Part shown: in pieces, positions 1 to 64,000 of the stretch | How positions within the stretch are numbered: the first letter of the stretch is position 1 | Layout of the letters: every line of letters begins with the position of its first letter | NCBI RefSeq assembly: GCF_031081985.1 | Contig: NZ_JARWSK010000003.1 | Coordinates: 1 to 64,000 of the forward strand | Length of the DNA stretch: 64,000 bases | DNA from: Komagataeibacter xylinus | GTDB lineage: Bacteria; Pseudomonadota; Alphaproteobacteria; Acetobacterales; Acetobacteraceae | Reading direction: 5' to 3' | Position numbers and translations under genes: made by a program | The notes under the pieces: model-generated | What the model saw: only the letters and a program-made list of their open reading frames with translations | Told to the model about the DNA's origin: nothing | Database searches by the model: none

Positions 1-287
1 AGCTCAAGAAGTTTCCTCAGCGCCGCCGGTGATTGGGGATATAGGACCCACACACCCCAGCGTCAATCAGAAAAATGCGGAATGAGCGAAAAAACCTGTT
101 CCTGCATGCGGGCATATGCCTGAAAAACGGCATCAGACTGCGAATTGCGGGCCATAAAAAACAATCTGCAAAAACAGGCTTCCCCCATCTGTGGCATAAA
201 TCCTATCCATTTAAGGCAGGCGCAAAGCGACATGTTTTGAGACATACCGCCTGAAATCACAGTCATTCATTGCAAAAGCTGGGTCTC
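1..287. other. Leading non-coding stretch
   Basis: I see no credible gene here. A 67-codon open frame on the minus strand (63-266) has a Cys/Met/Phe-rich composition unlike real proteins and no convincing ribosome binding site. No tRNA-like cloverleaf or clear terminator is visible. The stretch presumably contains the promoter of the following plus-strand gene. Confidence 0.5.
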
Positions 288-740
288 ATGACGAATCAGT
301 CTCCCAAATCTTCCCTCATCAGCGAGGTCAATGAGCGCGTTGCCGTACGCATGACCTTCATATTCGGCAGCATCTGGTGCGTTTACGGCTTTCTGGTTTT
401 TTCGCTCATTCCGCTCGCCGCGCCCGCATGGCAGAACACGCTGCTCTATATAAGCAACTGCATTCAGCTTGTTGCCCTGCCCGCGCTGATGGTGGGCAAC
501 GCGGTTCTGAGCCGGGGCGCGGACCAGCGCGCGGCGGAAGACCACGCGGCGCTGATGGAAATTCTCAATGACGTGCGTGACGAGGTGACCGAGCTGAAAA
601 CGGTCATCAACGAACTGAGCCGCAAAACGGATGAGGTCGCCCATCGCCCGCCGTCGGAAGTGGTATCGATTTCTGATGAGGCTGTTATCAACGTGACGGA
701 TGAAGCGCCGCATACCACTCCACCTGCTTCGGCATCCTGA
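288..740 (+). CDS. Small two-helix membrane protein of unknown function
   Basis: The protein has about 150 residues. A short polar N-terminus is followed by two hydrophobic segments (roughly residues 22-44 and 52-74). After them comes a charged, probably helical region (residues 80-115, rich in Ala/Glu/Asp/Leu) and a Pro/Thr-rich acidic tail. The arrangement recalls the two-helix membrane proteins of the DUF1003 and low-affinity iron permease families, but the match is too loose to assign. I chose the ATG at 288 over an in-frame TTG at 270 because it is the stronger start codon; neither has a strong Shine-Dalgarno sequence. The gene is 28 bp upstream of hpxZ on the same strand, so the two may be cotranscribed. 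The function is unknown. Confidence 0.6.
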   Translation: MTNQSPKSSLISEVNERVAVRMTFIFGSIWCVYGFLVFSLIPLAAPAWQNTLLYISNCIQLVALPALMVGNAVLSRGADQRAAEDHAALMEILNDVRDEVTELKTVINELSRKTDEVAHRPPSEVVSISDEAVINVTDEAPHTTPPASAS

Positions 741-768
741 CCAGTCCTATCCATTGAGGGAGAACCAC

Positions 769-1158
769 ATGCCTCCGGACCTGAATCGCAGTGAAATCGT
801 GGCGGAACTGACCGCCATGTCCGACCGCTACGAACGTGCATTGGGTGAAAACGACATCCCTGAACTCGACACCCTGTTCTATCACGGGCCTGAAACGGTG
901 CGGTATGGCGTGGGCGAGACGCTTTATGGCTATGACGAGATTGCCGCTTTCCGCCGCAACCGCACGGGCGGTTCGCCGCCGCGCGATGTGCTGCGGCGGC
1001 ACATCACCGCCATTGGCACGGATCTGGGCACGGTTGACCTGGAATTCCGCCGCCATGGCAGCGAACGCATCGGGCGGCAGAGCCAGACATGGGTGCGCAT
1101 GCCCGATGGCTGGAAGATCATCGCGGCGCATGTCTCTCTCATGGCCGATATTTCCTGA
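769..1158 (+). CDS. hpxZ: Oxalurate catabolism protein HpxZ (AtzH-like, DUF3225)
   Basis: This 129-residue protein has the SnoaL/NTF2-like fold family pattern of HpxZ/AtzH. Diagnostic stretches are NDIPELDTLFYHGPETVRYG (residues 27-46), IGRQSQTWVRM and the C-terminal AAHVSLM. Length and sequence agree with HpxZ of the Klebsiella hpxWXYZ oxalurate operon, whose exact biochemical role is not settled. The start is the ATG at 769 behind GAGGGAG; a longer frame reaching back to 700 overlaps the upstream gene and lacks a binding site. The gene ends one base before the convergent thiM stop. Its usual partners hpxX, hpxY and hpxW are present near 47-50.6 kb on the other strand, so hpxZ is physically detached from its pathway here. 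Identity is firm; function follows from the family. Confidence 0.85.
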   Translation: MPPDLNRSEIVAELTAMSDRYERALGENDIPELDTLFYHGPETVRYGVGETLYGYDEIAAFRRNRTGGSPPRDVLRRHITAIGTDLGTVDLEFRRHGSERIGRQSQTWVRMPDGWKIIAAHVSLMADIS

Positions 1159-1159
1159 T

Positions 1160-1987
1160 TTAGTCGTCCGCCCTGCCCTGTAGCTGCGCCAGAGCATCAA
1201 CAAACCCGGTGGCGAAGGAGGCTGGCCCCTGCGCGGGTCCGGCCGCCATTTCCGCCGCGCGGGCATAAAGGGCATGCACGGCGGCTACTGTTGTCAGCCG
1301 CTCGTGCGGATCAGCAGGCGTCACCGCAAGGCCCGCTGCAATCAGGCCACCAAGGGCGCAGCCTGCGCCTGTTACGGCCGTCAGCCAGCGATGGCCGCCC
1401 GGTATGATGATCTGTTGACCATCAGGGGAAAGGACATGATCCTCCGGCCCGCTGATGGCCACGATCGCGCCCGACCTGCGCGCCAGCGCCACCCCCAGCG
1501 GCACGGCCTGCGTGATCGAGGCTGTTGTCTCCACCCCGCGCGCGGTAGCAGCACCACCTGCCAGCGCCATGATCTCGCTGGCATTGCCACGAATGACAGC
1601 GGGCCTGCATGCCGCCAGGCGGCGAATGATATCATCATATTCCGCAACACCCGCCCCCATGGCGACGGGATCGAGCACCCATGGCACTTCTGCCGCATTG
1701 GCCGCATCGATTGCGGCCAGCATGTCGTGCTCTGTCGCGTTGATCAGCCCCGCCGCGTTCACCCATAGCCCACCAGCTTGCGCCCCGAAGGCCACAGGCC
1801 AGCCGGGTGCCGCCCCGATGGCGGGAGCCGCCCCTACGGCAAGCAGCACGTTGGCGCTGAGGGCGGCGGCGACATAATTCGTCAGGCCATAGACAAAAGG
1901 CGCATCCGCGCGGATGCGCCGCAGGGCAGGCCCGCAATCGGGACTGTCATGCCGCATGCGGCGCGGGGCAAATGTTACAGGATGCAT
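1160..1987 (-). CDS. thiM: Hydroxyethylthiazole kinase
   Basis: ThiM phosphorylates 4-methyl-5-(2-hydroxyethyl)thiazole with ATP in thiamine salvage, in the cytoplasm. The 275-residue protein carries the N-terminal GLTNYVAAALSANVLLAVGA segment that corresponds to the conserved TN..AN.LLA.GA.P substrate-site region. It also has the C-terminal TGAGCALGGLIAA motif with the catalytic-region cysteine, and its length fits the family. I chose the ATG at 1987 because GGAAGGAAAC lies just upstream; the open frame extends 35 codons further without support. No ThiD or ThiE neighbour is present, and I found no TPP riboswitch in the leader. The divergent gene upstream encodes an exported protein unrelated to thiamine. 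Confidence 0.88.
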   Translation of the reverse strand: MHPVTFAPRRMRHDSPDCGPALRRIRADAPFVYGLTNYVAAALSANVLLAVGAAPAIGAAPGWPVAFGAQAGGLWVNAAGLINATEHDMLAAIDAANAAEVPWVLDPVAMGAGVAEYDDIIRRLAACRPAVIRGNASEIMALAGGAATARGVETTASITQAVPLGVALARRSGAIVAISGPEDHVLSPDGQQIIIPGGHRWLTAVTGAGCALGGLIAAGLAVTPADPHERLTTVAAVHALYARAAEMAAGPAQGPASFATGFVDALAQLQGRADD

Positions 1988-2155
1988 CGCAGTGTTTCCT
2001 TCCCTTCCTGTCATGCAGGCAGAGGGCATGAAACAGACAGGGGTTGCCTTTTGATGATAATCAACTGAAAAACAAAGGACGAACCCGGTCAACCATGCCG
2101 GAGCCCAGTGACGACCTTCATGCTCCCAGCCAGCCTATCGTAACAGGAACATATC

Positions 2156-2653
2156 GTGCGCCCAGCTCTTCTTTCCGCCCCCGTCCTTCTTGCAGCAGGA
2201 CTACTGGCCGCTCCTTCCGCCTGGGCGGCTGATGCGCTGGGCCAGCCAACGGCTTCGCTGTGCTTTCGCCTGCATGACGCAGCCCTTGCCGGTGGCTATT
2301 CATGGGGCAAGGGGCGGCTTTATTTTGGCGGCCATTCCTACCCGGTCAAGATTACGGGCGGTGGCGCTGTGGGAATCGGCTACAGCACGCTGCGGGGCGA
2401 AGGAAAGGTCTATAACCTCGCCCGCCTGTCCGACATCAATGGCACGTACTGGTCGGTGCGGGCCGAGGGCACGATTGGCCGGGGCCGCAACGTGGCGGTG
2501 CTTGATAACAACCACGGCGTCGACATCAAGGCGACCATGCATACGAGTGGCGCGCATCTGGCGGCTGCCGTCATGCGCCTGACCCTGAAGGTCAATCCCG
2601 GTGGCGAGCGGGCCGAGGCCATGCCCGCTTCGTGCAGCTCCCCCGCCCGCTAG
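2156..2653 (+). CDS. Exported protein of unknown function
   Basis: The protein has 165 residues, with a Sec signal peptide (residues 1-24, hydrophobic ALLSAPVLLAAGLLAAPSAW, cleavage after AWA). The mature part is Gly-rich and beta-like, with segments such as GKGRLYFGGHSYPVKITGGG and GEGKVYNLARLSDINGTY that resemble a widespread family of small periplasmic proteins in Proteobacteria. I cannot name that family with certainty. The start is GTG at 2156 behind AGGA (AGGAACATATC). The gene is divergent from thiM and converges on the TPP enzyme gene with overlapping stop codons (2650-2653). It probably acts in the periplasm; the role is unknown. Confidence 0.75.
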   Translation: MRPALLSAPVLLAAGLLAAPSAWAADALGQPTASLCFRLHDAALAGGYSWGKGRLYFGGHSYPVKITGGGAVGIGYSTLRGEGKVYNLARLSDINGTYWSVRAEGTIGRGRNVAVLDNNHGVDIKATMHTSGAHLAAAVMRLTLKVNPGGERAEAMPASCSSPAR

Positions 2654-4350
2654 ACCGTACTGATCACGATCTCGACAAGGTTGGGCCGCCCCGACGCCAT
2701 GGCGGCCTCAATGGCCGGGGCAATATCGGCTGCCCGCGTGATCTGCCGGGCCTCGAGCCCGTATGAAGTCGCCATCGCCTGATAATCAATGGGCGGATCG
2801 CACAGATCCATCGCCAGGAAATTCCCCTGCCGGGCCGAGACATAATGCGTCTGCCCGCGCATGAAGCCCTTGAGCACGTTATATTCGCGGTTGTTCATCA
2901 CCACGAATGTCACGGGCAACTGCTCATGCGCCGCAGTCCAGATCGCCTGCGGGGAATAGAGGGCCGCGCCATCACCCACAAGGCAGACCACCGGCTCGCC
3001 CCCCAGCCCGAGCGAGGCCCCCACCGCAGCCGGCATGCCCCAGCCCAGCGCGCCGCCGCGCAGGAAGGAATACTGCGCCGCCCAGTCGCTGTTGAGGAAC
3101 ATGCGCGTGTAGGATGACGTGGCAATCGCCTCATCCACAATGGCAACCTGGGGGCCAATGGCGCGCACGGCCTCGTGGGCGGCAACGCAGGGCGCAATGA
3201 CCGCATCATCCTGATGAGCCGCCACCAGTTCCTCGGCCTCAAGGCGCCTGCGGGTGCGGGCCGCCACGACGTTTTCGCGCGCGGCGACATGGGCCGCGCG
3301 GTTCGGCTCCGTCTCGCGCTGCAACAGCGGCAGCAGCACATCGAGCGAGGCGCGGATATTACCCACAAGGGAGAGCGGCGTCTGGAATGTGCGGCCAAGG
3401 TCACGCGCATCGGCCGAGACCTGATACACCGCGCAATCCGGCGGCACGGGCGAACCTTCGGAATAAAGGATGGTGATGAGCGACTTGCCGCCGAGCGCGA
3501 AAATCGCATCATAATCCGCAAGGCGGCTGGCAATATCGGTCGCGCGCGTGGGCATGTTGCCTGCCCAGAGCGGGCATGAGGTGGCGAACGGAATGCGCGA
3601 GGGCCATGACGCGCCATAAACCGGCGCCCCCAGTATGTCGGCCACCGCGGCGACCTGTGCTGCGGCATCTGCACCATGCACCTCATCGCCCGCGATAATG
3701 GCCAGCCGCCCCGGCGCGATGGCCGCCAGCGCGCGGGCCAGTTCGGGCAGGCCACCGGCTATGGCCTCGCGGTTGATGACAGAGGGTCTGCCGATGTCGA
3801 TATCGCTGGCCTCCTCCATCACATCCATGGGCAGCGACAGGAAAACCGGCCCCGAGGGGGCTGCCATCGAATCGTTGAAGGCACGGCGCACCAGCACGGG
3901 CAACTGGTCGGCATGCAGCACTTCCTGCGCCCATTTGACGGCAGGGGTTGCGATGCTGACCAGATCACCAAACAGCAGCGGGTCGGAAATGGTATGCCGC
4001 GAATCCTGCTGGCCCGCCGTCACCACCAGCGGTGTCTGCGATACGCTGGCATTGAGCAGGTTGCCCATGCCATGCCCCAGCCCGCCCGCCGTGTGCAGGT
4101 TGAGAAAGCCGGGGCGGCCTGCCGCCTGCGCATAGCCATCGGCCATGGCCACCACGCTCGCCTCCTGCAGGGCCAGGATGTATTTCAGGTCCGGGCGGCG
4201 CTGCAGGGCATCGATCAGGGGGAGTTCGGTCGTGCCGGGATTGCCAAAGATATAGCGAACCCCTTCACTTTCCAGAATTTCCAGAAGAATGTCGGCGCCA
4301 CGACGCCCTCCCGTTCCCCGTGCCGCGACCTCAAGCGGTGTAATGGCCAT
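2650..4350 (-). CDS. Benzoylformate decarboxylase-like ThDP-dependent enzyme
   Basis: This 566-residue thiamine-diphosphate enzyme has the decarboxylase/acetolactate-synthase three-domain layout. Glu63 (in LQEASVV) is the cofactor-activating glutamate. His86 (in LNLHTAGG) aligns with active-site His70 of Pseudomonas benzoylformate decarboxylase (BFD). The cofactor motif runs from GDG (459-461) to NN (486-487). BFD Ser26 is Thr40 here. The region matching BFD His281 has no histidine (ITILYSEG), so the natural substrate may not be benzoylformate. The start at 4350 has AGGGAAC six bases upstream. A near-perfect Fur box lies about 95 bp upstream, which suggests iron control. A related 2-oxo acid decarboxylase or carboligase activity is equally possible. 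Confidence 0.75.
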   Translation of the reverse strand: MAITPLEVAARGTGGRRGADILLEILESEGVRYIFGNPGTTELPLIDALQRRPDLKYILALQEASVVAMADGYAQAAGRPGFLNLHTAGGLGHGMGNLLNASVSQTPLVVTAGQQDSRHTISDPLLFGDLVSIATPAVKWAQEVLHADQLPVLVRRAFNDSMAAPSGPVFLSLPMDVMEEASDIDIGRPSVINREAIAGGLPELARALAAIAPGRLAIIAGDEVHGADAAAQVAAVADILGAPVYGASWPSRIPFATSCPLWAGNMPTRATDIASRLADYDAIFALGGKSLITILYSEGSPVPPDCAVYQVSADARDLGRTFQTPLSLVGNIRASLDVLLPLLQRETEPNRAAHVAARENVVAARTRRRLEAEELVAAHQDDAVIAPCVAAHEAVRAIGPQVAIVDEAIATSSYTRMFLNSDWAAQYSFLRGGALGWGMPAAVGASLGLGGEPVVCLVGDGAALYSPQAIWTAAHEQLPVTFVVMNNREYNVLKGFMRGQTHYVSARQGNFLAMDLCDPPIDYQAMATSYGLEARQITRAADIAPAIEAAMASGRPNLVEIVISTV

Positions 4351-4444
4351 GCTGTTCCCTGCCTGCTTTGAAGGTGTGGGTCATGGCACCACGTTTTGGG
4401 GAGCGGGTCCAGCAGCAGCGGGGGAAGCTGGCGTCAATTTTTAT

Positions 4445-4475
4445 CTTGATAATGATAGTGATTATCATTATCAAG
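4445..4475. promoter_or_regulatory. Fur box over a symmetric divergent promoter
   Basis: A perfect 13-bp inverted repeat, CTTGATAATGATA and TATCATTATCAAG, surrounds a 5-bp spacer. It contains near-consensus Fur-box hexamers (GATAAT, ATTATC). Inside it, TTGATA (4446-4451) and TATCAA (4469-4474) are 17 bp apart, the spacing of a sigma-70 promoter. Because the repeat is palindromic, the same promoter reads on both strands. Rightward initiation would fall near 4481 and leftward initiation near 4439. Bound Fur would therefore repress both the leftward TPP enzyme gene and the rightward transcript. Confidence 0.8.
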
Positions 4476-4480
4476 AATGC

Positions 4481-4578
4481 AACCCGTGGGTCACCCGACA
4501 GAATCCCAACCGTCGATTTCCCAACTCTGCCCACGGAAACTTACGGCATCACCTGCACCCGGGTGATGCCGTTTTTTT
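4481..4578 (+). ncRNA. Candidate Fur-repressed small RNA
   Basis: The predicted transcript of about 98 nt starts just after a Fur-box promoter and ends at a strong intrinsic terminator, with no credible reading frame. CCGTGGG (4484-4490) can pair with CCCACGG (4530-4536), closing a C-rich loop. That loop contains the 7-mer TCCCAAC twice (4504-4510 and 4519-4525), a plausible pair of seed sequences for G-rich translation start regions. The architecture resembles iron-responsive sRNAs of the RyhB type, but I see no sequence homology to a named one. The start, function and expression are inferred. Confidence 0.55.
4543..4578 (+). terminator. Rho-independent terminator of the candidate sRNA
   Basis: An 11-bp perfect stem (ACGGCATCACC with GGTGATGCCGT) with an 8-base loop is followed by seven T residues on the plus strand. 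No plus-strand protein gene ends just upstream, so it most simply ends a short non-coding transcript. Confidence 0.85.
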
Positions 4579-4634
4579 ATGGGAAGGCGGCACCGGCATA
4601 CATCATGTGATTGACCACCCGCCGCAACGCGAAG

Positions 4635-5129
4635 ATGATACACCCTTACGCGATCATGAAAGTACGCCCCTTGCCTGCCGACAGTCCTGCGCCACTGACT
4701 GCCCAGACAACCGCCCATGGCGCGCAGCCGGATCCTGATCCGACACTCCCCGTCCTTATCGAGACCCTGCGCCATGATGGCATCATTACGGCCCGCCAGG
4801 CCGAGGCAGCACGGTTCTGGGCCACGGATTACCGGATTGGCGTGATGGGGCTTGAAGACCCGCTGTTTGACCGGACATCGCTCGGCCTGTCACGCCGCCC
4901 GCTCAACGGGCGGAGCGGGTCGATCAACCGGTATCGGTATATTCACGATATTATCGGGGGCCGTTACGAGCGTGTGCTCATTGGCGCGATGATTGACCAG
5001 CGCCCCCTGCCAGAACTCGCCCGCCATGCCCGGCATGACCCGCAGCATATGGGGCAGGTTCTCGCCCTGCTGCTTGATTTCCTGACCCGGCATTACGATG
5101 CCATGCCCGGTCATCTGTGGCGCGGCTGA
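4635..5129 (+). CDS. Hypothetical cytoplasmic protein
   Basis: The protein has about 164 residues and no signal peptide or membrane segment. The N-terminal 45 residues are Pro/Ala-rich. The remainder is ordered-looking, with a recurring Arg/Gly pattern (SLGLSRRPLNGRSGSINRYR) and a C-terminal helix (HDPQHMGQVLALLLDFLTRH). The last part resembles the ends of some helix-turn-helix-like alphaproteobacterial proteins (DUF6456-like), which I cannot confirm. The start is uncertain: ATG at 4635 or 4656, or TTG at 4611, none with a good binding site. It lies just after the candidate sRNA terminator and converges with glk. The function is unknown. Confidence 0.55.
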   Translation: MIHPYAIMKVRPLPADSPAPLTAQTTAHGAQPDPDPTLPVLIETLRHDGIITARQAEAARFWATDYRIGVMGLEDPLFDRTSLGLSRRPLNGRSGSINRYRYIHDIIGGRYERVLIGAMIDQRPLPELARHARHDPQHMGQVLALLLDFLTRHYDAMPGHLWRG

Positions 5130-5162
5130 AGCTGGTGGCAGCGCGGGCTTCAGCCAATCCCT

Positions 5163-5199
5163 AAAAAAAATGCCGCCCTTTTTTGGAAAAAGGCGGCAT
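5163..5199. terminator. Bidirectional terminator; single-arm copy A of the palindromic repeat
   Basis: The stem is ATGCCGCC...GGCGGCAT, extended by T6/A5. Read on the minus strand it is followed by eight T residues, so it should terminate glk, which stops at 5249. On the plus strand it also follows the hypothetical gene ending at 5129. The arm sequence is shared with at least six other sites in the window. Confidence 0.75.
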
Positions 5200-5248
5200 C
5201 GGATGCTTTTATTCTTTTTTATCAGTCAGCCATTGTTCAAACCGGCTG

Positions 5249-6223
5249 TCAGTCCTGGCGGTAAGCCTCGGCAAAGGCTGCGGCCGCACCCAGCAGGCCG
5301 GGCTGCGGGTAGGTGATCAGCTTCACCGGCATGTCCGACATCATGCCCTCGAACCGGCCCTTGGCCACGAAACGTTCGGCAAAGCCTGAATTGGGCAGGT
5401 GCTTGGCCAGGCGCAGCCCGAGGCCGCCGGCAATCACCACGGCACTGCCACCCTGCGCCAGCGCAAGGTCGCCCGCCACGGTGCCCAGGCTGAGGCAGAA
5501 CCGCTCGAGGGCTGCGGCAGCCACGGGGTCAGAACCTTCCAGCGCCATGGTCCACAGGGCCTTGTCATCACGCGCCTTGACCGAGAGTTCCCCCATTTCG
5601 GCAATCGCCTCATACAGGTTCAGAAGGCCCGGTCCGGACACCACGCGCTCGACCGACACGCGGCGGTAACGGCGGCGCAGCACGGTCAGGATCCGGTCCT
5701 CCAGCGGGTCGAGCGGCGAGAAATCGATATGCCCGCCCTCGGTCTCGCACACGAAGTAACCCTTCTTGCGCCGCACGATGTAAGCCGAGCCCAGCCCCGT
5801 GCCCGGCCCCACCACGGTAGTCACGCCCTGCTCGGGCAGCGGAACGTCAGGCCCGCAGATATGCTGGAGGCTGTCCGCGCCCACCTGTGCCACGGCATGG
5901 GCCACCGCGCCGAAGTCATTGACCAGGATCAGTTCGTCCACCCCCAGCTTGACCGGCAGCCACGCAGGCTGGATCACCCACGGGTTGTTGGTCAGCTTGA
6001 GGATATCGCCCTTGATCGGGCATGCTACGGCAATGCCCGCCGCCTTGGGCAGCGGGCGGTCGACCACGCGGGCAAAGGCTTCCCATGCCAGTTGCAGGCT
6101 GGCGTGATCGGCACATTTGAGGGTCGTGGCCTCCCCCAGCGTGACGACACGGCCCTGGTCCACCTGGGCAATGGCGAACCGCGCATGGGTTCCACCAATG
6201 TCAACTGCTACGATCTCTTTCAT
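5249..6223 (-). CDS. glk: Glucokinase
   Basis: Glk phosphorylates glucose to glucose-6-phosphate with ATP in the cytoplasm. The 324-residue protein has the ROK/hexokinase-type phosphate-1 motif VDIGGTHARFA (residues 6-16), LVNDFGAVAHA in the middle (catalytic Asp in the conserved ND.GA.A pattern), the adenosine motif GPGTGLG and ETEGGHIDFSP. The length is typical of the bacterial Glk family (PF02685). The start is ATG at 6223. The gene stands alone: upstream is a 257-bp gap and downstream is a bidirectional terminator. In acetic acid bacteria much glucose is oxidised in the periplasm, so Glk would feed the intracellular pentose phosphate route (inference). Confidence 0.92.
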   Translation of the reverse strand: MKEIVAVDIGGTHARFAIAQVDQGRVVTLGEATTLKCADHASLQLAWEAFARVVDRPLPKAAGIAVACPIKGDILKLTNNPWVIQPAWLPVKLGVDELILVNDFGAVAHAVAQVGADSLQHICGPDVPLPEQGVTTVVGPGTGLGSAYIVRRKKGYFVCETEGGHIDFSPLDPLEDRILTVLRRRYRRVSVERVVSGPGLLNLYEAIAEMGELSVKARDDKALWTMALEGSDPVAAAALERFCLSLGTVAGDLALAQGGSAVVIAGGLGLRLAKHLPNSGFAERFVAKGRFEGMMSDMPVKLITYPQPGLLGAAAAFAEAYRQD

Positions 6224-6480
6224 GTCCGGTCACGCTCCGTGGCCATACGGCAGATTGCTGCCCGCATTATTGTAATAAAAATGGCCTGCAAGTGTGCCTG
6301 TCCCCGGCATTCCATGCAACAGGCAGATGAATTGAAGCTTCGCAGGCCCGTGGGTTCACGTCTCGGATATGAAAAAAGACCAGCCGGGTCGGCATTTCAT
6401 TGATCGAGGTCACAAAATGGCCATAATCGCCGCGATCAGGACTAAAATACATTTTATTATACCCGGCGCATGGCTGGAAA

Positions 6481-7278
6481 TCAGTCCGTCTGGTCCGCCC
6501 TGATGGCGGAAAGGATGCGCCGCTTGAGCGGCCACGGCACCAATGTGTCAATCAGCCGCAGCACCGAGAACACGAACGGAAAGACCAGATGGGGCTGGTT
6601 ACGCGCTACCGCGCGCGCAATGCGGCGGGCGGCAGACGGCGCGCTCTGCAGGAAGGGCTTGGCTCCCACCACGCGGCGGCTCATGGGCGTATCGACAAAC
6701 CCCGGCGAGACCAGGGTCACCCCGATGCCCAAAGGGGCGAGGGCCATCTGCTGGGCCTCGGCAAAGCGCTTGAGCCCTGCCTTTGAGCCGGAATAGGCCG
6801 CAGCAAACGGCAGTGCATGAAACGCCGCGACCGAAGCAAGCATGACGATATGCCCCCGCCCGCGCGGCACCATGCATTCGGCCGCCGCCGCCGCCATGGC
6901 GGAAGGGGTGGCGTAATTGACCAGCCCCAGCCGCAGCACGTCCTCCGCCTTTTCCACCACGTCATCGCTGCGGCGCATGTCGCCAAGGCCCGCGGCGAGG
7001 ATGGCGATGCCAATGGGGTGGGCCGCATCATCGGCGCGCAGGGCCGCGATGGCGGCGGCCCCATCGGCCAGATCGAGCACGCGGGTCTGGACCGCCACGC
7101 CGCAACCACGCGCGCGCGCCGCCACCGCCTCGAGCCGCTCCGCGTCGCGCCCCCACAGCACAAGCGGGCGCCCCTGGGCTGCATAAAGCCATGCCAGTTC
7201 CGCTCCTATCCCGCTCGAGGCCCCCGTAATGAGCACATATCGGCCTTCATCCGTGCGTGATGCAGAGCTTACTGTCAT
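6481..7278 (-). CDS. Short-chain dehydrogenase/reductase family oxidoreductase
   Basis: The 265-residue classical SDR has the NAD(P)-binding motif TGASSGIG (residues 18-25). The catalytic tetrad is complete: Asn121 (LVNYATP), Ser149 (LASVAAF), Tyr162 and Lys166 (YSGSK). VSPGFVDTPMS supports the family. The C-terminus is basic and hydrophobic (PHLVFPFVFSVLRLIDTLVPWPLKRR), as in SDRs that associate with membranes or lipid substrates. The substrate cannot be read from the sequence. It is transcribed alone, divergent from the N-acyltransferase-like gene at 7435. Confidence 0.85.
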   Translation of the reverse strand: MTVSSASRTDEGRYVLITGASSGIGAELAWLYAAQGRPLVLWGRDAERLEAVAARARGCGVAVQTRVLDLADGAAAIAALRADDAAHPIGIAILAAGLGDMRRSDDVVEKAEDVLRLGLVNYATPSAMAAAAAECMVPRGRGHIVMLASVAAFHALPFAAAYSGSKAGLKRFAEAQQMALAPLGIGVTLVSPGFVDTPMSRRVVGAKPFLQSAPSAARRIARAVARNQPHLVFPFVFSVLRLIDTLVPWPLKRRILSAIRADQTD

Positions 7279-7434
7279 TGTCCATCTTCCTTTTCAGGGT
7301 CCATCTGTGCCATGAGCACAACAACAGGACGGACCACCGAATCATTTCTTTCAACCCATGCCTGCATAGCCTGCCCCGTTTTGCCACGGAATGAAGGTCG
7401 ATGCCGGTAATGTTCAGGATGCAACGAACCGGTC

Positions 7435-8595
7435 ATGAACGAAACCGATCGTCTTACTATCGTACCCGTTTCCGGTTTTCGTCAGATGACCACCTTCATC
7501 CAGTTGCCCCGCCACCTCTATGCGGGGCTGCCAGGCTATGTGCCGCCGCTTGACCTGACCCAGCGCGACCTGCTCACCCCGCGCAAGAATTCTTTTTTCC
7601 GCAACGGGCGGGCACAGTATTTTCTCGCCATGCGCGGCGGGCGGGCCGTAGGCCGTATCTCGGCGCAGATCGATCCGGTCTCGATGGAGCATTATGGCGC
7701 GCCGATCGGCTTCTTTGGCGCGTTCGATGCGATTGACGACCTTGAGGTGGTGTCCGCCCTGCTGGATGCCGCCGGCACCTGGCTGCGCCAGCGCGGCATG
7801 AAGACCATGCGCGGCCCCCAGACGCTCGACAGCAATGGCGAGTTCGGGCTGATGCTTGAAGGCCACCACGCCCTGCCCATGGTGGCCATGCCGTGGCACC
7901 CCAAATGGCTGCCGGGCATGATGGATGCCTGCGGCTGCACCAAGGTGCGCGACCTCGTGGCCTACCAGATGCACACCGGGCCTGATGCAGAGGAAGCCCA
8001 TCTCGTGCCCGCCAGCCTGCGGCTGGGCGAAGGCAGGCTGGGCAATGTCACCACGCGCGGCCTGCGCATGGACCGCATCAAGGAAGATGGCGAGATCCTG
8101 CGTGCGCTTTACAACGATGCCTGGCGCAATAACTGGGGCTCGATCCCGCTGGCGCGCGAAGACATCGAATCCATGATCGTGGAGATGAAGCCCCTGCTCA
8201 AGCCCGAGCACTTCGTGCTGATCGAGCAGGCGGGCACGCCTGTGTGCGTGGCGCTGGTGGTGCCCAACGTGTTCGACATCTCGGCTGACCTGAATGGCGC
8301 TCCCTCACCCCTGGGCTGGCTCAAGCTGGGCAAGCGGCTGCTGCGCCACGAGTTCCATTCGGCCCGCGTCATCCTGCTTGGCGTGAGTTCCGTGCTTGAT
8401 GGCACGGCCCTTGGCGCGATCATGCCCGCCCTTGCCATTACCGAACTCATGAAGCGTGGCCGCAGCCTGCCCTACCGCACCATCGAGCTGGGCTGGGTGC
8501 TGGAAACCAACACGTCCATGCGCCGCCTGATCGAGCGCATCACGCCCGAGCCGTGCAAGCGCTACCGGGTGTATGACCGCCCGCTGGAAGAGTAA
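7435..8595 (+). CDS. GNAT-like N-acyltransferase domain protein, substrate unknown
   Basis: This 386-residue cytoplasmic protein belongs to a conserved bacterial family with a GNAT-like fold, often loosely annotated as N-acetyltransferase or dATP pyrophosphohydrolase. Recognisable stretches are LPRHLYAGLPGYVPPLDL near the N-terminus, NGRAQYFLAMRGGRAVGRIS (an acyltransferase-like strand with an acidic/Gly pattern), LRGPQ-type GPQTLDSNGEFGLM, and a C-terminal ELGWVLETNTSMRRLIER that matches the terminal GNAT helix. No catalytic residues can be assigned. The ATG at 7435 is taken as start. It ends just before palindrome copy B and converges with thiL. Confidence 0.6.
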   Translation: MNETDRLTIVPVSGFRQMTTFIQLPRHLYAGLPGYVPPLDLTQRDLLTPRKNSFFRNGRAQYFLAMRGGRAVGRISAQIDPVSMEHYGAPIGFFGAFDAIDDLEVVSALLDAAGTWLRQRGMKTMRGPQTLDSNGEFGLMLEGHHALPMVAMPWHPKWLPGMMDACGCTKVRDLVAYQMHTGPDAEEAHLVPASLRLGEGRLGNVTTRGLRMDRIKEDGEILRALYNDAWRNNWGSIPLAREDIESMIVEMKPLLKPEHFVLIEQAGTPVCVALVVPNVFDISADLNGAPSPLGWLKLGKRLLRHEFHSARVILLGVSSVLDGTALGAIMPALAITELMKRGRSLPYRTIELGWVLETNTSMRRLIERITPEPCKRYRVYDRPLEE

Positions 8596-8603
8596 GGGAG
8601 AAT

Positions 8604-8642
8604 AAAAGTTTTTGGGTGCCGCCTTTTTTCAAAAAGGCGGTG
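8604..8642. repeat. Palindromic repeat copy B (terminator-like)
   Basis: AAAGTTTTTGGG is followed by the arm GCCGCC-T6-C-A5-GGCGG. It sits 9 bp after the stop at 8595 and 11 bp before the convergent thiL stop, so it can terminate both transcripts. It contains only the GC-type arm of the two-arm element. Confidence 0.75.
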
Positions 8643-8652
8643 TTCTTGTGTT

Positions 8653-9630
8653 TCAGGGCTGGACGTGGCTCCAGCCCCGGCGGGCCAGCTTTATGTCCCG
8701 CCCGGCTTCATCACGCACCCGCACGCCGCTCCCCGGCACGATCTGGCCAATGCGGGTCACGGCAACACCCACGCGGGCCGCATGGGCCAGCAGGCGGCTT
8801 TCCTGCGCGGGGGGCACGGCCAGCAGCAGTTCATAATCATCGCCACCCGTCAGGCATTGGGGCAACCATGAAGGGCCGAGCGCGCGCACGGCGGGCGAAA
8901 GCGGCACCTGTGGGGCTTCGATGATGGCCCCCACCCCGCTCTCGCGCGCCATATGCCCCAGGTCCTGCACCAGCCCGTCCGACACATCCATGCCGGCCGA
9001 GGCAATGCCGCCGAGCGCAAGCCCGAGCCGCGGGCGTGGCAACTGATAGCGACTGGCCAGAAAGCCATCGGGGTCGGGCACCTGCCCCTGCCGGGCCAGC
9101 AGGCCCATGGCGCCATCGCCAATCGTGCCGGTCACCCACAGGCCGTCACCCACCCGTGCGGTATTGCGCCGCAGCGCCATGCCGGGCGCCACATGCCCCA
9201 GTATGGTGAGCGAGAGCACCAGCGGGCCGGATGTGGCGGTGGTATCGCCACCCAGCAGGGTAATGGCAAACTGCCGCTGGTCCTGCGCAAGGCCCGCTGC
9301 AAAACCGGCAAACCACGCCTCATCCCGCGCAGGGGGCATGGATACGGTCAGCAGGTAGCCCAAGGGCGTCGCATCCATGGCTGCAAGGTCGGACAGGTTG
9401 CAGCGCAGCAGTTTACGGCCAATGGTGTGCGACGGGTCATCGGGCAAAAAATGTACGCCCTCGACCATGGCATCCGCCGCAACGACAAGTTGCTGGCCCG
9501 CAGGGGGCGTGAACACGGCCGCGTCATCGCGCAGGTCCAGCGCGCCATCGCCTGCCAGCGGGCGGAACACGCGGGCAATAAAGCCGAATTCGGCTGGCAG
9601 GCCATCCTCCCTGGCGCGATCCGGTGCCAT
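8653..9630 (-). CDS. thiL: Thiamine-monophosphate kinase
   Basis: ThiL phosphorylates thiamine monophosphate to thiamine diphosphate with ATP. The 325-residue protein shows the family's Asp-rich N-terminus (LRDDAAVF), the substrate loop AADAMVEGVHFLPDD, LLRCNLSDLAAMDATP, LLGGDTT, MDVSDGLVQDL and LTGGDDYELLL. These are the metal- and nucleotide-binding landmarks of ThiL/PurM-fold kinases. It is followed 21 bp upstream in transcription order by nusB, a common thiL-nusB arrangement. It supplies cofactor needed by ThDP enzymes such as the one at 2650-4350. Confidence 0.93.
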   Translation of the reverse strand: MAPDRAREDGLPAEFGFIARVFRPLAGDGALDLRDDAAVFTPPAGQQLVVAADAMVEGVHFLPDDPSHTIGRKLLRCNLSDLAAMDATPLGYLLTVSMPPARDEAWFAGFAAGLAQDQRQFAITLLGGDTTATSGPLVLSLTILGHVAPGMALRRNTARVGDGLWVTGTIGDGAMGLLARQGQVPDPDGFLASRYQLPRPRLGLALGGIASAGMDVSDGLVQDLGHMARESGVGAIIEAPQVPLSPAVRALGPSWLPQCLTGGDDYELLLAVPPAQESRLLAHAARVGVAVTRIGQIVPGSGVRVRDEAGRDIKLARRGWSHVQP

Positions 9631-9651
9631 GGCCGCCCTCCTTATCCCGCT

Positions 9652-10197
9652 TCAGGAAGCCGGGCTGTCGGGGGCTTCATCAACGACGTCCTGCGCTGCC
9701 TCGGCCGGGGCGGCGGGTGCTGGTTCGTGCACCCGGCGCGATAGCACATCGAGCACGCCGTTGAGCATGCGCGGCTCGTCACCGGCCAGGAAGCCGTGGC
9801 CGATATCCATGTATTCGTTGATGATGACGCGCGCGGGTGCGGGATCTGCGGCCAGCATCTCGCCGGCCGCCGCATGCATGATCGCACGCAGCACCGGGTC
9901 AAGGCGGGCCAGCGGCCACGACGCGGGCAGGATCTCGTGCAGGAGCGCATCGATGCGCTCCTGCCGGGCGATGGCCCCGCGCACCACGATGCCGAACAAC
10001 CGGGCATCGGCCTCGGGCACCTGGCCTTCGGCATATTCAGACCCGGCCCCGCCAAGGCGGTGGCGGTTGAACTGGTTGATGACCTGCTCGGCCCCTTCAT
10101 GCCCCTGCTCGATCTGGAACAGGGCCTGCACCGCTGCCACGCGTGAAGCGGTGCGGGAACGGACCTTGGGCTGCCGGTCGCCGTCTGTCTGTGTCAT
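9652..10197 (-). CDS. nusB: Transcription antitermination factor NusB
   Basis: NusB binds boxA RNA with NusE (S10) during rRNA antitermination. The 181-residue protein has the all-helical NusB core: RVAAVQALFQIEQG at residues 17-30, the middle helix with RQERIDALL, then ARLDPVLRAIMHAAAGEML and VIINEYMDIGHGF. A Pro/Ala-rich C-terminal tail (about 30 residues) makes it longer than the E. coli protein, as is usual in Alphaproteobacteria. The start is ATG at 10197. It is transcribed after nrdR and before thiL. Confidence 0.93.
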   Translation of the reverse strand: MTQTDGDRQPKVRSRTASRVAAVQALFQIEQGHEGAEQVINQFNRHRLGGAGSEYAEGQVPEADARLFGIVVRGAIARQERIDALLHEILPASWPLARLDPVLRAIMHAAAGEMLAADPAPARVIINEYMDIGHGFLAGDEPRMLNGVLDVLSRRVHEPAPAAPAEAAQDVVDEAPDSPAS

Positions 10198-10269
10198 GGC
10201 GCGTTACTCCTGCTGTGGCGTTGCTGCAAAATCACGGCTTCATCGCCTCTTTGGGCGGCGGGGTCCAGT

Positions 10270-10776
10270 TCAATCTTTGTCTTTCGGGCCGGAAGGCGGA
10301 AAGTCCTCGCTGCTCCCGCCCGGCCCGGCGGTCGAAATCGTGGCAAGGATATCAGCAAAATCCTTGGTTTCACGGAAATCCCAGTGCACGCTGGCAAAGC
10401 GGATATAGGCGACCGAATCAATTTCGCGCAGCGTTTCCATGACCAGCCGCCCGATATCGCGTGAGGGGATGTCCGTCTCCCCCATCGCCTCGAGCCTGCG
10501 CACCAGCCCGGTGACGATCCGCTCGATCCGCTCGGCATCAACCGGGCGCTTGCGCAGGGCAACCTTGACCGAACGCGCCAGCTTGTCGCGCTCGAAGGGC
10601 ACGCGCCGCGCATCGGCCTTGATCACGACCAGATCACGCAACTGCACGCGCTCGATGGTGGTGAAGCGCTGCCCGCATGAGCCACAGATGCGCCTGCGAC
10701 GGATGGCCGCCCCATCTTCATGCGGGCGGCTGTCCTTTACCTGTGTGTCGTCATGTCCGCAAAAAGGGCAACGCAT
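10270..10776 (-). CDS. nrdR: Transcriptional repressor NrdR
   Basis: NrdR represses ribonucleotide reductase genes in response to ATP/dATP. The 168-residue protein has an N-terminal zinc ribbon (Cys3, Cys6, Cys31, Cys34: MRCPFC, CGSCG) and an ATP-cone domain ([20 protein letters not shown] onward). The start is ATG at 10776, which gives the universal MRCPFC N-terminus; a TTG two codons earlier is open but unlikely. The Ser/Pro/Lys-rich C-terminal tail is longer than in E. coli. It is followed by nusB and thiL on the same strand, as in many proteobacteria. Confidence 0.94.
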
Positions 10777-10823
10777 GGGCAAGCTGTTCCTGATCTGGGG
10801 GCAAAATGGCGGCCGGGATGGTC

Positions 10824-12656
10824 TCAGGCCCCGGTCTGCGCCAGCACATCGAGCACCGCCTCGCCATAGCGGGCCAGCTTCGAGCCGCCCACGCCACGGA
10901 TCATGCCAAGCTCATCAAGCGTGGTCGGGCGCTCGAGGGCAATATCATGCAGCACCGCATCATGAAAAATGACATAGGGCGGAATTTCCTGTTCACGCGC
11001 CTCGCCCAGCCGCCAGCTACGCAGCGCCTCATAACGGGCAGCGGCCTCGGGCGTGAGGTCGGCCATGGCAGGGCGCGTGCCGCCACCGGTACTGCGCGCG
11101 GCCTTGAGATCCTCGGTCGCGTCCTCGCGCAGCATGATCGGCTCCTCGCCGCGCAATATGGGGCGCGCGCGGCCTTCTTCAAGGGCAAGGGCATTGTATT
11201 CGCCCGTAACCCTGATGGCCCCGCGCGCGATGAGCTGGCGGATCACGCCGCGCCAGAACGGCTCGGGCCGGTCGCGGCCAATGCCAAACACGCTCAGCTT
11301 TTCATGCCCGTGCCGCGCCGTCATGTCCGAAGCCTTGCCCCGCAGCACGCCTGCAACATGCACCGCGCCAAAGCGCTGGCCGGTGCGGTAGATGGCCGAG
11401 AGCACCTTCTGCGCGGCCACCGTGCCATCAAATGTGGCCACCGGGCTGCGACAGTTGTCGCAATGGCCGCAGGCTTCATCAAGTTCCTCGCCAAAACACG
11501 AGAGCAGCGCCTGGGTGCGGCAGCCCGTGGTTTCGGTCAGGGCGATCATGGCCTCGAGCCGCGCGCTCATGATGCGTTTCTGCGCATCAGGCGCGTTGGA
11601 CTGCTCCAGCCAGTAACGTGCGCGGGCCATGTCATCGCCGCCATAAAGCAGCACGGTCTCGGCCTGCTCGCCATCGCGCCCGGCACGACCGATCTGCTGG
11701 TAATACCCTTCAGGCGAGGATGGCATGTCCAGATGCACCACGGCGCGCACATCGGGCCGGTCAATGCCCATGCCAAAGGCGATGGTGGCCACGATCACCA
11801 CCGGCTCGCCCGAGCGGAAGCGCATCAGTGCCGCGCGCTTTTCCACCGGCGAGAGGCCGGCATGGAACGGTAGCGCCGCATAACCCTTGCCCGCCAGCGA
11901 ACGCGCCACGCGCTCGGTCTTGCTGCGGCTGCCGCAATACACGATGGAGGCCGCCCCCCGGTGCCGGTCGAGAATGGCGGTAAGCTGGCGGATTTCCGAT
12001 GTCTTGGGCTTGACCGCGATATCGAGGTTGGGGCGGTGGAAACTGGCCTTGAGCACCGTGGCATCGGGCATGGCCAGGGCTTCAAGAATGTCGCTGCGCG
12101 TGCGCGCGTCCGCCGTGGCGGTAAGGGCTATGCGCGGCACATTGGGAAAATGCTGCGGCAATGCCGCAAGCTCGCGGTATTCGGGGCGGAATTCATGCCC
12201 CCAGGCCGAGATGCAGTGCGCCTCGTCAATGGCGATGACCGAGAGCGTGAGCCGCCCGAGCCGGTCGAGCATGCCCGGCGAAAGCAGGCGCTCGGGCGAG
12301 ACGTAGAGAATGTCGAGCCGACCTGCCATCAGGTCAGAGCGCACGCGGGCGGCGTCCTCGGGTTCCTGCTCGGAATGCAGGGCGCCCGCATTGACGCCAA
12401 GCTGCCGCAGGGCGGCAACCTGATCATCCATCAGCGCGATCAGGGGCGAGATGACCAGCCCCGTGCCGGGCCGGGCAAGGGCGGGCACCTGATAGCACAC
12501 GCTCTTGCCACCACCGGTGGGCATGAGCACCAGGCAGTCGCGCCCGGCCATGACCTCCGCCACCGCCTGCTGCTGCAGGCCACGGAAATCGGGGAAGCCG
12601 AAAACCTCGGCCAGCACCGCGCGCGGGTCGCGCGTGCTGCCTTCAGGCGCCGTCAT
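10824..12656 (-). CDS. recQ: ATP-dependent DNA helicase RecQ
   Basis: This 610-residue superfamily 2 helicase has Walker A TGGGKS (about residue 47), the DEAH box ([15 protein letters not shown]), SALTAT-type motif III (IALTATAD), and motif [11 protein letters not shown]. The RecQ-C-terminal zinc site is visible ([16 protein letters not shown], four cysteines). It is followed by the winged helix ([14 protein letters not shown]) and a C-terminal HRDC domain (about 525-605, ending [12 protein letters not shown]). It unwinds recombination and repair intermediates. The spacing to nrdR is 47 bp, so cotranscription is possible. Confidence 0.95.
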
Positions 12657-12679
12657 ATCATGAAAAGCGGGACTTTCGC

Positions 12680-13054
12680 TCAGTGTCCACCGACCTCGAT
12701 CTCGACACGGCGCGAGGCCAGCGCACCGTCCTCGTTGTTCATCGGGCCACGCGGCTGCTGGCTGATACGGCCTGCATCCACGCCGTCAACCGCAAGCTGG
12801 CGGGCCACGATCTTGGCGCGGTCAATGGCCAGCAGTTCATCAGCCGACAGGTCATGGCTGGCGGCGGCATAGCCTTCAACGCGCACCTTGGAATGGTTTG
12901 TCACCGCGCGCTGGGCCGCCTGAGAGATCACGGTCTGGGCCGGGGCATCAAGCTGGGCGGAATTGGGGGTGAAGAACACGACATACTTGCCCGGATGGCC
13001 ACCAGCGCATCCTGTCAGCAGACCAAGACCAAGAAGAAGGGACAGGCGACGCAT
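12680..13054 (-). CDS. OmpA-family lipoprotein
   Basis: The 124-residue precursor has a lipoprotein signal (MRRLSLLLGLGLLTGC) with the lipidated cysteine at position 16. The mature part is a compact OmpA-like peptidoglycan-associating domain: VVFFTPNSAQLDAPAQTVI, VRVEGYAA, and the C-terminal ASRRVEIEV where the conserved RRVE is seen. It probably links the outer membrane to peptidoglycan. It lies between recQ (23 bp) and cydC (134 bp) on the same strand, with no clear functional tie to either. Confidence 0.8.
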   Translation of the reverse strand: MRRLSLLLGLGLLTGCAGGHPGKYVVFFTPNSAQLDAPAQTVISQAAQRAVTNHSKVRVEGYAAASHDLSADELLAIDRAKIVARQLAVDGVDAGRISQQPRGPMNNEDGALASRRVEIEVGGH

Positions 13055-13188
13055 GATGGAGTTACTCCCGTTTCAGGTATGCATGACGGACCGCGCCCAG
13101 CCTTGAGGTGTGTCCGATCCGGTTTTGAGCTACTTCGTGCCCGCTGGGGCGGGGCACGTCAATCCTTTCGGCAGGCGGGGCGGCCCCT

Positions 13189-14886
13189 TCATGCCGTAGC
13201 CGCCACGGTTTTACCACCCACGATACGCCATGCCTGATCCAGCTTTTCCACACCTGTCAGCCGGTGCACGATCAGAATGACCGTGCGCCCCTGCGTCACC
13301 TCATTGAGGGTGAGCAGGAATTCACGCTCGGTCTGGGCATCCAGCCCGGTGGCCGGTTCATCCAGAATCAGGATCGGTGCATGCGAAAGCAGCACGCGGG
13401 CCAACGCCAGGCGCCGCCCCTGCCCGCCTGATACGCTGGCACCACCCTCGCCCAGCCAGCTATCCAGCCCATCGGGCAGTTCACGCACCACATCGGCCAC
13501 GCGGGCCTGCTCGAGTGCTGCCCACAGGTCAGCCTCGGTGGCGTCGGGACGGCCAAGCAGCAGGTTGGCACGAATCGTATCGGTAAACAGGTGCGTCGCC
13601 TGTGACAGCCAGGCAATCCGCTCGCGCATCGCCTCGTCGCGGATGGTGGCGATATCCTCTCCGCCGAGCGTAATGCGCCCTGCCTGTGGCCCCACCACCT
13701 TGAGCAGCAATGCCGCCAGCGTGGACTTGCCCGCCCCCGAAGGCCCCATGACCGCAATGCGCTGGCCTGCGGGAATGCTCAGGTCAAGATGATCAAGCAC
13801 CGGCGCACGCGCCTCGTCCCACCGGAAGGAAACCTGCTCGAAGCGGATGTCGGTACCCGCGGGCGCAGGCTGCGTGCCTTCGGGCGGGGCATGCCCGGGC
13901 AGGTCGCCCACCGCCACCACGCGCGCGGCGGCACGGGTAATGTTGCCCGCAAGCGCGCCCGCGCGCGTCAGCCCGCCAATGCTCTCGAAAGCCGCAACCG
14001 TAAGGAACAGAACGGCCGCAGCCTGCAGCGGGGGAATCCGCGGCAGGCCCAGCCCCAGGGCTGCGGCCAGCACCGCCACAACCGCCGCCTGCCCGCACAG
14101 ATAGGAGGCGGCACCTGCCAGCGCCAGCATGCGGGCCTGCTTCATCTGCGCGCGGTAAAGGGCGGCATCACGGTCGCGCACATGGTCAAGCATGCGCCCC
14201 TCCGCCCCGAAGGTCGCGATCTCACGCAGGCCACCCACCATGTCGAGCACGCCCACGCGCAGTTGGGCGGCCTCATGGTTGACCAGCCCGCCTTCGCGCC
14301 GCCCCAGCATGGCGGCGCATAGCGGCAGCACGAACGCCCCGCAGGCAAACAGCGCGCACACCACCACGGCCAGCATGGAACTGACCATGTTGATGGCGAT
14401 GAACAGGAACGGCAGCACAAGGCATGCACCCGCCAGCGGCAGGATGATGCGCAGATAAAGCCCATCCAGCGTCTCGACATCCGACACGAGGCGCGAGAGC
14501 AGGTCGCCCGCGCGGCGGAAGCCAAGCCCCGCCGCCGCCCCGCGCGCAAGATGGCGGAAGAACCACACCCGCACATCGGCCAGCGCGCGGAACATCGCAT
14601 CATGCGCGACCAGCCGCTCCGCATAGCGCAGGATCACCCGCGCACTGCCAAAGATGCGCAGCGCCCCGGTCGTGACCACGATCATGCCCATGGTCATGGC
14701 AGCGACGCGGATGCCGGCCTCGCGCATGAGCACAAGGCCGATGATGAGCGCGAGCAGCGACAGCAGCGCCCCCGCCGTAAGCAGCGGCGCGCGCCGCTGC
14801 CAGATCTGCAGGATGCGGCCTACGGGGGCGAGCACGCCCTCGCGCTGCGCCTGACGGTTCAGTTCCCTTGTCTGTGAGGATTTCAC
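13189..14886 (-). CDS. cydC: Thiol exporter subunit CydC (cytochrome bd assembly ABC protein)
   Basis: CydC is half of the heterodimeric CydDC ABC exporter, which moves glutathione/cysteine to the periplasm and is needed for cytochrome bd oxidase assembly. The 565-residue protein has an N-terminal membrane domain of about six helices (residues 30-300) and a C-terminal ATPase. The ATPase carries Walker A GPSGAGKST, the signature SVSGGQGRR and Walker B PILILDEPATGLD. The start codon overlaps the cydD stop by four bases, so translation is probably coupled. No cydAB genes lie in the window; acetic acid bacteria carry a bd-type (CIO) oxidase elsewhere (inference). Confidence 0.9.
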   Translation of the reverse strand: MKSSQTRELNRQAQREGVLAPVGRILQIWQRRAPLLTAGALLSLLALIIGLVLMREAGIRVAAMTMGMIVVTTGALRIFGSARVILRYAERLVAHDAMFRALADVRVWFFRHLARGAAAGLGFRRAGDLLSRLVSDVETLDGLYLRIILPLAGACLVLPFLFIAINMVSSMLAVVVCALFACGAFVLPLCAAMLGRREGGLVNHEAAQLRVGVLDMVGGLREIATFGAEGRMLDHVRDRDAALYRAQMKQARMLALAGAASYLCGQAAVVAVLAAALGLGLPRIPPLQAAAVLFLTVAAFESIGGLTRAGALAGNITRAAARVVAVGDLPGHAPPEGTQPAPAGTDIRFEQVSFRWDEARAPVLDHLDLSIPAGQRIAVMGPSGAGKSTLAALLLKVVGPQAGRITLGGEDIATIRDEAMRERIAWLSQATHLFTDTIRANLLLGRPDATEADLWAALEQARVADVVRELPDGLDSWLGEGGASVSGGQGRRLALARVLLSHAPILILDEPATGLDAQTEREFLLTLNEVTQGRTVILIVHRLTGVEKLDQAWRIVGGKTVAATA

Positions 14887-16598
14887 GATACTGTCTCCCC
14901 ACTGGTCACGACATGGCCCTGCGCCAGGTCGATCCGCTGGCCCTCAAACCCCGCCACCGCGCTGGAATGGGTGGCCAGGATGACGGTGCGCCGGGCGGCA
15001 AGGCGGCGCAGGCTTTCAAACACATCGGCCTCGGTATCGGGGTCGAGATGCGCGCTTGGCTCATCAAGCACCACAAGTGGCGCATCTTTCAGGAAGGCAC
15101 GCGCAATCGCCACGCGCTGCGCCTGACCGCCAGACAGACCAAAGCCCCCTTCGCCAATAAAGGTATCGAGCCCGTGGGGCAGGCTGGCCACGAAATCCCC
15201 GGCCGCGGCGGCAGCAACGGCGGCGTCAAGCTGCGCCTGCGTTGCATCGGGGCGGGCAAACAGGATGTTCTCGCGCAGCGTGCCCGCAAACAGCACCGGC
15301 TTCTGCCCGATCCACGAGGTCATGGCCACCAGCGCTTCAGGCGCCAGCGTGGTCATGTCCACGCCGTTGAACGTAATGCGCCCGCTGGCAGGCTGGATGA
15401 AGCCGAGCAGCAGTTCGATGATGGTGGACTTGCCCGAACCCGACGCGCCGCACAGCAGCAGCGTCTGGCCCGCGGGCACGCTGAAGGAGACATCATCAAC
15501 CGCCATGCCACGTGCCGCATCCCAGGCAAAACTGACATGCTCAAAGGCCACCGCGACACCACCCGTCATGTCGCACACCGCCTGGCCGCCCACCCGCGCG
15601 GGCGTAGCGTCATCGGGCAGGATGCGCATGGCGCTCGCGGCCCCCGAGGCATGCGCCCGGTCCTGATAGGCCAGGGCAAGGCTGCGGAAGGGGGCAAAGA
15701 ATTCCGGCACCACCAGCACCACGAACAGCCCGCGCGCCACCTGGCCTGCCATAATGGCGGCAGGCACGCCCTGCTCGTGCAGGTCCATCAGGTGCGCGCC
15801 GTTGCGCAGGGCGATGAGCACAAGGGCCACGACCATGGCGCAGTCGATGGAGGCGGAAGAGAGGAAGGCCACGCGCAGCACCTTCATGGTGCGCAGGCGC
15901 AGTTCCTCCGCACTTGCGGCAAGCCTGCGGGTTTCATCCTCCGTGCGGCCCGACAGCACGATGGTGGCAATGCCGCGCACCCGGTCAAGAAAGCGGGCCT
16001 GCAGGCGGGTCATGGCCAGGAACTGGTTGCGCGAGGCCACCGCCGCCCCGATACCGAACAGCGCCTGACCAAACGGCACCGCAAGGCCGCAAACGGCCAT
16101 GATGAGCGCCGAGCCCGGCTGTACGAATGCCGCCAGCACGCCAATGACAAGGGGGGCGGCCACCCACAGCACGGAAGCAGGCAGCCAGCGGGCGAAGAAC
16201 CCGTCGAGCGCCTCGATCCGGTCAACGGCCAGCGCGGTTAGTTCGCCCGTGTGGTGCTGGCGCAAAAGCCCCGGCCCGCCACGCATGATGGCCTCGATCA
16301 CACCACCACGCAGCCGCGCGCGGCCCTTCATGCCCGCGCGCGCGGCCAGCGTGTCAGATGCCGCCTGCAGGCCCGCGCGCGCCACCGCAAGCCCCACCAG
16401 CCCCGCCAGCGGCCACGCAACAACCGGCATGCCGCCGGGCACCAGCACGCAGGCCAGCACGGTGGCGATGCACCATACCTGCCCCACGGCAACGGCGGAT
16501 ATGGCCAGACCCAGCAACACGACAGGCATGGCCTGCCTGCGCCCCAGGCGCGACTGTGCCCGGGTCCACGCCTTCATCACTGTCTTGTCATCACTCAT
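14883..16598 (-). CDS. cydD: Thiol exporter subunit CydD (cytochrome bd assembly ABC protein)
   Basis: The 571-residue protein is the first gene of the cydDC pair. It has an N-terminal transmembrane domain (hydrophobic segments near 22-70 and 135-190) including GELTALAVDRIEALDGFFARW, the CydD-type coupling region. The ATPase domain has Walker A GASGSGKST, signature LSGGQAQR and Walker B PLVVLDEPSAHLD. It pairs with CydC to form the exporter. The start is ATG at 16598; the next upstream gene ends 98 bp away. The CydD assignment over CydC rests on gene order and the N-terminal region. Confidence 0.88.
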   Translation of the reverse strand: MSDDKTVMKAWTRAQSRLGRRQAMPVVLLGLAISAVAVGQVWCIATVLACVLVPGGMPVVAWPLAGLVGLAVARAGLQAASDTLAARAGMKGRARLRGGVIEAIMRGGPGLLRQHHTGELTALAVDRIEALDGFFARWLPASVLWVAAPLVIGVLAAFVQPGSALIMAVCGLAVPFGQALFGIGAAVASRNQFLAMTRLQARFLDRVRGIATIVLSGRTEDETRRLAASAEELRLRTMKVLRVAFLSSASIDCAMVVALVLIALRNGAHLMDLHEQGVPAAIMAGQVARGLFVVLVVPEFFAPFRSLALAYQDRAHASGAASAMRILPDDATPARVGGQAVCDMTGGVAVAFEHVSFAWDAARGMAVDDVSFSVPAGQTLLLCGASGSGKSTIIELLLGFIQPASGRITFNGVDMTTLAPEALVAMTSWIGQKPVLFAGTLRENILFARPDATQAQLDAAVAAAAAGDFVASLPHGLDTFIGEGGFGLSGGQAQRVAIARAFLKDAPLVVLDEPSAHLDPDTEADVFESLRRLAARRTVILATHSSAVAGFEGQRIDLAQGHVVTSGETVS

Positions 16599-16696
16599 GA
16601 CCGCTCCCTATACCGAATGACACGACACAGGGACAGCCATCATGCGCCGCCATAAACTGCCCGTGAGATAACTCTGCCATGCATTTTTGCATGCAT

Positions 16697-18502
16697 TCAG
16701 TCGGCCAGTTCATCCTGATCGGGCTGCTTTAACGCAAAAACAAGTACATAGCGGGTGCCGTTTTCCTCGAACATCTGCAACGTGCCGCCAAGCTGCCGCG
16801 CAAAGCCGCGGATCAGTTGCATGCCGATCCCGCTGCGCCCGTCTTCCGCGCCCGTAAGGTTGCGGCCCGCCGCCATGCCCACGCCGTTATCGGCAATCCA
16901 CAGACAGGCGCGCCCGCCATCAAGCGCGCGCAGGCCCACTTCAAGCGTGCCGTGCAACTGGTCGGGAAAGGCATATTTGATGGTGTTGCTGACCGCCTCG
17001 GTCACGATCAGGGCCAGCGGCACGGCCTGGTCGGGCACCATGAGCAGGTCATCGACGCGGATATCAAGCGTGATCCGGCCTTCATCGGATTCACCAATGG
17101 CATGCATGATCTGGCCGCACAGTTCGCGCACGAAGCTCTGCATGTTCAGGCTGTACAGTTCGCCATCGGCATACAGGTAGCGGTGCAGGGTTGCCAGCGC
17201 GCGCACGCGGTCACGCGCCTGGGCAAATTCCTCGCGCGCGCCAGGCTGGCGGATGCGGCCTGCCTGCAGGTTGAGCAGCGAGGCCACGATCTGCAGGTTG
17301 TTCTTGACGCGGTGGTGCATCTCCTTGAGCAGCAGCTCCTGGCGCACCTGCGCGCGCTCAAGGCGCTTTTCATGCCGTGCCAGCCTGCGCGTGGCCTTGC
17401 TGAAGGCATGGGCAAGCTGCCTGACCTCAAGCGGCATGGCCCAGTTCGAGCGCACGTCATACACGCCGCCAAGCTGCCATTGGTTGACCGAGGCCGTAAG
17501 CTGGCGCAGCGGCGTGATGACCAGCACGTCAGCGCTTTTCGAGGCCCCCAGAAGCCCCACGAGCAGCAGCACTCCGCTGCTGACCAGAGAGATGGCGAAC
17601 ATGACCACCGCATGCCGCTCGCTGGCGTTGCGCCGCGTCATGGTGAGCACGTACACGCCCCCCTGCACCCGCCCGATGGAATACGAACCTTCAGGCAGGG
17701 TGATGTGGTCGTGCTCCACGCCATGCGTGACCTCAAAGCGCGCCCACTGCATGATCCGCGCCGGCGGGTGCTCCTGCCAGTTGCAATCCGCGCACAGGGG
17801 GGTCGTGGCACGGGCGTGACTGTCCATGACCCAGATCTCGATCGGGCCGCTCTGCTGCATCAGGTCAAGCCGGGGGTCGCTGGTCTGGAGCACGGCACTG
17901 CGCCATGACAGCGGCATGATGGCCGTAAGGTAGCCCGAGCGCGCCGGGCGGCCGGCATCATCGCCAATCGTGGCCACAACCGTGATGCGGAAATGATCGG
18001 GCACGCCGGTCAGCGCATCGGGTATGGCCACGAGCTTCACGTCGCCCTGAAAGCGCGGCATCTCGTCAATGGTCAGGGGTGTCGCGTCATGGTCGGGGCC
18101 AACGGCGGCGGCGATATTGCCCCGGTCATCGGCCAGCGCGATCTGGCTGTAATGCCGCCCGGTCAGCGACTCGACAAGCTGGAGCATGCGCGCAAGCCCG
18201 CTGCTGTCGAGCCGCATGCGCGCCACCGCCTGCAACAGCGAGGCCACATGCTCGGATTCATGGTGCAGTTCAAGATCGATGCGCGCCACGGCCATGTCCG
18301 TGCGGTAGCCCGGCGCCTCAAGGGTATTATGGTAGCTGTGCCACGCCTGTACGGCCCCGATCAGGGCGATGGGCATGGCGGCGAGCAGGATGATCGCCAT
18401 CATCCGGCCGCGCACGGCATCGAACACGCGCCCGACCCGCGTAAACAGGCTGCGATGGCGTCCCTGCCTGCCGCCCCGCGCGGAGGAAGGTGGAACGGAC
18501 AT
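16697..18502 (-). CDS. HisKA_2/HWE-type sensor histidine kinase of the general stress response
   Basis: This 601-residue inner-membrane sensor has a first helix at about 35-52, a periplasmic sensing region of about 245 residues with two Cys (PLCADC), and a second helix at about 298-320. After these come a HAMP-like linker and the HisKA_2 dimerisation box LLKEMHHRVKNNLQIVASLL (phospho-acceptor His near 396-397), then an HATPase domain (EAVSNTIKYAFP, IADNGVGM, GIGMQLIRGFARQLGG). This family phosphorylates PhyR in Alphaproteobacteria. It starts two bases after nepR, so it is the likely PhyR kinase (PhyK role). The signal sensed is unknown. Confidence 0.85.
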   Translation of the reverse strand: MSVPPSSARGGRQGRHRSLFTRVGRVFDAVRGRMMAIILLAAMPIALIGAVQAWHSYHNTLEAPGYRTDMAVARIDLELHHESEHVASLLQAVARMRLDSSGLARMLQLVESLTGRHYSQIALADDRGNIAAAVGPDHDATPLTIDEMPRFQGDVKLVAIPDALTGVPDHFRITVVATIGDDAGRPARSGYLTAIMPLSWRSAVLQTSDPRLDLMQQSGPIEIWVMDSHARATTPLCADCNWQEHPPARIMQWARFEVTHGVEHDHITLPEGSYSIGRVQGGVYVLTMTRRNASERHAVVMFAISLVSSGVLLLVGLLGASKSADVLVITPLRQLTASVNQWQLGGVYDVRSNWAMPLEVRQLAHAFSKATRRLARHEKRLERAQVRQELLLKEMHHRVKNNLQIVASLLNLQAGRIRQPGAREEFAQARDRVRALATLHRYLYADGELYSLNMQSFVRELCGQIMHAIGESDEGRITLDIRVDDLLMVPDQAVPLALIVTEAVSNTIKYAFPDQLHGTLEVGLRALDGGRACLWIADNGVGMAAGRNLTGAEDGRSGIGMQLIRGFARQLGGTLQMFEENGTRYVLVFALKQPDQDELAD

Positions 18503-18504
18503 GC

Positions 18505-18687
18505 CTATTTTGTCCGCTTCCGGTCTTCCTCAATAAGACGCAGCAGCTCCTCGGGAACAGGCTCTTTGGTCACATCATCGAACAACTGGTGCAGCCCTCG
18601 CCTCAGCCATAGCTCGAACGCATCATCCGATCTGCTTGTGGACTTCTTTCCTGGTTGCCTGGGAGGACACTTGTCCTTCAGAGCCAT
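18505..18687 (-). CDS. nepR: Anti-sigma factor NepR
   Basis: The 60-residue protein has the NepR signature: DDAFELWLRRGLHQLFDDV (residues 21-39), then EPVPEELLRLIEE (42-54), flanked by charged termini. NepR holds EcfG-type sigma factors inactive until phosphorylated PhyR binds it. It sits 148 bp downstream of the nearest ecfG and immediately before the kinase gene, matching the known general stress response locus. Unlike many relatives, where nepR and ecfG overlap, the two genes here are separated by a gap that could hold a promoter. Confidence 0.9.
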   Translation of the reverse strand: MALKDKCPPRQPGKKSTSRSDDAFELWLRRGLHQLFDDVTKEPVPEELLRLIEEDRKRTK

Positions 18688-18704
18688 CGCATTATCCCGA
18701 AGTA

Positions 18705-18829
18705 AATTCCCACTTCACACAACCCCTGCCTGTATGCCAGGGCCGCATCATTACCCTGTAGAATCCCTGGGTACTGACGAAGTCATCCGTGTCAGTGCCA
18801 TATTCACGCCATAATTCAAAGTGGGAATT
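18705..18829. promoter_or_regulatory. Intergenic region bounded by an 11-bp inverted repeat, upstream of nepR
   Basis: AATTCCCACTT (18705-18715) is repeated in inverted form as AAGTGGGAATT (18819-18829). On the minus strand each reads GTGGGAATT, containing a GGAAT core like the EcfG -35 element (GGAAC). The distal copy is followed about 17 bases later by CGTG (18804-18807 on plus), close to the EcfG -10 (CGTT). This could be an EcfG-dependent promoter for nepR and the kinase. The match is imperfect and the element is inferred. Confidence 0.35.
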
Positions 18830-18835
18830 CCCGTC

Positions 18836-19405
18836 TCAGGCCGTTGCCGATGCCGTAGCGGCACGGGCCTGCGTGCGCGAGCGCAGGCGCTGCACCGCAC
18901 CGCGCAGTTCAACGGTGGAGATATCGCGCTCCTCGCCATACAGCCACGTGGCAAGCTGGCGGCGGGCGCGGAACACGCGGCTCTTGGCGGTGCCCACCGC
19001 GCAGCTGGTGGCGGCGGCAAGCTCGTCATAGCTCATGCCCTGCATCACCACGAGCACCAGCGCCTCGCGCTGGTCGGCGGGGAGGCGGTTCATGGCCTCG
19101 GCGAGTTCCTTGACCATCAGGCGCTCTTCATGCGCGCCGCTGCCCGCCATGCTGGATGCGGGCACATCCTCGATATTGCCGGTCTCGCGCTTCTTGCGCA
19201 GGTCGGAAATGAAGCGGTTGCGCAGGATGCGATGCATCCATGCCGAGAAATTGGTGCCCGGCGTAAAGCTGTGCTGGGCGGCCAGCGCATTGCACACGGC
19301 ATCCTGCACCAGGTCATCGGCTGCCGCACGGTTGCGCGTGAGCGACAGGGCCTGCACACGCAGTCGGGGCAGGATTGCAATCATCTGGTCATGAAAGCTG
19401 CTGGT
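18836..19405 (-). CDS. ecfG: EcfG-type general stress response sigma factor (copy 1)
   Basis: This 189-residue ECF sigma factor has region 2 (NRAAADDLVQDAVCNALAAQ, then FSAWMHRILRNRFISDLRKK) and region 4 (LPADQREALVLVVMQGMSYDELA and GTAKSRVFRARRQLA). It lacks sigma-70 regions 1 and 3. The C-terminal extension (about 25 residues, Arg/Ala/Thr-rich) is unusual in length. I chose the ATG at 19405 because GGGGAG is six bases upstream; earlier ATGs (19411, 19435) lack good spacing. It would be sequestered by NepR. A second sigma gene lies 108 bp upstream on the same strand. Confidence 0.88.
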   Translation of the reverse strand, partial: TSSFHDQMIAILPRLRVQALSLTRNRAAADDLVQDAVCNALAAQHSFTPGTNFSAWMHRILRNRFISDLRKKRETGNIEDVPASSMAGSGAHEERLMVKELAEAMNRLPADQREALVLVVMQGMSYDELAAATSCAVGTAKSRVFRARRQLATWLYGEERDISTVELRGAVQRLRSRTQARAATASATA

Positions 19406-19464
19406 CATTTTCATCTCCCCTGTTTCGTCGTTCATGCCAGTGCAATGAACGGGAGGGATGAAAG

Positions 19465-19483
19465 GTTACATTTTCCATGTAAC
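19465..19483. promoter_or_regulatory. Palindromic operator-like site between the two sigma genes
   Basis: GTTACAT and ATGTAAC form a perfect 7-bp inverted repeat with a TTTCC spacer, about 60 bp upstream of ecfG copy 1. No T-run follows, so a protein binding site is more likely than a terminator. The binding protein is unknown. Confidence 0.35.
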
Positions 19484-19512
19484 GAAAACGCGAGCACCGC
19501 GCATTGGTTCCC

Positions 19513-20004
19513 TCAGCCTTCGCCGCCGGCGCCCGCCTGCATGTATTCCATGATCTGCGCCCGCGCGCGCGACACGCGGGCCTTGAGCGTGCCCACCGTA
19601 ACACCGCACACATGGGCGGCCTCGACATAGGTCATTTCCTGCACGCCCACGAGTACGAGCGCCTCGCGCAGGCGGGGGGTGAGCTGCCAGATGGCGCCGT
19701 TGAGGTCGCGCAGCACGTCGGCTTCCCCCGCGCCGGTGCCGCTTTCGGCCTGGTCGGGGCGCAGGGCGTAATCCGACATGACATCACGCTCGCGCCGCCC
19801 CTTTCGCGCCTGCTCGTAAAACAGGTTGCGCGCAATGGTATAGAGCCACGCCTTCATGCTGGTGCCGGGCGTAAACTGCTCGAGCGCGCCGAGCGCGCGC
19901 AGCACCGTTTCCTGCACCAGGTCATCCGCCGCCGCGGGCTGGCCGGTCAGGAAACGGGCAAAACCACGCAATTGTGGCAGGAGAGACAGCATCTCCCCAC
20001 GCAA
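19513..20004 (-). CDS. EcfG-type sigma factor (copy 2)
   Basis: The 163-residue ECF sigma has region 2 (QPAAADDLVQETVLRALGAL, FTPGTSMKAWLYTIARN) and region 4 (LTPRLREALVLVGVQEMTY, then VGTLKARVSRARAQIMEYMQ). It resembles EcfG proteins as closely as copy 1 does and differs from it throughout, so it is an old paralogue rather than a recent duplication. It is divergent from phyR across a 127-bp gap. It may be a second NepR-controlled sigma with a distinct or overlapping regulon. Confidence 0.85.
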   Translation of the reverse strand: MRGEMLSLLPQLRGFARFLTGQPAAADDLVQETVLRALGALEQFTPGTSMKAWLYTIARNLFYEQARKGRRERDVMSDYALRPDQAESGTGAGEADVLRDLNGAIWQLTPRLREALVLVGVQEMTYVEAAHVCGVTVGTLKARVSRARAQIMEYMQAGAGGEG

Positions 20005-20131
20005 GTGCGTGACCCGTGACGGATCAAATGGTATTCTTGATTCCAGTTTGTTTACTCTTCAACTCTTGCAGCACAGCCTAACGCTGTCATGATCCGGAGT
20101 GTAACAGTTTATCTGGGGAGATGAATGCCTC

Positions 20132-20872
20132 ATGCCGCTATCACGGCGTCAAGACCTGCTTCGCGCCCTGCCCTATGCCCGGCGTTACGCCCGTGCGTTA
20201 TGTGGCAGCCAGTCAAGCGGCGACCTTCTGGTGGCCGAAAGCCTGCGCGAACTCATGGCGGTGGATGATCCTACCCTGCCACCGAGGCTACGCCTTTACC
20301 AATGGATTTCGCGCCACCATGCCCAGCACGGCGCGCAGGACACGAAAGCGGGCGGCATGCCGCCGCTGGCGCGCAAGCTGCTCCTGCTCACCTCGCTTGA
20401 GGAACTGAGCGTGGCGGACGCCGCCCGCGTGCTGGCCATTGCCCAGCCGCAGGCGGCCGCCATGCTGGAGGATGCCCATGCCCGCCTGCGCTCGTGCGCC
20501 CAGACCAGCGTGCTGATCATCGAGGATGAACCGATCATCGCGATGGATATCGAGGAACTGGTGCGCCAGTGCGGCCACACCATTGCCGGTGTCGCCAGCA
20601 GCGAGGAAGAGGCCGTGCGCCTTGCGCGCGAGACCCGGCCCGGCCTGATCCTGGCCGACATCAACCTCGGTGATGGCGGTGACGGGATGAAGGCCGTCTC
20701 GGCCATATTGCAGCACCAGGACATTCCGATCATCTTCGTCACCGCCTACCCCGAGCGGCTGCTCACGGGCGATACGATCGAGCCCGCTTTCGTCATCACC
20801 AAGCCGTTCGAACCGCTGACGCTGGCGGTGTCCACCTATCAGGCCGTATCGGGCGGCGTGCCGCTGAACTGA
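20132..20872 (+). CDS. phyR: General stress response regulator PhyR
   Basis: PhyR is an anti-anti-sigma factor. The 246-residue protein has a sigma-factor-like N-terminal domain (residues 1-120, including KLLLLTSLEELSVADAARVL, a region-4 mimic) fused to a receiver domain. The receiver has acidic pocket Glu131-Asp132, phospho-acceptor Asp176 (LADINLGDGG), the TAYPERL switch segment, and the conserved Lys in VITKPFEP. When phosphorylated it binds NepR and frees EcfG. The start is ATG at 20132. It faces away from the sigma genes and sits just upstream of otsA, which also fits a stress role. Confidence 0.93.
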   Translation: MPLSRRQDLLRALPYARRYARALCGSQSSGDLLVAESLRELMAVDDPTLPPRLRLYQWISRHHAQHGAQDTKAGGMPPLARKLLLLTSLEELSVADAARVLAIAQPQAAAMLEDAHARLRSCAQTSVLIIEDEPIIAMDIEELVRQCGHTIAGVASSEEEAVRLARETRPGLILADINLGDGGDGMKAVSAILQHQDIPIIFVTAYPERLLTGDTIEPAFVITKPFEPLTLAVSTYQAVSGGVPLN

Positions 20873-20997
20873 CAAAGCCGCATGCCAGTCCCGGCGCAAC
20901 AGGCATCCCGCTGCCCGGGCAGATGTGTATGCTGCCGCTGTCGTGCTGCCGGACGAAGCTGGGCCGCCATGCGACTGCTGAGTGAAGAGAGGGCAGA

Positions 20998-22377
20998 ATG
21001 AAACGGCTGGTCATCGTCTCCAATCGCGTTCCCGTTCCCAAGGAGGGGCTGCGGCCTGGTGGCCTCGCGGTGGTGCTCAAGGACCTGCTGGCCCGCCAGG
21101 GTGGCATGTGGTTTGGCTGGAACGGCACCTGCCACCCCGACGCCGCCCATCTGCCGCCTGAACATCAGCAGGCCGAAGGGGTGGAATACGCCACCATCGG
21201 CCTCACTCCCGCCGAGCACCGCAATTACTACACCGGCTTTTCCAACGGCACGCTGTGGCCGCTCATGCACTCGCTGCCCGAGCACATCCACTTCGAGCGC
21301 CGCGAGCTTGAAACCTACTGGTCGGTCAACCAGCGCTTCTGCGAGAACCTGCTGCCCCTGCTGCGGCCCGATGACGTCATTTGGATTCACGACTACCACC
21401 TGCTGCCGCTACCTGCCCTGCTGCGCCGCAATGGCGTGCGCCAGCCCATCGGCTTCTTCCTGCACACGCCCTTCCCCGCGCCCGACATGCTGGCCACAGC
21501 ACCCGATGGCGGCACCTTCCTGCGCGACCTGCTGAAAGCCGACCTGCTGGGCTTCCAGACCGCCGATGACACCGCCAATTTCATCTTCGCCGCAACCCGC
21601 ACGGCAGGCGCGGTGCTCAAGGGCGAGGACACGCTGGTGTTCGAGGACCATACGGTGCGCGTGGGCACCTTTCCCGTCGAGATCGACCCGCAGGCCTTTG
21701 CCCGCATTGCCGCCACGGCCGCCGATTCGCAGGACCTGAAGCGCCTTTCAGGCTCGCTGGCGGGGCGCAAGCTGATCTTTGGCGTGGACCGGATGGACCC
21801 CACCAAGGGACTGGACCACCGGCTGGCGGGCTATGAGCGCATGCTCGAGACCTACCCCGAGCGCGAGCGGCAGGTCACCTTTTTGCAGATCGCGGCCGAA
21901 AGCCGCACCGAGGTCGAATCCTACAAGGCGCTGCGCAGGAAGCTCGAGCACCAGATCGGCAAGCTCAACGCCCATCGCGGCCAGGCGGACTGGACGCCGC
22001 TGCGCTTTCTCACCCGCGGCAGCCCGCGCCCCACGGTGGCGGGCTACATGCGCCTGGCCGATATCGGCTACATCACCCCTCTGCGCGATGGCATGAACCT
22101 CGTTGCCAAGGAGTTCATCGCAGCCCAGGACCCCGAGAGCCCTGGCGTGCTCATCCTTTCACGGCTGGCAGGGGCCGCCAGCCAGCTTGACGCGGCCCTG
22201 CTGGTCAACCCGCTCGACCATGACGGCATGGCCGATGCGCTTGAGCGCGCACTGGCCATGTCCGCCGCCGAAAAGCGTGAACGCTGGCAGGCGTGCTGGA
22301 ACGCCATCGCCAACCGCACCGCGCTGGGCTGGGGGCTGTCCTTCCTCGAACTGCTCGAAAGCACGGCGCGCAGATAG
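20998..22377 (+). CDS. otsA: Alpha,alpha-trehalose-phosphate synthase (UDP-forming)
   Basis: OtsA makes trehalose-6-phosphate from UDP-glucose and glucose-6-phosphate. The 459-residue GT20 enzyme has the N-terminal loop VSNRVPVP, the glucose-6-P site residues around [34 protein letters not shown], the Arg/Lys pair region [15 protein letters not shown], and the UDP-binding [16 protein letters not shown]. The length matches single-domain OtsA; no phosphatase (OtsB) domain is fused and no otsB lies adjacent. It follows phyR by 125 bp on the same strand. Trehalose synthesis under general stress control is common in Alphaproteobacteria; direct control here is inferred. Confidence 0.93.
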
Positions 22378-22430
22378 GGGTTGCCCACACGGACCTTGCG
22401 CCCGGCCCGCCTGACACGACATAAGCGGGT

Positions 22431-24257
22431 ATGGCTCCTCCTCCCCTTCTCCTCCTCCAAGATATTACCCTGACCCTTGGTGGCGCGCCGCTGCTTGATG
22501 GCGCGGGGTTTGGTATCGGCCCCGGCGAGCGGGTCTGCCTTGTCGGGCGCAATGGCTGCGGCAAGTCCACCCTGCTGCGCATTGCGGCGGGCGAGATCCA
22601 GGCCGATTCCGGCACGGTCTTCCTCCAGCCCGGCACCACGGTGCGCTACCTGCCGCAGGAGCCTGACCTGTCGGGCTTTGCCACCACGCTGGATTACGTG
22701 CGCGCGGGCATGGGGCCGAACGACCCGGAATACCGAGCCGAACTGCTGCTGGGCGAACTCGGCCTGAATGGCACGGAAGACCCGTCAACACTCTCGGGCG
22801 GGGAAGCACGCCGCTGCGCGCTGGCCCGCGCGCTCGCCCCCGAGCCGGACCTGCTCCTGCTCGATGAGCCGACCAACCACCTCGACATGCCCACCATTGA
22901 ATGGCTGGAGCGCGAACTGCTCTCGCTCTCATCGGCCATGGTCATCATCAGCCATGACCGCCGCCTGCTTGAAACCCTGTCACGTTCGGTGGTGTGGCTC
23001 GACCGAGGCGTGACCCGCAGGCTCGACCAGGGCTTTGCCCGCTTCGAGACCTGGCGCGAGGAGGTGCTGGAGCAGGAGGAACGCGACAGCCACAAGCTTG
23101 ACCGCCAGATCGCGCGCGAGGAAGACTGGATGCGCTACGGCGTGACCGCACGCCGCAAGCGCAACGTGCGCCGCGTGGCCGAACTGGCCGAACTGCGCAA
23201 CCAGCGCCGCACCGCCATCCGCCCGCAGGGCGGGCTGAAAATGGAAGCCCGCGAGAGCGACCTTTCGGGCAAGCTCGTTGCCGTGGCCGAGGATGTCTGC
23301 CGCGCCTATGACCCCGCCCACCCCGTGGTCAGCCATCTCGACCTGCGCGTGCTGCGCAAGGATCGGCTGGGCATCGTGGGCGCGAACGGCGCGGGCAAGA
23401 GTACGCTCTTGCGCCTGCTCACCGGGCAGGACAAGCCGGATTCGGGCACGATCAATATCGGCAGCGCGCTGTCGGTCGTGACACTGGACCAGCAGCGCCG
23501 CACGCTCGACCCCACCGCCACCCTGGCCGATACGCTGACCGGCGGCGGGGGCGACATGGTGCAGGTGGGTGACGAGAAGCGCCATGTCATTGGCTACATG
23601 AAGGACTTCCTGTTCCGCCCCGAGCAGGCGCGCACCCCGGTGGGCGTGCTGTCAGGCGGTGAGCGCGGGCGGCTGATGCTGGCCTGTGCGCTGGCGCGGC
23701 CGTCGAACCTGCTGGTGCTCGATGAGCCAACCAACGACCTCGACCTTGAAACGCTCGACCTGTTGCAGGAGATGCTGGCCGCCTATTCCGGCACGGTGCT
23801 GCTTGTCAGCCACGACCGTGACTTCCTCGACCGGGTCGCCTCCTCCATCCTGATGGCCGAAGGCGGCGGAAAATGGGTGGAATATGCCGGTGGCTACAGC
23901 GACATGCTGGCCCAGCGGCAGGATGCGACCCTCGCCGCCCGCCCCCGCGCCGAGCGTAGTGAAGCCGCACCCGCCACGACCGATGTCACCCCCAGCACCT
24001 CGCCCCGCCAGCCTGCCCGCAAGATGACCTACAAGGACAAGCATGCGCTTGAGCAACTGCCGGGGCAGATGGCAGCCCTTGAGGCGGAAATCGAGCGCCT
24101 GCGCGCAGTGCTGAGCGATGGCGGGCTTTATGCCCGCGACCCCGCTGCCTTCACCGCCGCGACGGCCGCACTGGAAAAGGCGCAGGCCGACCTGACTGGC
24201 GCCGAGGAACGCTGGCTGGAACTTGAAATGCTGCGCGAGACGCTTCAGTCCTCCTGA
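22431..24257 (+). CDS. ABC-F family ATPase, Uup type
   Basis: The 608-residue protein has two ABC ATPase domains and no membrane segments. Walker A motifs are GRNGCGKST (about residue 39) and GANGAGKST (about 318). Signatures are LSGGEARR and LSGGERGR, and Walker B is [13 protein letters not shown] and [11 protein letters not shown]. The ABC-F linker ([20 protein letters not shown]) separates the domains, and a C-terminal coiled coil (about 535-600) marks the Uup subgroup, which binds DNA or ribosomes. Uup affects transposon excision and ribosome function in E. coli; the role here is inferred. Its last 13 bp overlap the convergent oxidoreductase gene. Confidence 0.85.
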
Positions 24258-25246
24258 ACGGGGGGAATGATCAACCCAGACGCCTCCATCCGCGCCCGCG
24301 TGGCGGCAATGCCCTGCGTTACCGCAAGGGCGGCCGCCAGCGCCCGCCGGCCTGCCGCGCCATCAACCAGTACTTTCGCGCCATCAAGGCAGGAGGCGGC
24401 AAAGGCCGCGTGCTCGGCGGCGAGCGTGTCATGGTCACGCCATGTGACCGATTCGCGGCGGAAGCCGCCCGTGCCCGGCAGCGGCAGGCCGCGCTCGCGC
24501 CCGATCATGGTCAGTTCACGCTTCATGAAATCGGCGGAGAGGTAGCCCTCCTGCGAGAACACGCGCATGCGCCGCTCGGTCTTGAGCGAGATGCGGCTCG
24601 CCGCAATGGTGGCGACACAGCCATTTTCAAACCGCACGCGGGCATTGGCGATATCCTCGAACGGCGAACTCACCGCAGCCCCCAGCGCATCCACGCTTTC
24701 GATCGGGCTGTCGACAATTGCCAGAACCAGGTCGAGATCATGGATCATGAGATCGAGGATGACCGATACATCCGTGCCGCGCGGCTTGTAGGGCGCGATG
24801 CGGGTTGCCTCGATATAAAGCGGGCGGGTGATGCGCTCGGTAATGGCCCGGTGCTCAGCGGAATAACGCAGCAGGTGGCCCACCTGCAGCACCACGCCGT
24901 GCTTTTGCGCCAGATGCATCAGTTCATCGGCCTGCTCCAGCGTCGCGGCCATGGGTTTTTCAACCAGCACGTGCCTGCCCGCCACAAGCGCTTCGCGGGC
25001 AAGGTCAAAATGATATTCCGCCGGGGCCGCCACGATGATCGCATCACAACGGGCCAGCAGGTCGGGGTAGGACAGCACCGGCACGCCCCCCGCCTCATCA
25101 GCCACCTTGCGCGCGCGCGCGGCATCGGGGTCATGAATGCCCACGAGTTCCTCCCGCGCGCCAGACAGCACCTTGAGCGCATGGAAGCGGCCAAAATGCC
25201 CAGCCCCCACAATGCCGATGCGTAACCGCCGTGCTGCCTGCGCCAT
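24245..25246 (-). CDS. Gfo/Idh/MocA family oxidoreductase
   Basis: This 333-residue NAD(P)-dependent sugar- or inositol-type oxidoreductase has the Rossmann motif GIVGAGHFGRFHA at residues 10-22. The conserved EKP in LVEKPMA is the catalytic-lysine motif of the family. DLMIHDLDLVL follows in the C-terminal alpha/beta domain. The start is ATG at 25246 with GGAAAGGCAGGAC upstream; the open frame extends 46 codons further with implausible sequence. It is monocistronic and convergent with the ABC-F gene. The substrate is unknown. Confidence 0.82.
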   Translation of the reverse strand: MAQAARRLRIGIVGAGHFGRFHALKVLSGAREELVGIHDPDAARARKVADEAGGVPVLSYPDLLARCDAIIVAAPAEYHFDLAREALVAGRHVLVEKPMAATLEQADELMHLAQKHGVVLQVGHLLRYSAEHRAITERITRPLYIEATRIAPYKPRGTDVSVILDLMIHDLDLVLAIVDSPIESVDALGAAVSSPFEDIANARVRFENGCVATIAASRISLKTERRMRVFSQEGYLSADFMKRELTMIGRERGLPLPGTGGFRRESVTWRDHDTLAAEHAAFAASCLDGAKVLVDGAAGRRALAAALAVTQGIAATRARMEASGLIIPPVQED

Positions 25247-25539
25247 GTCCTGCCTTTCCTGCGTGCCGTTCTTCCGGGGCCGTTTCAAAACGACCATGCC
25301 TTTGAAACACCCCTGCCGGATTAGCAGCCAGCACGCCGGTCGCACAGCCCCCGCCATGCGCGCCTGTCGCCGCCAATGCGGCAAAACGGCAACGCCGGGC
25401 AGGCGCTCGGTGCATCAGCGGTTGCATCATCGGGCGTGGGGCGGCATGTTCCCGCACTGATTTTACGTGCACACGACACATTGACCATGCCGGGCAAGGG
25501 AACCGGCTCAGCCGGGCGCAGGGAGCTTTCCATCAAGTC

Positions 25540-27090
25540 ATGATGTATTACAGTCGGCTCAGAATGGCTTCGGTCATTGGCGTATGTCTGATCGGGCTGG
25601 CGCTGTGCCTGCCCAACTTCATCCGCCAGCCCAGCCCCTCCCTGCCCTGGCGCCAGATCCATCTGGGCCTTGACCTGCGTGGCGGCTCATACCTGCTGTT
25701 GCAGGTGGACATGGCCAGCGTCGCCACCGACAGGCTGCGCGGCCTGCAGGACCAGACCCGCCAGACCCTGCTCAAGGCCGGGCTTGGCTACCGCAACCTG
25801 GCCACCGGCCCCCATGGCGTGACCTTCACCCCCCGCACGCCCGACGAGACGCAGCCCGACCTCAAGGCGCTGCGCGCCATGCCGATGAACACGCCGGGCG
25901 AGTTCAAGGTGGAAGAGGGTGAAGGTGGCCAGATTGCCCTCACGCTCTCACCCGATGCGGCCCGCCAGCGCGCCTATGATGCGGTCACCCAGTCCATCGA
26001 GATCGTGCGCCGCCGCATTGACGCCACCGGCGCGATCGACCCCGAGATCACCCGACAGGGCGAGGACCGGATCATTGTCGAACTGCCCGGCATCAGCGAC
26101 CCCGAGCGGGTGAAGAACCTGCTTGGCACCACGGCGAAGATGACCTTCCACCTCGTGGCCGATTCCGCCATTGGCTCCAGCGTACCGCCCGCAGGCGTGG
26201 AAATGCTGCCCATGAGCGACGGGCAGGGCACGCTGCCGGTCTTCTCGCATGTGGACGTGGACGGCGCTGACCTGACCAATGCCAGCGCCTCGATCGATCA
26301 GGATGGCGGCGAATGGGCGGTGAACTTTACCTTCGATTCGACCGGAGCGCAGGAATTTGGCGATGTCACCCGTGCCAATGTGGGCAAGCGCTTCGCCATC
26401 GTGCTCGATAACAAGGTGATCGAGGCCCCGATCATCCACACCGCCATTACCGGCGGCAACGGGCAGATTACCGGCGGCTTCTCCGCCCAGCAGGCTACCG
26501 ATATGGCCCTGCTGCTGCGCGCGGGCGCGCTGCCCGCACCGCTCAACGTGATCGAGCAGCGCTCCATCGGGCCCTCGCTCGGGGCCGATTCGATCCGCGC
26601 TGGCGGCTACAGCCTGGCCGCGGGCTTCGTGCTCGTGATCGCATTCATGGCGCTGTTCTATGGCCGGTTCGGCTGGTATGCCAACATCGCCCTTCTGGCC
26701 AACCTGGTGCTGATGACCGCCATCCTCTCGCTGTTCGAGGCGACACTGACCCTGCCGGGCATGGCGGGCATGCTGCTGACCCTGGGCATGGCGGTGGATG
26801 CCAACATCCTGATCAACGAGCGCATCCGCGAGGAAGTGGCCCGCGGCCGCAGCGCACTGCAGGCCATGCAGGCAGGCTTCGAGCGCGCGACCGCCACCAT
26901 CGTGGACAGTAACGCAACCGCCCTGCTGGCCCATGTCATGCTGTTCGTTTTCGGAACCGGGCCGGTGCGCGGCTTCGCGCTGACCATCACGATCGGTATC
27001 GTGACGACCCTGTTTACCACCCTTCTCCTATCCCGGATGCTGATGGTGCGCTGGTATGCCCGCACACGCCCCAGCACCCTGCCGGTCTGA
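25540..27090 (+). CDS. secD: Protein translocase subunit SecD
   Basis: SecD works with SecF to drive late steps of Sec export using the proton-motive force. The 516-residue protein has one N-terminal helix and a periplasmic P1 region beginning with HLGLDLRGGSYLLLQVD (the D1 hallmark). It continues through RIDATGAIDPEITRQGEDRI and ends in five C-terminal helices with LTLGMAVDANILINERIREE (the D5/D6 motif). ATG at 25540 or 25543 could be used. It lies 10 bp upstream of secF. The usual alphaproteobacterial neighbour yajC is not adjacent. Confidence 0.93.
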   Translation: MMYYSRLRMASVIGVCLIGLALCLPNFIRQPSPSLPWRQIHLGLDLRGGSYLLLQVDMASVATDRLRGLQDQTRQTLLKAGLGYRNLATGPHGVTFTPRTPDETQPDLKALRAMPMNTPGEFKVEEGEGGQIALTLSPDAARQRAYDAVTQSIEIVRRRIDATGAIDPEITRQGEDRIIVELPGISDPERVKNLLGTTAKMTFHLVADSAIGSSVPPAGVEMLPMSDGQGTLPVFSHVDVDGADLTNASASIDQDGGEWAVNFTFDSTGAQEFGDVTRANVGKRFAIVLDNKVIEAPIIHTAITGGNGQITGGFSAQQATDMALLLRAGALPAPLNVIEQRSIGPSLGADSIRAGGYSLAAGFVLVIAFMALFYGRFGWYANIALLANLVLMTAILSLFEATLTLPGMAGMLLTLGMAVDANILINERIREEVARGRSALQAMQAGFERATATIVDSNATALLAHVMLFVFGTGPVRGFALTITIGIVTTLFTTLLLSRMLMVRWYARTRPSTLPV

Positions 27091-27100
27091 GGCGCGCCGA

Positions 27101-28054
27101 ATGATGTTTGATCGTCCCCTTCTCCGGTTCGTGCCGCGTGGCACGAAAATCAACTTCATGCGCGGGCGCTTTATCGGGCTGGCCACGTCTGCCGTGCTGT
27201 CCATCGCCTCGCTGATCCTGTTCTTCCACCCCGGGCTGACGCTGGGGCTGGATTTCAGGGGCGGCATCGTGGTCGAGGCCCGCACGCAGGGGCCGGCTGA
27301 TTTCAACGTCATCCGCGCCGCATTGGCGAAGGAGCATGTCTCGGCTGCGGGCGTGCAGTCCTTTGGCGGCCCCGATGACGTGCTGATCCGCCTCGACACG
27401 CCGCCTGAGAGCGAACCCGACCACGAGGCCCGCACGCAGGCCATGGTCGACTCCGTGCGCCATGCCATCGCCACCCTGCCCGGAGCCCAGGTGCTTCGGG
27501 CGGATGCGGTGGGGGCTTCGGTGTCGAAGGAACTGTTCCGCAACGGCATGCTGGCGCTGGGCATCAGCCTGCTGATGATCCTGGCCTATATCTGGTTCCG
27601 TTTTGAATGGGAGTTCGCGGTCAGCGCGGTGGTGACGCTGGTGCTGGACCTGACCAAGGCCATCGGCTTTCTGGTCATTACGCATTTCGAGTTCGATCTG
27701 GTGATGGTGGCGGCCATCCTGACCATTCTGGGCTACTCCACCAACGACAAGGTGGTGGTCTATGACCGCGTGCGCGAGAACCTGCGCAAATACCGCACCA
27801 TGCCGCTCGCCGAACTGATTGACCTGTCGATCAACGAGACGCTGAGCCGCACGCTGGGCACGTCATGCACCGTGTTCCTGGCGGCCCTGCCGCTGGCCCT
27901 GTTTGGCGGGGCCAGCCTGTCCGGCTTTGCGTGGGTGATGCTGTTCGGGATCGTGGTGGGCACGTCGTCTTCCATCTTCATCGCAGCGCCCCTGCTACTG
28001 CTGATGGGCGAGAAGCGGCTGCGGCGGGATGCACGGCCGCCCACGCGTTCCTGA
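27101..28054 (+). CDS. secF: Protein translocase subunit SecF
   Basis: The SecF partner of SecD has about 317 residues, with a first helix at about 28-46. The periplasmic domain opens with LTLGLDFRGGIVVEARTQG, and five helices follow. These contain LILAYIWFRFEWEFAV and TILGYSTNDKVVVYDRVREN, the SecF transmembrane signature. The start is ATG at 27101 (a second ATG follows at once); the frame open from 27056 overlaps secD and lacks a binding site. Palindrome copy C follows within 20 bp and probably ends the secDF transcript. Confidence 0.93.
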   Translation: MMFDRPLLRFVPRGTKINFMRGRFIGLATSAVLSIASLILFFHPGLTLGLDFRGGIVVEARTQGPADFNVIRAALAKEHVSAAGVQSFGGPDDVLIRLDTPPESEPDHEARTQAMVDSVRHAIATLPGAQVLRADAVGASVSKELFRNGMLALGISLLMILAYIWFRFEWEFAVSAVVTLVLDLTKAIGFLVITHFEFDLVMVAAILTILGYSTNDKVVVYDRVRENLRKYRTMPLAELIDLSINETLSRTLGTSCTVFLAALPLALFGGASLSGFAWVMLFGIVVGTSSSIFIAAPLLLLMGEKRLRRDARPPTRS

Positions 28055-28073
28055 GAGTATGACCGATAAAAAG

Positions 28074-28154
28074 TAAAAGTTTATGGGTGCCGCCTTTTTT
28101 CAAAAAGGCGGCATTTTTTGAAGCTTTTTGAAAAAAGCTTCACCAAAAACGTTT
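28074..28154. repeat. Palindromic repeat copy C, complete two-arm form (terminator-like)
   Basis: This is the most complete copy. Flanks AAAGTTTATGGG and CCAAAAACGTTT are inverted relative to each other. Between them are a GC-type arm (TGCCGCC...GGCGGCA around T6/A5) and a HindIII-like arm (TGAAGCTTTTT...AAAAAGCTTCA). It lies between the convergent ends of secF and the lipoprotein gene, so it can terminate both. The nested symmetry would allow a three-way cruciform. Confidence 0.8.
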
Positions 28155-28158
28155 CACA

Positions 28159-28611
28159 CTATCTGGGGGCAGGTCCGGCCGATGGCGGCACGACCTGCCC
28201 TTTTGCATTGACGGGCATGAGCGGCGCGCCGGGAAGGCAGCGCGGGGGTGCAACACCATTGAGCGTGGAAGGGTCGGGCTGATTGGCGCAGGCCACCATC
28301 AGGGCTACGGCCTGCTGGCCTTCGCGGCGCGCGCGGCGCGAGGGCTTTTGCAGCACGGCCATGATCGTGTGCTTGCCGTATTTGAGCGAGGTGGCCATGT
28401 CATACACCTGCTGGCCTGAAAGCCCGCCATCCTGCAGGCGGCTGACAAGGCTGCCCTCGGCCATAAAATAGGTCGAGACCAGCAGGTAATCCTGGGCCGG
28501 GCCGAGCAGGCGCGCCATGTCCGGGCGCTGCGGGCCATGGCAGCCCGCAAGCAGGCTGGCCGCCGCCACAAGCAGCATGCCGGAACGGACATGTCGTCGA
28601 ATATCAATCAT
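28159..28611 (-). CDS. Putative lipoprotein of unknown function
   Basis: The precursor has about 150 residues with a lipoprotein signal: MIDIRRHVRSGMLLVAAASLLAGC, giving an acylated cysteine at residue 24 in an LLAGC lipobox. The mature part begins HGPQRPDMARLLGPAQ and is helical in the middle (YLLVSTYFMAEGSLVSRLQ, QQVYDMATSLKYGKHTIMAVLQ), with a Pro-rich end. I do not recognise a domain. The start is taken at 28611, though the binding site is weak; the ATG at 28578 would also keep the signal. It is transcribed alone. Confidence 0.65.
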   Translation of the reverse strand: MIDIRRHVRSGMLLVAAASLLAGCHGPQRPDMARLLGPAQDYLLVSTYFMAEGSLVSRLQDGGLSGQQVYDMATSLKYGKHTIMAVLQKPSRRARREGQQAVALMVACANQPDPSTLNGVAPPRCLPGAPLMPVNAKGQVVPPSAGPAPR

Positions 28612-28789
28612 GTAGCGCCAACCCTGTAACGGCTGTGAAAATTCTCTCATGCACAACGCATGCCCCGCGCCGTGGTCTGGCCAGACGGGCGGGTCACAGC
28701 CACCGGGTTACACAAACACCGCATGTGATCAACCCGCGCCTGCAATAGTGGGCACCTAGGCCACCGGACACAAGGGCATGAAAGGGCAC

Positions 28790-28821
28790 AAAAAAACGGG
28801 CACCCCCGACAGGGTGCCCGT
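28790..28821 (-). terminator. Rho-independent terminator of mscL
   Basis: A 10-bp stem (ACGGGCACCC with GGGTGCCCGT, 6-base loop) is followed by seven T residues when read on the minus strand. It lies 40 bp after the mscL stop codon. Confidence 0.85.
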
Positions 28822-28861
28822 TCCTTGCCCCGCGCCCAGAACACGGCGCCGGAGCGTGTAT

Positions 28862-29371
28862 TCAGGCCTTGGGGGCCTCGCCCTTCTGGGCGGCTTCGGT
28901 CTTGAGCACGTCGAGAATATCCTGCAGCAGCAACTCGCTGCGCGGGGGGGCGGGCGGCGTTGCCGGCTTCTCGGCTTCTTTCTTGGCAGTCAGGCGGTTG
29001 ATGACCTTGACCACCCAGAAAATCACGAAACCGATGATGACGAACTGGATCACGGCATTGAGGAACAGGCCCACATTCAGGGTAACCGCGCCAGCCTTCT
29101 GCGCATCGGCCAGCGTGGCCAGATGCGGGCCGCGCAGGGTGATGAACAGGTTGGTGAAGTCGATGCCGCCAATGAGCAGGCCAAGGATGGGGGTGAAGAT
29201 ATCCTTCACCAGGCTGTTCACGATAGCCGTGAACGCCGCGCCGACGATAACACCGACGGCGAGGTCAACCACGTTGCCGCGCATGAGAAAGTTGCGGAAT
29301 TCGCCCAGCCAACCGGGTACATGAATATCCTTGACGTGCAGTTCAGGCACGTGATCCGGCAGTTTTGCCAT
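28862..29371 (-). CDS. mscL: Large-conductance mechanosensitive channel MscL
   Basis: MscL opens under membrane tension to release solutes during osmotic downshift. The 169-residue protein has the amphipathic N-terminus FRNFLMRGNVVDLAVGVIVG leading into TM1 (about 38-58), a periplasmic loop, and TM2 (about 93-115, NAVIQFVIIGFVIFWVV). A cytoplasmic helix follows (RSELLLQDILDVLK). The N-terminal extension of about 20 residues before FRNF and the Pro-rich linker are common in Alphaproteobacteria. I chose the ATG at 29371 because AAGGA lies upstream. Confidence 0.92.
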   Translation of the reverse strand: MAKLPDHVPELHVKDIHVPGWLGEFRNFLMRGNVVDLAVGVIVGAAFTAIVNSLVKDIFTPILGLLIGGIDFTNLFITLRGPHLATLADAQKAGAVTLNVGLFLNAVIQFVIIGFVIFWVVKVINRLTAKKEAEKPATPPAPPRSELLLQDILDVLKTEAAQKGEAPKA

Positions 29372-29619
29372 TAACGCCAATCCTTTATTTCGCAGAAGAT
29401 ATTTACTCCTAGCAACATCGGGCGCGCGTGACGACTGCATCAACGCCGCTTTTTTGCCATTCCGCTCCCCTGATGCAACGCGGTAACACCCTGCCTGCCG
29501 CCACGGGCGTGGGTTTTCTTGCCATCGGGTGTTGATCTCGGGCGCCCATCTCGTCTATAGGCCAGCCGAACATACGCCCCCGGTCGGCATCGGTGGGCCC
29601 AGCGCGAAAGTTTTTTGAA

Positions 29620-29850
29620 ATGAAATCCGGCATCCACCCCGACTACCACGAGATCAATGTCATCATGACCGATGGCACCGAGTACAAGACCCGCTCCTGC
29701 TACGGCAAGCCGGGCGATACGCTCCGCCTCGACATCGACACCAAGTCCCACCCGGCGTGGACCGGCGTGCAGCGCATGATGGACACCGGGGGCCAGGTCG
29801 CCAAGTTCAACAAGAAGTTCGGCGCGCTGGGCCAGCGCAAGAAGGGCTGA
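29620..29850 (+). CDS. rpmE: 50S ribosomal protein L31 (zinc-free form)
   Basis: The 76-residue protein begins [20 protein letters not shown] and contains SHPAWTG and [13 protein letters not shown], the L31 landmarks. The CxxC zinc ribbon of the Cys-containing L31 form is absent; one cysteine remains (RSCYGKPG). Zinc-free L31 is normal in many Alphaproteobacteria, so this is probably the only copy. The start is ATG at 29620; the preceding nine codons have no start support. The downstream leader of hsp20 begins shortly after the stop. Confidence 0.93.
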
Positions 29851-29886
29851 TAACCCTTACCTCCACCGAACATACACTGCGGTTAC

Positions 29887-30035
29887 GGGCAATGCCCGGT
29901 CCCTTGAACGGGGGGCCGGGCATTCCCATGTCTGGACCATGCGAACGCCCGAGCGGGTTCGCATCTTCCCCAAAGCGCGGCCCGCTCGACCGAGGGGCCG
30001 CCTACCGCAGACCTTGCTTCATGGAGGTTTTGAAC
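29887..30035 (+). promoter_or_regulatory. ROSE-type RNA thermometer in the hsp20 leader
   Basis: The leader can fold into consecutive hairpins: ATGCCCGG/CCGGGCAT (about 29895-29930), TGCGAAC/GTTCGCA around 29939-29965, GCGGCC/GGCCGC around 29977-30002, and a final one at 30011-30028. In the final hairpin ACCTTGCT faces GGAGGT across a short loop, occluding the GGAGG ribosome binding site. The UUGCU opposite GGAGG is the core of ROSE elements that control small heat-shock genes in Alphaproteobacteria. Melting at high temperature would free translation. The fold is inferred by eye. Confidence 0.75.
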
Positions 30036-30542
30036 ATGGCTTATGATTTCGCACCGCTGTTTCGCAGCGCGATCGGGTTTGACCGACTGGCCCAGCTTGT
30101 CGATACGGCGGCCCAGAATCCGGTCAGCCCGTCCTACCCGCCCTACAATATCGAAAAGCTGTCCGATGCCCGCTATGTCCTGACCATGGCGGTGGCAGGC
30201 TTCGGCCCCGATGACATCGAACTGACCGTGCAGGACAACACGCTGATCGTGGCCGGTCGCGTGGCGGAAAACACGCAGGACCGCGAGATGCTCCATCGCG
30301 GCATTGCCACACGCGCGTTCGAGCGCCGCTTTGTGCTGGCCGACCATGTGGTGGTGGAAAAGGCGGACATGACCAACGGCCTGCTGCGCATTGCCGTGCG
30401 CCAGATCGTGCCCGAGGCGCTCAAGCCGCGCCGCATTCCCATCTCGTCAGGGCAGGTCGTGGCCATGGAGGATGCGCAGCCCGCCCCCGCCTGTGTTGCC
30501 ACCCCTGCCCCACAGCCCGCCGCGTGTGGCTGCGCGGCCTGA
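30036..30542 (+). CDS. Small heat-shock protein, Hsp20/IbpA family
   Basis: The 168-residue chaperone holds unfolded proteins during heat stress. It has the alpha-crystallin domain from about residue 30: PYNIEKLSDARYVLTMAVAG, DDIELTVQDNTLIVAGR, HRGIATRAFERRFVLADHV, and GLLRIAVRQIVPE with the terminal IPI motif (RRIPISS). This layout matches IbpA/HspA class A proteins of Alphaproteobacteria. The start is ATG at 30036, nine bases after GGAGG, which is itself trapped in a ROSE-like hairpin. The C-terminal tail (about 28 residues, Ala/Pro/Cys-rich, ending CGCAA) is unusual. Confidence 0.92.
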   Translation: MAYDFAPLFRSAIGFDRLAQLVDTAAQNPVSPSYPPYNIEKLSDARYVLTMAVAGFGPDDIELTVQDNTLIVAGRVAENTQDREMLHRGIATRAFERRFVLADHVVVEKADMTNGLLRIAVRQIVPEALKPRRIPISSGQVVAMEDAQPAPACVATPAPQPAACGCAA

Positions 30543-30558
30543 ACAGGGTCATTGATTG

Positions 30559-30591
30559 CGGGGGCGGGCCAGATGGCCTGCCCCCGTTTTT
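30559..30591 (+). terminator. Rho-independent terminator of hsp20
   Basis: A 12-bp stem (CGGGGGCGGGCC with GGCCTGCCCCCG, one G-T wobble, AGAT loop) is followed by TTTTT. It lies 17 bp after the hsp20 stop. Confidence 0.9.
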
Positions 30592-30679
30592 GTACGGTAC
30601 GCACGTCGGCATGACTGCCCGCATCTTTTCAGGCTCCGGGCTGATGGATGCGAAACATCAGGCGCGGGCGGATTGATGT

Positions 30680-30708
30680 CTTGACCTTTGGCGTCTGCAA
30701 CCTTCATA
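30680..30708 (+). promoter_or_regulatory. Candidate promoter upstream of trcR
   Basis: TTGACC (30680-30685) and TCATAT (30703-30708) are separated by exactly 17 bp, a sigma-70-like pair. Initiation near 30715 would give a leader of about 120 nt before trcR. Confidence 0.4.
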
Positions 30709-30833
30709 TCACTTCCACGAGTGTTTTCCGTTTAAGCGCGCCAGCAGGTACGCACGGTTCCCGCTTCGGGATGGAGCCGTTTCACACACCATTTCAGGTG
30801 CCTGCGTGTGGCGCCACACGCTGTAGGACCTGA

Positions 30834-31427
30834 GTGACAATGACTGCCCTGCCCCTGATGCCCAAGGCAACCGCCGTGTGGCTTATTGAAAAGACGGCGC
30901 TGACCTTTACCCAGATTGCCGAATTCTGTGGAATGCACCCCCTTGAGGTGCAGGCCATCGCCGATGGCGAAGTGGCGCAGGGAATCGTGGGCTATGACCC
31001 GATTGCCAACCACCAGCTGACCCAGGCGGAAATCGACCGCTGCGAGAAAGACCCTGAGTCGCGCCTCAAGATCCTGCCGCCTGCCAACCCGATCAACCGC
31101 CGCTCGAAGGGCGCGCGCTATACGCCGGTAGCCAAGCGCAACGACCGGCCGGATGCGATTGCGTTCATCCTGCGCAACTTCCCGCAGCTGTCCGAGCAGC
31201 AGATCAGCAAGCTGCTGGGCACCACCAAGGACACGATCGAGAAAGTGCGCAGCAAGCAGCACTGGAACAGCCCCAACATCAAGCCGCGTGACCCCGTGAC
31301 ACTGGGCCTGTGCAGCCAGACCGACCTCAATGCCATGGTTGCTGCCGCCAATGAACGCCTTGCCCGTGAAGGCCAGGCCGTTCCCCCGCCGCTTGAACTG
31401 GACGACGACAGCGAGCACGCACTGTAA
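30834..31427 (+). CDS. trcR: Cell cycle transcriptional regulator TrcR (DUF1013)
   Basis: This 197-residue alphaproteobacterial protein begins (M)TALPLMPKATAVWLIEKTAL and has two helix-turn-helix-like segments: LTFTQIAEFCGMHPLEVQAI and LSEQQISKLLGTTKDTIEKV. KGARYTPVAKRNDRPDAIAF and QHWNSPNIKPRDPVTLGL complete the family match. TrcR-family proteins are restricted largely to Alphaproteobacteria. I use the GTG at 30834, five bases after AGGA; an ATG two codons later is the alternative. It is a single-gene unit ended by a GC-rich hairpin. Confidence 0.85.
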   Translation: MTMTALPLMPKATAVWLIEKTALTFTQIAEFCGMHPLEVQAIADGEVAQGIVGYDPIANHQLTQAEIDRCEKDPESRLKILPPANPINRRSKGARYTPVAKRNDRPDAIAFILRNFPQLSEQQISKLLGTTKDTIEKVRSKQHWNSPNIKPRDPVTLGLCSQTDLNAMVAAANERLAREGQAVPPPLELDDDSEHAL

Positions 31428-31433
31428 GCCTGA

Positions 31434-31460
31434 CCGCCCGGCGGCATGCCCGCCGGGCGG
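31434..31460. terminator. GC-rich hairpin between trcR and a convergent small gene
   Basis: CCGCCCGGCGG and CCGCCGGGCGG form a perfect 11-bp stem with a 5-base loop. It is followed by AAAAG, not T residues, so it is a weak intrinsic terminator at best on either strand. It lies between the trcR stop (31427) and the convergent DUF465 stop (31479). Confidence 0.5.
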
Positions 31461-31478
31461 AAAAGCAGGGCCTTTTGT

Positions 31479-31649
31479 TCAGCCCAGCCTGGCCAGTCGC
31501 TCAATTTCTTCCTTTACGCGCAGTTTTTCCAGCTTGAGCCGCCTTATCGCGCCCTCATCGGGCAGCGGGCGGCGGTCTTCATCAAAAATGCGGGCATCAA
31601 GCCGCGCATGGCGTGTTTTGAGGCTGTTGATACGCGCTTCATACGACAT
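31479..31649 (-). CDS. Small DUF465 (YdcH-family) protein
   Basis: The 56-residue protein is too short for usual ORF cut-offs. It reads MSYEARINSLKTRHARLDAR near the start and ends IRRLKLEKLRVKEEIERLARLG. The pattern of a first helix with LxxxHxxLD, a short Pro-containing turn (RRPLPDE) and a second helix with LKxxKLxxKEEIxRL is typical of DUF465/YdcH, an antiparallel helical hairpin or coiled coil of unknown function. The start is ATG at 31649 behind GGAGGG. It is divergent from a second family member at 31811. Confidence 0.82.
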   Translation of the reverse strand: MSYEARINSLKTRHARLDARIFDEDRRPLPDEGAIRRLKLEKLRVKEEIERLARLG

Positions 31650-31810
31650 GGAACCCTCCAGCGTCTTTGCTACGACCCGATCAGGCTAGACCAGACGCGC
31701 AGGCAAATTCCATGCTAAAATTGCAGACCGTGGGGCAAGGCGCACGCATTTCGCCTTTTGGCGCGGATATGCTTAGACTAGGGCCCTGCCCACCGAACAG
31801 ATGAGCCGCC

Positions 31811-32011
31811 ATGCTGACAGATCGCGAGACCCTCCTTCGCAAACTACATGAACTGCGCAGCGAACATCGTGACCTTGATACGGTCATAAGCCGCATGGCC
31901 CTGCAGATGGCGGACCAGTTGCAACTGCAACGGTTGAAAAAACGCAAACTGCTGCTCAAGGACGAGATCACCTGGCTGGAAAGCCGCCTGATCCCCGACA
32001 GTATTGCCTGA
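31811..32011 (+). CDS. Small DUF465 (YdcH-family) protein, second copy
   Basis: The 66-residue protein has the DUF465 pattern: [20 protein letters not shown] (first helix, with H..LD) and [20 protein letters not shown] (second helix, with LKKRKL.LKDEI). The likely form is a helical hairpin in the cytoplasm. The start is ATG at 31811. It is 25 bp upstream of purE on the same strand, so it may share that transcript. The partner at 31479 is divergent across a 161-bp gap that probably holds both promoters. Confidence 0.82.
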
Positions 32012-32036
32012 CGACCTGACGAGAGTATTTCAAACC

Positions 32037-32534
32037 GTGAGCCACCCTTCTTCCTCCCCCTGCGTGGGGATCATCATGGGCAGCCAGTCCGACTGGGAAA
32101 CCATGCGCCACGCCACCGCCGTGCTGGAAAAGCTTGAAGTTGCGCATGAGGTGCGCATCGTCTCCGCCCACCGCACGCCCGACCGGCTGGCGGAATATGC
32201 AAAAGCCGCGCAGGGGCGCGGGCTTTCGGTCATCATCGCAGGCGCGGGTGGAGCGGCCCACCTGCCGGGCATGTGTGCGGCCTGGACGGCGCTGCCGGTG
32301 CTGGGGGTTCCGGTCGAATCGCATGCGCTCAAGGGCATGGACAGCCTGCTTTCCATCGTGCAGATGCCCGGCGGCATTCCCGTGGGCACGCTGGCCATTG
32401 GCAAGGCGGGGGCGACCAATGCCGCCCTAATGGCGGCTGCCATCCTCGCTTTGTCCGACCCGGCGCTGGGCGCGCGGCTGGCAGCGTGGCGCGCGGCCCA
32501 GACGGCGGCCGTGGCGGATGAGCCGACCCGATGA
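32037..32534 (+). CDS. purE: N5-carboxyaminoimidazole ribonucleotide mutase
   Basis: PurE (class I) converts N5-CAIR to CAIR in purine biosynthesis. The protein has about 165 residues with the active-site segments [42 protein letters not shown] and the C-terminal [20 protein letters not shown]. The start is uncertain; GTG at 32037 behind GAGAG keeps the standard N-terminus, while an open frame from TTG 32004 overlaps the previous gene. The stop overlaps the purK start by four bases. Confidence 0.93.
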
Positions 32535-33691
32535 GCATGCTGCCCCCCGGTTCCGTCCTCGGCATTGTGGGCGGTGGCCAGCTTGGCCGCATGTCAGCCA
32601 TTGCCGCCGCCCGCCTTGGCTACCGCGCCCATATCCTGACCACCGAGGCCGATGGCCCGGCAGCCCAGGTGGCGCATGCCGTGACCCTTGGCGCCTATGA
32701 TGACCACGATGCCCTGCGCCGCTTTGCCGGTGCGGTGGATGTCATCACCTTCGAGTTCGAGAACATCAGCGCCGACGGGCTGGACCTGCTCTCGAGCCTG
32801 CGCCCGGTTCACCCGGCGGGTGCGATCCTGCGCATCAGCCAGGACCGCATTGCCGAGAAAACCTTCATGGGCGAGCACGGCATTCCCGTCGCCCCCTGGC
32901 ACGCGGTTGAAAGCCGGGCCGACCTTGACCGCGCGGCGGACGCGCTGGGCTATCCCTTCATTCTCAAGACCACCCGGCTGGGCTATGACGGCAAGGGGCA
33001 GGCCCGCATTCACAGCGCGACCGACCTCGACCACGCATTCGATACGCTGCGCCCCCACCCGCTGGTAGCCGAGGGCATGATCCGCTTCGCCTGCGAGGTG
33101 AGCGTGATGGTGGCTCGCAACGAACGCGGCGATGTCAGCACCTTTGATGTAACCGAGAACCGCCACCGCAACGGCATTCTCGACATCAGCCTGGCCCCTG
33201 CGCGCATCAGCCCTGACCTTGCCGCGCAGGCGCGCGATCTGGCCCGGCGCATTGCCTCGGCCCTCGGCCTTGTGGGGCTGCTGGGGGTGGAGATGTTCGT
33301 GGACCATGATGGCAGCCTGCGCGTGAACGAGATCGCGCCGCGGCCGCATAATTCCGGCCACTGGACCATGAATGCCTGCCCGGTGGACCAGTTCGAGATG
33401 CATGTGCGCGCTGTAACCAATCTGCCGCTGCCACCTGCCACCCGCCATAGCGACGCGGTGATGAAAAACCTGATCGGCCCCGATGACATGACGCTGTGGC
33501 CCGACATCATGGCCACCCCGCGCCTGCTGCCCCACCATTATGGCAAGGCCGAGGCCCGGCCGGGGCGCAAGATGGGGCATGTGAACGTGATCTTTCCGCC
33601 CGGCAGCCTGCCCGGTGAGTTCGGTGTTGAAGCCGCCCTTGGCCCACTGGCAACGCCCGTGAACCCAAAAGACGACGCGGCTGGCAAATAG
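32531..33691 (+). CDS. purK: N5-carboxyaminoimidazole ribonucleotide synthase
   Basis: PurK makes N5-CAIR from AIR, bicarbonate and ATP. The 386-residue ATP-grasp enzyme starts [20 protein letters not shown]. It continues with [13 protein letters not shown], the ATP-grasp [16 protein letters not shown] and [20 protein letters not shown], and [12 protein letters not shown]. It is translationally coupled to purE (ATGA overlap). The operon ends at palindrome copy D. De novo purine synthesis here contrasts with the large purine breakdown cluster 10 kb downstream. Confidence 0.94.
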
Positions 33692-33766
33692 AGTTTTTGG
33701 TGAAGCTTTTTGCAAAAAGCTTCAAAAGAATGCCGCCTTATCAAAAAAGGCGGCACCCGGAACTTT
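33691..33766. repeat. Palindromic repeat copy D, complete two-arm form, inverted relative to copy C
   Basis: AGTTTTTGG leads into the HindIII-like arm (TGAAGCTTTTTGC...AAGCTTCA), then the GC-type arm (ATGCCGCC...GGCGGCA) and CCCGGAACTTT. The arm order is opposite to copy C, i.e. the element is flipped. It lies between the convergent ends of purK and radC and probably terminates both. Confidence 0.8.
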
Positions 33767-33783
33767 ATCTCGACCACGAATAC

Positions 33784-34455
33784 TCAGGCAATCAGCCCCA
33801 TGGCGCGAAAGCTGTGGGTGCGCCTGTTGCCCACGATAATGTGGTCATGCACCACAACGCCCATCATCTTGCCGATCTGGGCAATGCGCATGGTCATCTC
33901 GATATCGGCACCTGATGGCTCGGGGCGGCCCGCAGGGTGGTTATGGGCCAGCACCAGCTTTTCGGCGCCCAGTTGCAGGGCGCGGCGCATGATCTCGCGC
34001 GGGTAGACGGGGGAATGGTTGACCGTGCCGGTGCCCATCAGGTCATCGGCCAGCAGGTGGCATGCCCCATCAAGGAACAGCACCCGGAACTGCTCGATCA
34101 CCTCATGGCCCATGCAGGCCTGCAGGTAAGCCTCCAGCCCCTTGCGGCCCGCGAGCACATCCGTGCGCCGCACCCGGCTCCGATACAGCCTTAGCGCGGC
34201 CTCGCGCGCCACCGCGAGCAGCGGCGGCACGAGCGCCTCGCGCCCCGCCACTTCATCAAGCCCGCCCACATGCGCCGATAGCGCCATGCCCGCCGAGCCG
34301 AAACGGGCCAGAAGGCTGGCTGCCAGCCGGTCGGGGGCGGGATGCGCCGTATCAAGCGTGCGGATGAGGCGATGCAGGAAGGCATGGTCCTGCGCGCGGC
34401 TGATGCTGCCACCAAGAGGCACCGATGCGGGGGCGGGCGGCTTATGGTCGGACAA
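33784..34455 (-). CDS. radC: RadC/JAB-domain protein (UPF0758), intact metal site
   Basis: The 223-residue protein has the JAMM metalloprotease-type core: LFLDGACHLLADDLMGTGTVNHSPVYPREIMRRA, the metal ligands in AHNHPAG followed by PEPSGADIEMT, and VVHDHIIVG near the end. This is the UPF0758 signature and it is complete. The N-terminal helical part (LHRLIRTLDTAHPAPDRLAASLLARFGSAG) diverges from the usual helix-hairpin-helix region. Despite the name, the repair role of RadC is disputed. A second, degenerate family member lies at 35228-35923, separated only by a HAD phosphatase gene. Confidence 0.85.
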   Translation of the reverse strand: MSDHKPPAPASVPLGGSISRAQDHAFLHRLIRTLDTAHPAPDRLAASLLARFGSAGMALSAHVGGLDEVAGREALVPPLLAVAREAALRLYRSRVRRTDVLAGRKGLEAYLQACMGHEVIEQFRVLFLDGACHLLADDLMGTGTVNHSPVYPREIMRRALQLGAEKLVLAHNHPAGRPEPSGADIEMTMRIAQIGKMMGVVVHDHIIVGNRRTHSFRAMGLIA

Positions 34456-34538
34456 AACGGCCCTTCCCCAACAATTGCAGGACAGGACACGCCGCCATGG
34501 TGCATGATGGCGACAAAATAAGGAGGTTATGAACCTGC

Positions 34539-35231
34539 ATGCGTCTTCATCAGTCCCATACCGTACTTTTTGACCTTGATGGCACCATCATCCGCTCGCG
34601 TGATGGCATTGTCGAATCCATCCATGCCGTACTACGCGACCTCGGGCATGAGCCCGACCTGTCGATGGACCTGACCTGGGTGGTCGGCCCGCCGCTTGAG
34701 GAACTGATCGGCCACATCCTCGCACAGTATGGCGATGACCGGGTGCAGGAGGCAATGGCGCTGTATCGCAAGCACTACGAGTCGGGGGGCATGCACAAAA
34801 GCCCGGTATTCGAGCATATGCGCGAGGTGATCGAGACCCTCTCGGCTGAAGGCGTGCGGCTGTTCGTGGCCACCTCGAAGCCGCGCTACCTTGCGCGCAA
34901 GATTTTGCACATGCGTGGGCTGGTGCAGTATTTTGATGGCCTGTCCGGCGCGCGCGAGGATGAAAGCGGGGCCGAAAAGCCCGAACTGATCGCCGCCGTG
35001 CTGCGTGAATACGCGGTCAACCGCGAAGATGCGCTGATGATTGGCGACCGCCGCTTTGACATCAGCGGCGCGCATGCCAACCATGTGCGCGCGCTGGGCG
35101 TGCTGTGGGGCTACGGCACGCGCGAGGAACTGGTGCAGGCGGGTGCGGATGCGCTGGTCAGCCAGCCCTCCGAACTGCTGGCCTCCATCCGCCAGCAATT
35201 CGCGGCAGCCGAGGCGCATCCCCACACCTAG
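34539..35231 (+). CDS. HAD-family hydrolase, phosphoglycolate phosphatase-like
   Basis: This 230-residue cytoplasmic phosphatase has motif I LFDLDGTIIRSRDG (residues 10-23, nucleophile Asp12), motif II VATSKPRYLARK (Ser/Thr then Lys), and motif IV IGDRRFDISGAHANHVRALG. The helical cap between residues 25 and 85 places it with Gph-like HAD enzymes, which hydrolyse 2-phosphoglycolate or similar small phosphates. It is divergent from radC and its stop overlaps that of the convergent RadC-like gene. The substrate is inferred only. Confidence 0.8.
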   Translation: MRLHQSHTVLFDLDGTIIRSRDGIVESIHAVLRDLGHEPDLSMDLTWVVGPPLEELIGHILAQYGDDRVQEAMALYRKHYESGGMHKSPVFEHMREVIETLSAEGVRLFVATSKPRYLARKILHMRGLVQYFDGLSGAREDESGAEKPELIAAVLREYAVNREDALMIGDRRFDISGAHANHVRALGVLWGYGTREELVQAGADALVSQPSELLASIRQQFAAAEAHPHT

Positions 35232-35923
35232 CGCTCCATCAGCACCCGCAGGCTCACCACCTGCCCCGCCCCGCGCACCAGGCAGTCCTGAAACATCAGG
35301 CCAAGCAGGCGGGCATGCGCGTGCAGCATGCGCAAAAACCGCAGTTCGGGCAGGCTTTCGGGCGATGGGGGGGCCTGCTGGCCCATGTCGCGCACCGCAA
35401 TGAGCGAGACCGCATGCAGTTCAAGCGCGCGGGCCAGCACCGCGCGGCACTGTTCGGGGGCCGGGCCTGCAGGCACGACCTCATCGGCCAGCATGTGGCG
35501 GGCTGAATCAAGGTAGAACATCCGCATGCCATCAGGCGTGCAGGCTGGCAGGCGGTCGCAGTAATCGAGCAGCACCGCCATGTCGGTAAAAACAACCTGC
35601 GCGCGCAGGTCGGCGTGGGCCAGACGCTGCGCCACCTCGCCCGGCACGCCCATGACCGCCACCCCGCGCGGCCCTAGCCCCGCGGCCCGCAGGGCGGCAG
35701 GCGGGGCTTCAAGCACCGCCTCGAGGCTGCCAAATTCTACCAGTAGCGCCTTGGCCTGCGGCTTGGTGTCGCGCCGGGGGATTGCCGCGAACAGCAGCAT
35801 CTCCAGCAGTTCATAATCGGCCAGCGAGTGCGCGCCCGCCACGCGAATGCGCTGGCGCATGCGCGCCCTGTGGCCGCCGGGGCCGACCCGTGCCGGTGTT
35901 TTTGCGGGTTTTGTTTCTTTCAT
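35228..35923 (-). CDS. RadC-family protein with a degenerate JAMM site
   Basis: The 231-residue protein has a canonical alphaproteobacterial RadC N-terminus: GHRARMRQRIRVAGAHSLAD (residues 15-34), then YELLEMLLFAAIPRRDTKP. The C-terminal JAB domain keeps its outline (RMFYLDSARHMLADEVVPAG, VVSLRVL). Its metal ligands are lost: the HNHPxG position reads RDMGQQ, the SxxD site reads SPESLPEL, and DHLIVG reads QDCLVRG. It is therefore unlikely to be a metalloprotease. The start is ATG at 35923 with GGGGAGGGG upstream. It is a full-length, open frame, so selection appears to keep it. Confidence 0.75.
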   Translation of the reverse strand: MKETKPAKTPARVGPGGHRARMRQRIRVAGAHSLADYELLEMLLFAAIPRRDTKPQAKALLVEFGSLEAVLEAPPAALRAAGLGPRGVAVMGVPGEVAQRLAHADLRAQVVFTDMAVLLDYCDRLPACTPDGMRMFYLDSARHMLADEVVPAGPAPEQCRAVLARALELHAVSLIAVRDMGQQAPPSPESLPELRFLRMLHAHARLLGLMFQDCLVRGAGQVVSLRVLMER

Positions 35924-35986
35924 GACCCCTCCCCATGCCCGATAGCATTGGTGCGCACTGCCCGGATTGGTATAGAAGAAAGCGTG

Positions 35987-38200
35987 ATGGACAGCCTTAT
36001 CCCTACCGGCAACGCGCCGGAATACCTCAGCCGCCTCAACCCCGAGCAGCGCGCCGCGATCGAGACGACCGACGGCCCACTGCTGGTCCTTGCCGGCGCG
36101 GGCACGGGCAAGACGCGGGTGCTGACCACGCGGTTCGCGCATATCCTGCTTTCGGGCCGGGCGCGGCCCAACCAGATCCTGGCCGTGACCTTCACCAACA
36201 AGGCTGCGCGCGAGATGCGCGAACGCGTGAGCGCCCTGCTGGGCGAACCGGCGGAAGGATTATGGCTGGGCACCTTCCACGCGCTGTGCGCGCGCATGCT
36301 GCGCCGCCATGCGGAATATGTGAACCTTACCAGCAGCTTCACCATCCTTGATACCGATGACCAGTTGCGCCTGCTCAAGCAGGTACTCGAGCCCTACCGT
36401 ATCGACACCAAGCGCTGGCCGCCACAGGCGATCATGGGCGTGATCCAGCGCTGGAAGGATCGCGGCCTCGTGCCCGACGCCATCACGGCCGCCGAGGACA
36501 CGGATTTCGCCAACGGTCGCTGCGCCGAGATCTATACCGACTATCAGAACCGGCTGAAACAGATCAACGCCTGCGACTTTGGCGACCTGATGCTGCACAT
36601 GACGGAAATCCTGCGCAAACACCCTGCCGTGCTGGAGCAGTATCACCGCTACTTCCGCTACATCCTGGTTGATGAATACCAGGATACCAACACCATCCAG
36701 TACCTGTGGCTGCGGCTTCTGGCCCACAGGCCGGGCCAGCCGTCCAACATCTGCTGCGTGGGCGATGATGACCAGTCCATCTACTCATGGCGTGGGGCGG
36801 AGGTGGAGAACATCCTGCGTTTCGAGCGTGACTTCCCCGGTGCGCACGTGGTGCGCCTTGAGCGCAATTACCGCTCCACCCGCCAGATCCTTGGCGCGGC
36901 CTCGGGCCTGATCGCCCATAACGAGGAACGCCTTGGCAAGACGCTGCACCCCGGCCGCGAGGATGCGGAAGGCGAGAAGGTGCGCGTGATTGCCGTGCAG
37001 GACTCCGATGACGAGGCCCGCATGGTCGGCGCCGAGATCGAACGCCTGCGCGCCGATGGCCACGCCATGAGCGAGATCGCCATCCTCGTGCGCGCGGGCT
37101 TCCAGACCCGCGCGTTCGAGGAGCGGCTGATCACCCTCGGCCTGCCCTACCGCGTGGTAGGCGGCCTGCGCTTTTATGAACGCGCCGAAATCCGCGATGC
37201 CATTGCCTATATGCGCGTGGTCAGCCAGCCCTCCGATGACCTGGCGTTCGAGCGCATCATCAACGTGCCGCGCCGGGGCGTGGGCGCCACGGGGTTGCAG
37301 AAGCTGCACATGCACGCCCGCGAGCGCCAGATACCGCTGACCGCCGCCGTGCTGGAAATGCTCGCCACCGGCGAGATCAAAGGCAAAGCAAAGGAACAGT
37401 TGACCGCGCTCATGCACGCACTCGCCACCGCGCGCGAGCAGGCCGGGCGCGAAGGGCATGTCGTGGCCATCGACAACCTGCTGGAAGAAAGCGGGTATAT
37501 CGGGATGTGGAAGGCCGACAAATCTCCCGACGCGCCGGGCCGGATCGAGAACCTCAAGGAACTCGTGCGCTCGCTGGCGGATTACGAGAACCTTGGCGGC
37601 TTCCTAGAACATGTCGCCCTTGTCATGGATACCGAGGCGAAGGCGGGCGATGACAGCATGAGCATCATGACGCTGCATGGCGCCAAGGGGCTTGAGTTCG
37701 ACACCGTGTTCCTGCCCGGATGGGAGGAAGGGGTCTTCCCCTCCCAGCGCACGCTCGATGAAGGCGGGCTGAAGGGGCTGGAGGAAGAACGCCGCCTGGC
37801 CTATGTGGGCATTACGCGCGCGCGCAGGCTGGCCATCATCAGCCACGCAGCCAACCGGCTCATCTATGGTAGCTGGCAGTCCGCCATTCCCAGCCGGTTT
37901 GTGGAAGAACTGCCCGCCGAGCACATTGAAAGCCGGGGCGACAGCGCCAACAGCCGCCGCAACTTCCTCGGTCGGCCTGGGGTGTTCGGCTCATCCCCCT
38001 TCCCGCTCGTGGCAGCGCGAAGGGTGCATGACGTCACCCCCACAGCCGCCCCGGCTGCGGGCATGAAGGTGGGGGCGCGTGTGTTCCACCAGAAATTCGG
38101 CTACGGCACGATTACCTCGGTCGAGGGAAACCGGCTGGAAGTCGCGTTTGAAAAAGCAGGCCCCAAGCGGGTGATCGATAAATTTGTTGAGCAGGTATAG
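35987..38200 (+). CDS. uvrD: ATP-dependent DNA helicase UvrD/PcrA
   Basis: The 737-residue superfamily 1A 3'-5' helicase acts in nucleotide excision and mismatch repair. It has the Q-motif LNPEQRAAIE, Walker A AGAGTGKT, motif Ia AVTFTNKAAREMR, DEYQD (motif II), GDDDQSIYSWRGA (motif III), NYRSTRQIL, TLHGAKGLEFDTVFLPGWEE (motif V) and VGITRARR (motif VI). The C-terminus is a Tudor-like domain (GARVFHQKFGYGTITSVEG) that binds RNA polymerase in PcrA/UvrD. The start is ATG at 35987 behind AGAAG; the frame open from 35828 is unsupported. The next codon after its stop begins prmA. Confidence 0.94.
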   Translation: MDSLIPTGNAPEYLSRLNPEQRAAIETTDGPLLVLAGAGTGKTRVLTTRFAHILLSGRARPNQILAVTFTNKAAREMRERVSALLGEPAEGLWLGTFHALCARMLRRHAEYVNLTSSFTILDTDDQLRLLKQVLEPYRIDTKRWPPQAIMGVIQRWKDRGLVPDAITAAEDTDFANGRCAEIYTDYQNRLKQINACDFGDLMLHMTEILRKHPAVLEQYHRYFRYILVDEYQDTNTIQYLWLRLLAHRPGQPSNICCVGDDDQSIYSWRGAEVENILRFERDFPGAHVVRLERNYRSTRQILGAASGLIAHNEERLGKTLHPGREDAEGEKVRVIAVQDSDDEARMVGAEIERLRADGHAMSEIAILVRAGFQTRAFEERLITLGLPYRVVGGLRFYERAEIRDAIAYMRVVSQPSDDLAFERIINVPRRGVGATGLQKLHMHARERQIPLTAAVLEMLATGEIKGKAKEQLTALMHALATAREQAGREGHVVAIDNLLEESGYIGMWKADKSPDAPGRIENLKELVRSLADYENLGGFLEHVALVMDTEAKAGDDSMSIMTLHGAKGLEFDTVFLPGWEEGVFPSQRTLDEGGLKGLEEERRLAYVGITRARRLAIISHAANRLIYGSWQSAIPSRFVEELPAEHIESRGDSANSRRNFLGRPGVFGSSPFPLVAARRVHDVTPTAAPAAGMKVGARVFHQKFGYGTITSVEGNRLEVAFEKAGPKRVIDKFVEQV

Positions 38201-39103
38201 ATGAGCCTTTCCCCCCGGCGTCACGCCACCGAACTTGAAACCATATCGGTCACCATTCCGCCCGATGCGGTCGAGGCGTATGAATCCGCCCTCGCCACCG
38301 TATGCGCCACCATCGGCATCTTTGAACTCGATGACAGCCAGACCCTGTGGCGCGTGGAAGGGGTGAAGGACACCGGCAGCGGCGAGGACGAACTGCGCGC
38401 GGCCCTCATCCTTGCCGCCCTGACCAGCGGTGTGGATGCCGAACTCGAGCGCAGCCACACCGAGGCCGAAGGCTGGCTGGCCCGCACCTATGAATCCTTC
38501 CCCGAGCAGCTTGCGGGCAAGCGCTTCGCCATTCGCGGCACCCACCTTGAGGATGCGCCCAACCCGCAGCGCATTACCATAACACTCGATGCGGGCGTTG
38601 CCTTCGGCTCGGGCGAGCACGGCTCCACGCGCGGCTGCCTGCGCGCGCTTGAAATGGTGGCCTACCGCAAACCTCAGCGCATTCTCGACCTTGGCTGCGG
38701 CTCGGGCATCCTGGCCATGGCGGCGGCGGCACTGCTGCACAAGCCGGTGCTGGCCACCGATATCGACCCGTGGTCGGTGCGGGTGACAAAGCGCAACGCC
38801 GCCATGAACGGGCTGGCCAACCTGGTTGACTGCCATCTGGGCAATGGCTGGTCCACGCCCGCCATCCGCCACCATGCGCCATACGACCTTGTATTCGCCA
38901 ACATCCTGGCCCGCCCGCTCTGCGCCATGGCCGCTGACCTCGCGCTCAACCTGATGCCCGGCGGCACCGCCATTCTGGCCGGGCTGCTCAACACGCAGGT
39001 GCGCATGGTGCTGGCCGCCCACAGACGCCACGGGCTTGTTCTCGAGCGCCACCTGCGCGAGGGAGACTGGGGCACGCTGATCCTGCGCAAACCCCATGGC
39101 TGA
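38201..39103 (+). CDS. prmA: Ribosomal protein L11 methyltransferase
   Basis: PrmA trimethylates ribosomal protein L11 using S-adenosylmethionine. The 300-residue protein has an N-terminal substrate domain and a class I methyltransferase domain. That domain has VAFGSGEHGSTRGCLRALE before the SAM motif LDLGCGSGILAMAAA (about residue 165), then DIDPWSVRVTKRNAAMNG and DLVFANILARPL, where NILA is the catalytic-loop hallmark. The start ATG directly abuts the uvrD stop, and the last 8 bp overlap the GNAT gene, so uvrD-prmA-GNAT likely form one transcript. Confidence 0.93.
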   Translation: MSLSPRRHATELETISVTIPPDAVEAYESALATVCATIGIFELDDSQTLWRVEGVKDTGSGEDELRAALILAALTSGVDAELERSHTEAEGWLARTYESFPEQLAGKRFAIRGTHLEDAPNPQRITITLDAGVAFGSGEHGSTRGCLRALEMVAYRKPQRILDLGCGSGILAMAAAALLHKPVLATDIDPWSVRVTKRNAAMNGLANLVDCHLGNGWSTPAIRHHAPYDLVFANILARPLCAMAADLALNLMPGGTAILAGLLNTQVRMVLAAHRRHGLVLERHLREGDWGTLILRKPHG

Positions 39104-39614
39104 CACGCCCGCCCTCCTGATCCGCGATGCGACGGATGACGATATTCCGGCCATTGTCGAGATCGTCAACCACGCCATCCGCAACAGCACCTCGATGTGG
39201 GAAACGCAGGAAACCACCCTCGAGGCCCGGCTGGAGTGGCTGCACACCAGCCAGGCCAGCGGCTTTCCCGTGCTGGTGGCGCAGATGCCTGATGGCAATG
39301 TTGCGGGCTACAGTAGCTGGAAGATGTTCCGCCCGTTTTCAGGCTACCGGCACACGGTGGAGCACTCGCTCTATATCGCGCCCGCCTACAAGCGCCAGGG
39401 CATTGGCAGCGCCCTGCTGCAGGCCCTGTGCGAGCGGGCGAAGGCGGCGGACGTGCATGTGATGATCGCGGGCATTACCTCGACCAACATCGCCTCGCGC
39501 AAGCTGCATGAGCGCTTTGGCTTCCAGCATGGGGGCCTGCTGCCTGAATGCGGCACCAAGTATGGCCGCTGGATGGACCTTCTGTTCCTGTACCGCATCA
39601 TGTCGCCGGTGTAA
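39096..39614 (+). CDS. GNAT N-acetyltransferase, phosphinothricin/methionine sulfone type
   Basis: This 172-residue single-domain acetyltransferase begins LIRDATDDDIPAIVEIVNHAI. The acceptor segment is FRPFSGYRHTVEHSLYIAP, the acetyl-CoA loop is KRQGIGSALLQAL (R/Q-xx-G-x-G), and it ends FGFQHGGLLPECGTKYGRWMD. This is the Pat/MnaT subgroup, which acetylates phosphinothricin, methionine sulfoximine or methionine sulfone. Such genes are common housekeeping detoxifiers and do not imply antibiotic production. It overlaps prmA by 8 bp. Confidence 0.82.
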   Translation: MADTPALLIRDATDDDIPAIVEIVNHAIRNSTSMWETQETTLEARLEWLHTSQASGFPVLVAQMPDGNVAGYSSWKMFRPFSGYRHTVEHSLYIAPAYKRQGIGSALLQALCERAKAADVHVMIAGITSTNIASRKLHERFGFQHGGLLPECGTKYGRWMDLLFLYRIMSPV

Positions 39615-39640
39615 GTTCCAACCCCCTCAAGGATATGCCC

Positions 39641-41413
39641 ATGTCGCCTGCCCCGAACCGCCCCGATGCCCTGCGCACGACCCTGAGCCGGATGGGCGTG
39701 GACGGCTTCATCCTGCCGCGTGGCGATGAGCATCTGGGCGAATATGTCGCCTCCTGCGCGGAACGGCTCGCCTGGCTTACCGGCTTTACCGGCAGCGCGG
39801 GGCTTGCGGCCATCCTGCCCGACCGCGCCGCCGTGTTCTCCGACGGGCGCTACATGACCCAGATGGACCAGCAGGTTGACGCCGCGACCTGGGAGCGGCT
39901 GCACATTACCCAGACCCCGCCCGCAGGCTGGCTGGCGCAGCATGGGGCCACCCTGCGCATTGGCTACGACCCGCGCCTGACCAGTGAGAGCGCGCTGCGC
40001 CCGTTCAATGATGCGGGGCTGACACTCGTGCCACTGGCCGAGAACCCAGTGGACCAGATCTGGACCGACCGCCCCGCCCCGCCCTGCACGCCCTGCGTGC
40101 CGCAACCCGAAATCTGGGCCGGGCAGGCAAGTGCGGCCAAGCGCGACGCCATTGCCGCCAGCCTGCGTATGGCGGGCGAGCACGCGCTGGTGCTCAGCGA
40201 CCCGGCTTCGATTGCGTGGCTGCTCAATATTCGCGGCACCGACGTGCCCTACACGCCGCTCAGCCTGAGCTTTGCCATCGTGCATGATGACGGGCGGGTG
40301 ACGCTGTTCATCGACCCCGCCAAGGTGGCGCAGCAGACGCGCGACTGGCTGGGTGCCGACGTAACCCTGCTGCCGCCCGCAGCACTGGAGGAAAGCCTGC
40401 GCGCCCTCGCCCCGGCCCGCGTGCAGGTTGACCCCGCCCGCAATGCCATCTGGTTCATGCAGGTGCTCGAACAGGCCGGGGCCACGGTCATTCGCAAGGA
40501 TGATCCCTGCCAGTTGCCCAAGGCCATCAAGAACCCGACCGAGCAGGACGGCAGCAGGCGTGCCCACCTGCTTGATGGTGTTGCGATCTGCCGCTTCCTG
40601 CACTGGCTGGATGACAATGCGGCCCGCACCACGGAACTCGATGCGGCTGAAACGCTCAATGGCTTTCGCAAGGACTGCCCGGATTACCGCGAGGAAAGCT
40701 TCCCCGCCATCTCCGGCGCGGGGCCGAATGGCGCGATCATCCATTACCGCGTCACCGCCGAAAGCAACCGGGCGCTGCGCCCCAACGAGGTCTATCTGAT
40801 TGATAGCGGCGGGCAGTATCCCTTCGGCACCACCGACATCACCCGCACCATCTGGACCGGGCCGGATGCGCCCGATGCGGATGCGCGCGATGCCTTTACC
40901 CGCGTGCTGCGCGGGCATATTGCCCTTGCCCGCGCGCGCTTCCCCACTGGTGTGACCGGGCATGCGCTTGATGCGCTCGCCCGCCATGCCCTGTGGGAGG
41001 GCGGGCTGAATTACGACCACGGCACCGGCCACGGCATTGGCAGCTACCTGTCGGTGCATGAGGGACCGGCCACGATCTCGCCCGTGTTCCGGCCCGTAAA
41101 GCTGCATGCGGGCATGATCCTGTCCAACGAGCCGGGCTATTACCGCCCCGGCGCGTTTGGCATCCGGCTTGAAAACCTGCATCTGGTCCAGCCCAGCAAT
41201 GTGGGCGAGGCCAACCGGTCGTTTCTGGAATTCGAAGTGCTGACGCTGGCCCCCTTTGACAGGCGGCTGGTTGACGCCGCCAGCCTGTCAGCGGCCGAGA
41301 CGGCATGGCTTGATGCCTATCATGCACGGGTTTTTGAAAGCATCGCGCCGCATCTGCAAACTCCGGCGCGTGCATGGCTTGCGGCGGCCTGCGCGCCGCT
41401 GCACGCCGGATAA
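39641..41413 (+). CDS. pepP: Xaa-Pro aminopeptidase (M24B, AMP-P type)
   Basis: The 590-residue dinuclear metallopeptidase removes N-terminal residues next to proline. Two creatinase-like N-terminal domains (MGVDGFILPRGDEHLGEY, WLTGFTGSAGLAAIL; then LLNIRGTDVPYTPL) precede the catalytic pita-bread domain. That domain has metal ligands in LIDSGGQYPFGTTDITRTIW (two Asp), GTGHGIGSYLSVHEGP (His), ILSNEPGYY (Glu) and FGIRLENLHLV (Glu). The three-domain size matches the eukaryote-like APP1 class found in Alphaproteobacteria. The start is ATG at 39641, eight bases after AAGGAT; ATG 39635 is too close to it. Confidence 0.88.
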   Translation: MSPAPNRPDALRTTLSRMGVDGFILPRGDEHLGEYVASCAERLAWLTGFTGSAGLAAILPDRAAVFSDGRYMTQMDQQVDAATWERLHITQTPPAGWLAQHGATLRIGYDPRLTSESALRPFNDAGLTLVPLAENPVDQIWTDRPAPPCTPCVPQPEIWAGQASAAKRDAIAASLRMAGEHALVLSDPASIAWLLNIRGTDVPYTPLSLSFAIVHDDGRVTLFIDPAKVAQQTRDWLGADVTLLPPAALEESLRALAPARVQVDPARNAIWFMQVLEQAGATVIRKDDPCQLPKAIKNPTEQDGSRRAHLLDGVAICRFLHWLDDNAARTTELDAAETLNGFRKDCPDYREESFPAISGAGPNGAIIHYRVTAESNRALRPNEVYLIDSGGQYPFGTTDITRTIWTGPDAPDADARDAFTRVLRGHIALARARFPTGVTGHALDALARHALWEGGLNYDHGTGHGIGSYLSVHEGPATISPVFRPVKLHAGMILSNEPGYYRPGAFGIRLENLHLVQPSNVGEANRSFLEFEVLTLAPFDRRLVDAASLSAAETAWLDAYHARVFESIAPHLQTPARAWLAAACAPLHAG

Positions 41414-41586
41414 TGTGACTGTAAAACCGCCAGCCCGGCCCCGTGGCCCGATTGTCACGCCGGACTGGGGGGCCTAGGACTTTTAACCAGTTCCGACGGG
41501 GCACCCGGCAACGAACCGGGTCCGCCAAGCCGGTGCGCATGCTGAAACGCTTTTCAGTAGCAAGCACTAAAGGGAGACGTTCGAGA

Positions 41587-42615
41587 ATGTCCGCAGAAAA
41601 AACAATTCCCGCTACCCTGATTCCCGGTGATGGAATCGGGCCTGAAATTGTCGACTCCGTTGTCGAGATCCTTGATACGGTTGGCGCCCCCTTCAAATGG
41701 GAAAAGGCGCTTGGTGGCGTTTCCGCCCTTGAGGCGACCGGCAGCCCGCTGCCCAAGGAAACGATCGAGAGCATCCGCCGCACCGGCCTTGCGCTGAAAG
41801 GCCCGCTGACCACGCCCGTCGGTGGCGGCTTCAAGTCCATCAACGTCACACTGCGCCAGGAGTTCGGCCTGTTCGCGAATGTGCGCCCCACAAAAACGAT
41901 CGTGCCGGGCGGCCGCTTCGAGAACATCAATCTCGTCATCTTCCGCGAGAACCTCGAGGGCTATTACGCCGCACTCGAAAACTACATTCCCGTTGGCGAC
42001 GACCCGCATGCCATCGCCACCAGCGCAGGCTACACCTCGCGCGCGGAATGCAACCGCATCGTGCGCTATGCCTTTGAATATGCGGTCAAGAACAACCGCA
42101 AGCGCGTGACACTGGTGCACAAGGCCAACATCCTCAAGCTGCTGACCGGCCTGTTCCTTGAGGAAGGCCGCAAGGTCGCCAAGGAATATGAAGGCCGCGT
42201 GGAAGTGAACGAGCGCATCGTTGACGCCTGCGCCATGCAGCTCGTGACCGACCCGTGGCAGTATGACTGCATTGTCACCACCAACCTGTTTGGCGACATC
42301 CTGTCCGACCTGACCGCTGGCCTCGTGGGCGGCCTTGGCCTGGCACCGGGTGCGAATATTGGCGAGAAGGCCGCCGTGTTCGAGGCCGTGCATGGCTCGG
42401 CCCCCGACATTGCAGGCCAGAACAAGGCCAACCCGACCTCGCTGCTGCTCGCTGCCAACATGATGCTGCAGCATGTGGGCCGCCAGGACCTGGCCACCCG
42501 CATCGACAAGGCCATCGAGAAAGTCATCTCCTCGGGTGCCGTGCGCACGGGCGACCTGGGCGGCAAGGCCAGCACCACCGACCTGACGGCGGCGCTGAAG
42601 CAGGCTGTTTCCTGA
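41587..42615 (+). CDS. Isocitrate dehydrogenase, NAD-dependent type
   Basis: The 342-residue beta-decarboxylating dehydrogenase converts isocitrate to 2-oxoglutarate. It has LIPGDGIGPEIVDSV (residues 10-24), the substrate Arg region LRQEFGLFANVRPTK, IFRENLEGYYAALEN, the catalytic Lys in HKANILKLL, and the metal Asp in TTNLFGDILSDLTAG. GLAPGANIGEKAAVFEAVHG covers the cofactor site. The short length and IDH3-like sequence favour the NAD-dependent form known in acetic acid bacteria over NADP-linked Icd. Other family members (tartrate or homoisocitrate dehydrogenase) are less likely. The start is ATG at 41587 behind GGGAGA; a strong terminator follows. Confidence 0.8.
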   Translation: MSAEKTIPATLIPGDGIGPEIVDSVVEILDTVGAPFKWEKALGGVSALEATGSPLPKETIESIRRTGLALKGPLTTPVGGGFKSINVTLRQEFGLFANVRPTKTIVPGGRFENINLVIFRENLEGYYAALENYIPVGDDPHAIATSAGYTSRAECNRIVRYAFEYAVKNNRKRVTLVHKANILKLLTGLFLEEGRKVAKEYEGRVEVNERIVDACAMQLVTDPWQYDCIVTTNLFGDILSDLTAGLVGGLGLAPGANIGEKAAVFEAVHGSAPDIAGQNKANPTSLLLAANMMLQHVGRQDLATRIDKAIEKVISSGAVRTGDLGGKASTTDLTAALKQAVS

Positions 42616-42660
42616 TTTCGGTGCATCCTGCGGCGGGCCAGCCTGCCGCAGGAGCATGCA

Positions 42661-42697
42661 AAAAGGGCCGTGGCGTTTCATGCCACGGCCCTTTTTT
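42661..42697 (+). terminator. Rho-independent terminator of isocitrate dehydrogenase
   Basis: AAAAGGGCCGTGGC and GCCACGGCCCTTTT form a 14-bp stem with a 7-base loop, followed by further T residues. It is 45 bp after the stop. Confidence 0.92.
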
Positions 42698-42717
42698 AAT
42701 GATGTAATGGAAGCAGC

Positions 42718-42951
42718 ATGACGGATATCAGGGAAGACATCCGGGCCTCTGGCCACCTTTTTGTAGGGCGGATGCCAGAGGGAAAACGCCTGCCCGCCCT
42801 GGAATATGTCGATTTCAATGAATGCCCGCTGGCCTTCGGGACATTATGCGATCATCGGTGTGATGAGAATGTGCCGCTGTCTGTCAGGGAATTCGCGCAG
42901 ATCGTGGCGCTCAATGCCCGGCTACCACCCTATCACAGCCTTGGTGCGTAG
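42718..42951 (+). CDS. Hypothetical short protein
   Basis: This is a 77-residue open frame with ATG at 42718 behind GGAAG. The sequence (TDIREDIRASGHLFVGRMPE then GKRLPALEYVDFNECPLAFG) has balanced composition and contains a short Cys/His cluster (CPLAFGTLCDHRCDE). I recognise no domain. It lies between the IDH terminator and palindrome copy E, convergent with the purine cluster. It may be a genuine small gene or a remnant; codon use looks coding-like but lower in GC than its neighbours. Confidence 0.45.
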   Translation: MTDIREDIRASGHLFVGRMPEGKRLPALEYVDFNECPLAFGTLCDHRCDENVPLSVREFAQIVALNARLPPYHSLGA

Positions 42952-43036
42952 ACCCTGATCTATCTGGCCAAACTGGTTGTTGATGCGCCCACCGCGCCCC
43001 CGCCGCGCTGAGGCACGGCGAGGCGTCATGTCCTTT

Positions 43037-43069
43037 TAAGCTTTTTGAAAAAAGCTTCACCGGAAACGT
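43037..43069. repeat. Palindromic repeat copy E, HindIII-like arm only
   Basis: AAGCTTTTT...AAAAAGCTTCA followed by CCGGAAACG matches the second arm and one flank of copies C and D. It lies 8 bp after the uraH stop and probably ends the purine operon transcript. The GC-type arm is missing. Confidence 0.7.
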
Positions 43070-43076
43070 CTGGTTT

Positions 43077-43433
43077 TCAGCTACCGCGATAGGTTGAGAA
43101 CCCGAACGGCGAGGCCAGGAGCGGCACATGGTAATGGCCGCCCCTGCCATCGGCCCCCGCTGCCGCCATGCCGAATGCAATCGGCACCACGTCAAGGAAA
43201 GGCGGCTCGGACAAGGCTGCGCCCTGCGCGCGAAAATAGGCGGCTACGGCAAATTCCAGCCGGTAGGCGCCGGGGCGCATCTCGCCCATCTGCTCGCCCA
43301 GTTCAGGGCAGCGGCCATCGGCGTTGGTCACGCCACGGAACAGGCAGTCCTGCCCGGCCCACAGGCTGATGGCCATGCCAGCGGCGGGCCTGCCCGATAC
43401 GAGGTCAAGCACATGGGTGGAAAGCGTGCTCAT
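43077..43433 (-). CDS. uraH: 5-hydroxyisourate hydrolase
   Basis: UraH (transthyretin-like) hydrolyses 5-hydroxyisourate to OHCU, the step after urate oxidation. The 118-residue protein has the N-terminal catalytic His in LSTHVLDLVSGRPA, the conserved Arg in the AYRLEF region, YHVPLLASPFGFSTY and the diagnostic C-terminal YRGS. It is the last gene of the purine operon and its start overlaps the uraD stop by four bases. No signal peptide is visible, so it acts in the cytoplasm. Confidence 0.95.
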   Translation of the reverse strand: MSTLSTHVLDLVSGRPAAGMAISLWAGQDCLFRGVTNADGRCPELGEQMGEMRPGAYRLEFAVAAYFRAQGAALSEPPFLDVVPIAFGMAAAGADGRGGHYHVPLLASPFGFSTYRGS

Positions 43434-43957
43434 ATTTCATGCTCCAGGCGTTCGAGCACATCGGCCAGGCGAAGGGCTGCGATCTTGTTGATCTCGGCCA
43501 GCGCGGTCTGCTGCTCGACCTCGGGCGTGTTTTCCAGCCGGGTCCGCAGGCCGTTGAGGATGGCCTGCTTGTCCGAGCGCCGCACGCAGATGATGAAGGG
43601 CATGCCGAATTTGGCCGCATAGGCCTCATTGAGCGCGCGGAAGCTGGAAAACTCATCCGGCGTCAGCCGGTCCAGCCCGGCGGAGGCCTGTTCCGCAGCC
43701 GAGGCCGAGGTAAGCGTGGGGTCAACCCCCATGCGCTGTGCCAGTTCGGGGTGAGCGCGGATCAGGGCCATCTTTTCGGCCTCCTGCGCCTGTTCCAGCA
43801 CCAGCGCCATGGCGGCCAGCATGGAATCCTGCCCACTGAAGGGCGCATGGCCATGGGCGCGCTGCGCAACCCACGGCGAATGCTCGTATATCGGGCCAAA
43901 CAGTTCCACAAACCGCACGGCGGAGAGTGAATTCACCCGGTCAAAAACGCGGTTCAT
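43430..43957 (-). CDS. uraD: OHCU decarboxylase
   Basis: UraD converts 2-oxo-4-hydroxy-4-carboxy-5-ureidoimidazoline to (S)-allantoin. The 175-residue helical protein has the catalytic His-containing ALIRAHPELAQR (about residue 67) and KFGMPFIICVR, both hallmarks of the family. FVELFGPIYEHSPWVAQRA opens the protein. The gene overlaps puuE and uraH by four bases at either end, so the three are translationally coupled. Confidence 0.95.
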   Translation of the reverse strand: MNRVFDRVNSLSAVRFVELFGPIYEHSPWVAQRAHGHAPFSGQDSMLAAMALVLEQAQEAEKMALIRAHPELAQRMGVDPTLTSASAAEQASAGLDRLTPDEFSSFRALNEAYAAKFGMPFIICVRRSDKQAILNGLRTRLENTPEVEQQTALAEINKIAALRLADVLERLEHEI

Positions 43958-44865
43958 GCCGGGTGCGTCTCCAGCCAGTGCCGGGCGATGTCCAGCCGGG
44001 TGGCGACCCAGACCTTCTCGCGCTGGGCGATATAGTCAAGGAAGCGCGCCACCGCCCGCGCACGGCCGGGGCGGCCCGCCACGCGGCAGTGCAGGCCGAC
44101 GGACATCATGCGTGGTTTGTCCGCCCCTTCCTCGTACAGTTCATCAAACGTGTCGCGCAGGTAGTTGAAGAACTGCTCGCCCTCGGTAAAGCCGTTCAGC
44201 GCCACGAAGCGCATGTCGTTCACATCGAGCGTATAGGGCACGATCAGTTGCGCCCGGCCGGAACTGCGGTCGTAATAGGGCAGGTCATCGGCGTAGGAAT
44301 CGGCGTCGTACACAAAGCCGCCCTCCTCCGCCACGATGCGGGCGGTGTTGGGGCTGGTGCGGCCCTGGTACCAGCCCAGCGGGCGCGATCCGGTCAGTTT
44401 TTCATGCAGCGCGATGCATTCAAGGATGTGGGCGCGCTCCACGGCCTCGGGCACGTGCTGGTAGTCGATCCAGCGCAGCCCGTGGGAGGCGATTTCCCAC
44501 CCGGCATCCTTCATTGCGGCAACTGCAGCAGGATTGCGCGCCATGGCGGCGGCCACGGCAAACACCGTGAGCGGCTGCTTGCGCTGCGTAAAGATGCGGT
44601 GCAGCCGCCAGAACCCGGCACGCGAGCCGTATTCGTACAGGCTTTCCATCGCAATGGCGCGGGCGCCGGGAATGGACTGCGCCCCCACCATCTCGGACAG
44701 GAATGCCTCCGACCCACGATCCCCATGGAGGACCGAGTTCTCGGCCCCCTCCTCGTAATTGATGACGAACTGGACCGCGATCCGCGCCCCGCCAGGCCAT
44801 TTTGCATCTGGCGGGTTGCCCGCATAACCAACCATGTCGCGCGGATAGGCACCTGTGTCAGACAT
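43954..44865 (-). CDS. puuE: Allantoinase, PuuE (polysaccharide deacetylase fold)
   Basis: PuuE hydrolyses allantoin to allantoate without a metal centre of the AllB type. The 303-residue protein has YPRDMVGYAGNPPDAKWPGG near the start, NYEEGAENSVLHGD, SLYEYGSRAGFWRLHRIF, and WEIASHGLRWIDYQ, all characteristic of PuuE. I chose the ATG at 44865, nine bases after GGGAG; an ATG at 44883 lacks a binding site. It follows pucG by 20 bp and overlaps uraD. Confidence 0.93.
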   Translation of the reverse strand: MSDTGAYPRDMVGYAGNPPDAKWPGGARIAVQFVINYEEGAENSVLHGDRGSEAFLSEMVGAQSIPGARAIAMESLYEYGSRAGFWRLHRIFTQRKQPLTVFAVAAAMARNPAAVAAMKDAGWEIASHGLRWIDYQHVPEAVERAHILECIALHEKLTGSRPLGWYQGRTSPNTARIVAEEGGFVYDADSYADDLPYYDRSSGRAQLIVPYTLDVNDMRFVALNGFTEGEQFFNYLRDTFDELYEEGADKPRMMSVGLHCRVAGRPGRARAVARFLDYIAQREKVWVATRLDIARHWLETHPA

Positions 44866-44885
44866 GACGCCGTGGTCTCCCATTA

Positions 44886-46115
44886 TCAGTCGTTATAAGC
44901 GGCAAGGGCGGCATCGACGCCCGCACCCGCGGCAAAGCCGTGGCCTTCATGGCGCAGCACGGTCTCGAGCGCGCCCATGGTCAGCAGCACCTTGTGCTTC
45001 TCGGCGTTGTAGCCCATGGCGCCGATGCGCCAGATCCTGCCCTGCAGCGGGCCGAAGGCGGAGCCGATCTCGATCTCGAAATCCTCGCGCATGCGGCCGC
45101 GCACCTTTTCCCCATCAATGCCTTTGGGGATGTACACGCCGGTCACGTTGGTCATGCGGTGTTCGTCGCCGCCAAACAGTTCCAGCCCCATGGCGCGCAG
45201 CCCGGCGCACACCGCGCGCGATGCTGCCGCATGGCGGGCGAAGCGGGCCTGAAGCCCTTCCTCAAGCACCACGCGGGCGGCTTCACGCGCGCCGTACAGC
45301 ATGGTGGTCGCCTCGGTGTGGTGGTTGAGGCGCTTTTCGGACCAGTAATCCATGACCATGGCCAGATCGAAATAGTTCGACGGAATGCGCACGCGCGTGC
45401 CGTCTGTCGTGTCGCTACCACGAATGCCCGCCTCGACATGGCGGCGGGCGAAGATGTGCTCGGCCGCGCGGTCGGAGATGGTGATGGGGGCCGAGCCCGG
45501 CGGGCCGCCCATGCACTTCTGCAATCCGCTGCTCACCACGTCCACGCCCCAGCGGTCGGTGGCCACTTCCATGCCGCCCAGGGTGGCCGTGGTATCAACA
45601 TAGGACAGCACGTCATACTTGCGGCAAAGTGCCCCCACGCCATCAAGCGGCTGGGCCATGGTGGTGGAGGTATCGCCATGAATGCAGGCCAGTACATGCG
45701 GGCGGTGGGTTACGATGGCGTCCTCGATCTGCTCAAGGCTTGCCACCTCCCCCCAGGGCAGGTCCAGCGTCACGATCTCGGCGCCGATACGCTGCGCGAT
45801 CTCGGAAAGCAGCAGGCCAAAACGCCCCGCGCGCACGATCAAAAGCTTCATGCCCGGCTCGACCAGCGAGACGAGGGCCGCCTCGATGCCCGCGCGCGCC
45901 GTGCCATCGACCAGCAGGGTCCAGCGGTTATTGGTCATGAACACCTGACGGTAGAGGTCCATCGTCTGGTTCATGTATTCGGTCATCTCGGGGTCGAACT
46001 GGCCCAGCATGTCGGCCGCCATGGCGCGCAGCACGCGCGGGTGGGCGTTGACCGGCCCCGGCCCCATGAGCAGCCGGGCGGGAGGGTTGATCTGGCCGAA
46101 AAAGGTCTGGGTCAT
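44886..46115 (-). CDS. pucG: (S)-ureidoglycine-glyoxylate aminotransferase
   Basis: This PLP enzyme of class V transfers the amino group of (S)-ureidoglycine to glyoxylate, giving oxalurate and glycine. The 409-residue protein opens NPPARLLMGPGPVNAHPRVL. It has LLVDGTARAGIEAALVSL, HGDTSTTMAQPLDG, SYVDTTATLGGME and the PLP lysine in SSGLQKCMGGPPG (about residue 197). It also resembles serine/alanine-glyoxylate aminotransferases. The context, between allantoate amidohydrolase and allantoinase and with oxalurate genes upstream, supports the PucG/HpxJ role. It overlaps allC by four bases. Confidence 0.9.
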   Translation of the reverse strand: MTQTFFGQINPPARLLMGPGPVNAHPRVLRAMAADMLGQFDPEMTEYMNQTMDLYRQVFMTNNRWTLLVDGTARAGIEAALVSLVEPGMKLLIVRAGRFGLLLSEIAQRIGAEIVTLDLPWGEVASLEQIEDAIVTHRPHVLACIHGDTSTTMAQPLDGVGALCRKYDVLSYVDTTATLGGMEVATDRWGVDVVSSGLQKCMGGPPGSAPITISDRAAEHIFARRHVEAGIRGSDTTDGTRVRIPSNYFDLAMVMDYWSEKRLNHHTEATTMLYGAREAARVVLEEGLQARFARHAAASRAVCAGLRAMGLELFGGDEHRMTNVTGVYIPKGIDGEKVRGRMREDFEIEIGSAFGPLQGRIWRIGAMGYNAEKHKVLLTMGALETVLRHEGHGFAAGAGVDAALAAYND

Positions 46116-47362
46116 CCGAAATGTCTCTCAAAAAGTCCAATAAAGGCGATCATCGCCTGCAGGGCTGCATCCGTATCCGCATCGGTCACGGATTCAGCGG
46201 GGTTATGGCTGATGCCACCCGCGCAGCGGATGAACAGCATGGAAACCGGGGCCAGATGCGCCATGATCATGGCATCATGCCCCGCCTCGCTGACCAGGAG
46301 GCGCGGTTCGGCCCCCGTCACGTCGCGCACGGCCTGTTCCATGAAGGTGGTCAGGCGTGGATCACATGGGGTCGCATCAAGATCCTGCTGCATGCTGATG
46401 GCAAGTTCCAGCTCGCGCTTTTTTGCCACCGCCTCGGCCACGGCCAGGATTTCGCGGGCGGCCCGGTCACGCGCCGCATTGGTGCCAGCCCGCACGTCAA
46501 GGGTGAACACCACCTCGCCCGGCACCACGTTGGCCGCACCCGGCATCACGTCAAGCGATCCCACGGTGGCCACCAGCCCGTCGGTGCCCGCGCGGCCAAT
46601 GCGCTCGGCGGCGAGGATGATCTCGGCAGCACCCGCCAGCGCATCACGCCGCAGGTCCATCGATACGGTGCCCGCATGCCCCGCCATGCCGCGCAGGGTC
46701 ATGCGGTAGCGATGCTGGGCGGCAATGGCGCTGACCACGCCCAGCGCCCGGCCTTCGGCCTCGAGCACCGGCCCCTGCTCGATATGCGCCTCGACATAGG
46801 CGAGGATCTTTTCGCCCCTGCGTGATGCCTTGTGCATCTGGCCCACATCCAGCCCGAAGCCTTCCAGCGCGCTGGCCAGCGTTGCGGTCTCGCTCCAGTC
46901 GCTCATGGCGGGATCAGGGGCTTCGAGCACGCCCGCCACGGCGTGCGAGGTCAGCATGCCGGACGGGAAGCGCGACCCCTCCTCATCGCCAAAGCCTATG
47001 ACTTCCAGCGCGAAGGGGAAGCGTTTGCCCGCTGCCGCGAAATGGGCCACGGTCTCGATGCCAAGAATGACGCCGAGCATGCCATCAAAAAAGCCGCCAT
47101 CGCGCACGCTGTCGATATGCGAGCCGAGCAGCAGCACCGGGGCGTCAGGCGCAAGGCCCTCGTAGCGGCCCAGCAGGTTGCCCGCCGCATCCATGCGCGT
47201 GGTCATGCCTGCCGCGTGCATCCATGTAGCCAGCCGCTCGCAGGTGGCGCGGTAGGATGGGCCGAGATAGGGGCGGAACAGCCCACCCTCCATCTCGGAA
47301 TAGGGTGCGCGGCCGAGTTCGGCGCAGCGTGCCACCGCGCGCTGGCCCGAAGGCTGATCCAT
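46112..47362 (-). CDS. allC: Allantoate amidohydrolase
   Basis: The enzyme hydrolyses allantoate to (S)-ureidoglycine, ammonia and CO2. The 416-residue M20-type metallohydrolase has metal ligands in LLLGSHIDSV (His), GGFFDGMLGV (Asp), GFGDEEGSRFPSG (Glu pair) and YVEAHIEQGPVLE (His). Its dimerisation domain contains GMAGHAGTVSMDLRRDA and the C-terminal ligand is in RCAGGISHNPAE. It belongs with AllC/HpxK and could also be called ureidoglycolate-type Zn amidohydrolase; the operon context favours allantoate. The start is ATG at 47362 behind AGGAGG. Confidence 0.9.
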   Translation of the reverse strand: MDQPSGQRAVARCAELGRAPYSEMEGGLFRPYLGPSYRATCERLATWMHAAGMTTRMDAAGNLLGRYEGLAPDAPVLLLGSHIDSVRDGGFFDGMLGVILGIETVAHFAAAGKRFPFALEVIGFGDEEGSRFPSGMLTSHAVAGVLEAPDPAMSDWSETATLASALEGFGLDVGQMHKASRRGEKILAYVEAHIEQGPVLEAEGRALGVVSAIAAQHRYRMTLRGMAGHAGTVSMDLRRDALAGAAEIILAAERIGRAGTDGLVATVGSLDVMPGAANVVPGEVVFTLDVRAGTNAARDRAAREILAVAEAVAKKRELELAISMQQDLDATPCDPRLTTFMEQAVRDVTGAEPRLLVSEAGHDAMIMAHLAPVSMLFIRCAGGISHNPAESVTDADTDAALQAMIAFIGLFERHFG

Positions 47363-47376
47363 GCTGCCTCCTGCGT

Positions 47377-48969
47377 TTACCATGCTGCGACACACCCATC
47401 GCTGCGCGGGTCGGTCGCCCCCTCCAGCAGGCCGGAGTCATGGCGCACCAGCGCGCCCGCATGCCCCATGATGGAGGAAAATGGCGCCACGCGTTCCATC
47501 TGGTGGCCTGCGGCACTCATGCGGGCGATCACCTCGGGGTTGAAGCGGTCCTCATATTTCAGGCTGACGCTGGATTCCCCCCATGTGCGGCCCAGCAGCC
47601 AGCGCGGGGCGGTGATGGCGCGCTGCAGCGGCATGCCGTACCGCGCGTAGCGGGTGAAAAGGGCCGCCTGTGTCTGGGGCTGGCCCTCGCCGCCCATGGT
47701 GCCGTACACCATGGTCCGGCCATCCTCGAAGCGCGCGCCGGCGGGGTTGAGCGTATGGAACGGCTTGCGGCCCGGCTGCAGCCCGTTCCACCCCTGCGGG
47801 TCAAGGCCGAAGCTGGTGCCCCGGTTCTGCCACACCACGCCGGTGCGCGGCAGCACCACGCCGGAGCCATATTCAAAATACAGGCTCTGGATCATGCTCA
47901 CGGCCAGCCCGTCGGAATCGATCACGCCCAGCCACACCGTATCGCCCTGCTGCGATTGCCACGGCCACGGCGCTGCCTTGTTGGGGTCGATGCTTGCCGC
48001 CATGCGGTCGAGCGCCTTGCGGTCATCAAGGATGTCCTGCGCCTGTACGGTCATGTAGGCGGGATCGCCCACATGCGTGTCGCGGTAGCGGAAGGCCTGC
48101 TTGGTGGCCTCGACCAGCCCGTGCAGGTAATCGAAATCATCCGCGTTCGCGGCCTTGAGCCGGTCAAACAGCGCCAGGATCAGCAGCGAGGCCACGCCCT
48201 GCGTGGGCGGCGCCATGTTGTACAGGTCCGCGCCGTGAATGCGGGCATGAAGTGCGGGCTGGTGCGTCGCCCTGTGCGCCTGCAGGTCGGCCAGGGTGAG
48301 CGGGCTGCCAAGGGCCTCGAGGTCGGCGGCGAGTTCACGCGCCACCGTGCCGCGATAGAAGCTGGAAAGCCCTTCATCAGCCAGTTGGCGCAGGGTCGCG
48401 GCCAGGCGCGGGTTATGCAGGATGTCGCCTGCCTGCGGCAGCTTGCCGCCGGGCATGAACTGTGCGGCAAAGCCGGGCACGTCCTTGAGTTCTTCCACCT
48501 TCTGGCGGGTGATCTCGGCGGCGCCCGCCGTGACGGGCACGCCCTGCTCGGCATAGTACAGCGCATCACGCAGCACGCGGCCTAGGGGCAGGCCCGGCGC
48601 CATGGCATGACTCCACGACAGGGCCATCTCCCACCCCGACACGGTGCCCGCGACCGTATTGGCCGCAAGCGGGCCACGCCACGGAATCGTGTCATGGCCC
48701 GCCGCGTGATAGAACGCGGCATCCGCCTTGCCTGCCGCAGCCCCGCAGGCATCGATGGTTTCAACCCGCCCATCGGGCCACATGGTCAGCCAGAAGGCAT
48801 CACCGCCAATGCCGGTCATGTGCGGATAGACCACGGCCAGCGCCGCGGCGGTGGCAACAGCGGCCTCAATGGCCGTGCCGCCCGCCTTGAGCACGTCAAG
48901 GCCAGCCTGGCTGGCAAGGTGGTGGGGGGATGTGACCATCCCCCGGCATGAACGCGGCGTGTTCAGCAT
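47377..48969 (-). CDS. hpxW: Oxamate amidohydrolase HpxW (gamma-glutamyltransferase fold)
   Basis: HpxW hydrolyses oxamate to oxalate and ammonia. The 530-residue Ntn-hydrolase precursor is cleaved before the nucleophile Thr344, seen in QQGDTVWLGVIDSDGLAVSM. This GDTVW motif differs from the TTH of true gamma-glutamyltransferases and matches HpxW. The N-terminal half includes GGTAIEAAVATAAALAV and MTGIGGDAFW; the C-terminal half includes YGTMGGEGQPQTQ. There is no signal peptide, unlike periplasmic GGTs. It overlaps hpxY by 7 bp and lies 14 bp before allC. The start has GGAAGGAAAAGG upstream. Confidence 0.88.
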   Translation of the reverse strand: MLNTPRSCRGMVTSPHHLASQAGLDVLKAGGTAIEAAVATAAALAVVYPHMTGIGGDAFWLTMWPDGRVETIDACGAAAGKADAAFYHAAGHDTIPWRGPLAANTVAGTVSGWEMALSWSHAMAPGLPLGRVLRDALYYAEQGVPVTAGAAEITRQKVEELKDVPGFAAQFMPGGKLPQAGDILHNPRLAATLRQLADEGLSSFYRGTVARELAADLEALGSPLTLADLQAHRATHQPALHARIHGADLYNMAPPTQGVASLLILALFDRLKAANADDFDYLHGLVEATKQAFRYRDTHVGDPAYMTVQAQDILDDRKALDRMAASIDPNKAAPWPWQSQQGDTVWLGVIDSDGLAVSMIQSLYFEYGSGVVLPRTGVVWQNRGTSFGLDPQGWNGLQPGRKPFHTLNPAGARFEDGRTMVYGTMGGEGQPQTQAALFTRYARYGMPLQRAITAPRWLLGRTWGESSVSLKYEDRFNPEVIARMSAAGHQMERVAPFSSIMGHAGALVRHDSGLLEGATDPRSDGCVAAW

Positions 48970-50336
48970 GCCTTTTCCTTCCGCGCGTAACCCGCATCAA
49001 GCGGGCGGCAGGCGGCCAGGCCCGCGCGTTGCAGTTCAGCGGCCACGGCGAACAGTTTCGCCTCGGCCCCCGGCGCGCCGATCAGCTGGATGCCCAGCGG
49101 CAGGCCGTCCACGGCCAGCGGGGTGGCCAGCACCGGCAGCCCGGCCAGGCTGATGGGCTGGGTGTAAATGCCCAGATTGGCCCGCGCGGAAACACTCTTG
49201 CCATCCACCATGATGGAAGGCTGGTCGATACGCGGTGCAACCCCCACCGTGGTGGGCGCCACCAGCACATCCGCCTGCGCAAAGGCCGCATGCACCTGCG
49301 CGCGGAACCACCGGCGGAAGCGCTGCGCCTGCACAAAGGTGGCGGCAGGCAGCATGGCACCCGCCATGAGGCGATTGCGGGTGGCGGGGTCATACTGCAT
49401 GGAGCGCCTGCGCAGGCGGGGCAGGTGCAGGTTGCCCCCCTCTGCCGCACTGATGAGGAAGGCGGAGGCCCGCGCGCGCGCCACCTCGGGCAGTTCGATC
49501 ACGCTGTCATGGCCCAGATGCGCCATCACGCCATCAATCGCAGCCGTCAGCTCAGTGCTGACATTGCGGGCAAACCAGCCCCCCAGCCGCGCCACTTTCA
49601 CGGATGCCACATCGGGCAGGGCCGACACGTCCCGGCCAGACATGATGCCGTATACCGCCATCAGGTCTTCAAGCGTGTCGGCCATGGGGCCTGCGGTATC
49701 GAGGCTGGCCACGAACGGATAGACCCCGCGCAGCGGCACCTGCCCGTAGGTGGGCTTGAGCCCCCACACCCCGCACAGCGCGGAGGGGATGCGGATCGAG
49801 CCATTGGTGTCCGAGCCCAGGGTAAAGGGCAGCAGCCCCGCCGCCACGGCGGCAGCCGACCCGCCCGACGAGCCACCGGCCAGGCGGGTGCGGTCATGCG
49901 GGTTGCAGGTGGTGCCGTTATGCGCGTTCTCGGTGGAGAAGCCGTAGGCAAATTCATCCATGTTCAGGGTCGCCACCGGCACGGCGCCTGCGGCACGCAG
50001 GCGGGCGATGACGGTGGCATCCTCGGTGGCGGGCAGGTTGTCGCGCAGCACGATGGAGCCTGCGGTGGTCACCTCGCCGCGTACGTCAAACAGGTCTTTT
50101 ACGCCAAAAGGCACGCCCGCGAGCGGGCCGGGGTCGCGGCCCGCGGCAATTGCCTTGTCCACGTCCTCGGCCTGCGCCACGGCGGCGGGGCCAAGGATGC
50201 GGGTTACACTATTGAAGCGGGTATCACGGGCCTCGATATCGGCAATGACCGCCGTGACCACGCCCACGGCGTTGCGGCGGCCTGCGCGTATGTCAGCGGC
50301 GATGCCAAGCGCTGCCCCCATGGCGCGCGCGGTCAT
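48963..50336 (-). CDS. hpxY: Amidase-signature protein HpxY/AtzE, oxalurate amidohydrolase
   Basis: This 457-residue amidase-signature enzyme has the Ser-cisSer-Lys triad: Lys80 (LAGVPFGVKDLFDV), cis-Ser near 156 (LAGGSSGGSAAA) and nucleophile Ser180 (GSDTNGSIRIPS). The AtzE-type family acts with a small partner (AtzG/HpxX). In Klebsiella the pair is proposed to act on oxalurate, giving oxamate, and the neighbours here are the same. It overlaps hpxX by four bases and hpxW by seven. The general amidase fold is certain; the substrate is inferred from context. Confidence 0.87.
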   Translation of the reverse strand: MTARAMGAALGIAADIRAGRRNAVGVVTAVIADIEARDTRFNSVTRILGPAAVAQAEDVDKAIAAGRDPGPLAGVPFGVKDLFDVRGEVTTAGSIVLRDNLPATEDATVIARLRAAGAVPVATLNMDEFAYGFSTENAHNGTTCNPHDRTRLAGGSSGGSAAAVAAGLLPFTLGSDTNGSIRIPSALCGVWGLKPTYGQVPLRGVYPFVASLDTAGPMADTLEDLMAVYGIMSGRDVSALPDVASVKVARLGGWFARNVSTELTAAIDGVMAHLGHDSVIELPEVARARASAFLISAAEGGNLHLPRLRRRSMQYDPATRNRLMAGAMLPAATFVQAQRFRRWFRAQVHAAFAQADVLVAPTTVGVAPRIDQPSIMVDGKSVSARANLGIYTQPISLAGLPVLATPLAVDGLPLGIQLIGAPGAEAKLFAVAAELQRAGLAACRPLDAGYARKEKAC

Positions 50337-50569
50337 GGCGCATACTCGTAGGCTGGCTCGCAGTCATCGGGCAGCACAAAGCCTGCCACGAGGTCGGCAT
50401 AGCCCTGCAGCAACGCCGTATTGGCCACGACATCGGGCAGGCAGGCCACCGGAATGGTCAGGCCGATCATCCGGGCCATGTCTGTCACGGGGGGCACCTT
50501 GTGGTCATTGCTCGCCCCCGCGCCGGCAACACCCGGCGCGGAAGGTGAAAGGCTTACAGCACTGCTCAT
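50333..50569 (-). CDS. hpxX: Small amidase partner HpxX (AtzG-like, DUF4089)
   Basis: The 78-residue protein has the AtzG/HpxX core MARMIGLTIPVACLPDVVAN (residues 31-50) then TALLQGYADLVAGFVLPDD and a C-terminal acidic EPAYEYAP. AtzG-type proteins form an obligate complex with AtzE amidases. The N-terminal 28 residues (Ser/Ala/Pro-rich) are longer than usual; an internal start at Met31 is possible. It overlaps hpxY by four bases and follows the flavoprotein gene by 42 bp. Confidence 0.85.
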   Translation of the reverse strand: MSSAVSLSPSAPGVAGAGASNDHKVPPVTDMARMIGLTIPVACLPDVVANTALLQGYADLVAGFVLPDDCEPAYEYAP

Positions 50570-50611
50570 CTACTCACTCTCTCCCGAATGGATAAATCTA
50601 CCCGGGGCGCA

Positions 50612-52060
50612 TCATGCAACAGGAGGATCGAGACTGACCAGTTCCGCCACGTCATAGGACAGCAGACTTTCAAGGTGCTTGCGGCCATCGGCCACGTAGA
50701 GGTCACGCCCCAGCCCGTGGGCGAGGCGCTCGACACCAAAGCGCATGCCGCTGATCGAGGCCCCCGACAGCCCCATGCTCGGCGTGGCCGAGAACGTGAA
50801 ATTATGGATGTTGGCCAGCATGGGCGCCAGCGGGTCATCCTTGTGGCGCGGCAGGAACTGATAGCAGTCGCCCAGGTAGGGATAGCTTTCCAGCACCGCG
50901 CTCTCGGCCCCTGCGGGTGCCTTGTAGCGCTCGCCCCACAGGGCGACGGAGGGGGCGAAGGATGCGGTCTCGGGCCTGCGGGACAGGTCGGTGGCGAAGC
51001 CCGTGCCAATGATCACGAAGTCAAAGCGCATCTCGCCAGTGGGCGAATCGACCACGATCTCGTCGCCCTCCATGCGGGCGCCCGTCCAGGGGCAGCCGGT
51101 ACGGTAGGCGAAGTTTGCATGCCTGCGGCACCGCCAGAACGTATCCTGCGGCGGCGGCTGGTTGAGATCGAAAATGCGGCGCATGAAGCCCCAGCGCAAC
51201 TCATCGGACAGGGCGGGGTAATAGGCGAGGAAGCCGGTATTCTCCATCCACCGGTACGGGTTGATGGAGGGAATTTCCTTGCGGCGCAGGCACAGGGTCA
51301 CGCTGCCCGCACCGTCCTCGAGCGCGGTCGCGGCATTATCGAACGCCGAGGCCCCGGCACCGAGCACGCCGACGCGCTTGCCCTTCAACGCCGCGAAATC
51401 AATCGCCTCGGATGTATGGGCATAACGGTCGCGCGGCAGGCCTTCACGGATGAAGTCGGGCACATGCCACGTGCCGCAGCCCTCGATGCCGGTGGCCAGC
51501 ACTAGCTTGCGGGCATAATGCACGTGGCTCGTGCCATCGGGGCGGCGGAAGGTCAGGCGCAGCAGGCCATCCTCCCAGGTCACACCCGTGAATTCGTGGT
51601 CATTGGCCACCGGCAGGTCGAGGATGTCGCGGTACCAGTCGAGATAGGCCTGCCAGTCCCCACGGGGGATCTTGTCCAGCTTCTCCCATGCTGCCGCGCC
51701 GTACTGCGCCTCATACCATGAGCGCGGGGTAAGCGAGGGCACGCCAAGGTCGGGGCCGGTCACGTATTTGGGCGTGCGCAGCGTGATCATGCGCGCGAAT
51801 GTCACCCACGGGCCTTCCCCGCCTTTTGAGGCCCGGTCGAATATGCGCACATTGGTGATGTTGTTGCGCTTGAGCGCAAACGCCGTGGCAAGGCCGCCCT
51901 GCCCTGCGCCGATGATCGCGACATCAAGCACGCGCCGGCCATCACGTTCGATGGGGGGAACCCATTCCTTGCGCGGGTAGCGGATGATTTCCAGGTCACG
52001 GCGCACGGCTGCATCGAGTGCCGCCAGCCCCCCGTCTTTCGGCTGCATGTTGGTATCCAT
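50612..52060 (-). CDS. FMO/BVMO-like FAD-dependent monooxygenase in the purine operon, substrate unassigned
   Basis: The 482-residue two-dinucleotide-fold flavoprotein has the FAD motif GAGQGG (51-56) and the NADPH motif GAGASA (234-239). Between them is RYAHTSEAIDF, a variant of the FMO-type FxGxxxHxxx(Y/F) fingerprint, and near the C-terminus is FVIIGTGFATDL, the second FAD-side motif. It is therefore a group B monooxygenase, unlike the group A urate hydroxylase HpxO. It lies between xdhABC-lysR and hpxXYW in the same direction. No urate oxidase is present in the cluster, so urate is a candidate substrate, but this is inference; another purine or ureide oxidation is possible. Confidence 0.75.
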   Translation of the reverse strand: MDTNMQPKDGGLAALDAAVRRDLEIIRYPRKEWVPPIERDGRRVLDVAIIGAGQGGLATAFALKRNNITNVRIFDRASKGGEGPWVTFARMITLRTPKYVTGPDLGVPSLTPRSWYEAQYGAAAWEKLDKIPRGDWQAYLDWYRDILDLPVANDHEFTGVTWEDGLLRLTFRRPDGTSHVHYARKLVLATGIEGCGTWHVPDFIREGLPRDRYAHTSEAIDFAALKGKRVGVLGAGASAFDNAATALEDGAGSVTLCLRRKEIPSINPYRWMENTGFLAYYPALSDELRWGFMRRIFDLNQPPPQDTFWRCRRHANFAYRTGCPWTGARMEGDEIVVDSPTGEMRFDFVIIGTGFATDLSRRPETASFAPSVALWGERYKAPAGAESAVLESYPYLGDCYQFLPRHKDDPLAPMLANIHNFTFSATPSMGLSGASISGMRFGVERLAHGLGRDLYVADGRKHLESLLSYDVAELVSLDPPVA

Positions 52061-52103
52061 CTGCGGGTCCCCATCTGTTTTTTCGGCTTTGGCTGATGCA
52101 GCC

Positions 52104-52131
52104 CCGCATGACGTCCCCCGACGTCATGCGG
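52104..52131. promoter_or_regulatory. Inverted repeat upstream of the flavoprotein gene
   Basis: CCGCATGACGT and ACGTCATGCGG form an 11-bp perfect inverted repeat with CCCCCG between. It lies 44 bp upstream of the flavoprotein start, after the end of lysR. No T-run follows on either strand, so it may be an operator (the TGACGTCA-like half sites suit a regulator) or an attenuating hairpin. Confidence 0.45.
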
Positions 52132-52209
52132 ATATCCCCCAACCGCACCACGATGAATTGATCTAATCAGCCCGCAGGGTGTTTCGTCCAGTAGAATGAT
52201 TTCATCATT

Positions 52210-52230
52210 CCGTTGCCTAAATCGCAACGG
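52210..52230. other. Short hairpin after lysR
   Basis: CCGTTGC and GCAACGG form a 7-bp stem with a 7-base loop just 4 bp after the lysR stop. It may be a weak terminator or RNA-stabilising hairpin that separates the xdh-lysR part from the downstream genes. Confidence 0.4.
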
Positions 52231-52233
52231 TAG

Positions 52234-53190
52234 TCAGACCGCGCGCTCGTCGCTCACGCCCTGCACGCGGCGCAGTTCAAGGCGCAGTTCCTCGATCACG
52301 GTTTCAAGCAATGGCGGCAGCCAGCGGGATTCACGCACATAGGCCCCGAGATCGGTCACGGCGCGGGTGTCACGCAATGGCACATGGCGCAGGCTGTCCT
52401 GGCCGGGCTGCACGCCCACGGCCAGCGGCGACTGGAAGGCCAGCCCCGTCCCTGCCAGCACCATGCGGTTGGTCAGTTCGATCGAGCCGGTATGCAGCAC
52501 CACGTTCAGCCGGTCCTGCCACGGGCGCAGCATCGGCTCCATCACGCGGTAGAGCGAGAGCGTGCGCGTGGGCAGGATCAGGCGGTAGGCCACGCATTCC
52601 TCCACCGTGACCGTGCGCAGGTGCGCCAGCGGGTGATCGGCGCGCACCACGGCACCGACGGGAAAATGCCCCACCGCCACCCGCCGCAATTCGGGGTAAA
52701 GGGCTAGCGAGAACGCGATGCCAAGGTCAACCCGCCCGTCCTGCAATGCCGAAACGATGGTCTTGGGCGCGCCGACTTCCACATGCAGCTCAACGGTGGG
52801 GAAGGCCGAGATGATGCGCTCGAGCAGCGCGGGCAGGAGCTGGCCTGCTATGCCTTCCACCGCCATGATGCGCAGCCTGCCGTCATGCCGGCCGGACAGG
52901 GCGTTGATCTGCTCCTCCGTCCGGGCGGCATCCTGCATCACGGTCACGATATGGCGGGCCATGATGGTGCCCACCTCGGTCAGGACCATGCCTTCGGGCA
53001 GGCGATCGAACAGGGGCGCGCCGATCTCGGCCTCCATCTGCGCAAGCTGGCGCGTCAGCGCCGAGGGCGTGACATTGAGCCTGCGCGCCGCCTCGCGGAT
53101 GGAGCGGCATTCCCGCACCGCATTGAAGTAGGAAATGCCCCGCGCGTGCAGGCGCATCATGCGGGGCGTGCGCGAAAGCGGATCGTTCAT
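52234..53190 (-). CDS. LysR-family transcriptional regulator
   Basis: The 318-residue protein has the N-terminal winged helix (YFNAVRECRSIREAARRLNV, TPSALTRQLAQMEAEIGAPL, FDRLPEGMVLTEVG) and a C-terminal LysR ligand-binding domain (from about residue 100, LRIMAVEGIAGQLLPALLER). It is embedded in the operon between xdhC (ATGA overlap) and the flavoprotein gene, and read in the same direction. It presumably responds to a purine intermediate and controls this cluster, but the ligand is unknown. Confidence 0.88.
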   Translation of the reverse strand: MNDPLSRTPRMMRLHARGISYFNAVRECRSIREAARRLNVTPSALTRQLAQMEAEIGAPLFDRLPEGMVLTEVGTIMARHIVTVMQDAARTEEQINALSGRHDGRLRIMAVEGIAGQLLPALLERIISAFPTVELHVEVGAPKTIVSALQDGRVDLGIAFSLALYPELRRVAVGHFPVGAVVRADHPLAHLRTVTVEECVAYRLILPTRTLSLYRVMEPMLRPWQDRLNVVLHTGSIELTNRMVLAGTGLAFQSPLAVGVQPGQDSLRHVPLRDTRAVTDLGAYVRESRWLPPLLETVIEELRLELRRVQGVSDERAV

Positions 53191-54041
53191 AAGCGTGTCT
53201 CATCCCCATCTGCATCACCTTCTTCCCGCGGCGCGTGCAGGAAGCGCGTGACGATTTCCGCCGCCACCAGCGCCGCGATGACCGGGGGCCGCTTGTCGCG
53301 CACGCCCTCCCCCCCGATGGGGCAGACCATGGCACTGATGCGGTCTTCGGGCAGGCCGAGCGCGCGGAAGGCCATCTCGAAACGGCGGCGCTTGGTGTGC
53401 GAGCCGATCAGGCCCACATAGCGAAAATCGCCCCGTTCGAGGATGGATGCAACAATCAGGCTGTCAAGCGCGTGGCTCTGTGTCAGCACCAGCGCGCCGG
53501 AGCCTGCGGGCGCGCCTGTTACAAGGCGCTGCCAGTCGCCATCATCATGCACGTCCACGCCAGGGGGAATGACGGGGCCGAATTCATGCGGGCGCGAATC
53601 GCACCAGGCCAGCCGCAGCGGCAGCGGGGCCAGCACATGGGCCAGCGCGCGGCCCACATGCCCCGCCCCGAACAGCACAAGCAGCGGGGCCTCGCGGCGC
53701 TCGCGCTCGAGTGCCGCCATGACGGCGTCCAGCCCGCTGCCATCTGGCACGTCGATGAACAGCATCACCTCGCCACCGCAGCACTGCCCGGAGCGGCCGC
53801 CAAGGTCGATGCGCAGGTCCTGCGCCCCGCCACCCGTGGCCAGCAGGGCGCGGGCTTGATGGACAGCATTCCATTCAAGCTCGCCACCGCCCACCGTGCC
53901 GGACTGCTCCGTGGGCGTGACCAGCATGAAAGTGCCCGCCTCGCGCGGGGTGGAGCCCCGTGCTGCGGATACGCTGATCCGGGCAACCGGCTGGCCCATG
54001 AGCCGCCAGCGGGCCAGATCGGCGCGCATTTCCATGCTCAT
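53187..54041 (-). CDS. xdhC: Xanthine dehydrogenase accessory protein XdhC
   Basis: XdhC binds molybdenum cofactor, sulfurates it with a cysteine desulfurase and inserts it into XdhB. The 284-residue protein has SAARGSTPREAGTFML near the N-terminus, GTVGGGELEWNAVHQAR, GGRSGQCCGGEVMLFID (the CCGG site), a Rossmann-like LLVLFGAGHVGRALAHVL, and YVGLIGSHTKRRRF. This fits XdhC. It starts 4 bp after xdhB and overlaps lysR by four bases. Confidence 0.93.
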   Translation of the reverse strand: MSMEMRADLARWRLMGQPVARISVSAARGSTPREAGTFMLVTPTEQSGTVGGGELEWNAVHQARALLATGGGAQDLRIDLGGRSGQCCGGEVMLFIDVPDGSGLDAVMAALERERREAPLLVLFGAGHVGRALAHVLAPLPLRLAWCDSRPHEFGPVIPPGVDVHDDGDWQRLVTGAPAGSGALVLTQSHALDSLIVASILERGDFRYVGLIGSHTKRRRFEMAFRALGLPEDRISAMVCPIGGEGVRDKRPPVIAALVAAEIVTRFLHAPREEGDADGDETRL

Positions 54042-54045
54042 GGGT

Positions 54046-56394
54046 TCAGCGGGCGGGAGACTGGTCGCGGCGCAGGCGATCTGCCGTGCGCAGGATCATC
54101 TCCGGCGTGGCGGGGGCATCAAGCCGGGGGCAGGTGCGGTAGCCATCAAGGCTGGCCAGCGCATCCGATATGGCCTGCAGCACCGATACCCCATGCACGA
54201 AGGGCGGCTCGCCCACCGCCTTGGAGCGGAAGATGGTGTGCTCGCGGTTAGGCGCGTTTTCCAGCAATTCCACGTTGAACACGCGCGGGCGGTCGGAACA
54301 GGCGGGGATTTTATAGGTGCTGGGCGCATGCGTGCGCAGGCGGCCTGCCGCGTCCCATACCAGTTCCTCGCAGGTCAGCCAGCCCGCACCCTGCACGAAA
54401 CCGCCCTCGATCTGGCCAATGTCGAGTGCCGGGTTCAGCGACTGGCCCGCATCATGCAAAATGTCCACGCGGTCGATCTTTGTCTCGCCGGTCAGCAGGT
54501 CGATCACAACCTCCGAACACGCGGCCCCGTAGGCAAAATAATAGAAGGGGCGGCCCTGCCCCGTATCGCCATTCCACGAAATCTTGGGCGTTTTGTAGAA
54601 CCCGTTGGCCGACATGGATACACGCGCGAAATACGCCTGCCGGGTCAGATGCGAGAACGCGATGACCTTGTCGCCCACATGGACGCCATCGGGCGCGAAG
54701 CGCACCTCGTCCTCGCCCACGTTCCAGTGGCTGGCGGCAAATTCCACCAGCCTGCGCTTGATGCGGCGCACGGCATCAAGCACCGCCATGCCGTTGAGGT
54801 CCGCCCCGCTCGAGGCCGCCGTGGCCGATGTGTTGGGCACCTTTCCGGTGGTGGTGGCGGTAATGCGCACCTGGTCAGTGCCAAGGCCGAATTCCCGCAT
54901 GGCCACCTGCACCATCTTGGTATGCAGGCCCTGCCCCATCTCGGTGCCGCCGTGGTTCACCTGCACCGAGCCATCGGTATAGACATGCACCAGCGCACCG
55001 GCCTGATTGTAATGGGTGGCGGTGAACGAGATGCCGAATTTGACCGGGGTGATGGCGATGCCGCGCCGCAGATAGGGGCTGGCCGCGTTGAACTCACGGC
55101 ACGCCGCGCGGCGTTGCGCGTAATGGCAGCGCCGGGCCAGTGCGGGCAGCAGGTCGTGGGTGATCGAGTCTTCCACCACCATGTTGTACGGCGTGACGTT
55201 GCGATCATGCGTGCCATAGACATTGCGCAGCCGGACCTCGAGCGGGTCGAGGCCGGTGGCAAACGCAATCTCCTCGATCACGCGCTCGGCGGCGACGATG
55301 CCCTGCGGGCCGCCAAAGCCGCGATAGGCAGTGTTGGACTGGGTATTGGTGCGCAAAGGCTCCGAGCGCAGGCGCACATCGGGGTAGAAATAGGCGTTAT
55401 CGGCATGGAACAGCGCCCGGTCGATGACCGGGCCGGACAGATCGGCCGACCAGCCGCAGCGCGCGGCGAGCACCATGTCCACCGCCACGATCCGCCCGTC
55501 ATCGGTAAAGCCTGCATCGTAATCGATCACGAAGTCATGGCGCTTGCCGGTCATGGTCATGTCGTCATCGCGGTCGAGGCGCATCTTGGCCGCACGGCCC
55601 GTCCTGTCGGCCACGAGGGCGGCGAGGCAGGCACAGGCATTGGCCTGCGTTTCCTTGCCGCCAAAGCCGCCGCCCATGCGCCGCACCTCGACGGTGATGA
55701 GGTTGGCGGGGCGGTCGAGCACATGGGCGACCATATGCTGCGTCTCGGTCGGGTGCTGGGTGGAGGAGGTGACATGCATCTCCCCTTCCTCGCCCGGCCG
55801 GGCAAGGGCCACCTGCCCTTCCAGATAGAAATGCTCCTGCCCGCCCACCGTAATGCGGCCCGAAAGCCTGCGTGGCGCGTGTTCCAGCCCGGCCAGAACG
55901 TCGCCGCGCTTCATTTCCATGGGCCGCCAGACAAGCGGGCTGCCGTTTTCACGGGCCTGCGCGATGTCGAGGATGGCGGGCAGGTCTTCATAGTCTACAA
56001 CCGCCAGACGCGCCGCGCGCCGGGCGGCGCCACGCGTGGTGGCGGCAACGACAAAGAGCGGCTGGCCATAAAAGGAGACAATATCCTTTGCCAAAAGCGG
56101 CTCATCGCCCTTGCCCACCGGGCTGATCTGGTTCTCACCCGGTATGTCTGCCGCCGTATAGACCGCCACCACGCCCTCGGCCTGCCGCACGGCGTCAAGG
56201 TTCATGGAGGCAATGCGGGCATGGGCGCGCGTGCTCAGCCCGGGCACGAGGTGCAGCGTGCCACGCGGTTCGGGCAGGTCGTCAATATAACTGGCCGTGC
56301 CCTGCACATGCATGGCCGCACTTTCGTGCCGCAGGCTTTGCGATGCGCCGCCAGGCACGGGCGCGGTGGTGGCCGCGATGTTTGCATCAGCCAT
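54046..56394 (-). CDS. xdhB: Xanthine dehydrogenase, molybdopterin-binding subunit
   Basis: The 782-residue large subunit oxidises hypoxanthine and xanthine to urate at the molybdenum centre. It carries GGQEHFYLEGQ, whose first Glu matches substrate-binding Glu802 of bovine enzyme. AYRGFGGPQG contains the Arg880 equivalent. The Moco loop is MGGGFGGKE and the base catalyst is in KAVGEPPF (the Glu1261 equivalent). Together these favour purine rather than aldehyde substrates. The start is ATG at 56394, nine bases after GGGAG and overlapping xdhA by 8 bp. Confidence 0.93.
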   Translation of the reverse strand: MADANIAATTAPVPGGASQSLRHESAAMHVQGTASYIDDLPEPRGTLHLVPGLSTRAHARIASMNLDAVRQAEGVVAVYTAADIPGENQISPVGKGDEPLLAKDIVSFYGQPLFVVAATTRGAARRAARLAVVDYEDLPAILDIAQARENGSPLVWRPMEMKRGDVLAGLEHAPRRLSGRITVGGQEHFYLEGQVALARPGEEGEMHVTSSTQHPTETQHMVAHVLDRPANLITVEVRRMGGGFGGKETQANACACLAALVADRTGRAAKMRLDRDDDMTMTGKRHDFVIDYDAGFTDDGRIVAVDMVLAARCGWSADLSGPVIDRALFHADNAYFYPDVRLRSEPLRTNTQSNTAYRGFGGPQGIVAAERVIEEIAFATGLDPLEVRLRNVYGTHDRNVTPYNMVVEDSITHDLLPALARRCHYAQRRAACREFNAASPYLRRGIAITPVKFGISFTATHYNQAGALVHVYTDGSVQVNHGGTEMGQGLHTKMVQVAMREFGLGTDQVRITATTTGKVPNTSATAASSGADLNGMAVLDAVRRIKRRLVEFAASHWNVGEDEVRFAPDGVHVGDKVIAFSHLTRQAYFARVSMSANGFYKTPKISWNGDTGQGRPFYYFAYGAACSEVVIDLLTGETKIDRVDILHDAGQSLNPALDIGQIEGGFVQGAGWLTCEELVWDAAGRLRTHAPSTYKIPACSDRPRVFNVELLENAPNREHTIFRSKAVGEPPFVHGVSVLQAISDALASLDGYRTCPRLDAPATPEMILRTADRLRRDQSPAR

Positions 56395-57886
56395 GAGCAT
56401 GATCTCCCGTGGCAGTACAGGCAGCATGCACGCTGGTGGGCACGCGGACGGCGGGCGGCCCGCACTCGGCGTAAAGCCGGTTGAGCAGGTTGGCGGCGAC
56501 CGTGCTGCGGTACCATGCACTCGCCCGCATGTCGGTCAGGGGCGTGAAATCGGCCATGATCGCCTCACGCGCGGCGTCCAGCGTGGCGTCATTCCACTTC
56601 TGGCCCGCAAGGGCTTCTTCCGTGTGCCGCGCACGGCGCGGGGTGGCCGCCATGCCGCCAAAGGCGATGCGCGGATTGCGGATGGTGCCATCAGGCGCAA
56701 GCGTGAGCGAAAACGCACCCAGAATGGCCGAGATATCCTGATCGAACCGCTTGGACACCTTCCATGCGCGGATGACCGTATCGGGTGCGGGGACGGGAAT
56801 GGTGATCCCTTCCACAAACTCGCCCGGCGCGCGGTCCTGTTTGCCGTAATCGATGAAGAACTCTTCCAGCGCAATGGTGCGGCGCGTATCGCCCCGGCGC
56901 AGGTGCAACTGCGCGCCTGCCGCAATCAGCACCGGAGGGCCATCGCCAATGGGCGAGCCGTTGGCGATGTTGCCGCACACCGTGCCCGCATTGCGCACCT
57001 GCACGGAGCCGATGCGGCGGAACACTTCCTCATCGGGCTGGGGCAGGATTTCCGCCAGGGCTGCGCGGGCTTCCTGCCATGTAACGGCAGCGCCGATGTA
57101 CAGCCCTTCCGCCGTAGGCTCGATACGCCGCAGGTCGGCAATCTGGCCAATCGCAATCACATGCGGCAGGTCGCGCAGGCCCTTGGTCACCCACAGCCCC
57201 ACATCGGTCGCCCCCGCCACGATGCGGGAATCGGGGTTCTCAAGCAGCGTATGGGCCAGCGCATCCGCCGTTGCCGGAATGGTCAGGCGGCCCGTGGGCG
57301 TGGCAATGTCAACCGTAGCGCCATCACGCAGGGCGCGCAGGCGCGCGGCCATGTCATCGGCCATGGCATCGAAATGGTCAGGCCCCGCCTGCATGGCATG
57401 GCGCATGGCGCGCACGATGGGCGCATAGCCGGTGCAGCGGCACAGATTGCCTGCCAGCATGTCGTCAATGCCGCGTTCATCCTGCGCAAGCCCGGCGGCC
57501 TTGCGGCCCGCCACCATGGACATGACAAAACCCGGCGTGCAGAAACCGCATTGCGAACCATGATGCTCCACCATGGCCTGCTGCACCGGGTGCAGGCTGC
57601 CATCAGGCGCGCGCATATCCTCGATGGTGAGCACCTGCGCGCCATCGAGCATGCATACGAACTGGATGCACGCATTGACCGCGCGCCACACCAGCCGCTC
57701 GCCCTCCAGCCGCACCACGAGCACCGTGCAGGCCCCGCAATCGCCTTCGTTACAGCCTTCCTTGGTGCCGGTCAGGCCCCGCTCCTCGCGCAGCCAGTCC
57801 AGCAGCGTGCGTGTTGGCGCGATGTTGGCCAACGCATGATATTCGTTCCCGACATAGAAACGGATATCGTGTCTGATCCCCGTCAA
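56387..57886 (-). CDS. xdhA: Xanthine dehydrogenase, iron-sulfur and FAD subunit
   Basis: The 499-residue small subunit passes electrons from molybdenum through two [2Fe-2S] clusters to FAD and NAD+. The first cluster is in KEGCNEGDCGACTVLV plus NACIQF; the second in GSQCGFCTPGFVMSM and LCRCTGYAPI. The FAD domain follows from about residue 190, with GATDVGLWV and VRNAGTVCGNIANGSPIGD. It is the first gene of the operon, with a promoter presumably in the 216-bp gap upstream that also holds palindrome copy F. Confidence 0.94.
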   Translation of the reverse strand: MTGIRHDIRFYVGNEYHALANIAPTRTLLDWLREERGLTGTKEGCNEGDCGACTVLVVRLEGERLVWRAVNACIQFVCMLDGAQVLTIEDMRAPDGSLHPVQQAMVEHHGSQCGFCTPGFVMSMVAGRKAAGLAQDERGIDDMLAGNLCRCTGYAPIVRAMRHAMQAGPDHFDAMADDMAARLRALRDGATVDIATPTGRLTIPATADALAHTLLENPDSRIVAGATDVGLWVTKGLRDLPHVIAIGQIADLRRIEPTAEGLYIGAAVTWQEARAALAEILPQPDEEVFRRIGSVQVRNAGTVCGNIANGSPIGDGPPVLIAAGAQLHLRRGDTRRTIALEEFFIDYGKQDRAPGEFVEGITIPVPAPDTVIRAWKVSKRFDQDISAILGAFSLTLAPDGTIRNPRIAFGGMAATPRRARHTEEALAGQKWNDATLDAAREAIMADFTPLTDMRASAWYRSTVAANLLNRLYAECGPPAVRVPTSVHAACTATGDHAHG

Positions 57887-58044
57887 ACCTGTTCCCTTGT
57901 CCTGTGGCCACGGACTGCCTCACCCCCCTCAAGGCAGACAGCCGGAACAGCCATTGATGTTTCGTGATCCCATTATATGGGAAGATGATCCTACGCTGTC
58001 ACCCCGCCCTGATGCAAAGGGGCAATGCCATGATGCCTTTTTTC

Positions 58045-58086
58045 AGAATGCCACCTTTTTGAAAAAAGACGGCACCCGGAAACGTT
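58045..58086. repeat. Palindromic repeat copy F, GC-type arm, imperfect
   Basis: TGCCACC-T5-G-A6-GACGGCA followed by CCCGGAAACGTT matches the GC-type arm and flank, with substitutions in the stem. It lies 17 bp after the stop of the hydantoinase-like gene and about 160 bp before xdhA, so it may end the upstream transcript. Confidence 0.7.
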
Positions 58087-58102
58087 CATCTCTGCTCTGT
58101 TT

Positions 58103-59473
58103 TCAAACGGATAACCGGGCCGCCTGCCGCAGCCGCGCCGACAGGCCGGGCCGGAATGCCGGGCAGGGCACGTAGGCACCGCAGGTGGCCCCTTCCTGCA
58201 GCGCGCCATCACGGAACGCCACCACCCCGCCGCGGATGACGCATTCTGGCTGGCCGCCCAGCGCAATGCCACCATACAGGCCGCCCGCGCTGGCAGGGCG
58301 CATCTCCTGTGCATCGGGGTTCCACAGCACAAGGTCGGCATCAGCACCCGGCATGATGGCGCCCTTGCGGGGGTATATGTTGAAGGCCATGGCTGCCGCC
58401 TCCGATGTGGCGCGGACGAATTCCTCCGCCTCCATCACGCCCGCCTGCACGCCGTGCCGCCACACCACGCGCATCCGCTCGGCCAGCCCCCCTGCCACGC
58501 CATGGCCCGCCCGCCCTGCCGGGCTGAAGCCACTGGCCACCATGCCCACCGCGCCACAGGCCAGCGCGCCCCACAGCGCGCGCCGGTGCGTGCCGTCGCG
58601 CAAGGGCGGGCGCATCAGGTAGGGGGAAGCATCATCGGCATCATACACCGCCTCATCGAGCACAAGATGCGGGGCCAGCACATGCGCCTGCACGCGCTCG
58701 GCCCGGGCGCGGGCGGCGATGATGGCGGCACACGCGCCCGCCGTTGAAACCGGCCCAACATGCACGGGCGCCCCCACCAGCCCCGCCAGCATGATGGCCC
58801 GGCCAACGGCATCCGCCTCGATGGCGGGCGGGCAGGCCAGCGGGCAGGCTTCGGCTGCGCTCACGCCCGCATGGTCAAGGGCCGCGCGCAGGTAGGCCAT
58901 GGCCTGCGCGTTCTGCGCCTCGATCACGCACAGGGCGCCAAGGCCCGCGGCATGGGTTGCCAGATCAAGAATGTCACGATCCGCCATGCCCGCTGCCATG
59001 GACAGATGAAAGCTGTTGACCCCACGGCCCGCCAGCATGTCCATGCCCCCCATGACAGCGCCACCGCCACCCGGCAGCCCCATGCACAGCCCGACATCGA
59101 CCGGGGCGCAGGCCGCTGCCTGCCGCCAGTCGCGCCACGCCTGCGCCATGTCACGGCCCTGTGGCTGCATCACGTCGATCACGGTGGTGGTGCCGCCGGC
59201 CAGCGCATCAGCCGTTGCAGCAAAACCGGCCGCATCCGCGCCAATGCCGGTATGGGGGTCAACCCCACCCGGCAGGACCAGCAGGCCATCGGCGTCGATG
59301 ATGGTGCAGGCGGTGGGCGCTTCAAGCTCAGGCCCGACGGCGAGAATCTCTCCCACGCCGCCGCACAGCACGTCCACCCGCAGGCTGGCCTGCCCCGTGA
59401 CTACCGTGCCGCCGCGAACCAGCAGCAGATCGCGCTGCGCGCCGTGCTTCATGCTCGCCCCCGTTACAGACAT
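58103..59473 (-). CDS. Hydantoinase/dihydropyrimidinase-family protein lacking most metal ligands
   Basis: The 456-residue amidohydrolase-fold protein aligns with D-hydantoinase over its length. The HxH motif reads PHTG (His74 kept, second His now Gly76). The carbamylated Lys of SFK is His156 (SFHLSM). The His of vHaEN is Ile184 (VIEAQNA), the His of VVHVS is Pro241 (VGPVST), and the Asp of vatDH is Gly315 (VASGFSP). It is thus predicted catalytically dead or reshaped. The beta-sandwich part remains (IYPRKGAIMPGADADLVLWN). The frame is open and intact. It precedes xdhA, flanked by palindrome copies F and G. Confidence 0.75.
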   Translation of the reverse strand: MSVTGASMKHGAQRDLLLVRGGTVVTGQASLRVDVLCGGVGEILAVGPELEAPTACTIIDADGLLVLPGGVDPHTGIGADAAGFAATADALAGGTTTVIDVMQPQGRDMAQAWRDWRQAAACAPVDVGLCMGLPGGGGAVMGGMDMLAGRGVNSFHLSMAAGMADRDILDLATHAAGLGALCVIEAQNAQAMAYLRAALDHAGVSAAEACPLACPPAIEADAVGRAIMLAGLVGAPVHVGPVSTAGACAAIIAARARAERVQAHVLAPHLVLDEAVYDADDASPYLMRPPLRDGTHRRALWGALACGAVGMVASGFSPAGRAGHGVAGGLAERMRVVWRHGVQAGVMEAEEFVRATSEAAAMAFNIYPRKGAIMPGADADLVLWNPDAQEMRPASAGGLYGGIALGGQPECVIRGGVVAFRDGALQEGATCGAYVPCPAFRPGLSARLRQAARLSV

Positions 59474-59490
59474 ATCTGAGCGTTATTGGG

Positions 59491-59536
59491 GAAACGCCGC
59501 CTTTTTGAAAAAAGGCAGCGCCCAAAAACTTTTATT
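59491..59536. repeat. Palindromic repeat copy G, GC-type arm
   Basis: ACGCCGCC-T5-G-A6-GGCAGC followed by CCCAAAAACTTTTATTCTG carries the arm and the inverted flank AAAAACTTT. It is between the ppx stop (59554) and the hydantoinase-like gene start (59473). Together with copy F it brackets that gene. Confidence 0.7.
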
Positions 59537-59553
59537 CTGATTCAGTTTTTCAC

Positions 59554-61050
59554 TTAATGGTCGCGGATGCGCACCGACATGTCCATGGCGCTGCCCAGGC
59601 GTTCGAGCCTGCGACGCACGCTCTCGCCCTGCACCACGTCGCGCCCCGGCGCGAAATGCAGCGACAGCGTGCCGCCTGCCATTTCCAGCCGCGTGCCATC
59701 AAGCAGGGCTTCCGTACCGCCACTGACCGTATAAGCCAGCCGGAGCGCCTGCCCCAGCGCCACGGCACGGGCAAACTGCGCGGAGTCAAGCAACTGCCGC
59801 GAGGGTTGCAGATACGCCACCGACAGGTCAGCCCCGTAGCGCACCGCAAGCGTAAGCGACAGGAAGGCCCGCGCCTGATGCGTAAAGCCCACGCCCTGCA
59901 GGCGCAGGATGCGCAGGTAGGTCTGCTCGGCGCGGTATTCCGGGTGGTCATGCGCGCCCACATCCGACAGCCAGCACGCCACCGCGCGCAGGCGGCCTGC
60001 CACGGGGTCATCATCGGGGAAGAGCGGCGCCGTCCAGTCCGCCAGGCGCTCGGGCAACTGCATGCTGCGGCCGAGCATGCTGCACATCTCGCGGGCCACG
60101 GCATCCTGCGGGTCGTTATCGGCAACGCTTGCGGCGACATTGCGCATGTACCACCCCTCGCGCAGGCCATCGACACAGAAGACCAGCCCGTTGGGCTGCG
60201 CATGCCGCATGAGCCTGCGCAGCACGGTGGCGGCAAAGGGCGCATCATCCAGCCGCTTGCGCGGCACGCCGGGCAGGCGCTCGATCGAGCGTTTGTTGGC
60301 GGTCAGGATCCAGTCCGTCATCTCGCGCGCGGTGTCGGGCGCAAGCTGATAGAGATGCACGATATTGAGCGGATAGGCCGTGCGCGCGATCTGCATGCGC
60401 GCAAGTGCGCGAAAGGCGCCCCCCACAAGGTACAGATCCTGCCCGCGCACGGCCTCCAGCCAGTCCACGCGGGCCAGGTCCTCATCCACCAGCGTGCGCG
60501 CGCGGGCCAGATCGCCATCGGCGCGGTCATTGAGCCGGATCACGCCCAGCGGCAGGGTGCAGGCATCGCGCTTGCGCCCGTTCTCGATGCGGATCAGCTC
60601 AAGCGAGCCGCCGCCAATATCGGCCACCAGCCCGTTGGCGTCGGGTATGCCGCACAGAACGCCGGTGGCGGAATAATCGGCCTCCTCCTCCCCGCTCAAG
60701 ATGCGGATGGGCACGCCTGGCAGGCGCGATTTCAGCCCCGCCACGAATTCCGGCCCGTTGGTGGCATCGCGCACCGCCGCCGTGGCCAGCACCTCGAAGG
60801 GGCTTGCCTCCATGCCGCGCGCAATGGCGTTGAAGCGGGCCATGACCTCCATGGCCAGCGGCACCGCCTCCTCGTTCAGCCGGCCCGTGGCGTTGAGCCC
60901 CCGGCCCAGCCTGAGCACCACCTTCTCGTTGAAAATGGGCGCGGGATTGCGCGAAATGCCGTCAAACACCACAAGGCGCACGGAATTCGAACCCAGATCA
61001 ATGACCGCCGAACGGCGAAACCCGCCAGCACCCGTCACATCGCGCCCCAT
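59554..61050 (-). CDS. ppx: Exopolyphosphatase/GppA family phosphatase
   Basis: The 498-residue protein degrades inorganic polyphosphate or pppGpp. It has the ASKHA phosphate loops AVIDLGSNSVRLVVFDG (residues 14-30) and VADIGGGSLELI, with ILSGEEEADYSATGV between. The C-terminal HD-like domain (DDPVAGRLRAVACWLSDVGAHDHPEYRAEQTY) is present, as in Ppx. It follows ppk by 45 bp on the same strand, which supports a polyphosphate role. The start is ATG at 61050. Confidence 0.9.
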   Translation of the reverse strand: MGRDVTGAGGFRRSAVIDLGSNSVRLVVFDGISRNPAPIFNEKVVLRLGRGLNATGRLNEEAVPLAMEVMARFNAIARGMEASPFEVLATAAVRDATNGPEFVAGLKSRLPGVPIRILSGEEEADYSATGVLCGIPDANGLVADIGGGSLELIRIENGRKRDACTLPLGVIRLNDRADGDLARARTLVDEDLARVDWLEAVRGQDLYLVGGAFRALARMQIARTAYPLNIVHLYQLAPDTAREMTDWILTANKRSIERLPGVPRKRLDDAPFAATVLRRLMRHAQPNGLVFCVDGLREGWYMRNVAASVADNDPQDAVAREMCSMLGRSMQLPERLADWTAPLFPDDDPVAGRLRAVACWLSDVGAHDHPEYRAEQTYLRILRLQGVGFTHQARAFLSLTLAVRYGADLSVAYLQPSRQLLDSAQFARAVALGQALRLAYTVSGGTEALLDGTRLEMAGGTLSLHFAPGRDVVQGESVRRRLERLGSAMDMSVRIRDH

Positions 61051-61095
61051 ATGCTGCCTGCGCGTCCTGCCTTGAGCGTGCCCATGCCGTAATCC

Positions 61096-63384
61096 TCAGT
61101 CCTCAATAATCTGTTCCGCATGCCACGGCTGCGATGCGCTGACCCGGATCGGGGCTTCTGGCGCGCCACGCACCGGATAGCCCGGATGCTCCATGAAATA
61201 CTCATGCGATGAAAAGGGCCTGCGCCCCGGCTCCAGCCGCCGCCAGACCCCGTTACGCTGTAGAATCCACGACTGCAGGTTGTCTTTGAGATCGATCATC
61301 ATGATCTGGTCAAGCACGCGGGCATGAATTTGCGGGTCGAGCATGGGCACCATGCTTTCCACCCGCCAGTCCATATTACGCTGCATCCAGTCCGCCGAGG
61401 AAATGTACAGCTTCGCCTGCTTGGATGGCAGGCGGTGCCCGTCGCCAAACGCATAGATGCGCGCATGCTCGAGGAAGCGCCCCACGATGGACTTGACCTT
61501 GATGTTCTCCGAAAGGCCGGGAACACCGGGGCGCAGGCAGCAGATGCCACGCACCACCGCCACGATGCGCACGCCTGCATTCGACGCCGCATAGAGCCGG
61601 TCGATCAGGTCGGGATCGACCAGCGAGTTCATCTTGAGCCAGATCTGCCCCGGCCTGCCCGCCTGCACATGCGCGATCTCGCCTGCGATCAGGTCTTCAA
61701 GCGTGCGGCGGATGGTCACGGGCGAGAACGCGATCGCCTCCATCCTGGCAGGCATGGCGTAGCCGGTCATGTAGTTGAACAGCCGCGCCGAATCGCGTGC
61801 AAGCTCCGGGTTGCACGTAAAGAACGACAGGTCGGTATAAATCCGCGCCGTAATGGGGTGGTAATTGCCCGTGCCGAAATGCGCATACGAACGCAGGCCA
61901 TTGCCCTCGCGCCGCACCACGAGGCTGAGCTTGGCATGGGTCTTGAGGTCGGAGAAACCAAAGACCACCTGCACGCCCGCCGCCTCGAGCGCGCGGGCGA
62001 GGCGGATGTTCGCCTCCTCGTCAAAACGGGCGCGCAGTTCCACCATGGCGGTGACCGCCTTGCCTGCTTCCGCCGCCTCGATCAGTGCCTTCACGATCGG
62101 ACTGTCGCGCGAGGTGCGGTACAGCGTCTGCTTGATCGCCACCACGGCGGGGTCGAGCGCTGCCTGCCGCAGGAACTGCACCACCACGTCAAAGCTTTCA
62201 AACGGGTGATGCACGATCATGTCGCGCGCGCGGATGGCGGCGAAGCAGTCGCCCCCGCAATCAACAATCCGCTCGGGAAAGCGTGGCGTATAGGGCGGGA
62301 ACAGAAGGTCGGGCCGGTCATCGACGATCAGTTGCTTGAGGTCCACCACCCCGATCAGCCCGGACTGCACGAACACTTCATCAGGCGGGGGCGCAAGCCC
62401 GTCGGCCATGGAGCGGGCCAGGTCCTCGGGCATGCGCGATTCGATATCGAGATGGATCACCACGCCACGCCTGCGGCGCTTGAGCGCGCTCTCATACGAG
62501 CGGACCAGATCCTCCGCCTCGTCCTCGAATTCCACATCCGTGTCGCGCACCACGCGCATCACGCCCCAGTCCCCCGCCACGAGGCCGGGGAACAGGCGGT
62601 CGATGCACATTACGATCAGGCGCTCGAGCAGGATGAAGCGCGTAACACCAGGCGGTGACAGGGCGGCAGGCAGGCGGATGAAACGCTCGATGCGCGCGGG
62701 CAGCAGGATCAGCGCCTCCATCACGAACTGCCCGGTCTCGGCATTCATCAGCCGCAACGCCTGGGCTATGCCCATGTTGGGGATGAAGGGCAGCGGATGG
62801 GCGGGGTCGATGGCCAGCGGCGTGAGCACGGGGAAGACGCGCTCCATGAAGCAGCTATCCAGCCACTCCTGCTCCTCGGCGGTGAAGGAGACCTCATCGC
62901 ACACCACCACGCCAGCGCCCTCGAGTTCGCGCTGCAGGTCGCGCCAGATGCGCTGCTGCTCCTGCAACAGCCGCCCCGTGCGCTCGCGCACGGCGGAAAG
63001 CTGCTGCTGCGGCGTCAGCCCGTCGGGCGAAGTCTTGACCAGTCCCTCGCGCACCTGCCCCACAAGCCCCGCCACGCGCACGGAATAGAATTCATCAAGG
63101 TTTGACGCGCTGATCGACAGGAAGCGAACGCGCTCGAGCAGCGGGTTGCGGGGGTTGTCGGCCTCGTCAACCACGCGCTGGTTGAAGTCGAGCCAGGACA
63201 GTTCGCGGTTGATGAAGCGGGCGGGCGATGTGGCGTCGATCTGGGTTTCAGGCGCCTCGCGCAGGGCGACCTGACGCCCTGCCGCTTTGGTGGAGGCTGC
63301 GCGGCGACGCGCCGGTTTTGCGCCCGTGGCAGGCTTGCGTGGCGTTCTGGCCAATGGATTCGCGCTCCCGTTCGGCGGTGGCAT
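61096..63384 (-). CDS. ppk: Polyphosphate kinase 1
   Basis: Ppk1 polymerises ATP gamma-phosphate into polyphosphate. The protein has about 762 residues. A basic Ala/Lys/Arg-rich N-terminal extension (about 60 residues, [16 protein letters not shown]) precedes the N-domain ([20 protein letters not shown]). The core has [27 protein letters not shown], the autophosphorylated His in [35 protein letters not shown], and [17 protein letters not shown]. The ATG at 63384 is taken over a TTG four codons earlier. The extension is longer than in E. coli. It is followed by ppx. Confidence 0.92.
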
Positions 63385-63486
63385 TGCTTGTTGCAAGTGA
63401 TTCTAGACGACGGAGCGCCCTCTTGGCCAGCGCCAAGCCCCTGCGTGCCCCGAAGCGTTCAGGGGCAACATCCTGAAGTCAGGGAT

Positions 63487-63557
63487 GAAGCTGCTTTCAA
63501 AACGCTTTGGTAGAACGCCACCTTTTTGAAAAAAGGCGGCACCCAAAAACTTTTATT
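63487..63557. repeat. Palindromic repeat copy H, decayed arm plus GC-type arm
   Basis: GAAGCTGCTTTC...AAAACGCTTTGG resembles a decayed HindIII-like arm. It is followed by a GC-type arm (CGCCACC-T5-G-A6-GGCGGC) and CCCAAAAACTTTTATTCTG. The order of arms matches copy D. It lies between the hda stop (63608) and ppk start and probably ends hda transcription. Confidence 0.7.
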
Positions 63558-63607
63558 CTGAAAGGGATGCCGGCCAACAGGCGCCAGGCTGAAAACCCAT
63601 GAATTTT

Positions 63608-64000
63608 TTATGACACGCGCAAACCATCGTTTTTCTGCTCCGAAGGCACCAGCGGCGGCTCGGCTGGCAGCAGGTCGGCCAGCACGCGTGCGGCCAGGGC
63701 GCGGGTGACCGGGCGGCCCGAGGCAAGGGCTGCGTGATCGAGCCGGTTCGCGGCCTCCTGCATGGCCAGCGCCGTGCGCGGCAGGCGGCGCAGCAGCCAC
63801 TCCACCACCGGCTGCGCCACCACGATCTGGCGCTCGGCCAGCAGGCGCAGCAAAAGCACGCGCAACAGCCCATCGCCCGGCTGGCTGATGGCCACCGCCA
63901 TGGTCGCGCGCAGCCTGCTGGCCAGGTCCGGCAGGGCCACCGCCCACCGCGCGGGCGGCGTGCGCGCGCCAAGCAGCAGCACCATGCCATGCTCGCGCGC
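63608..64000 (-). CDS. hda: DnaA-homologous regulator Hda, 5' end beyond the window
   Basis: Hda binds DNA-loaded sliding clamp and stimulates ATP hydrolysis by DnaA, limiting re-initiation. The visible 130 C-terminal residues show the AAA+ lid and sensor parts: MVLLLGARTPPARWAVALPD, LASRLRATMAVAISQPGDGL, VLLLRLLAERQIVVAQPVVE, WLLRRLPRTALAMQEAANRLD and RPVTRALAARVLADLL. These match the DnaA/Hda family without the DNA-binding domain IV. The frame runs unbroken to 64000, so the Walker motifs and clamp-binding motif are outside the window. The hda-ppk-ppx order is common in Alphaproteobacteria. Confidence 0.87.
   Translation of the reverse strand, partial: AREHGMVLLLGARTPPARWAVALPDLASRLRATMAVAISQPGDGLLRVLLLRLLAERQIVVAQPVVEWLLRRLPRTALAMQEAANRLDHAALASGRPVTRALAARVLADLLPAEPPLVPSEQKNDGLRVS

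Follow-up and report, generated by a model that had tools for sequence, protein, structure and literature searches.

HpxO is the group A urate hydroxylase of Klebsiella and Acinetobacter. An FAD-dependent urate hydroxylase of Xanthomonas, HpyO, was reportedly described by Michiel et al. in 2012, and the published, experimentally tested HpyO sequence is said to be from X. campestris. In PMC4562309, HpyO is given as a urate oxidase from Xanthomonas spp. that is not homologous to HpxO and uses NAD(P)H and FAD, and Table 1 of that paper has the number of UraD-containing species without Uox, HpxO and COG3748 dropping from 44 to 26 when "no HpyO" is added. The drop fits an HpyO family as broad as the one described below, the members of which are not named there. 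No assignment of the urate-oxidation step in acetic acid bacteria was found in the part of the open-access literature covered, which included PMC4562309, PMC10117892, PMC5270733 and PMC5840417. We describe here a Komagataeibacter gene that, to judge from homology, gene linkage and co-occurrence, very likely encodes an HpyO-family flavoprotein urate hydroxylase that would make 5-hydroxyisourate for UraH and UraD.

The genes of the cluster in the window (the whole stretch of 64,000 nucleotides that was analysed) are listed in Table 1. The flavoprotein gene is the first of a run of nine genes, in the order flavoprotein, hpxX, hpxY, hpxW, allantoate amidohydrolase, PLP aminotransferase, puuE, uraD and uraH, and because the run that it heads ends with uraD-uraH it is more than a mere neighbor of hpxXYW. 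It is separated from hpxX by 42 bases, and the other neighbors in the run overlap by 4-19 bases apart from one pair that lies 2 bases apart (ORF starts as listed). Upstream of it are lysR, after a gap of 173 bases, and then xdhC, xdhB and xdhA; the xdhB ORF as listed overlaps xdhA by 134 bases, so its true start is probably further in. We take hpxW, in name and predicted role, to be an oxamate amidohydrolase gene, and the PLP aminotransferase is a predicted ureidoglycine aminotransferase. The amidohydrolase encoded upstream of xdhA falls under all of the curated cut-offs shown, and the cluster already has a PuuE allantoinase. A promoter scan of the cluster found 0 promoters versus 2.8 expected by chance.

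Table 1. Predicted genes of the purine cluster in the window, in the order of the flavoprotein run followed by the genes upstream of it
Feature	Position	Strand	Evidence
HpyO-family FAD/NAD(P)H-dependent flavoprotein, predicted urate hydroxylase (urate to 5-hydroxyisourate)	50612..52060	-	homology, linkage, co-occurrence
hpxX, AtzG-like small subunit, 78 aa	50333..50569	-	PF13318 40.1 bits, cut-off 24
hpxY, AtzE-family amidohydrolase	48963..50336	-	NF006631 593.8 bits, cut-off 461
hpxW, gamma-glutamyltransferase-like	47377..48969	-	TIGR00066 326.7 bits, below cut-off 357.85
allantoate amidohydrolase	46112..47395	-	NF006775 579.7 bits, cut-off 479
PLP aminotransferase	44886..46115	-	every NCBIfam match under cut-off; role from context
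puuE allantoinase	43954..44883	-	TIGR03212 537.6 bits, cut-off 424.6
uraD OHCU decarboxylase	43430..43957	-	TIGR03164 191.3 bits, cut-off 96.25
uraH hydroxyisourate hydrolase	43077..43433	-	TIGR02962 105.7 bits, cut-off 87.45
LysR-type regulator, adjoins flavoprotein gene	52234..53190	-	ORF list and profile search
xdhC	53187..54041	-	PF13478, PF02625
xdhB molybdopterin subunit	54046..56520	-	PF20256, PF02738, PF01315
xdhA FeS/FAD subunit	56387..57886	-	PF00941, PF03450, PF01799, PF00111
hydantoinase/allantoinase-like amidohydrolase	58103..59473	-	TIGR02033 260.9 bits, below cut-off 393.25

The original prediction, that the cluster encodes xanthine dehydrogenase together with UraH and UraD, agrees with the profile searches: the Pfam domains of XdhA, XdhB and XdhC are present, and UraH and UraD score above their NCBIfam cut-offs. 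Since XdhABC, UraH and UraD are all present, a urate-oxidation step is needed. The prediction had also stated that uricase, PuuD and HpxO are missing from the window, and the genome-wide search that it proposed extends this to the whole Komagataeibacter genome (3.53 Mb in 16 contigs, completeness 100): the uricase model PF01014 gave 0 matches (2 of 14 control genomes have one), the PuuD model PF06181 gave 0 matches (1 of 14 controls has one), and the HpxO model NF033623 gave only eight weak matches, the best of them at 86.8 bits versus a cut-off of 500. Twelve of the 14 control genomes also match NF033623, 0 of them over the cut-off, and the best match in the Komagataeibacter genome is a FAD_binding_3 protein at a locus other than that of the flavoprotein.

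The flavoprotein itself is a 482 aa FAD/NAD(P)-binding protein with two dinucleotide-binding motifs (GAGQGG at residues 51-56 and GAGASA at residues 234-239), and it scores above the Pfam cut-offs for Pyr_redox_3, Lys_Orn_oxgnase, Pyr_redox_2 and NAD_binding_9. It has no match to NF033623 at E-values up to 0.001, and BLASTP against a putative HpxO-like protein whose gene adjoins uraH (L184) aligned only a 20-residue FAD motif; HpxO was rejected as an identity for the flavoprotein on these grounds. The window protein is predicted to share flavin-dependent urate hydroxylation with HpxO, but it belongs to another family. PuuD, a membrane cytochrome c urate oxidase, acts at the same pathway step but is an unrelated membrane protein, and PF06181 has no match either in the Komagataeibacter genome or in the 19 genomes with close homologues (below). 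The two motifs and weak matches to PDB sequences, some of them monooxygenase and BVMO entries, give the protein a likeness to group B FMOs and BVMOs, the class in which it was originally placed, but FxGxxxHxxx[Y/F/W], which we take to be the fingerprint of that class, occurs in none of 76 sequences. A canonical group B FMO was rejected for this reason, and the class assignment is doubtful.

The flavoprotein gene is conserved. A congener genome (G060) encodes a version 88% identical to the window protein, 17 genomes of other genera encode versions with 55-82% identity, and ten Komagataeibacter loci among the best 80 of 556 relatives (L063-L071 and L118) encode proteins with 90-98% identity, 98% in K. 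xylinus. The same genome also contains two paralogues (L256 and L257, at 138339-139742 and 430418-431824 of contig C9) that are 42-44% identical to the window flavoprotein; each adjoins a LysR gene, and both are without the residue set that is common to the uraD/uraH-linked proteins (below).

Are close homologues of this protein found where uricase and PuuD are missing? In a sample of 100 genomes of the family, representing 99 genera, 69 have some flavoprotein match and 19 have a close homologue (55% identity or more); UraD is present in 36, PF01014 in six, and PF06181 in 22, of which 18 matches are long and four are weak and partial. The latter (G062, G076, G077 and G083), none of which is a close-homologue genome, were left off the PuuD list. 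All 19 of the close-homologue genomes have UraD and 0 of the 19 have PF06181 or PF01014, which is the outcome of the co-occurrence survey that the original prediction had suggested, carried out for Uox and PuuD. The 36 UraD genomes divide into 12 with PuuD or uricase, 19 with a close homologue and five with neither. Fisher's test gives p values of 6e-11 for the link to UraD and 5e-6 for the avoidance of Uox and PuuD, both calculated on the assumption of independent genomes, which does not hold for related genera. A single contig carries the flavoprotein gene and uraD, about 8 kb apart or less, in 13 of these 19 genomes; in the other six (G001, G009, G010, G053, G056 and G071) the two genes are on separate contigs. 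Among the five UraD genomes without a close homologue, Uox or PuuD, one (G023) has a 45% identical homologue between uraD and uraH, the uraD of another (G033) has stops, and a third (G075) is 77% complete; the remaining two (G006 and G052) stand as exceptions. More distant homologues (about 39-51% identity) occur in 11 of the 24 genomes with PuuD or uricase. Close homologues stand in place of uricase and PuuD across genera. At two further loci (L260 and L261, in G005 and G016) uraH adjoins the flavoprotein gene and the UraD model has no match; these genomes have either uricolysis without UraD or an overlooked uraD.

Gene neighborhoods were compared in a set made up of the best 80 of 556 confirmed relatives, in which many loci are cut by contig ends and 57 are at least 21 kb long. 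Among these best 80, 59 loci have uraD or uraH no more than 10.5 kb away and 41 have hpxY or hpxW; both kinds of gene are present in 35 and neither in 15, and 24 loci have uraD or uraH without hpxY or hpxW versus six with the reverse (a contig end cuts four of these six). When only the 57 loci that reach 21 kb are counted in the same best 80, uraD or uraH is present in 45, hpxY or hpxW in 32 and neither in 10, with uraD or uraH alone in 15 and the reverse in two. A pattern tied to hpxXYW, which had been named beforehand as evidence that would count against a urate role, was therefore not observed (24 versus 6 of the best 80 of 556), and the idea that the flavoprotein belongs with hpxXYW was rejected. 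None of the 96 loci tested has a PuuD match that reaches 80 bits.

Homologues that adjoin uraD and uraH or lie near them, often without hpxXYW, are found in Azospirillaceae, Sphingomonadaceae, Xanthomonadaceae, Myxococcota and Vampirovibrionales and on a Priestia plasmid. The gene has uraD and uraH as its immediate neighbors on either side in Niveispirillum (L193, L116), an Azospirillum MAG (L117) and Novosphingobium (L140), as well as in G652 (L201) and G023 (L227), and the order FMO-AllB-like-...-uraD-uraH occurs at loci of Polyangia, Pyxidicoccus, Myxococcus and Vampirovibrionales. Plasmid p5 of Priestia filamentosa (CP136440.1; L272:5749-9431) carries a nucleobase permease, uraD, uraH and the flavoprotein, four genes in a row, and this flavoprotein is 60% identical to the Xanthomonas protein (below). 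Recombinase and Tn3 transposase genes lie about 3 kb beyond the run, which looks like a transferred minimal uricolytic module and would be a handy minimal system for a direct test; a styrene/indole-monooxygenase-type flavoprotein gene two genes before the permease is one other flavin oxygenase candidate there. Among the plasmid records listed, most of those with annotation label the flavoprotein gene only "NAD(P)/FAD-dependent oxidoreductase".

No Xanthomonas appears by name among the best 80 of 556 relatives, and samples of genomes by phylum and class gave mainly PuuD neighborhoods, HpxO-like ones and a single HpyO-type gammaproteobacterium (G652), with no recognised Xanthomonas. The genus was reached through a marker, phosphoglucomutase, taken from a PDB alignment. 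In 229 genomes, marker identity is 82-83% for family f46 versus 68% for the next family, and UraD (PF09349) is present in 39 of 297 f46 genomes. We examined 20 of these 39 Xanthomonadaceae neighborhoods: in 12 of them a homologue of the window protein is flanked by uraD and uraH on opposite sides, each with its center within 1 kb, and the remaining eight have PuuD in three cases (L248, L249 and L253) and neither in five. Six of the 12 flanked loci belong to genus g576 (marker identity 96-100% in 16 of 16 tested genomes) and four to genus g567 (89-92% in 7 of 7). Because of its marker identity we read g576 as Xanthomonas.

The 12 Xanthomonadaceae homologues are 44-47% identical to the window protein, and those of Xanthomonas 45-47%; in one of the latter (L236) 219 of 468 residues (47%) are identical over nearly the full length, at 405 bits. 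The PF13454 domain, presumably the one linked to HpyO in InterPro's naming, scores 56 bits in the Xanthomonas homologue and 29.3 bits in the window flavoprotein (cut-off 21.8), and it is not specific, since a homologue unlinked to uraD or uraH (L123) also passes at 46.6 bits. From the position of the locus we infer, strongly but indirectly, that the Xanthomonas gene between uraD and uraH would be HpyO. The window protein resembles it in sequence, in PF13454 and in predicted reaction and cofactors, but the two proteins lie on separate branches of the tree (below), and their genes are differently placed, at the head of the hpxXYW-AAH-aminotransferase-puuE-uraD-uraH run in the window and between uraD and uraH in Xanthomonas. 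The window flavoprotein thus appears to be a further member of the HpyO family rather than a new invention, and a reading of it as a new, fifth urate oxidase was rejected because genomes placed in Xanthomonas have a gene of the same family between uraD and uraH. Of the original prediction, then, the urate-oxidation role is strongly supported, by the replacement of uricase and PuuD and by linkage to uraD and uraH with or without hpxXYW; its novelty ("undescribed") is not supported, as Xanthomonas, the genus of the reported HpyO, has this homologue. The HpyO family would reach past Xanthomonas into Azospirillaceae, Sphingomonadaceae, Myxococcota, Vampirovibrionales and a Firmicute plasmid.

In a tree of 76 sequences (near-duplicates left out, midpoint root), three deep lineages contain uraD/uraH-linked proteins: the first unites Xanthomonadaceae with Novosphingobium, G023 and G652, the second Acetobacteraceae with Azospirillaceae, and the third Myxococcota with Melainabacteria. 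A rhizobial branch, linked to uraD or uraH in one of seven rows, joins the Acetobacteraceae side (SH-aLRT 90 with the midpoint root). The linkage label changes 15 times on this tree versus 22.5 times in shuffles, and 0 of 500 shuffles were as low. A single clade of the Xanthomonas side and the Acetobacteraceae is absent from the tree, yet the AU test does not reject it (p 0.285). Proteins of the Xanthomonas side are 43-47% identical to the window protein, those of the rhizobial branch 47-51% and other paralogues 41-49%; these ranges do not separate the groups, so the functional argument rests on linkage and replacement and not on identity.

Six residues, N267, R270, E273, Q301, S437 and G438, are invariant in 48 of 48 uraD/uraH-linked rows used, a count that left out L131, L136, L137 and L141, and in 48 of 49 when L136 is included. 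All 6 of the rhizobial rows lack G438, as do 7 of 8 paralogues, and W325, present in 46 of the 48 linked rows of the three lineages, is missing from the same 6 of 6 rhizobial rows. The set is missing from 14 of 16 homologues in genomes with PuuD or uricase and present in two (one in G027, which has PuuD, and one in G026, which has uricase), and it also occurs at eight loci without uraD or uraH on the contig (L110, L111, L115, L124, L131, L137, L141 and L262); a Mesorhizobium protein (L273) has it complete except for K at 270. The six residues are common to the linked proteins and not specific to them, and their use as a marker of urate hydroxylases was rejected on account of the 2 of 16. Some branches of the superfamily lie outside purine clusters and the set occurs in two genomes with PuuD or uricase, so sequence alone is no proof of function. 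Neither of the two carriers in such genomes (L295 in G027 and L296 in G026) has uraD or uraH nearby, and L296 lies beside ABC-transporter-like genes.

The missing urate-oxidation step in Komagataeibacter is very probably carried out by the window flavoprotein, a predicted role that would close the urate-to-allantoin gap in acetic acid bacteria. By analogy with HpyO and HpxO, bound FAD would be reduced by NAD(P)H, the reduced flavin would react with O2 to give a peroxyflavin, and the peroxyflavin would hydroxylate urate at C5, yielding 5-hydroxyisourate and water; the inferred substrate and cofactors are thus urate, FAD and NAD(P)H. The 5-hydroxyisourate would then pass to UraH, UraD and PuuE and into the amidohydrolase/aminotransferase/HpxXYW branch.

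Might another protein of the same genome perform the step, or might this one perform a different one? An HpxO-type or other group A hydroxylase elsewhere in the genome, to which the eight weak NF033623 matches could point, is extremely improbable given how far the best of them, a FAD_binding_3 protein, lies below the cut-off and how common such matches are in the control genomes. Somewhat less far-fetched, though still improbable, is that the flavoprotein oxidizes a different substrate (some other purine, a ureide or an hpxXYW-branch intermediate), with an unrecognised urate oxidase encoded elsewhere in the genome. Members of the superfamily do occur in other settings: rhizobial loci have deaminase- and amidase-like genes and no uraD or uraH, a Mesorhizobium member adjoins a molybdenum hydroxylase, a protein with the residue set lies beside ABC-transporter-like genes in a uricase genome, and the two paralogues in the Komagataeibacter genome adjoin LysR genes. 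Against a different substrate for the window protein stand the 24 loci, among the best 80 of 556, that have uraD or uraH and no hpxY or hpxW, the permease-uraD-uraH-FMO run on a Firmicute plasmid, the finding of PuuD or uricase in 0 of 19 close-homologue genomes, and the lack of any Uox or PuuD match in the Komagataeibacter genome.

It is also conceivable, if unlikely, that the window protein hydroxylates urate but was recruited within the same superfamily independently of HpyO, and so is not a true HpyO orthologue. The tree parts the Acetobacteraceae from Xanthomonas and joins the mostly unlinked rhizobial branch to the former, and identity between the Acetobacteraceae and Xanthomonas proteins is no higher than identity to paralogues. 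On the other hand, one clade is not rejected by the AU test, and the linked rows of all three lineages have G438 (48 of 48) and W325 (46 of 48) in common, neither of which occurs in the 6 of 6 rhizobial rows. About equally unlikely is the wider scheme in which urate hydroxylation was gained repeatedly in the superfamily, the Acetobacteraceae enzyme being recruited separately from HpyO, with the rhizobial sister branch acting on a different purine-like substrate. Membership of the window protein in the HpyO family remains the reading that we prefer.

The rhizobial branch may act on another nitrogen heterocycle. At five of its loci (L122, L123, L128, L133 and L134, from Martelella, Bradyrhizobium, Kaistia and Hyphomicrobiales) the flavoprotein is without G438, and the surroundings have deaminase-like, PuuE-like and in some cases amidase-like genes and no uraD or uraH. 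One protein of this branch, that of Candidatus Tokpelaia sp. JSC189 (L136), is linked to uraD and uraH and has A at 438, so that it either departs from the residue pattern as an exception or has a different activity; its gene adjoins a puuE-uraD-uraH-permease run.
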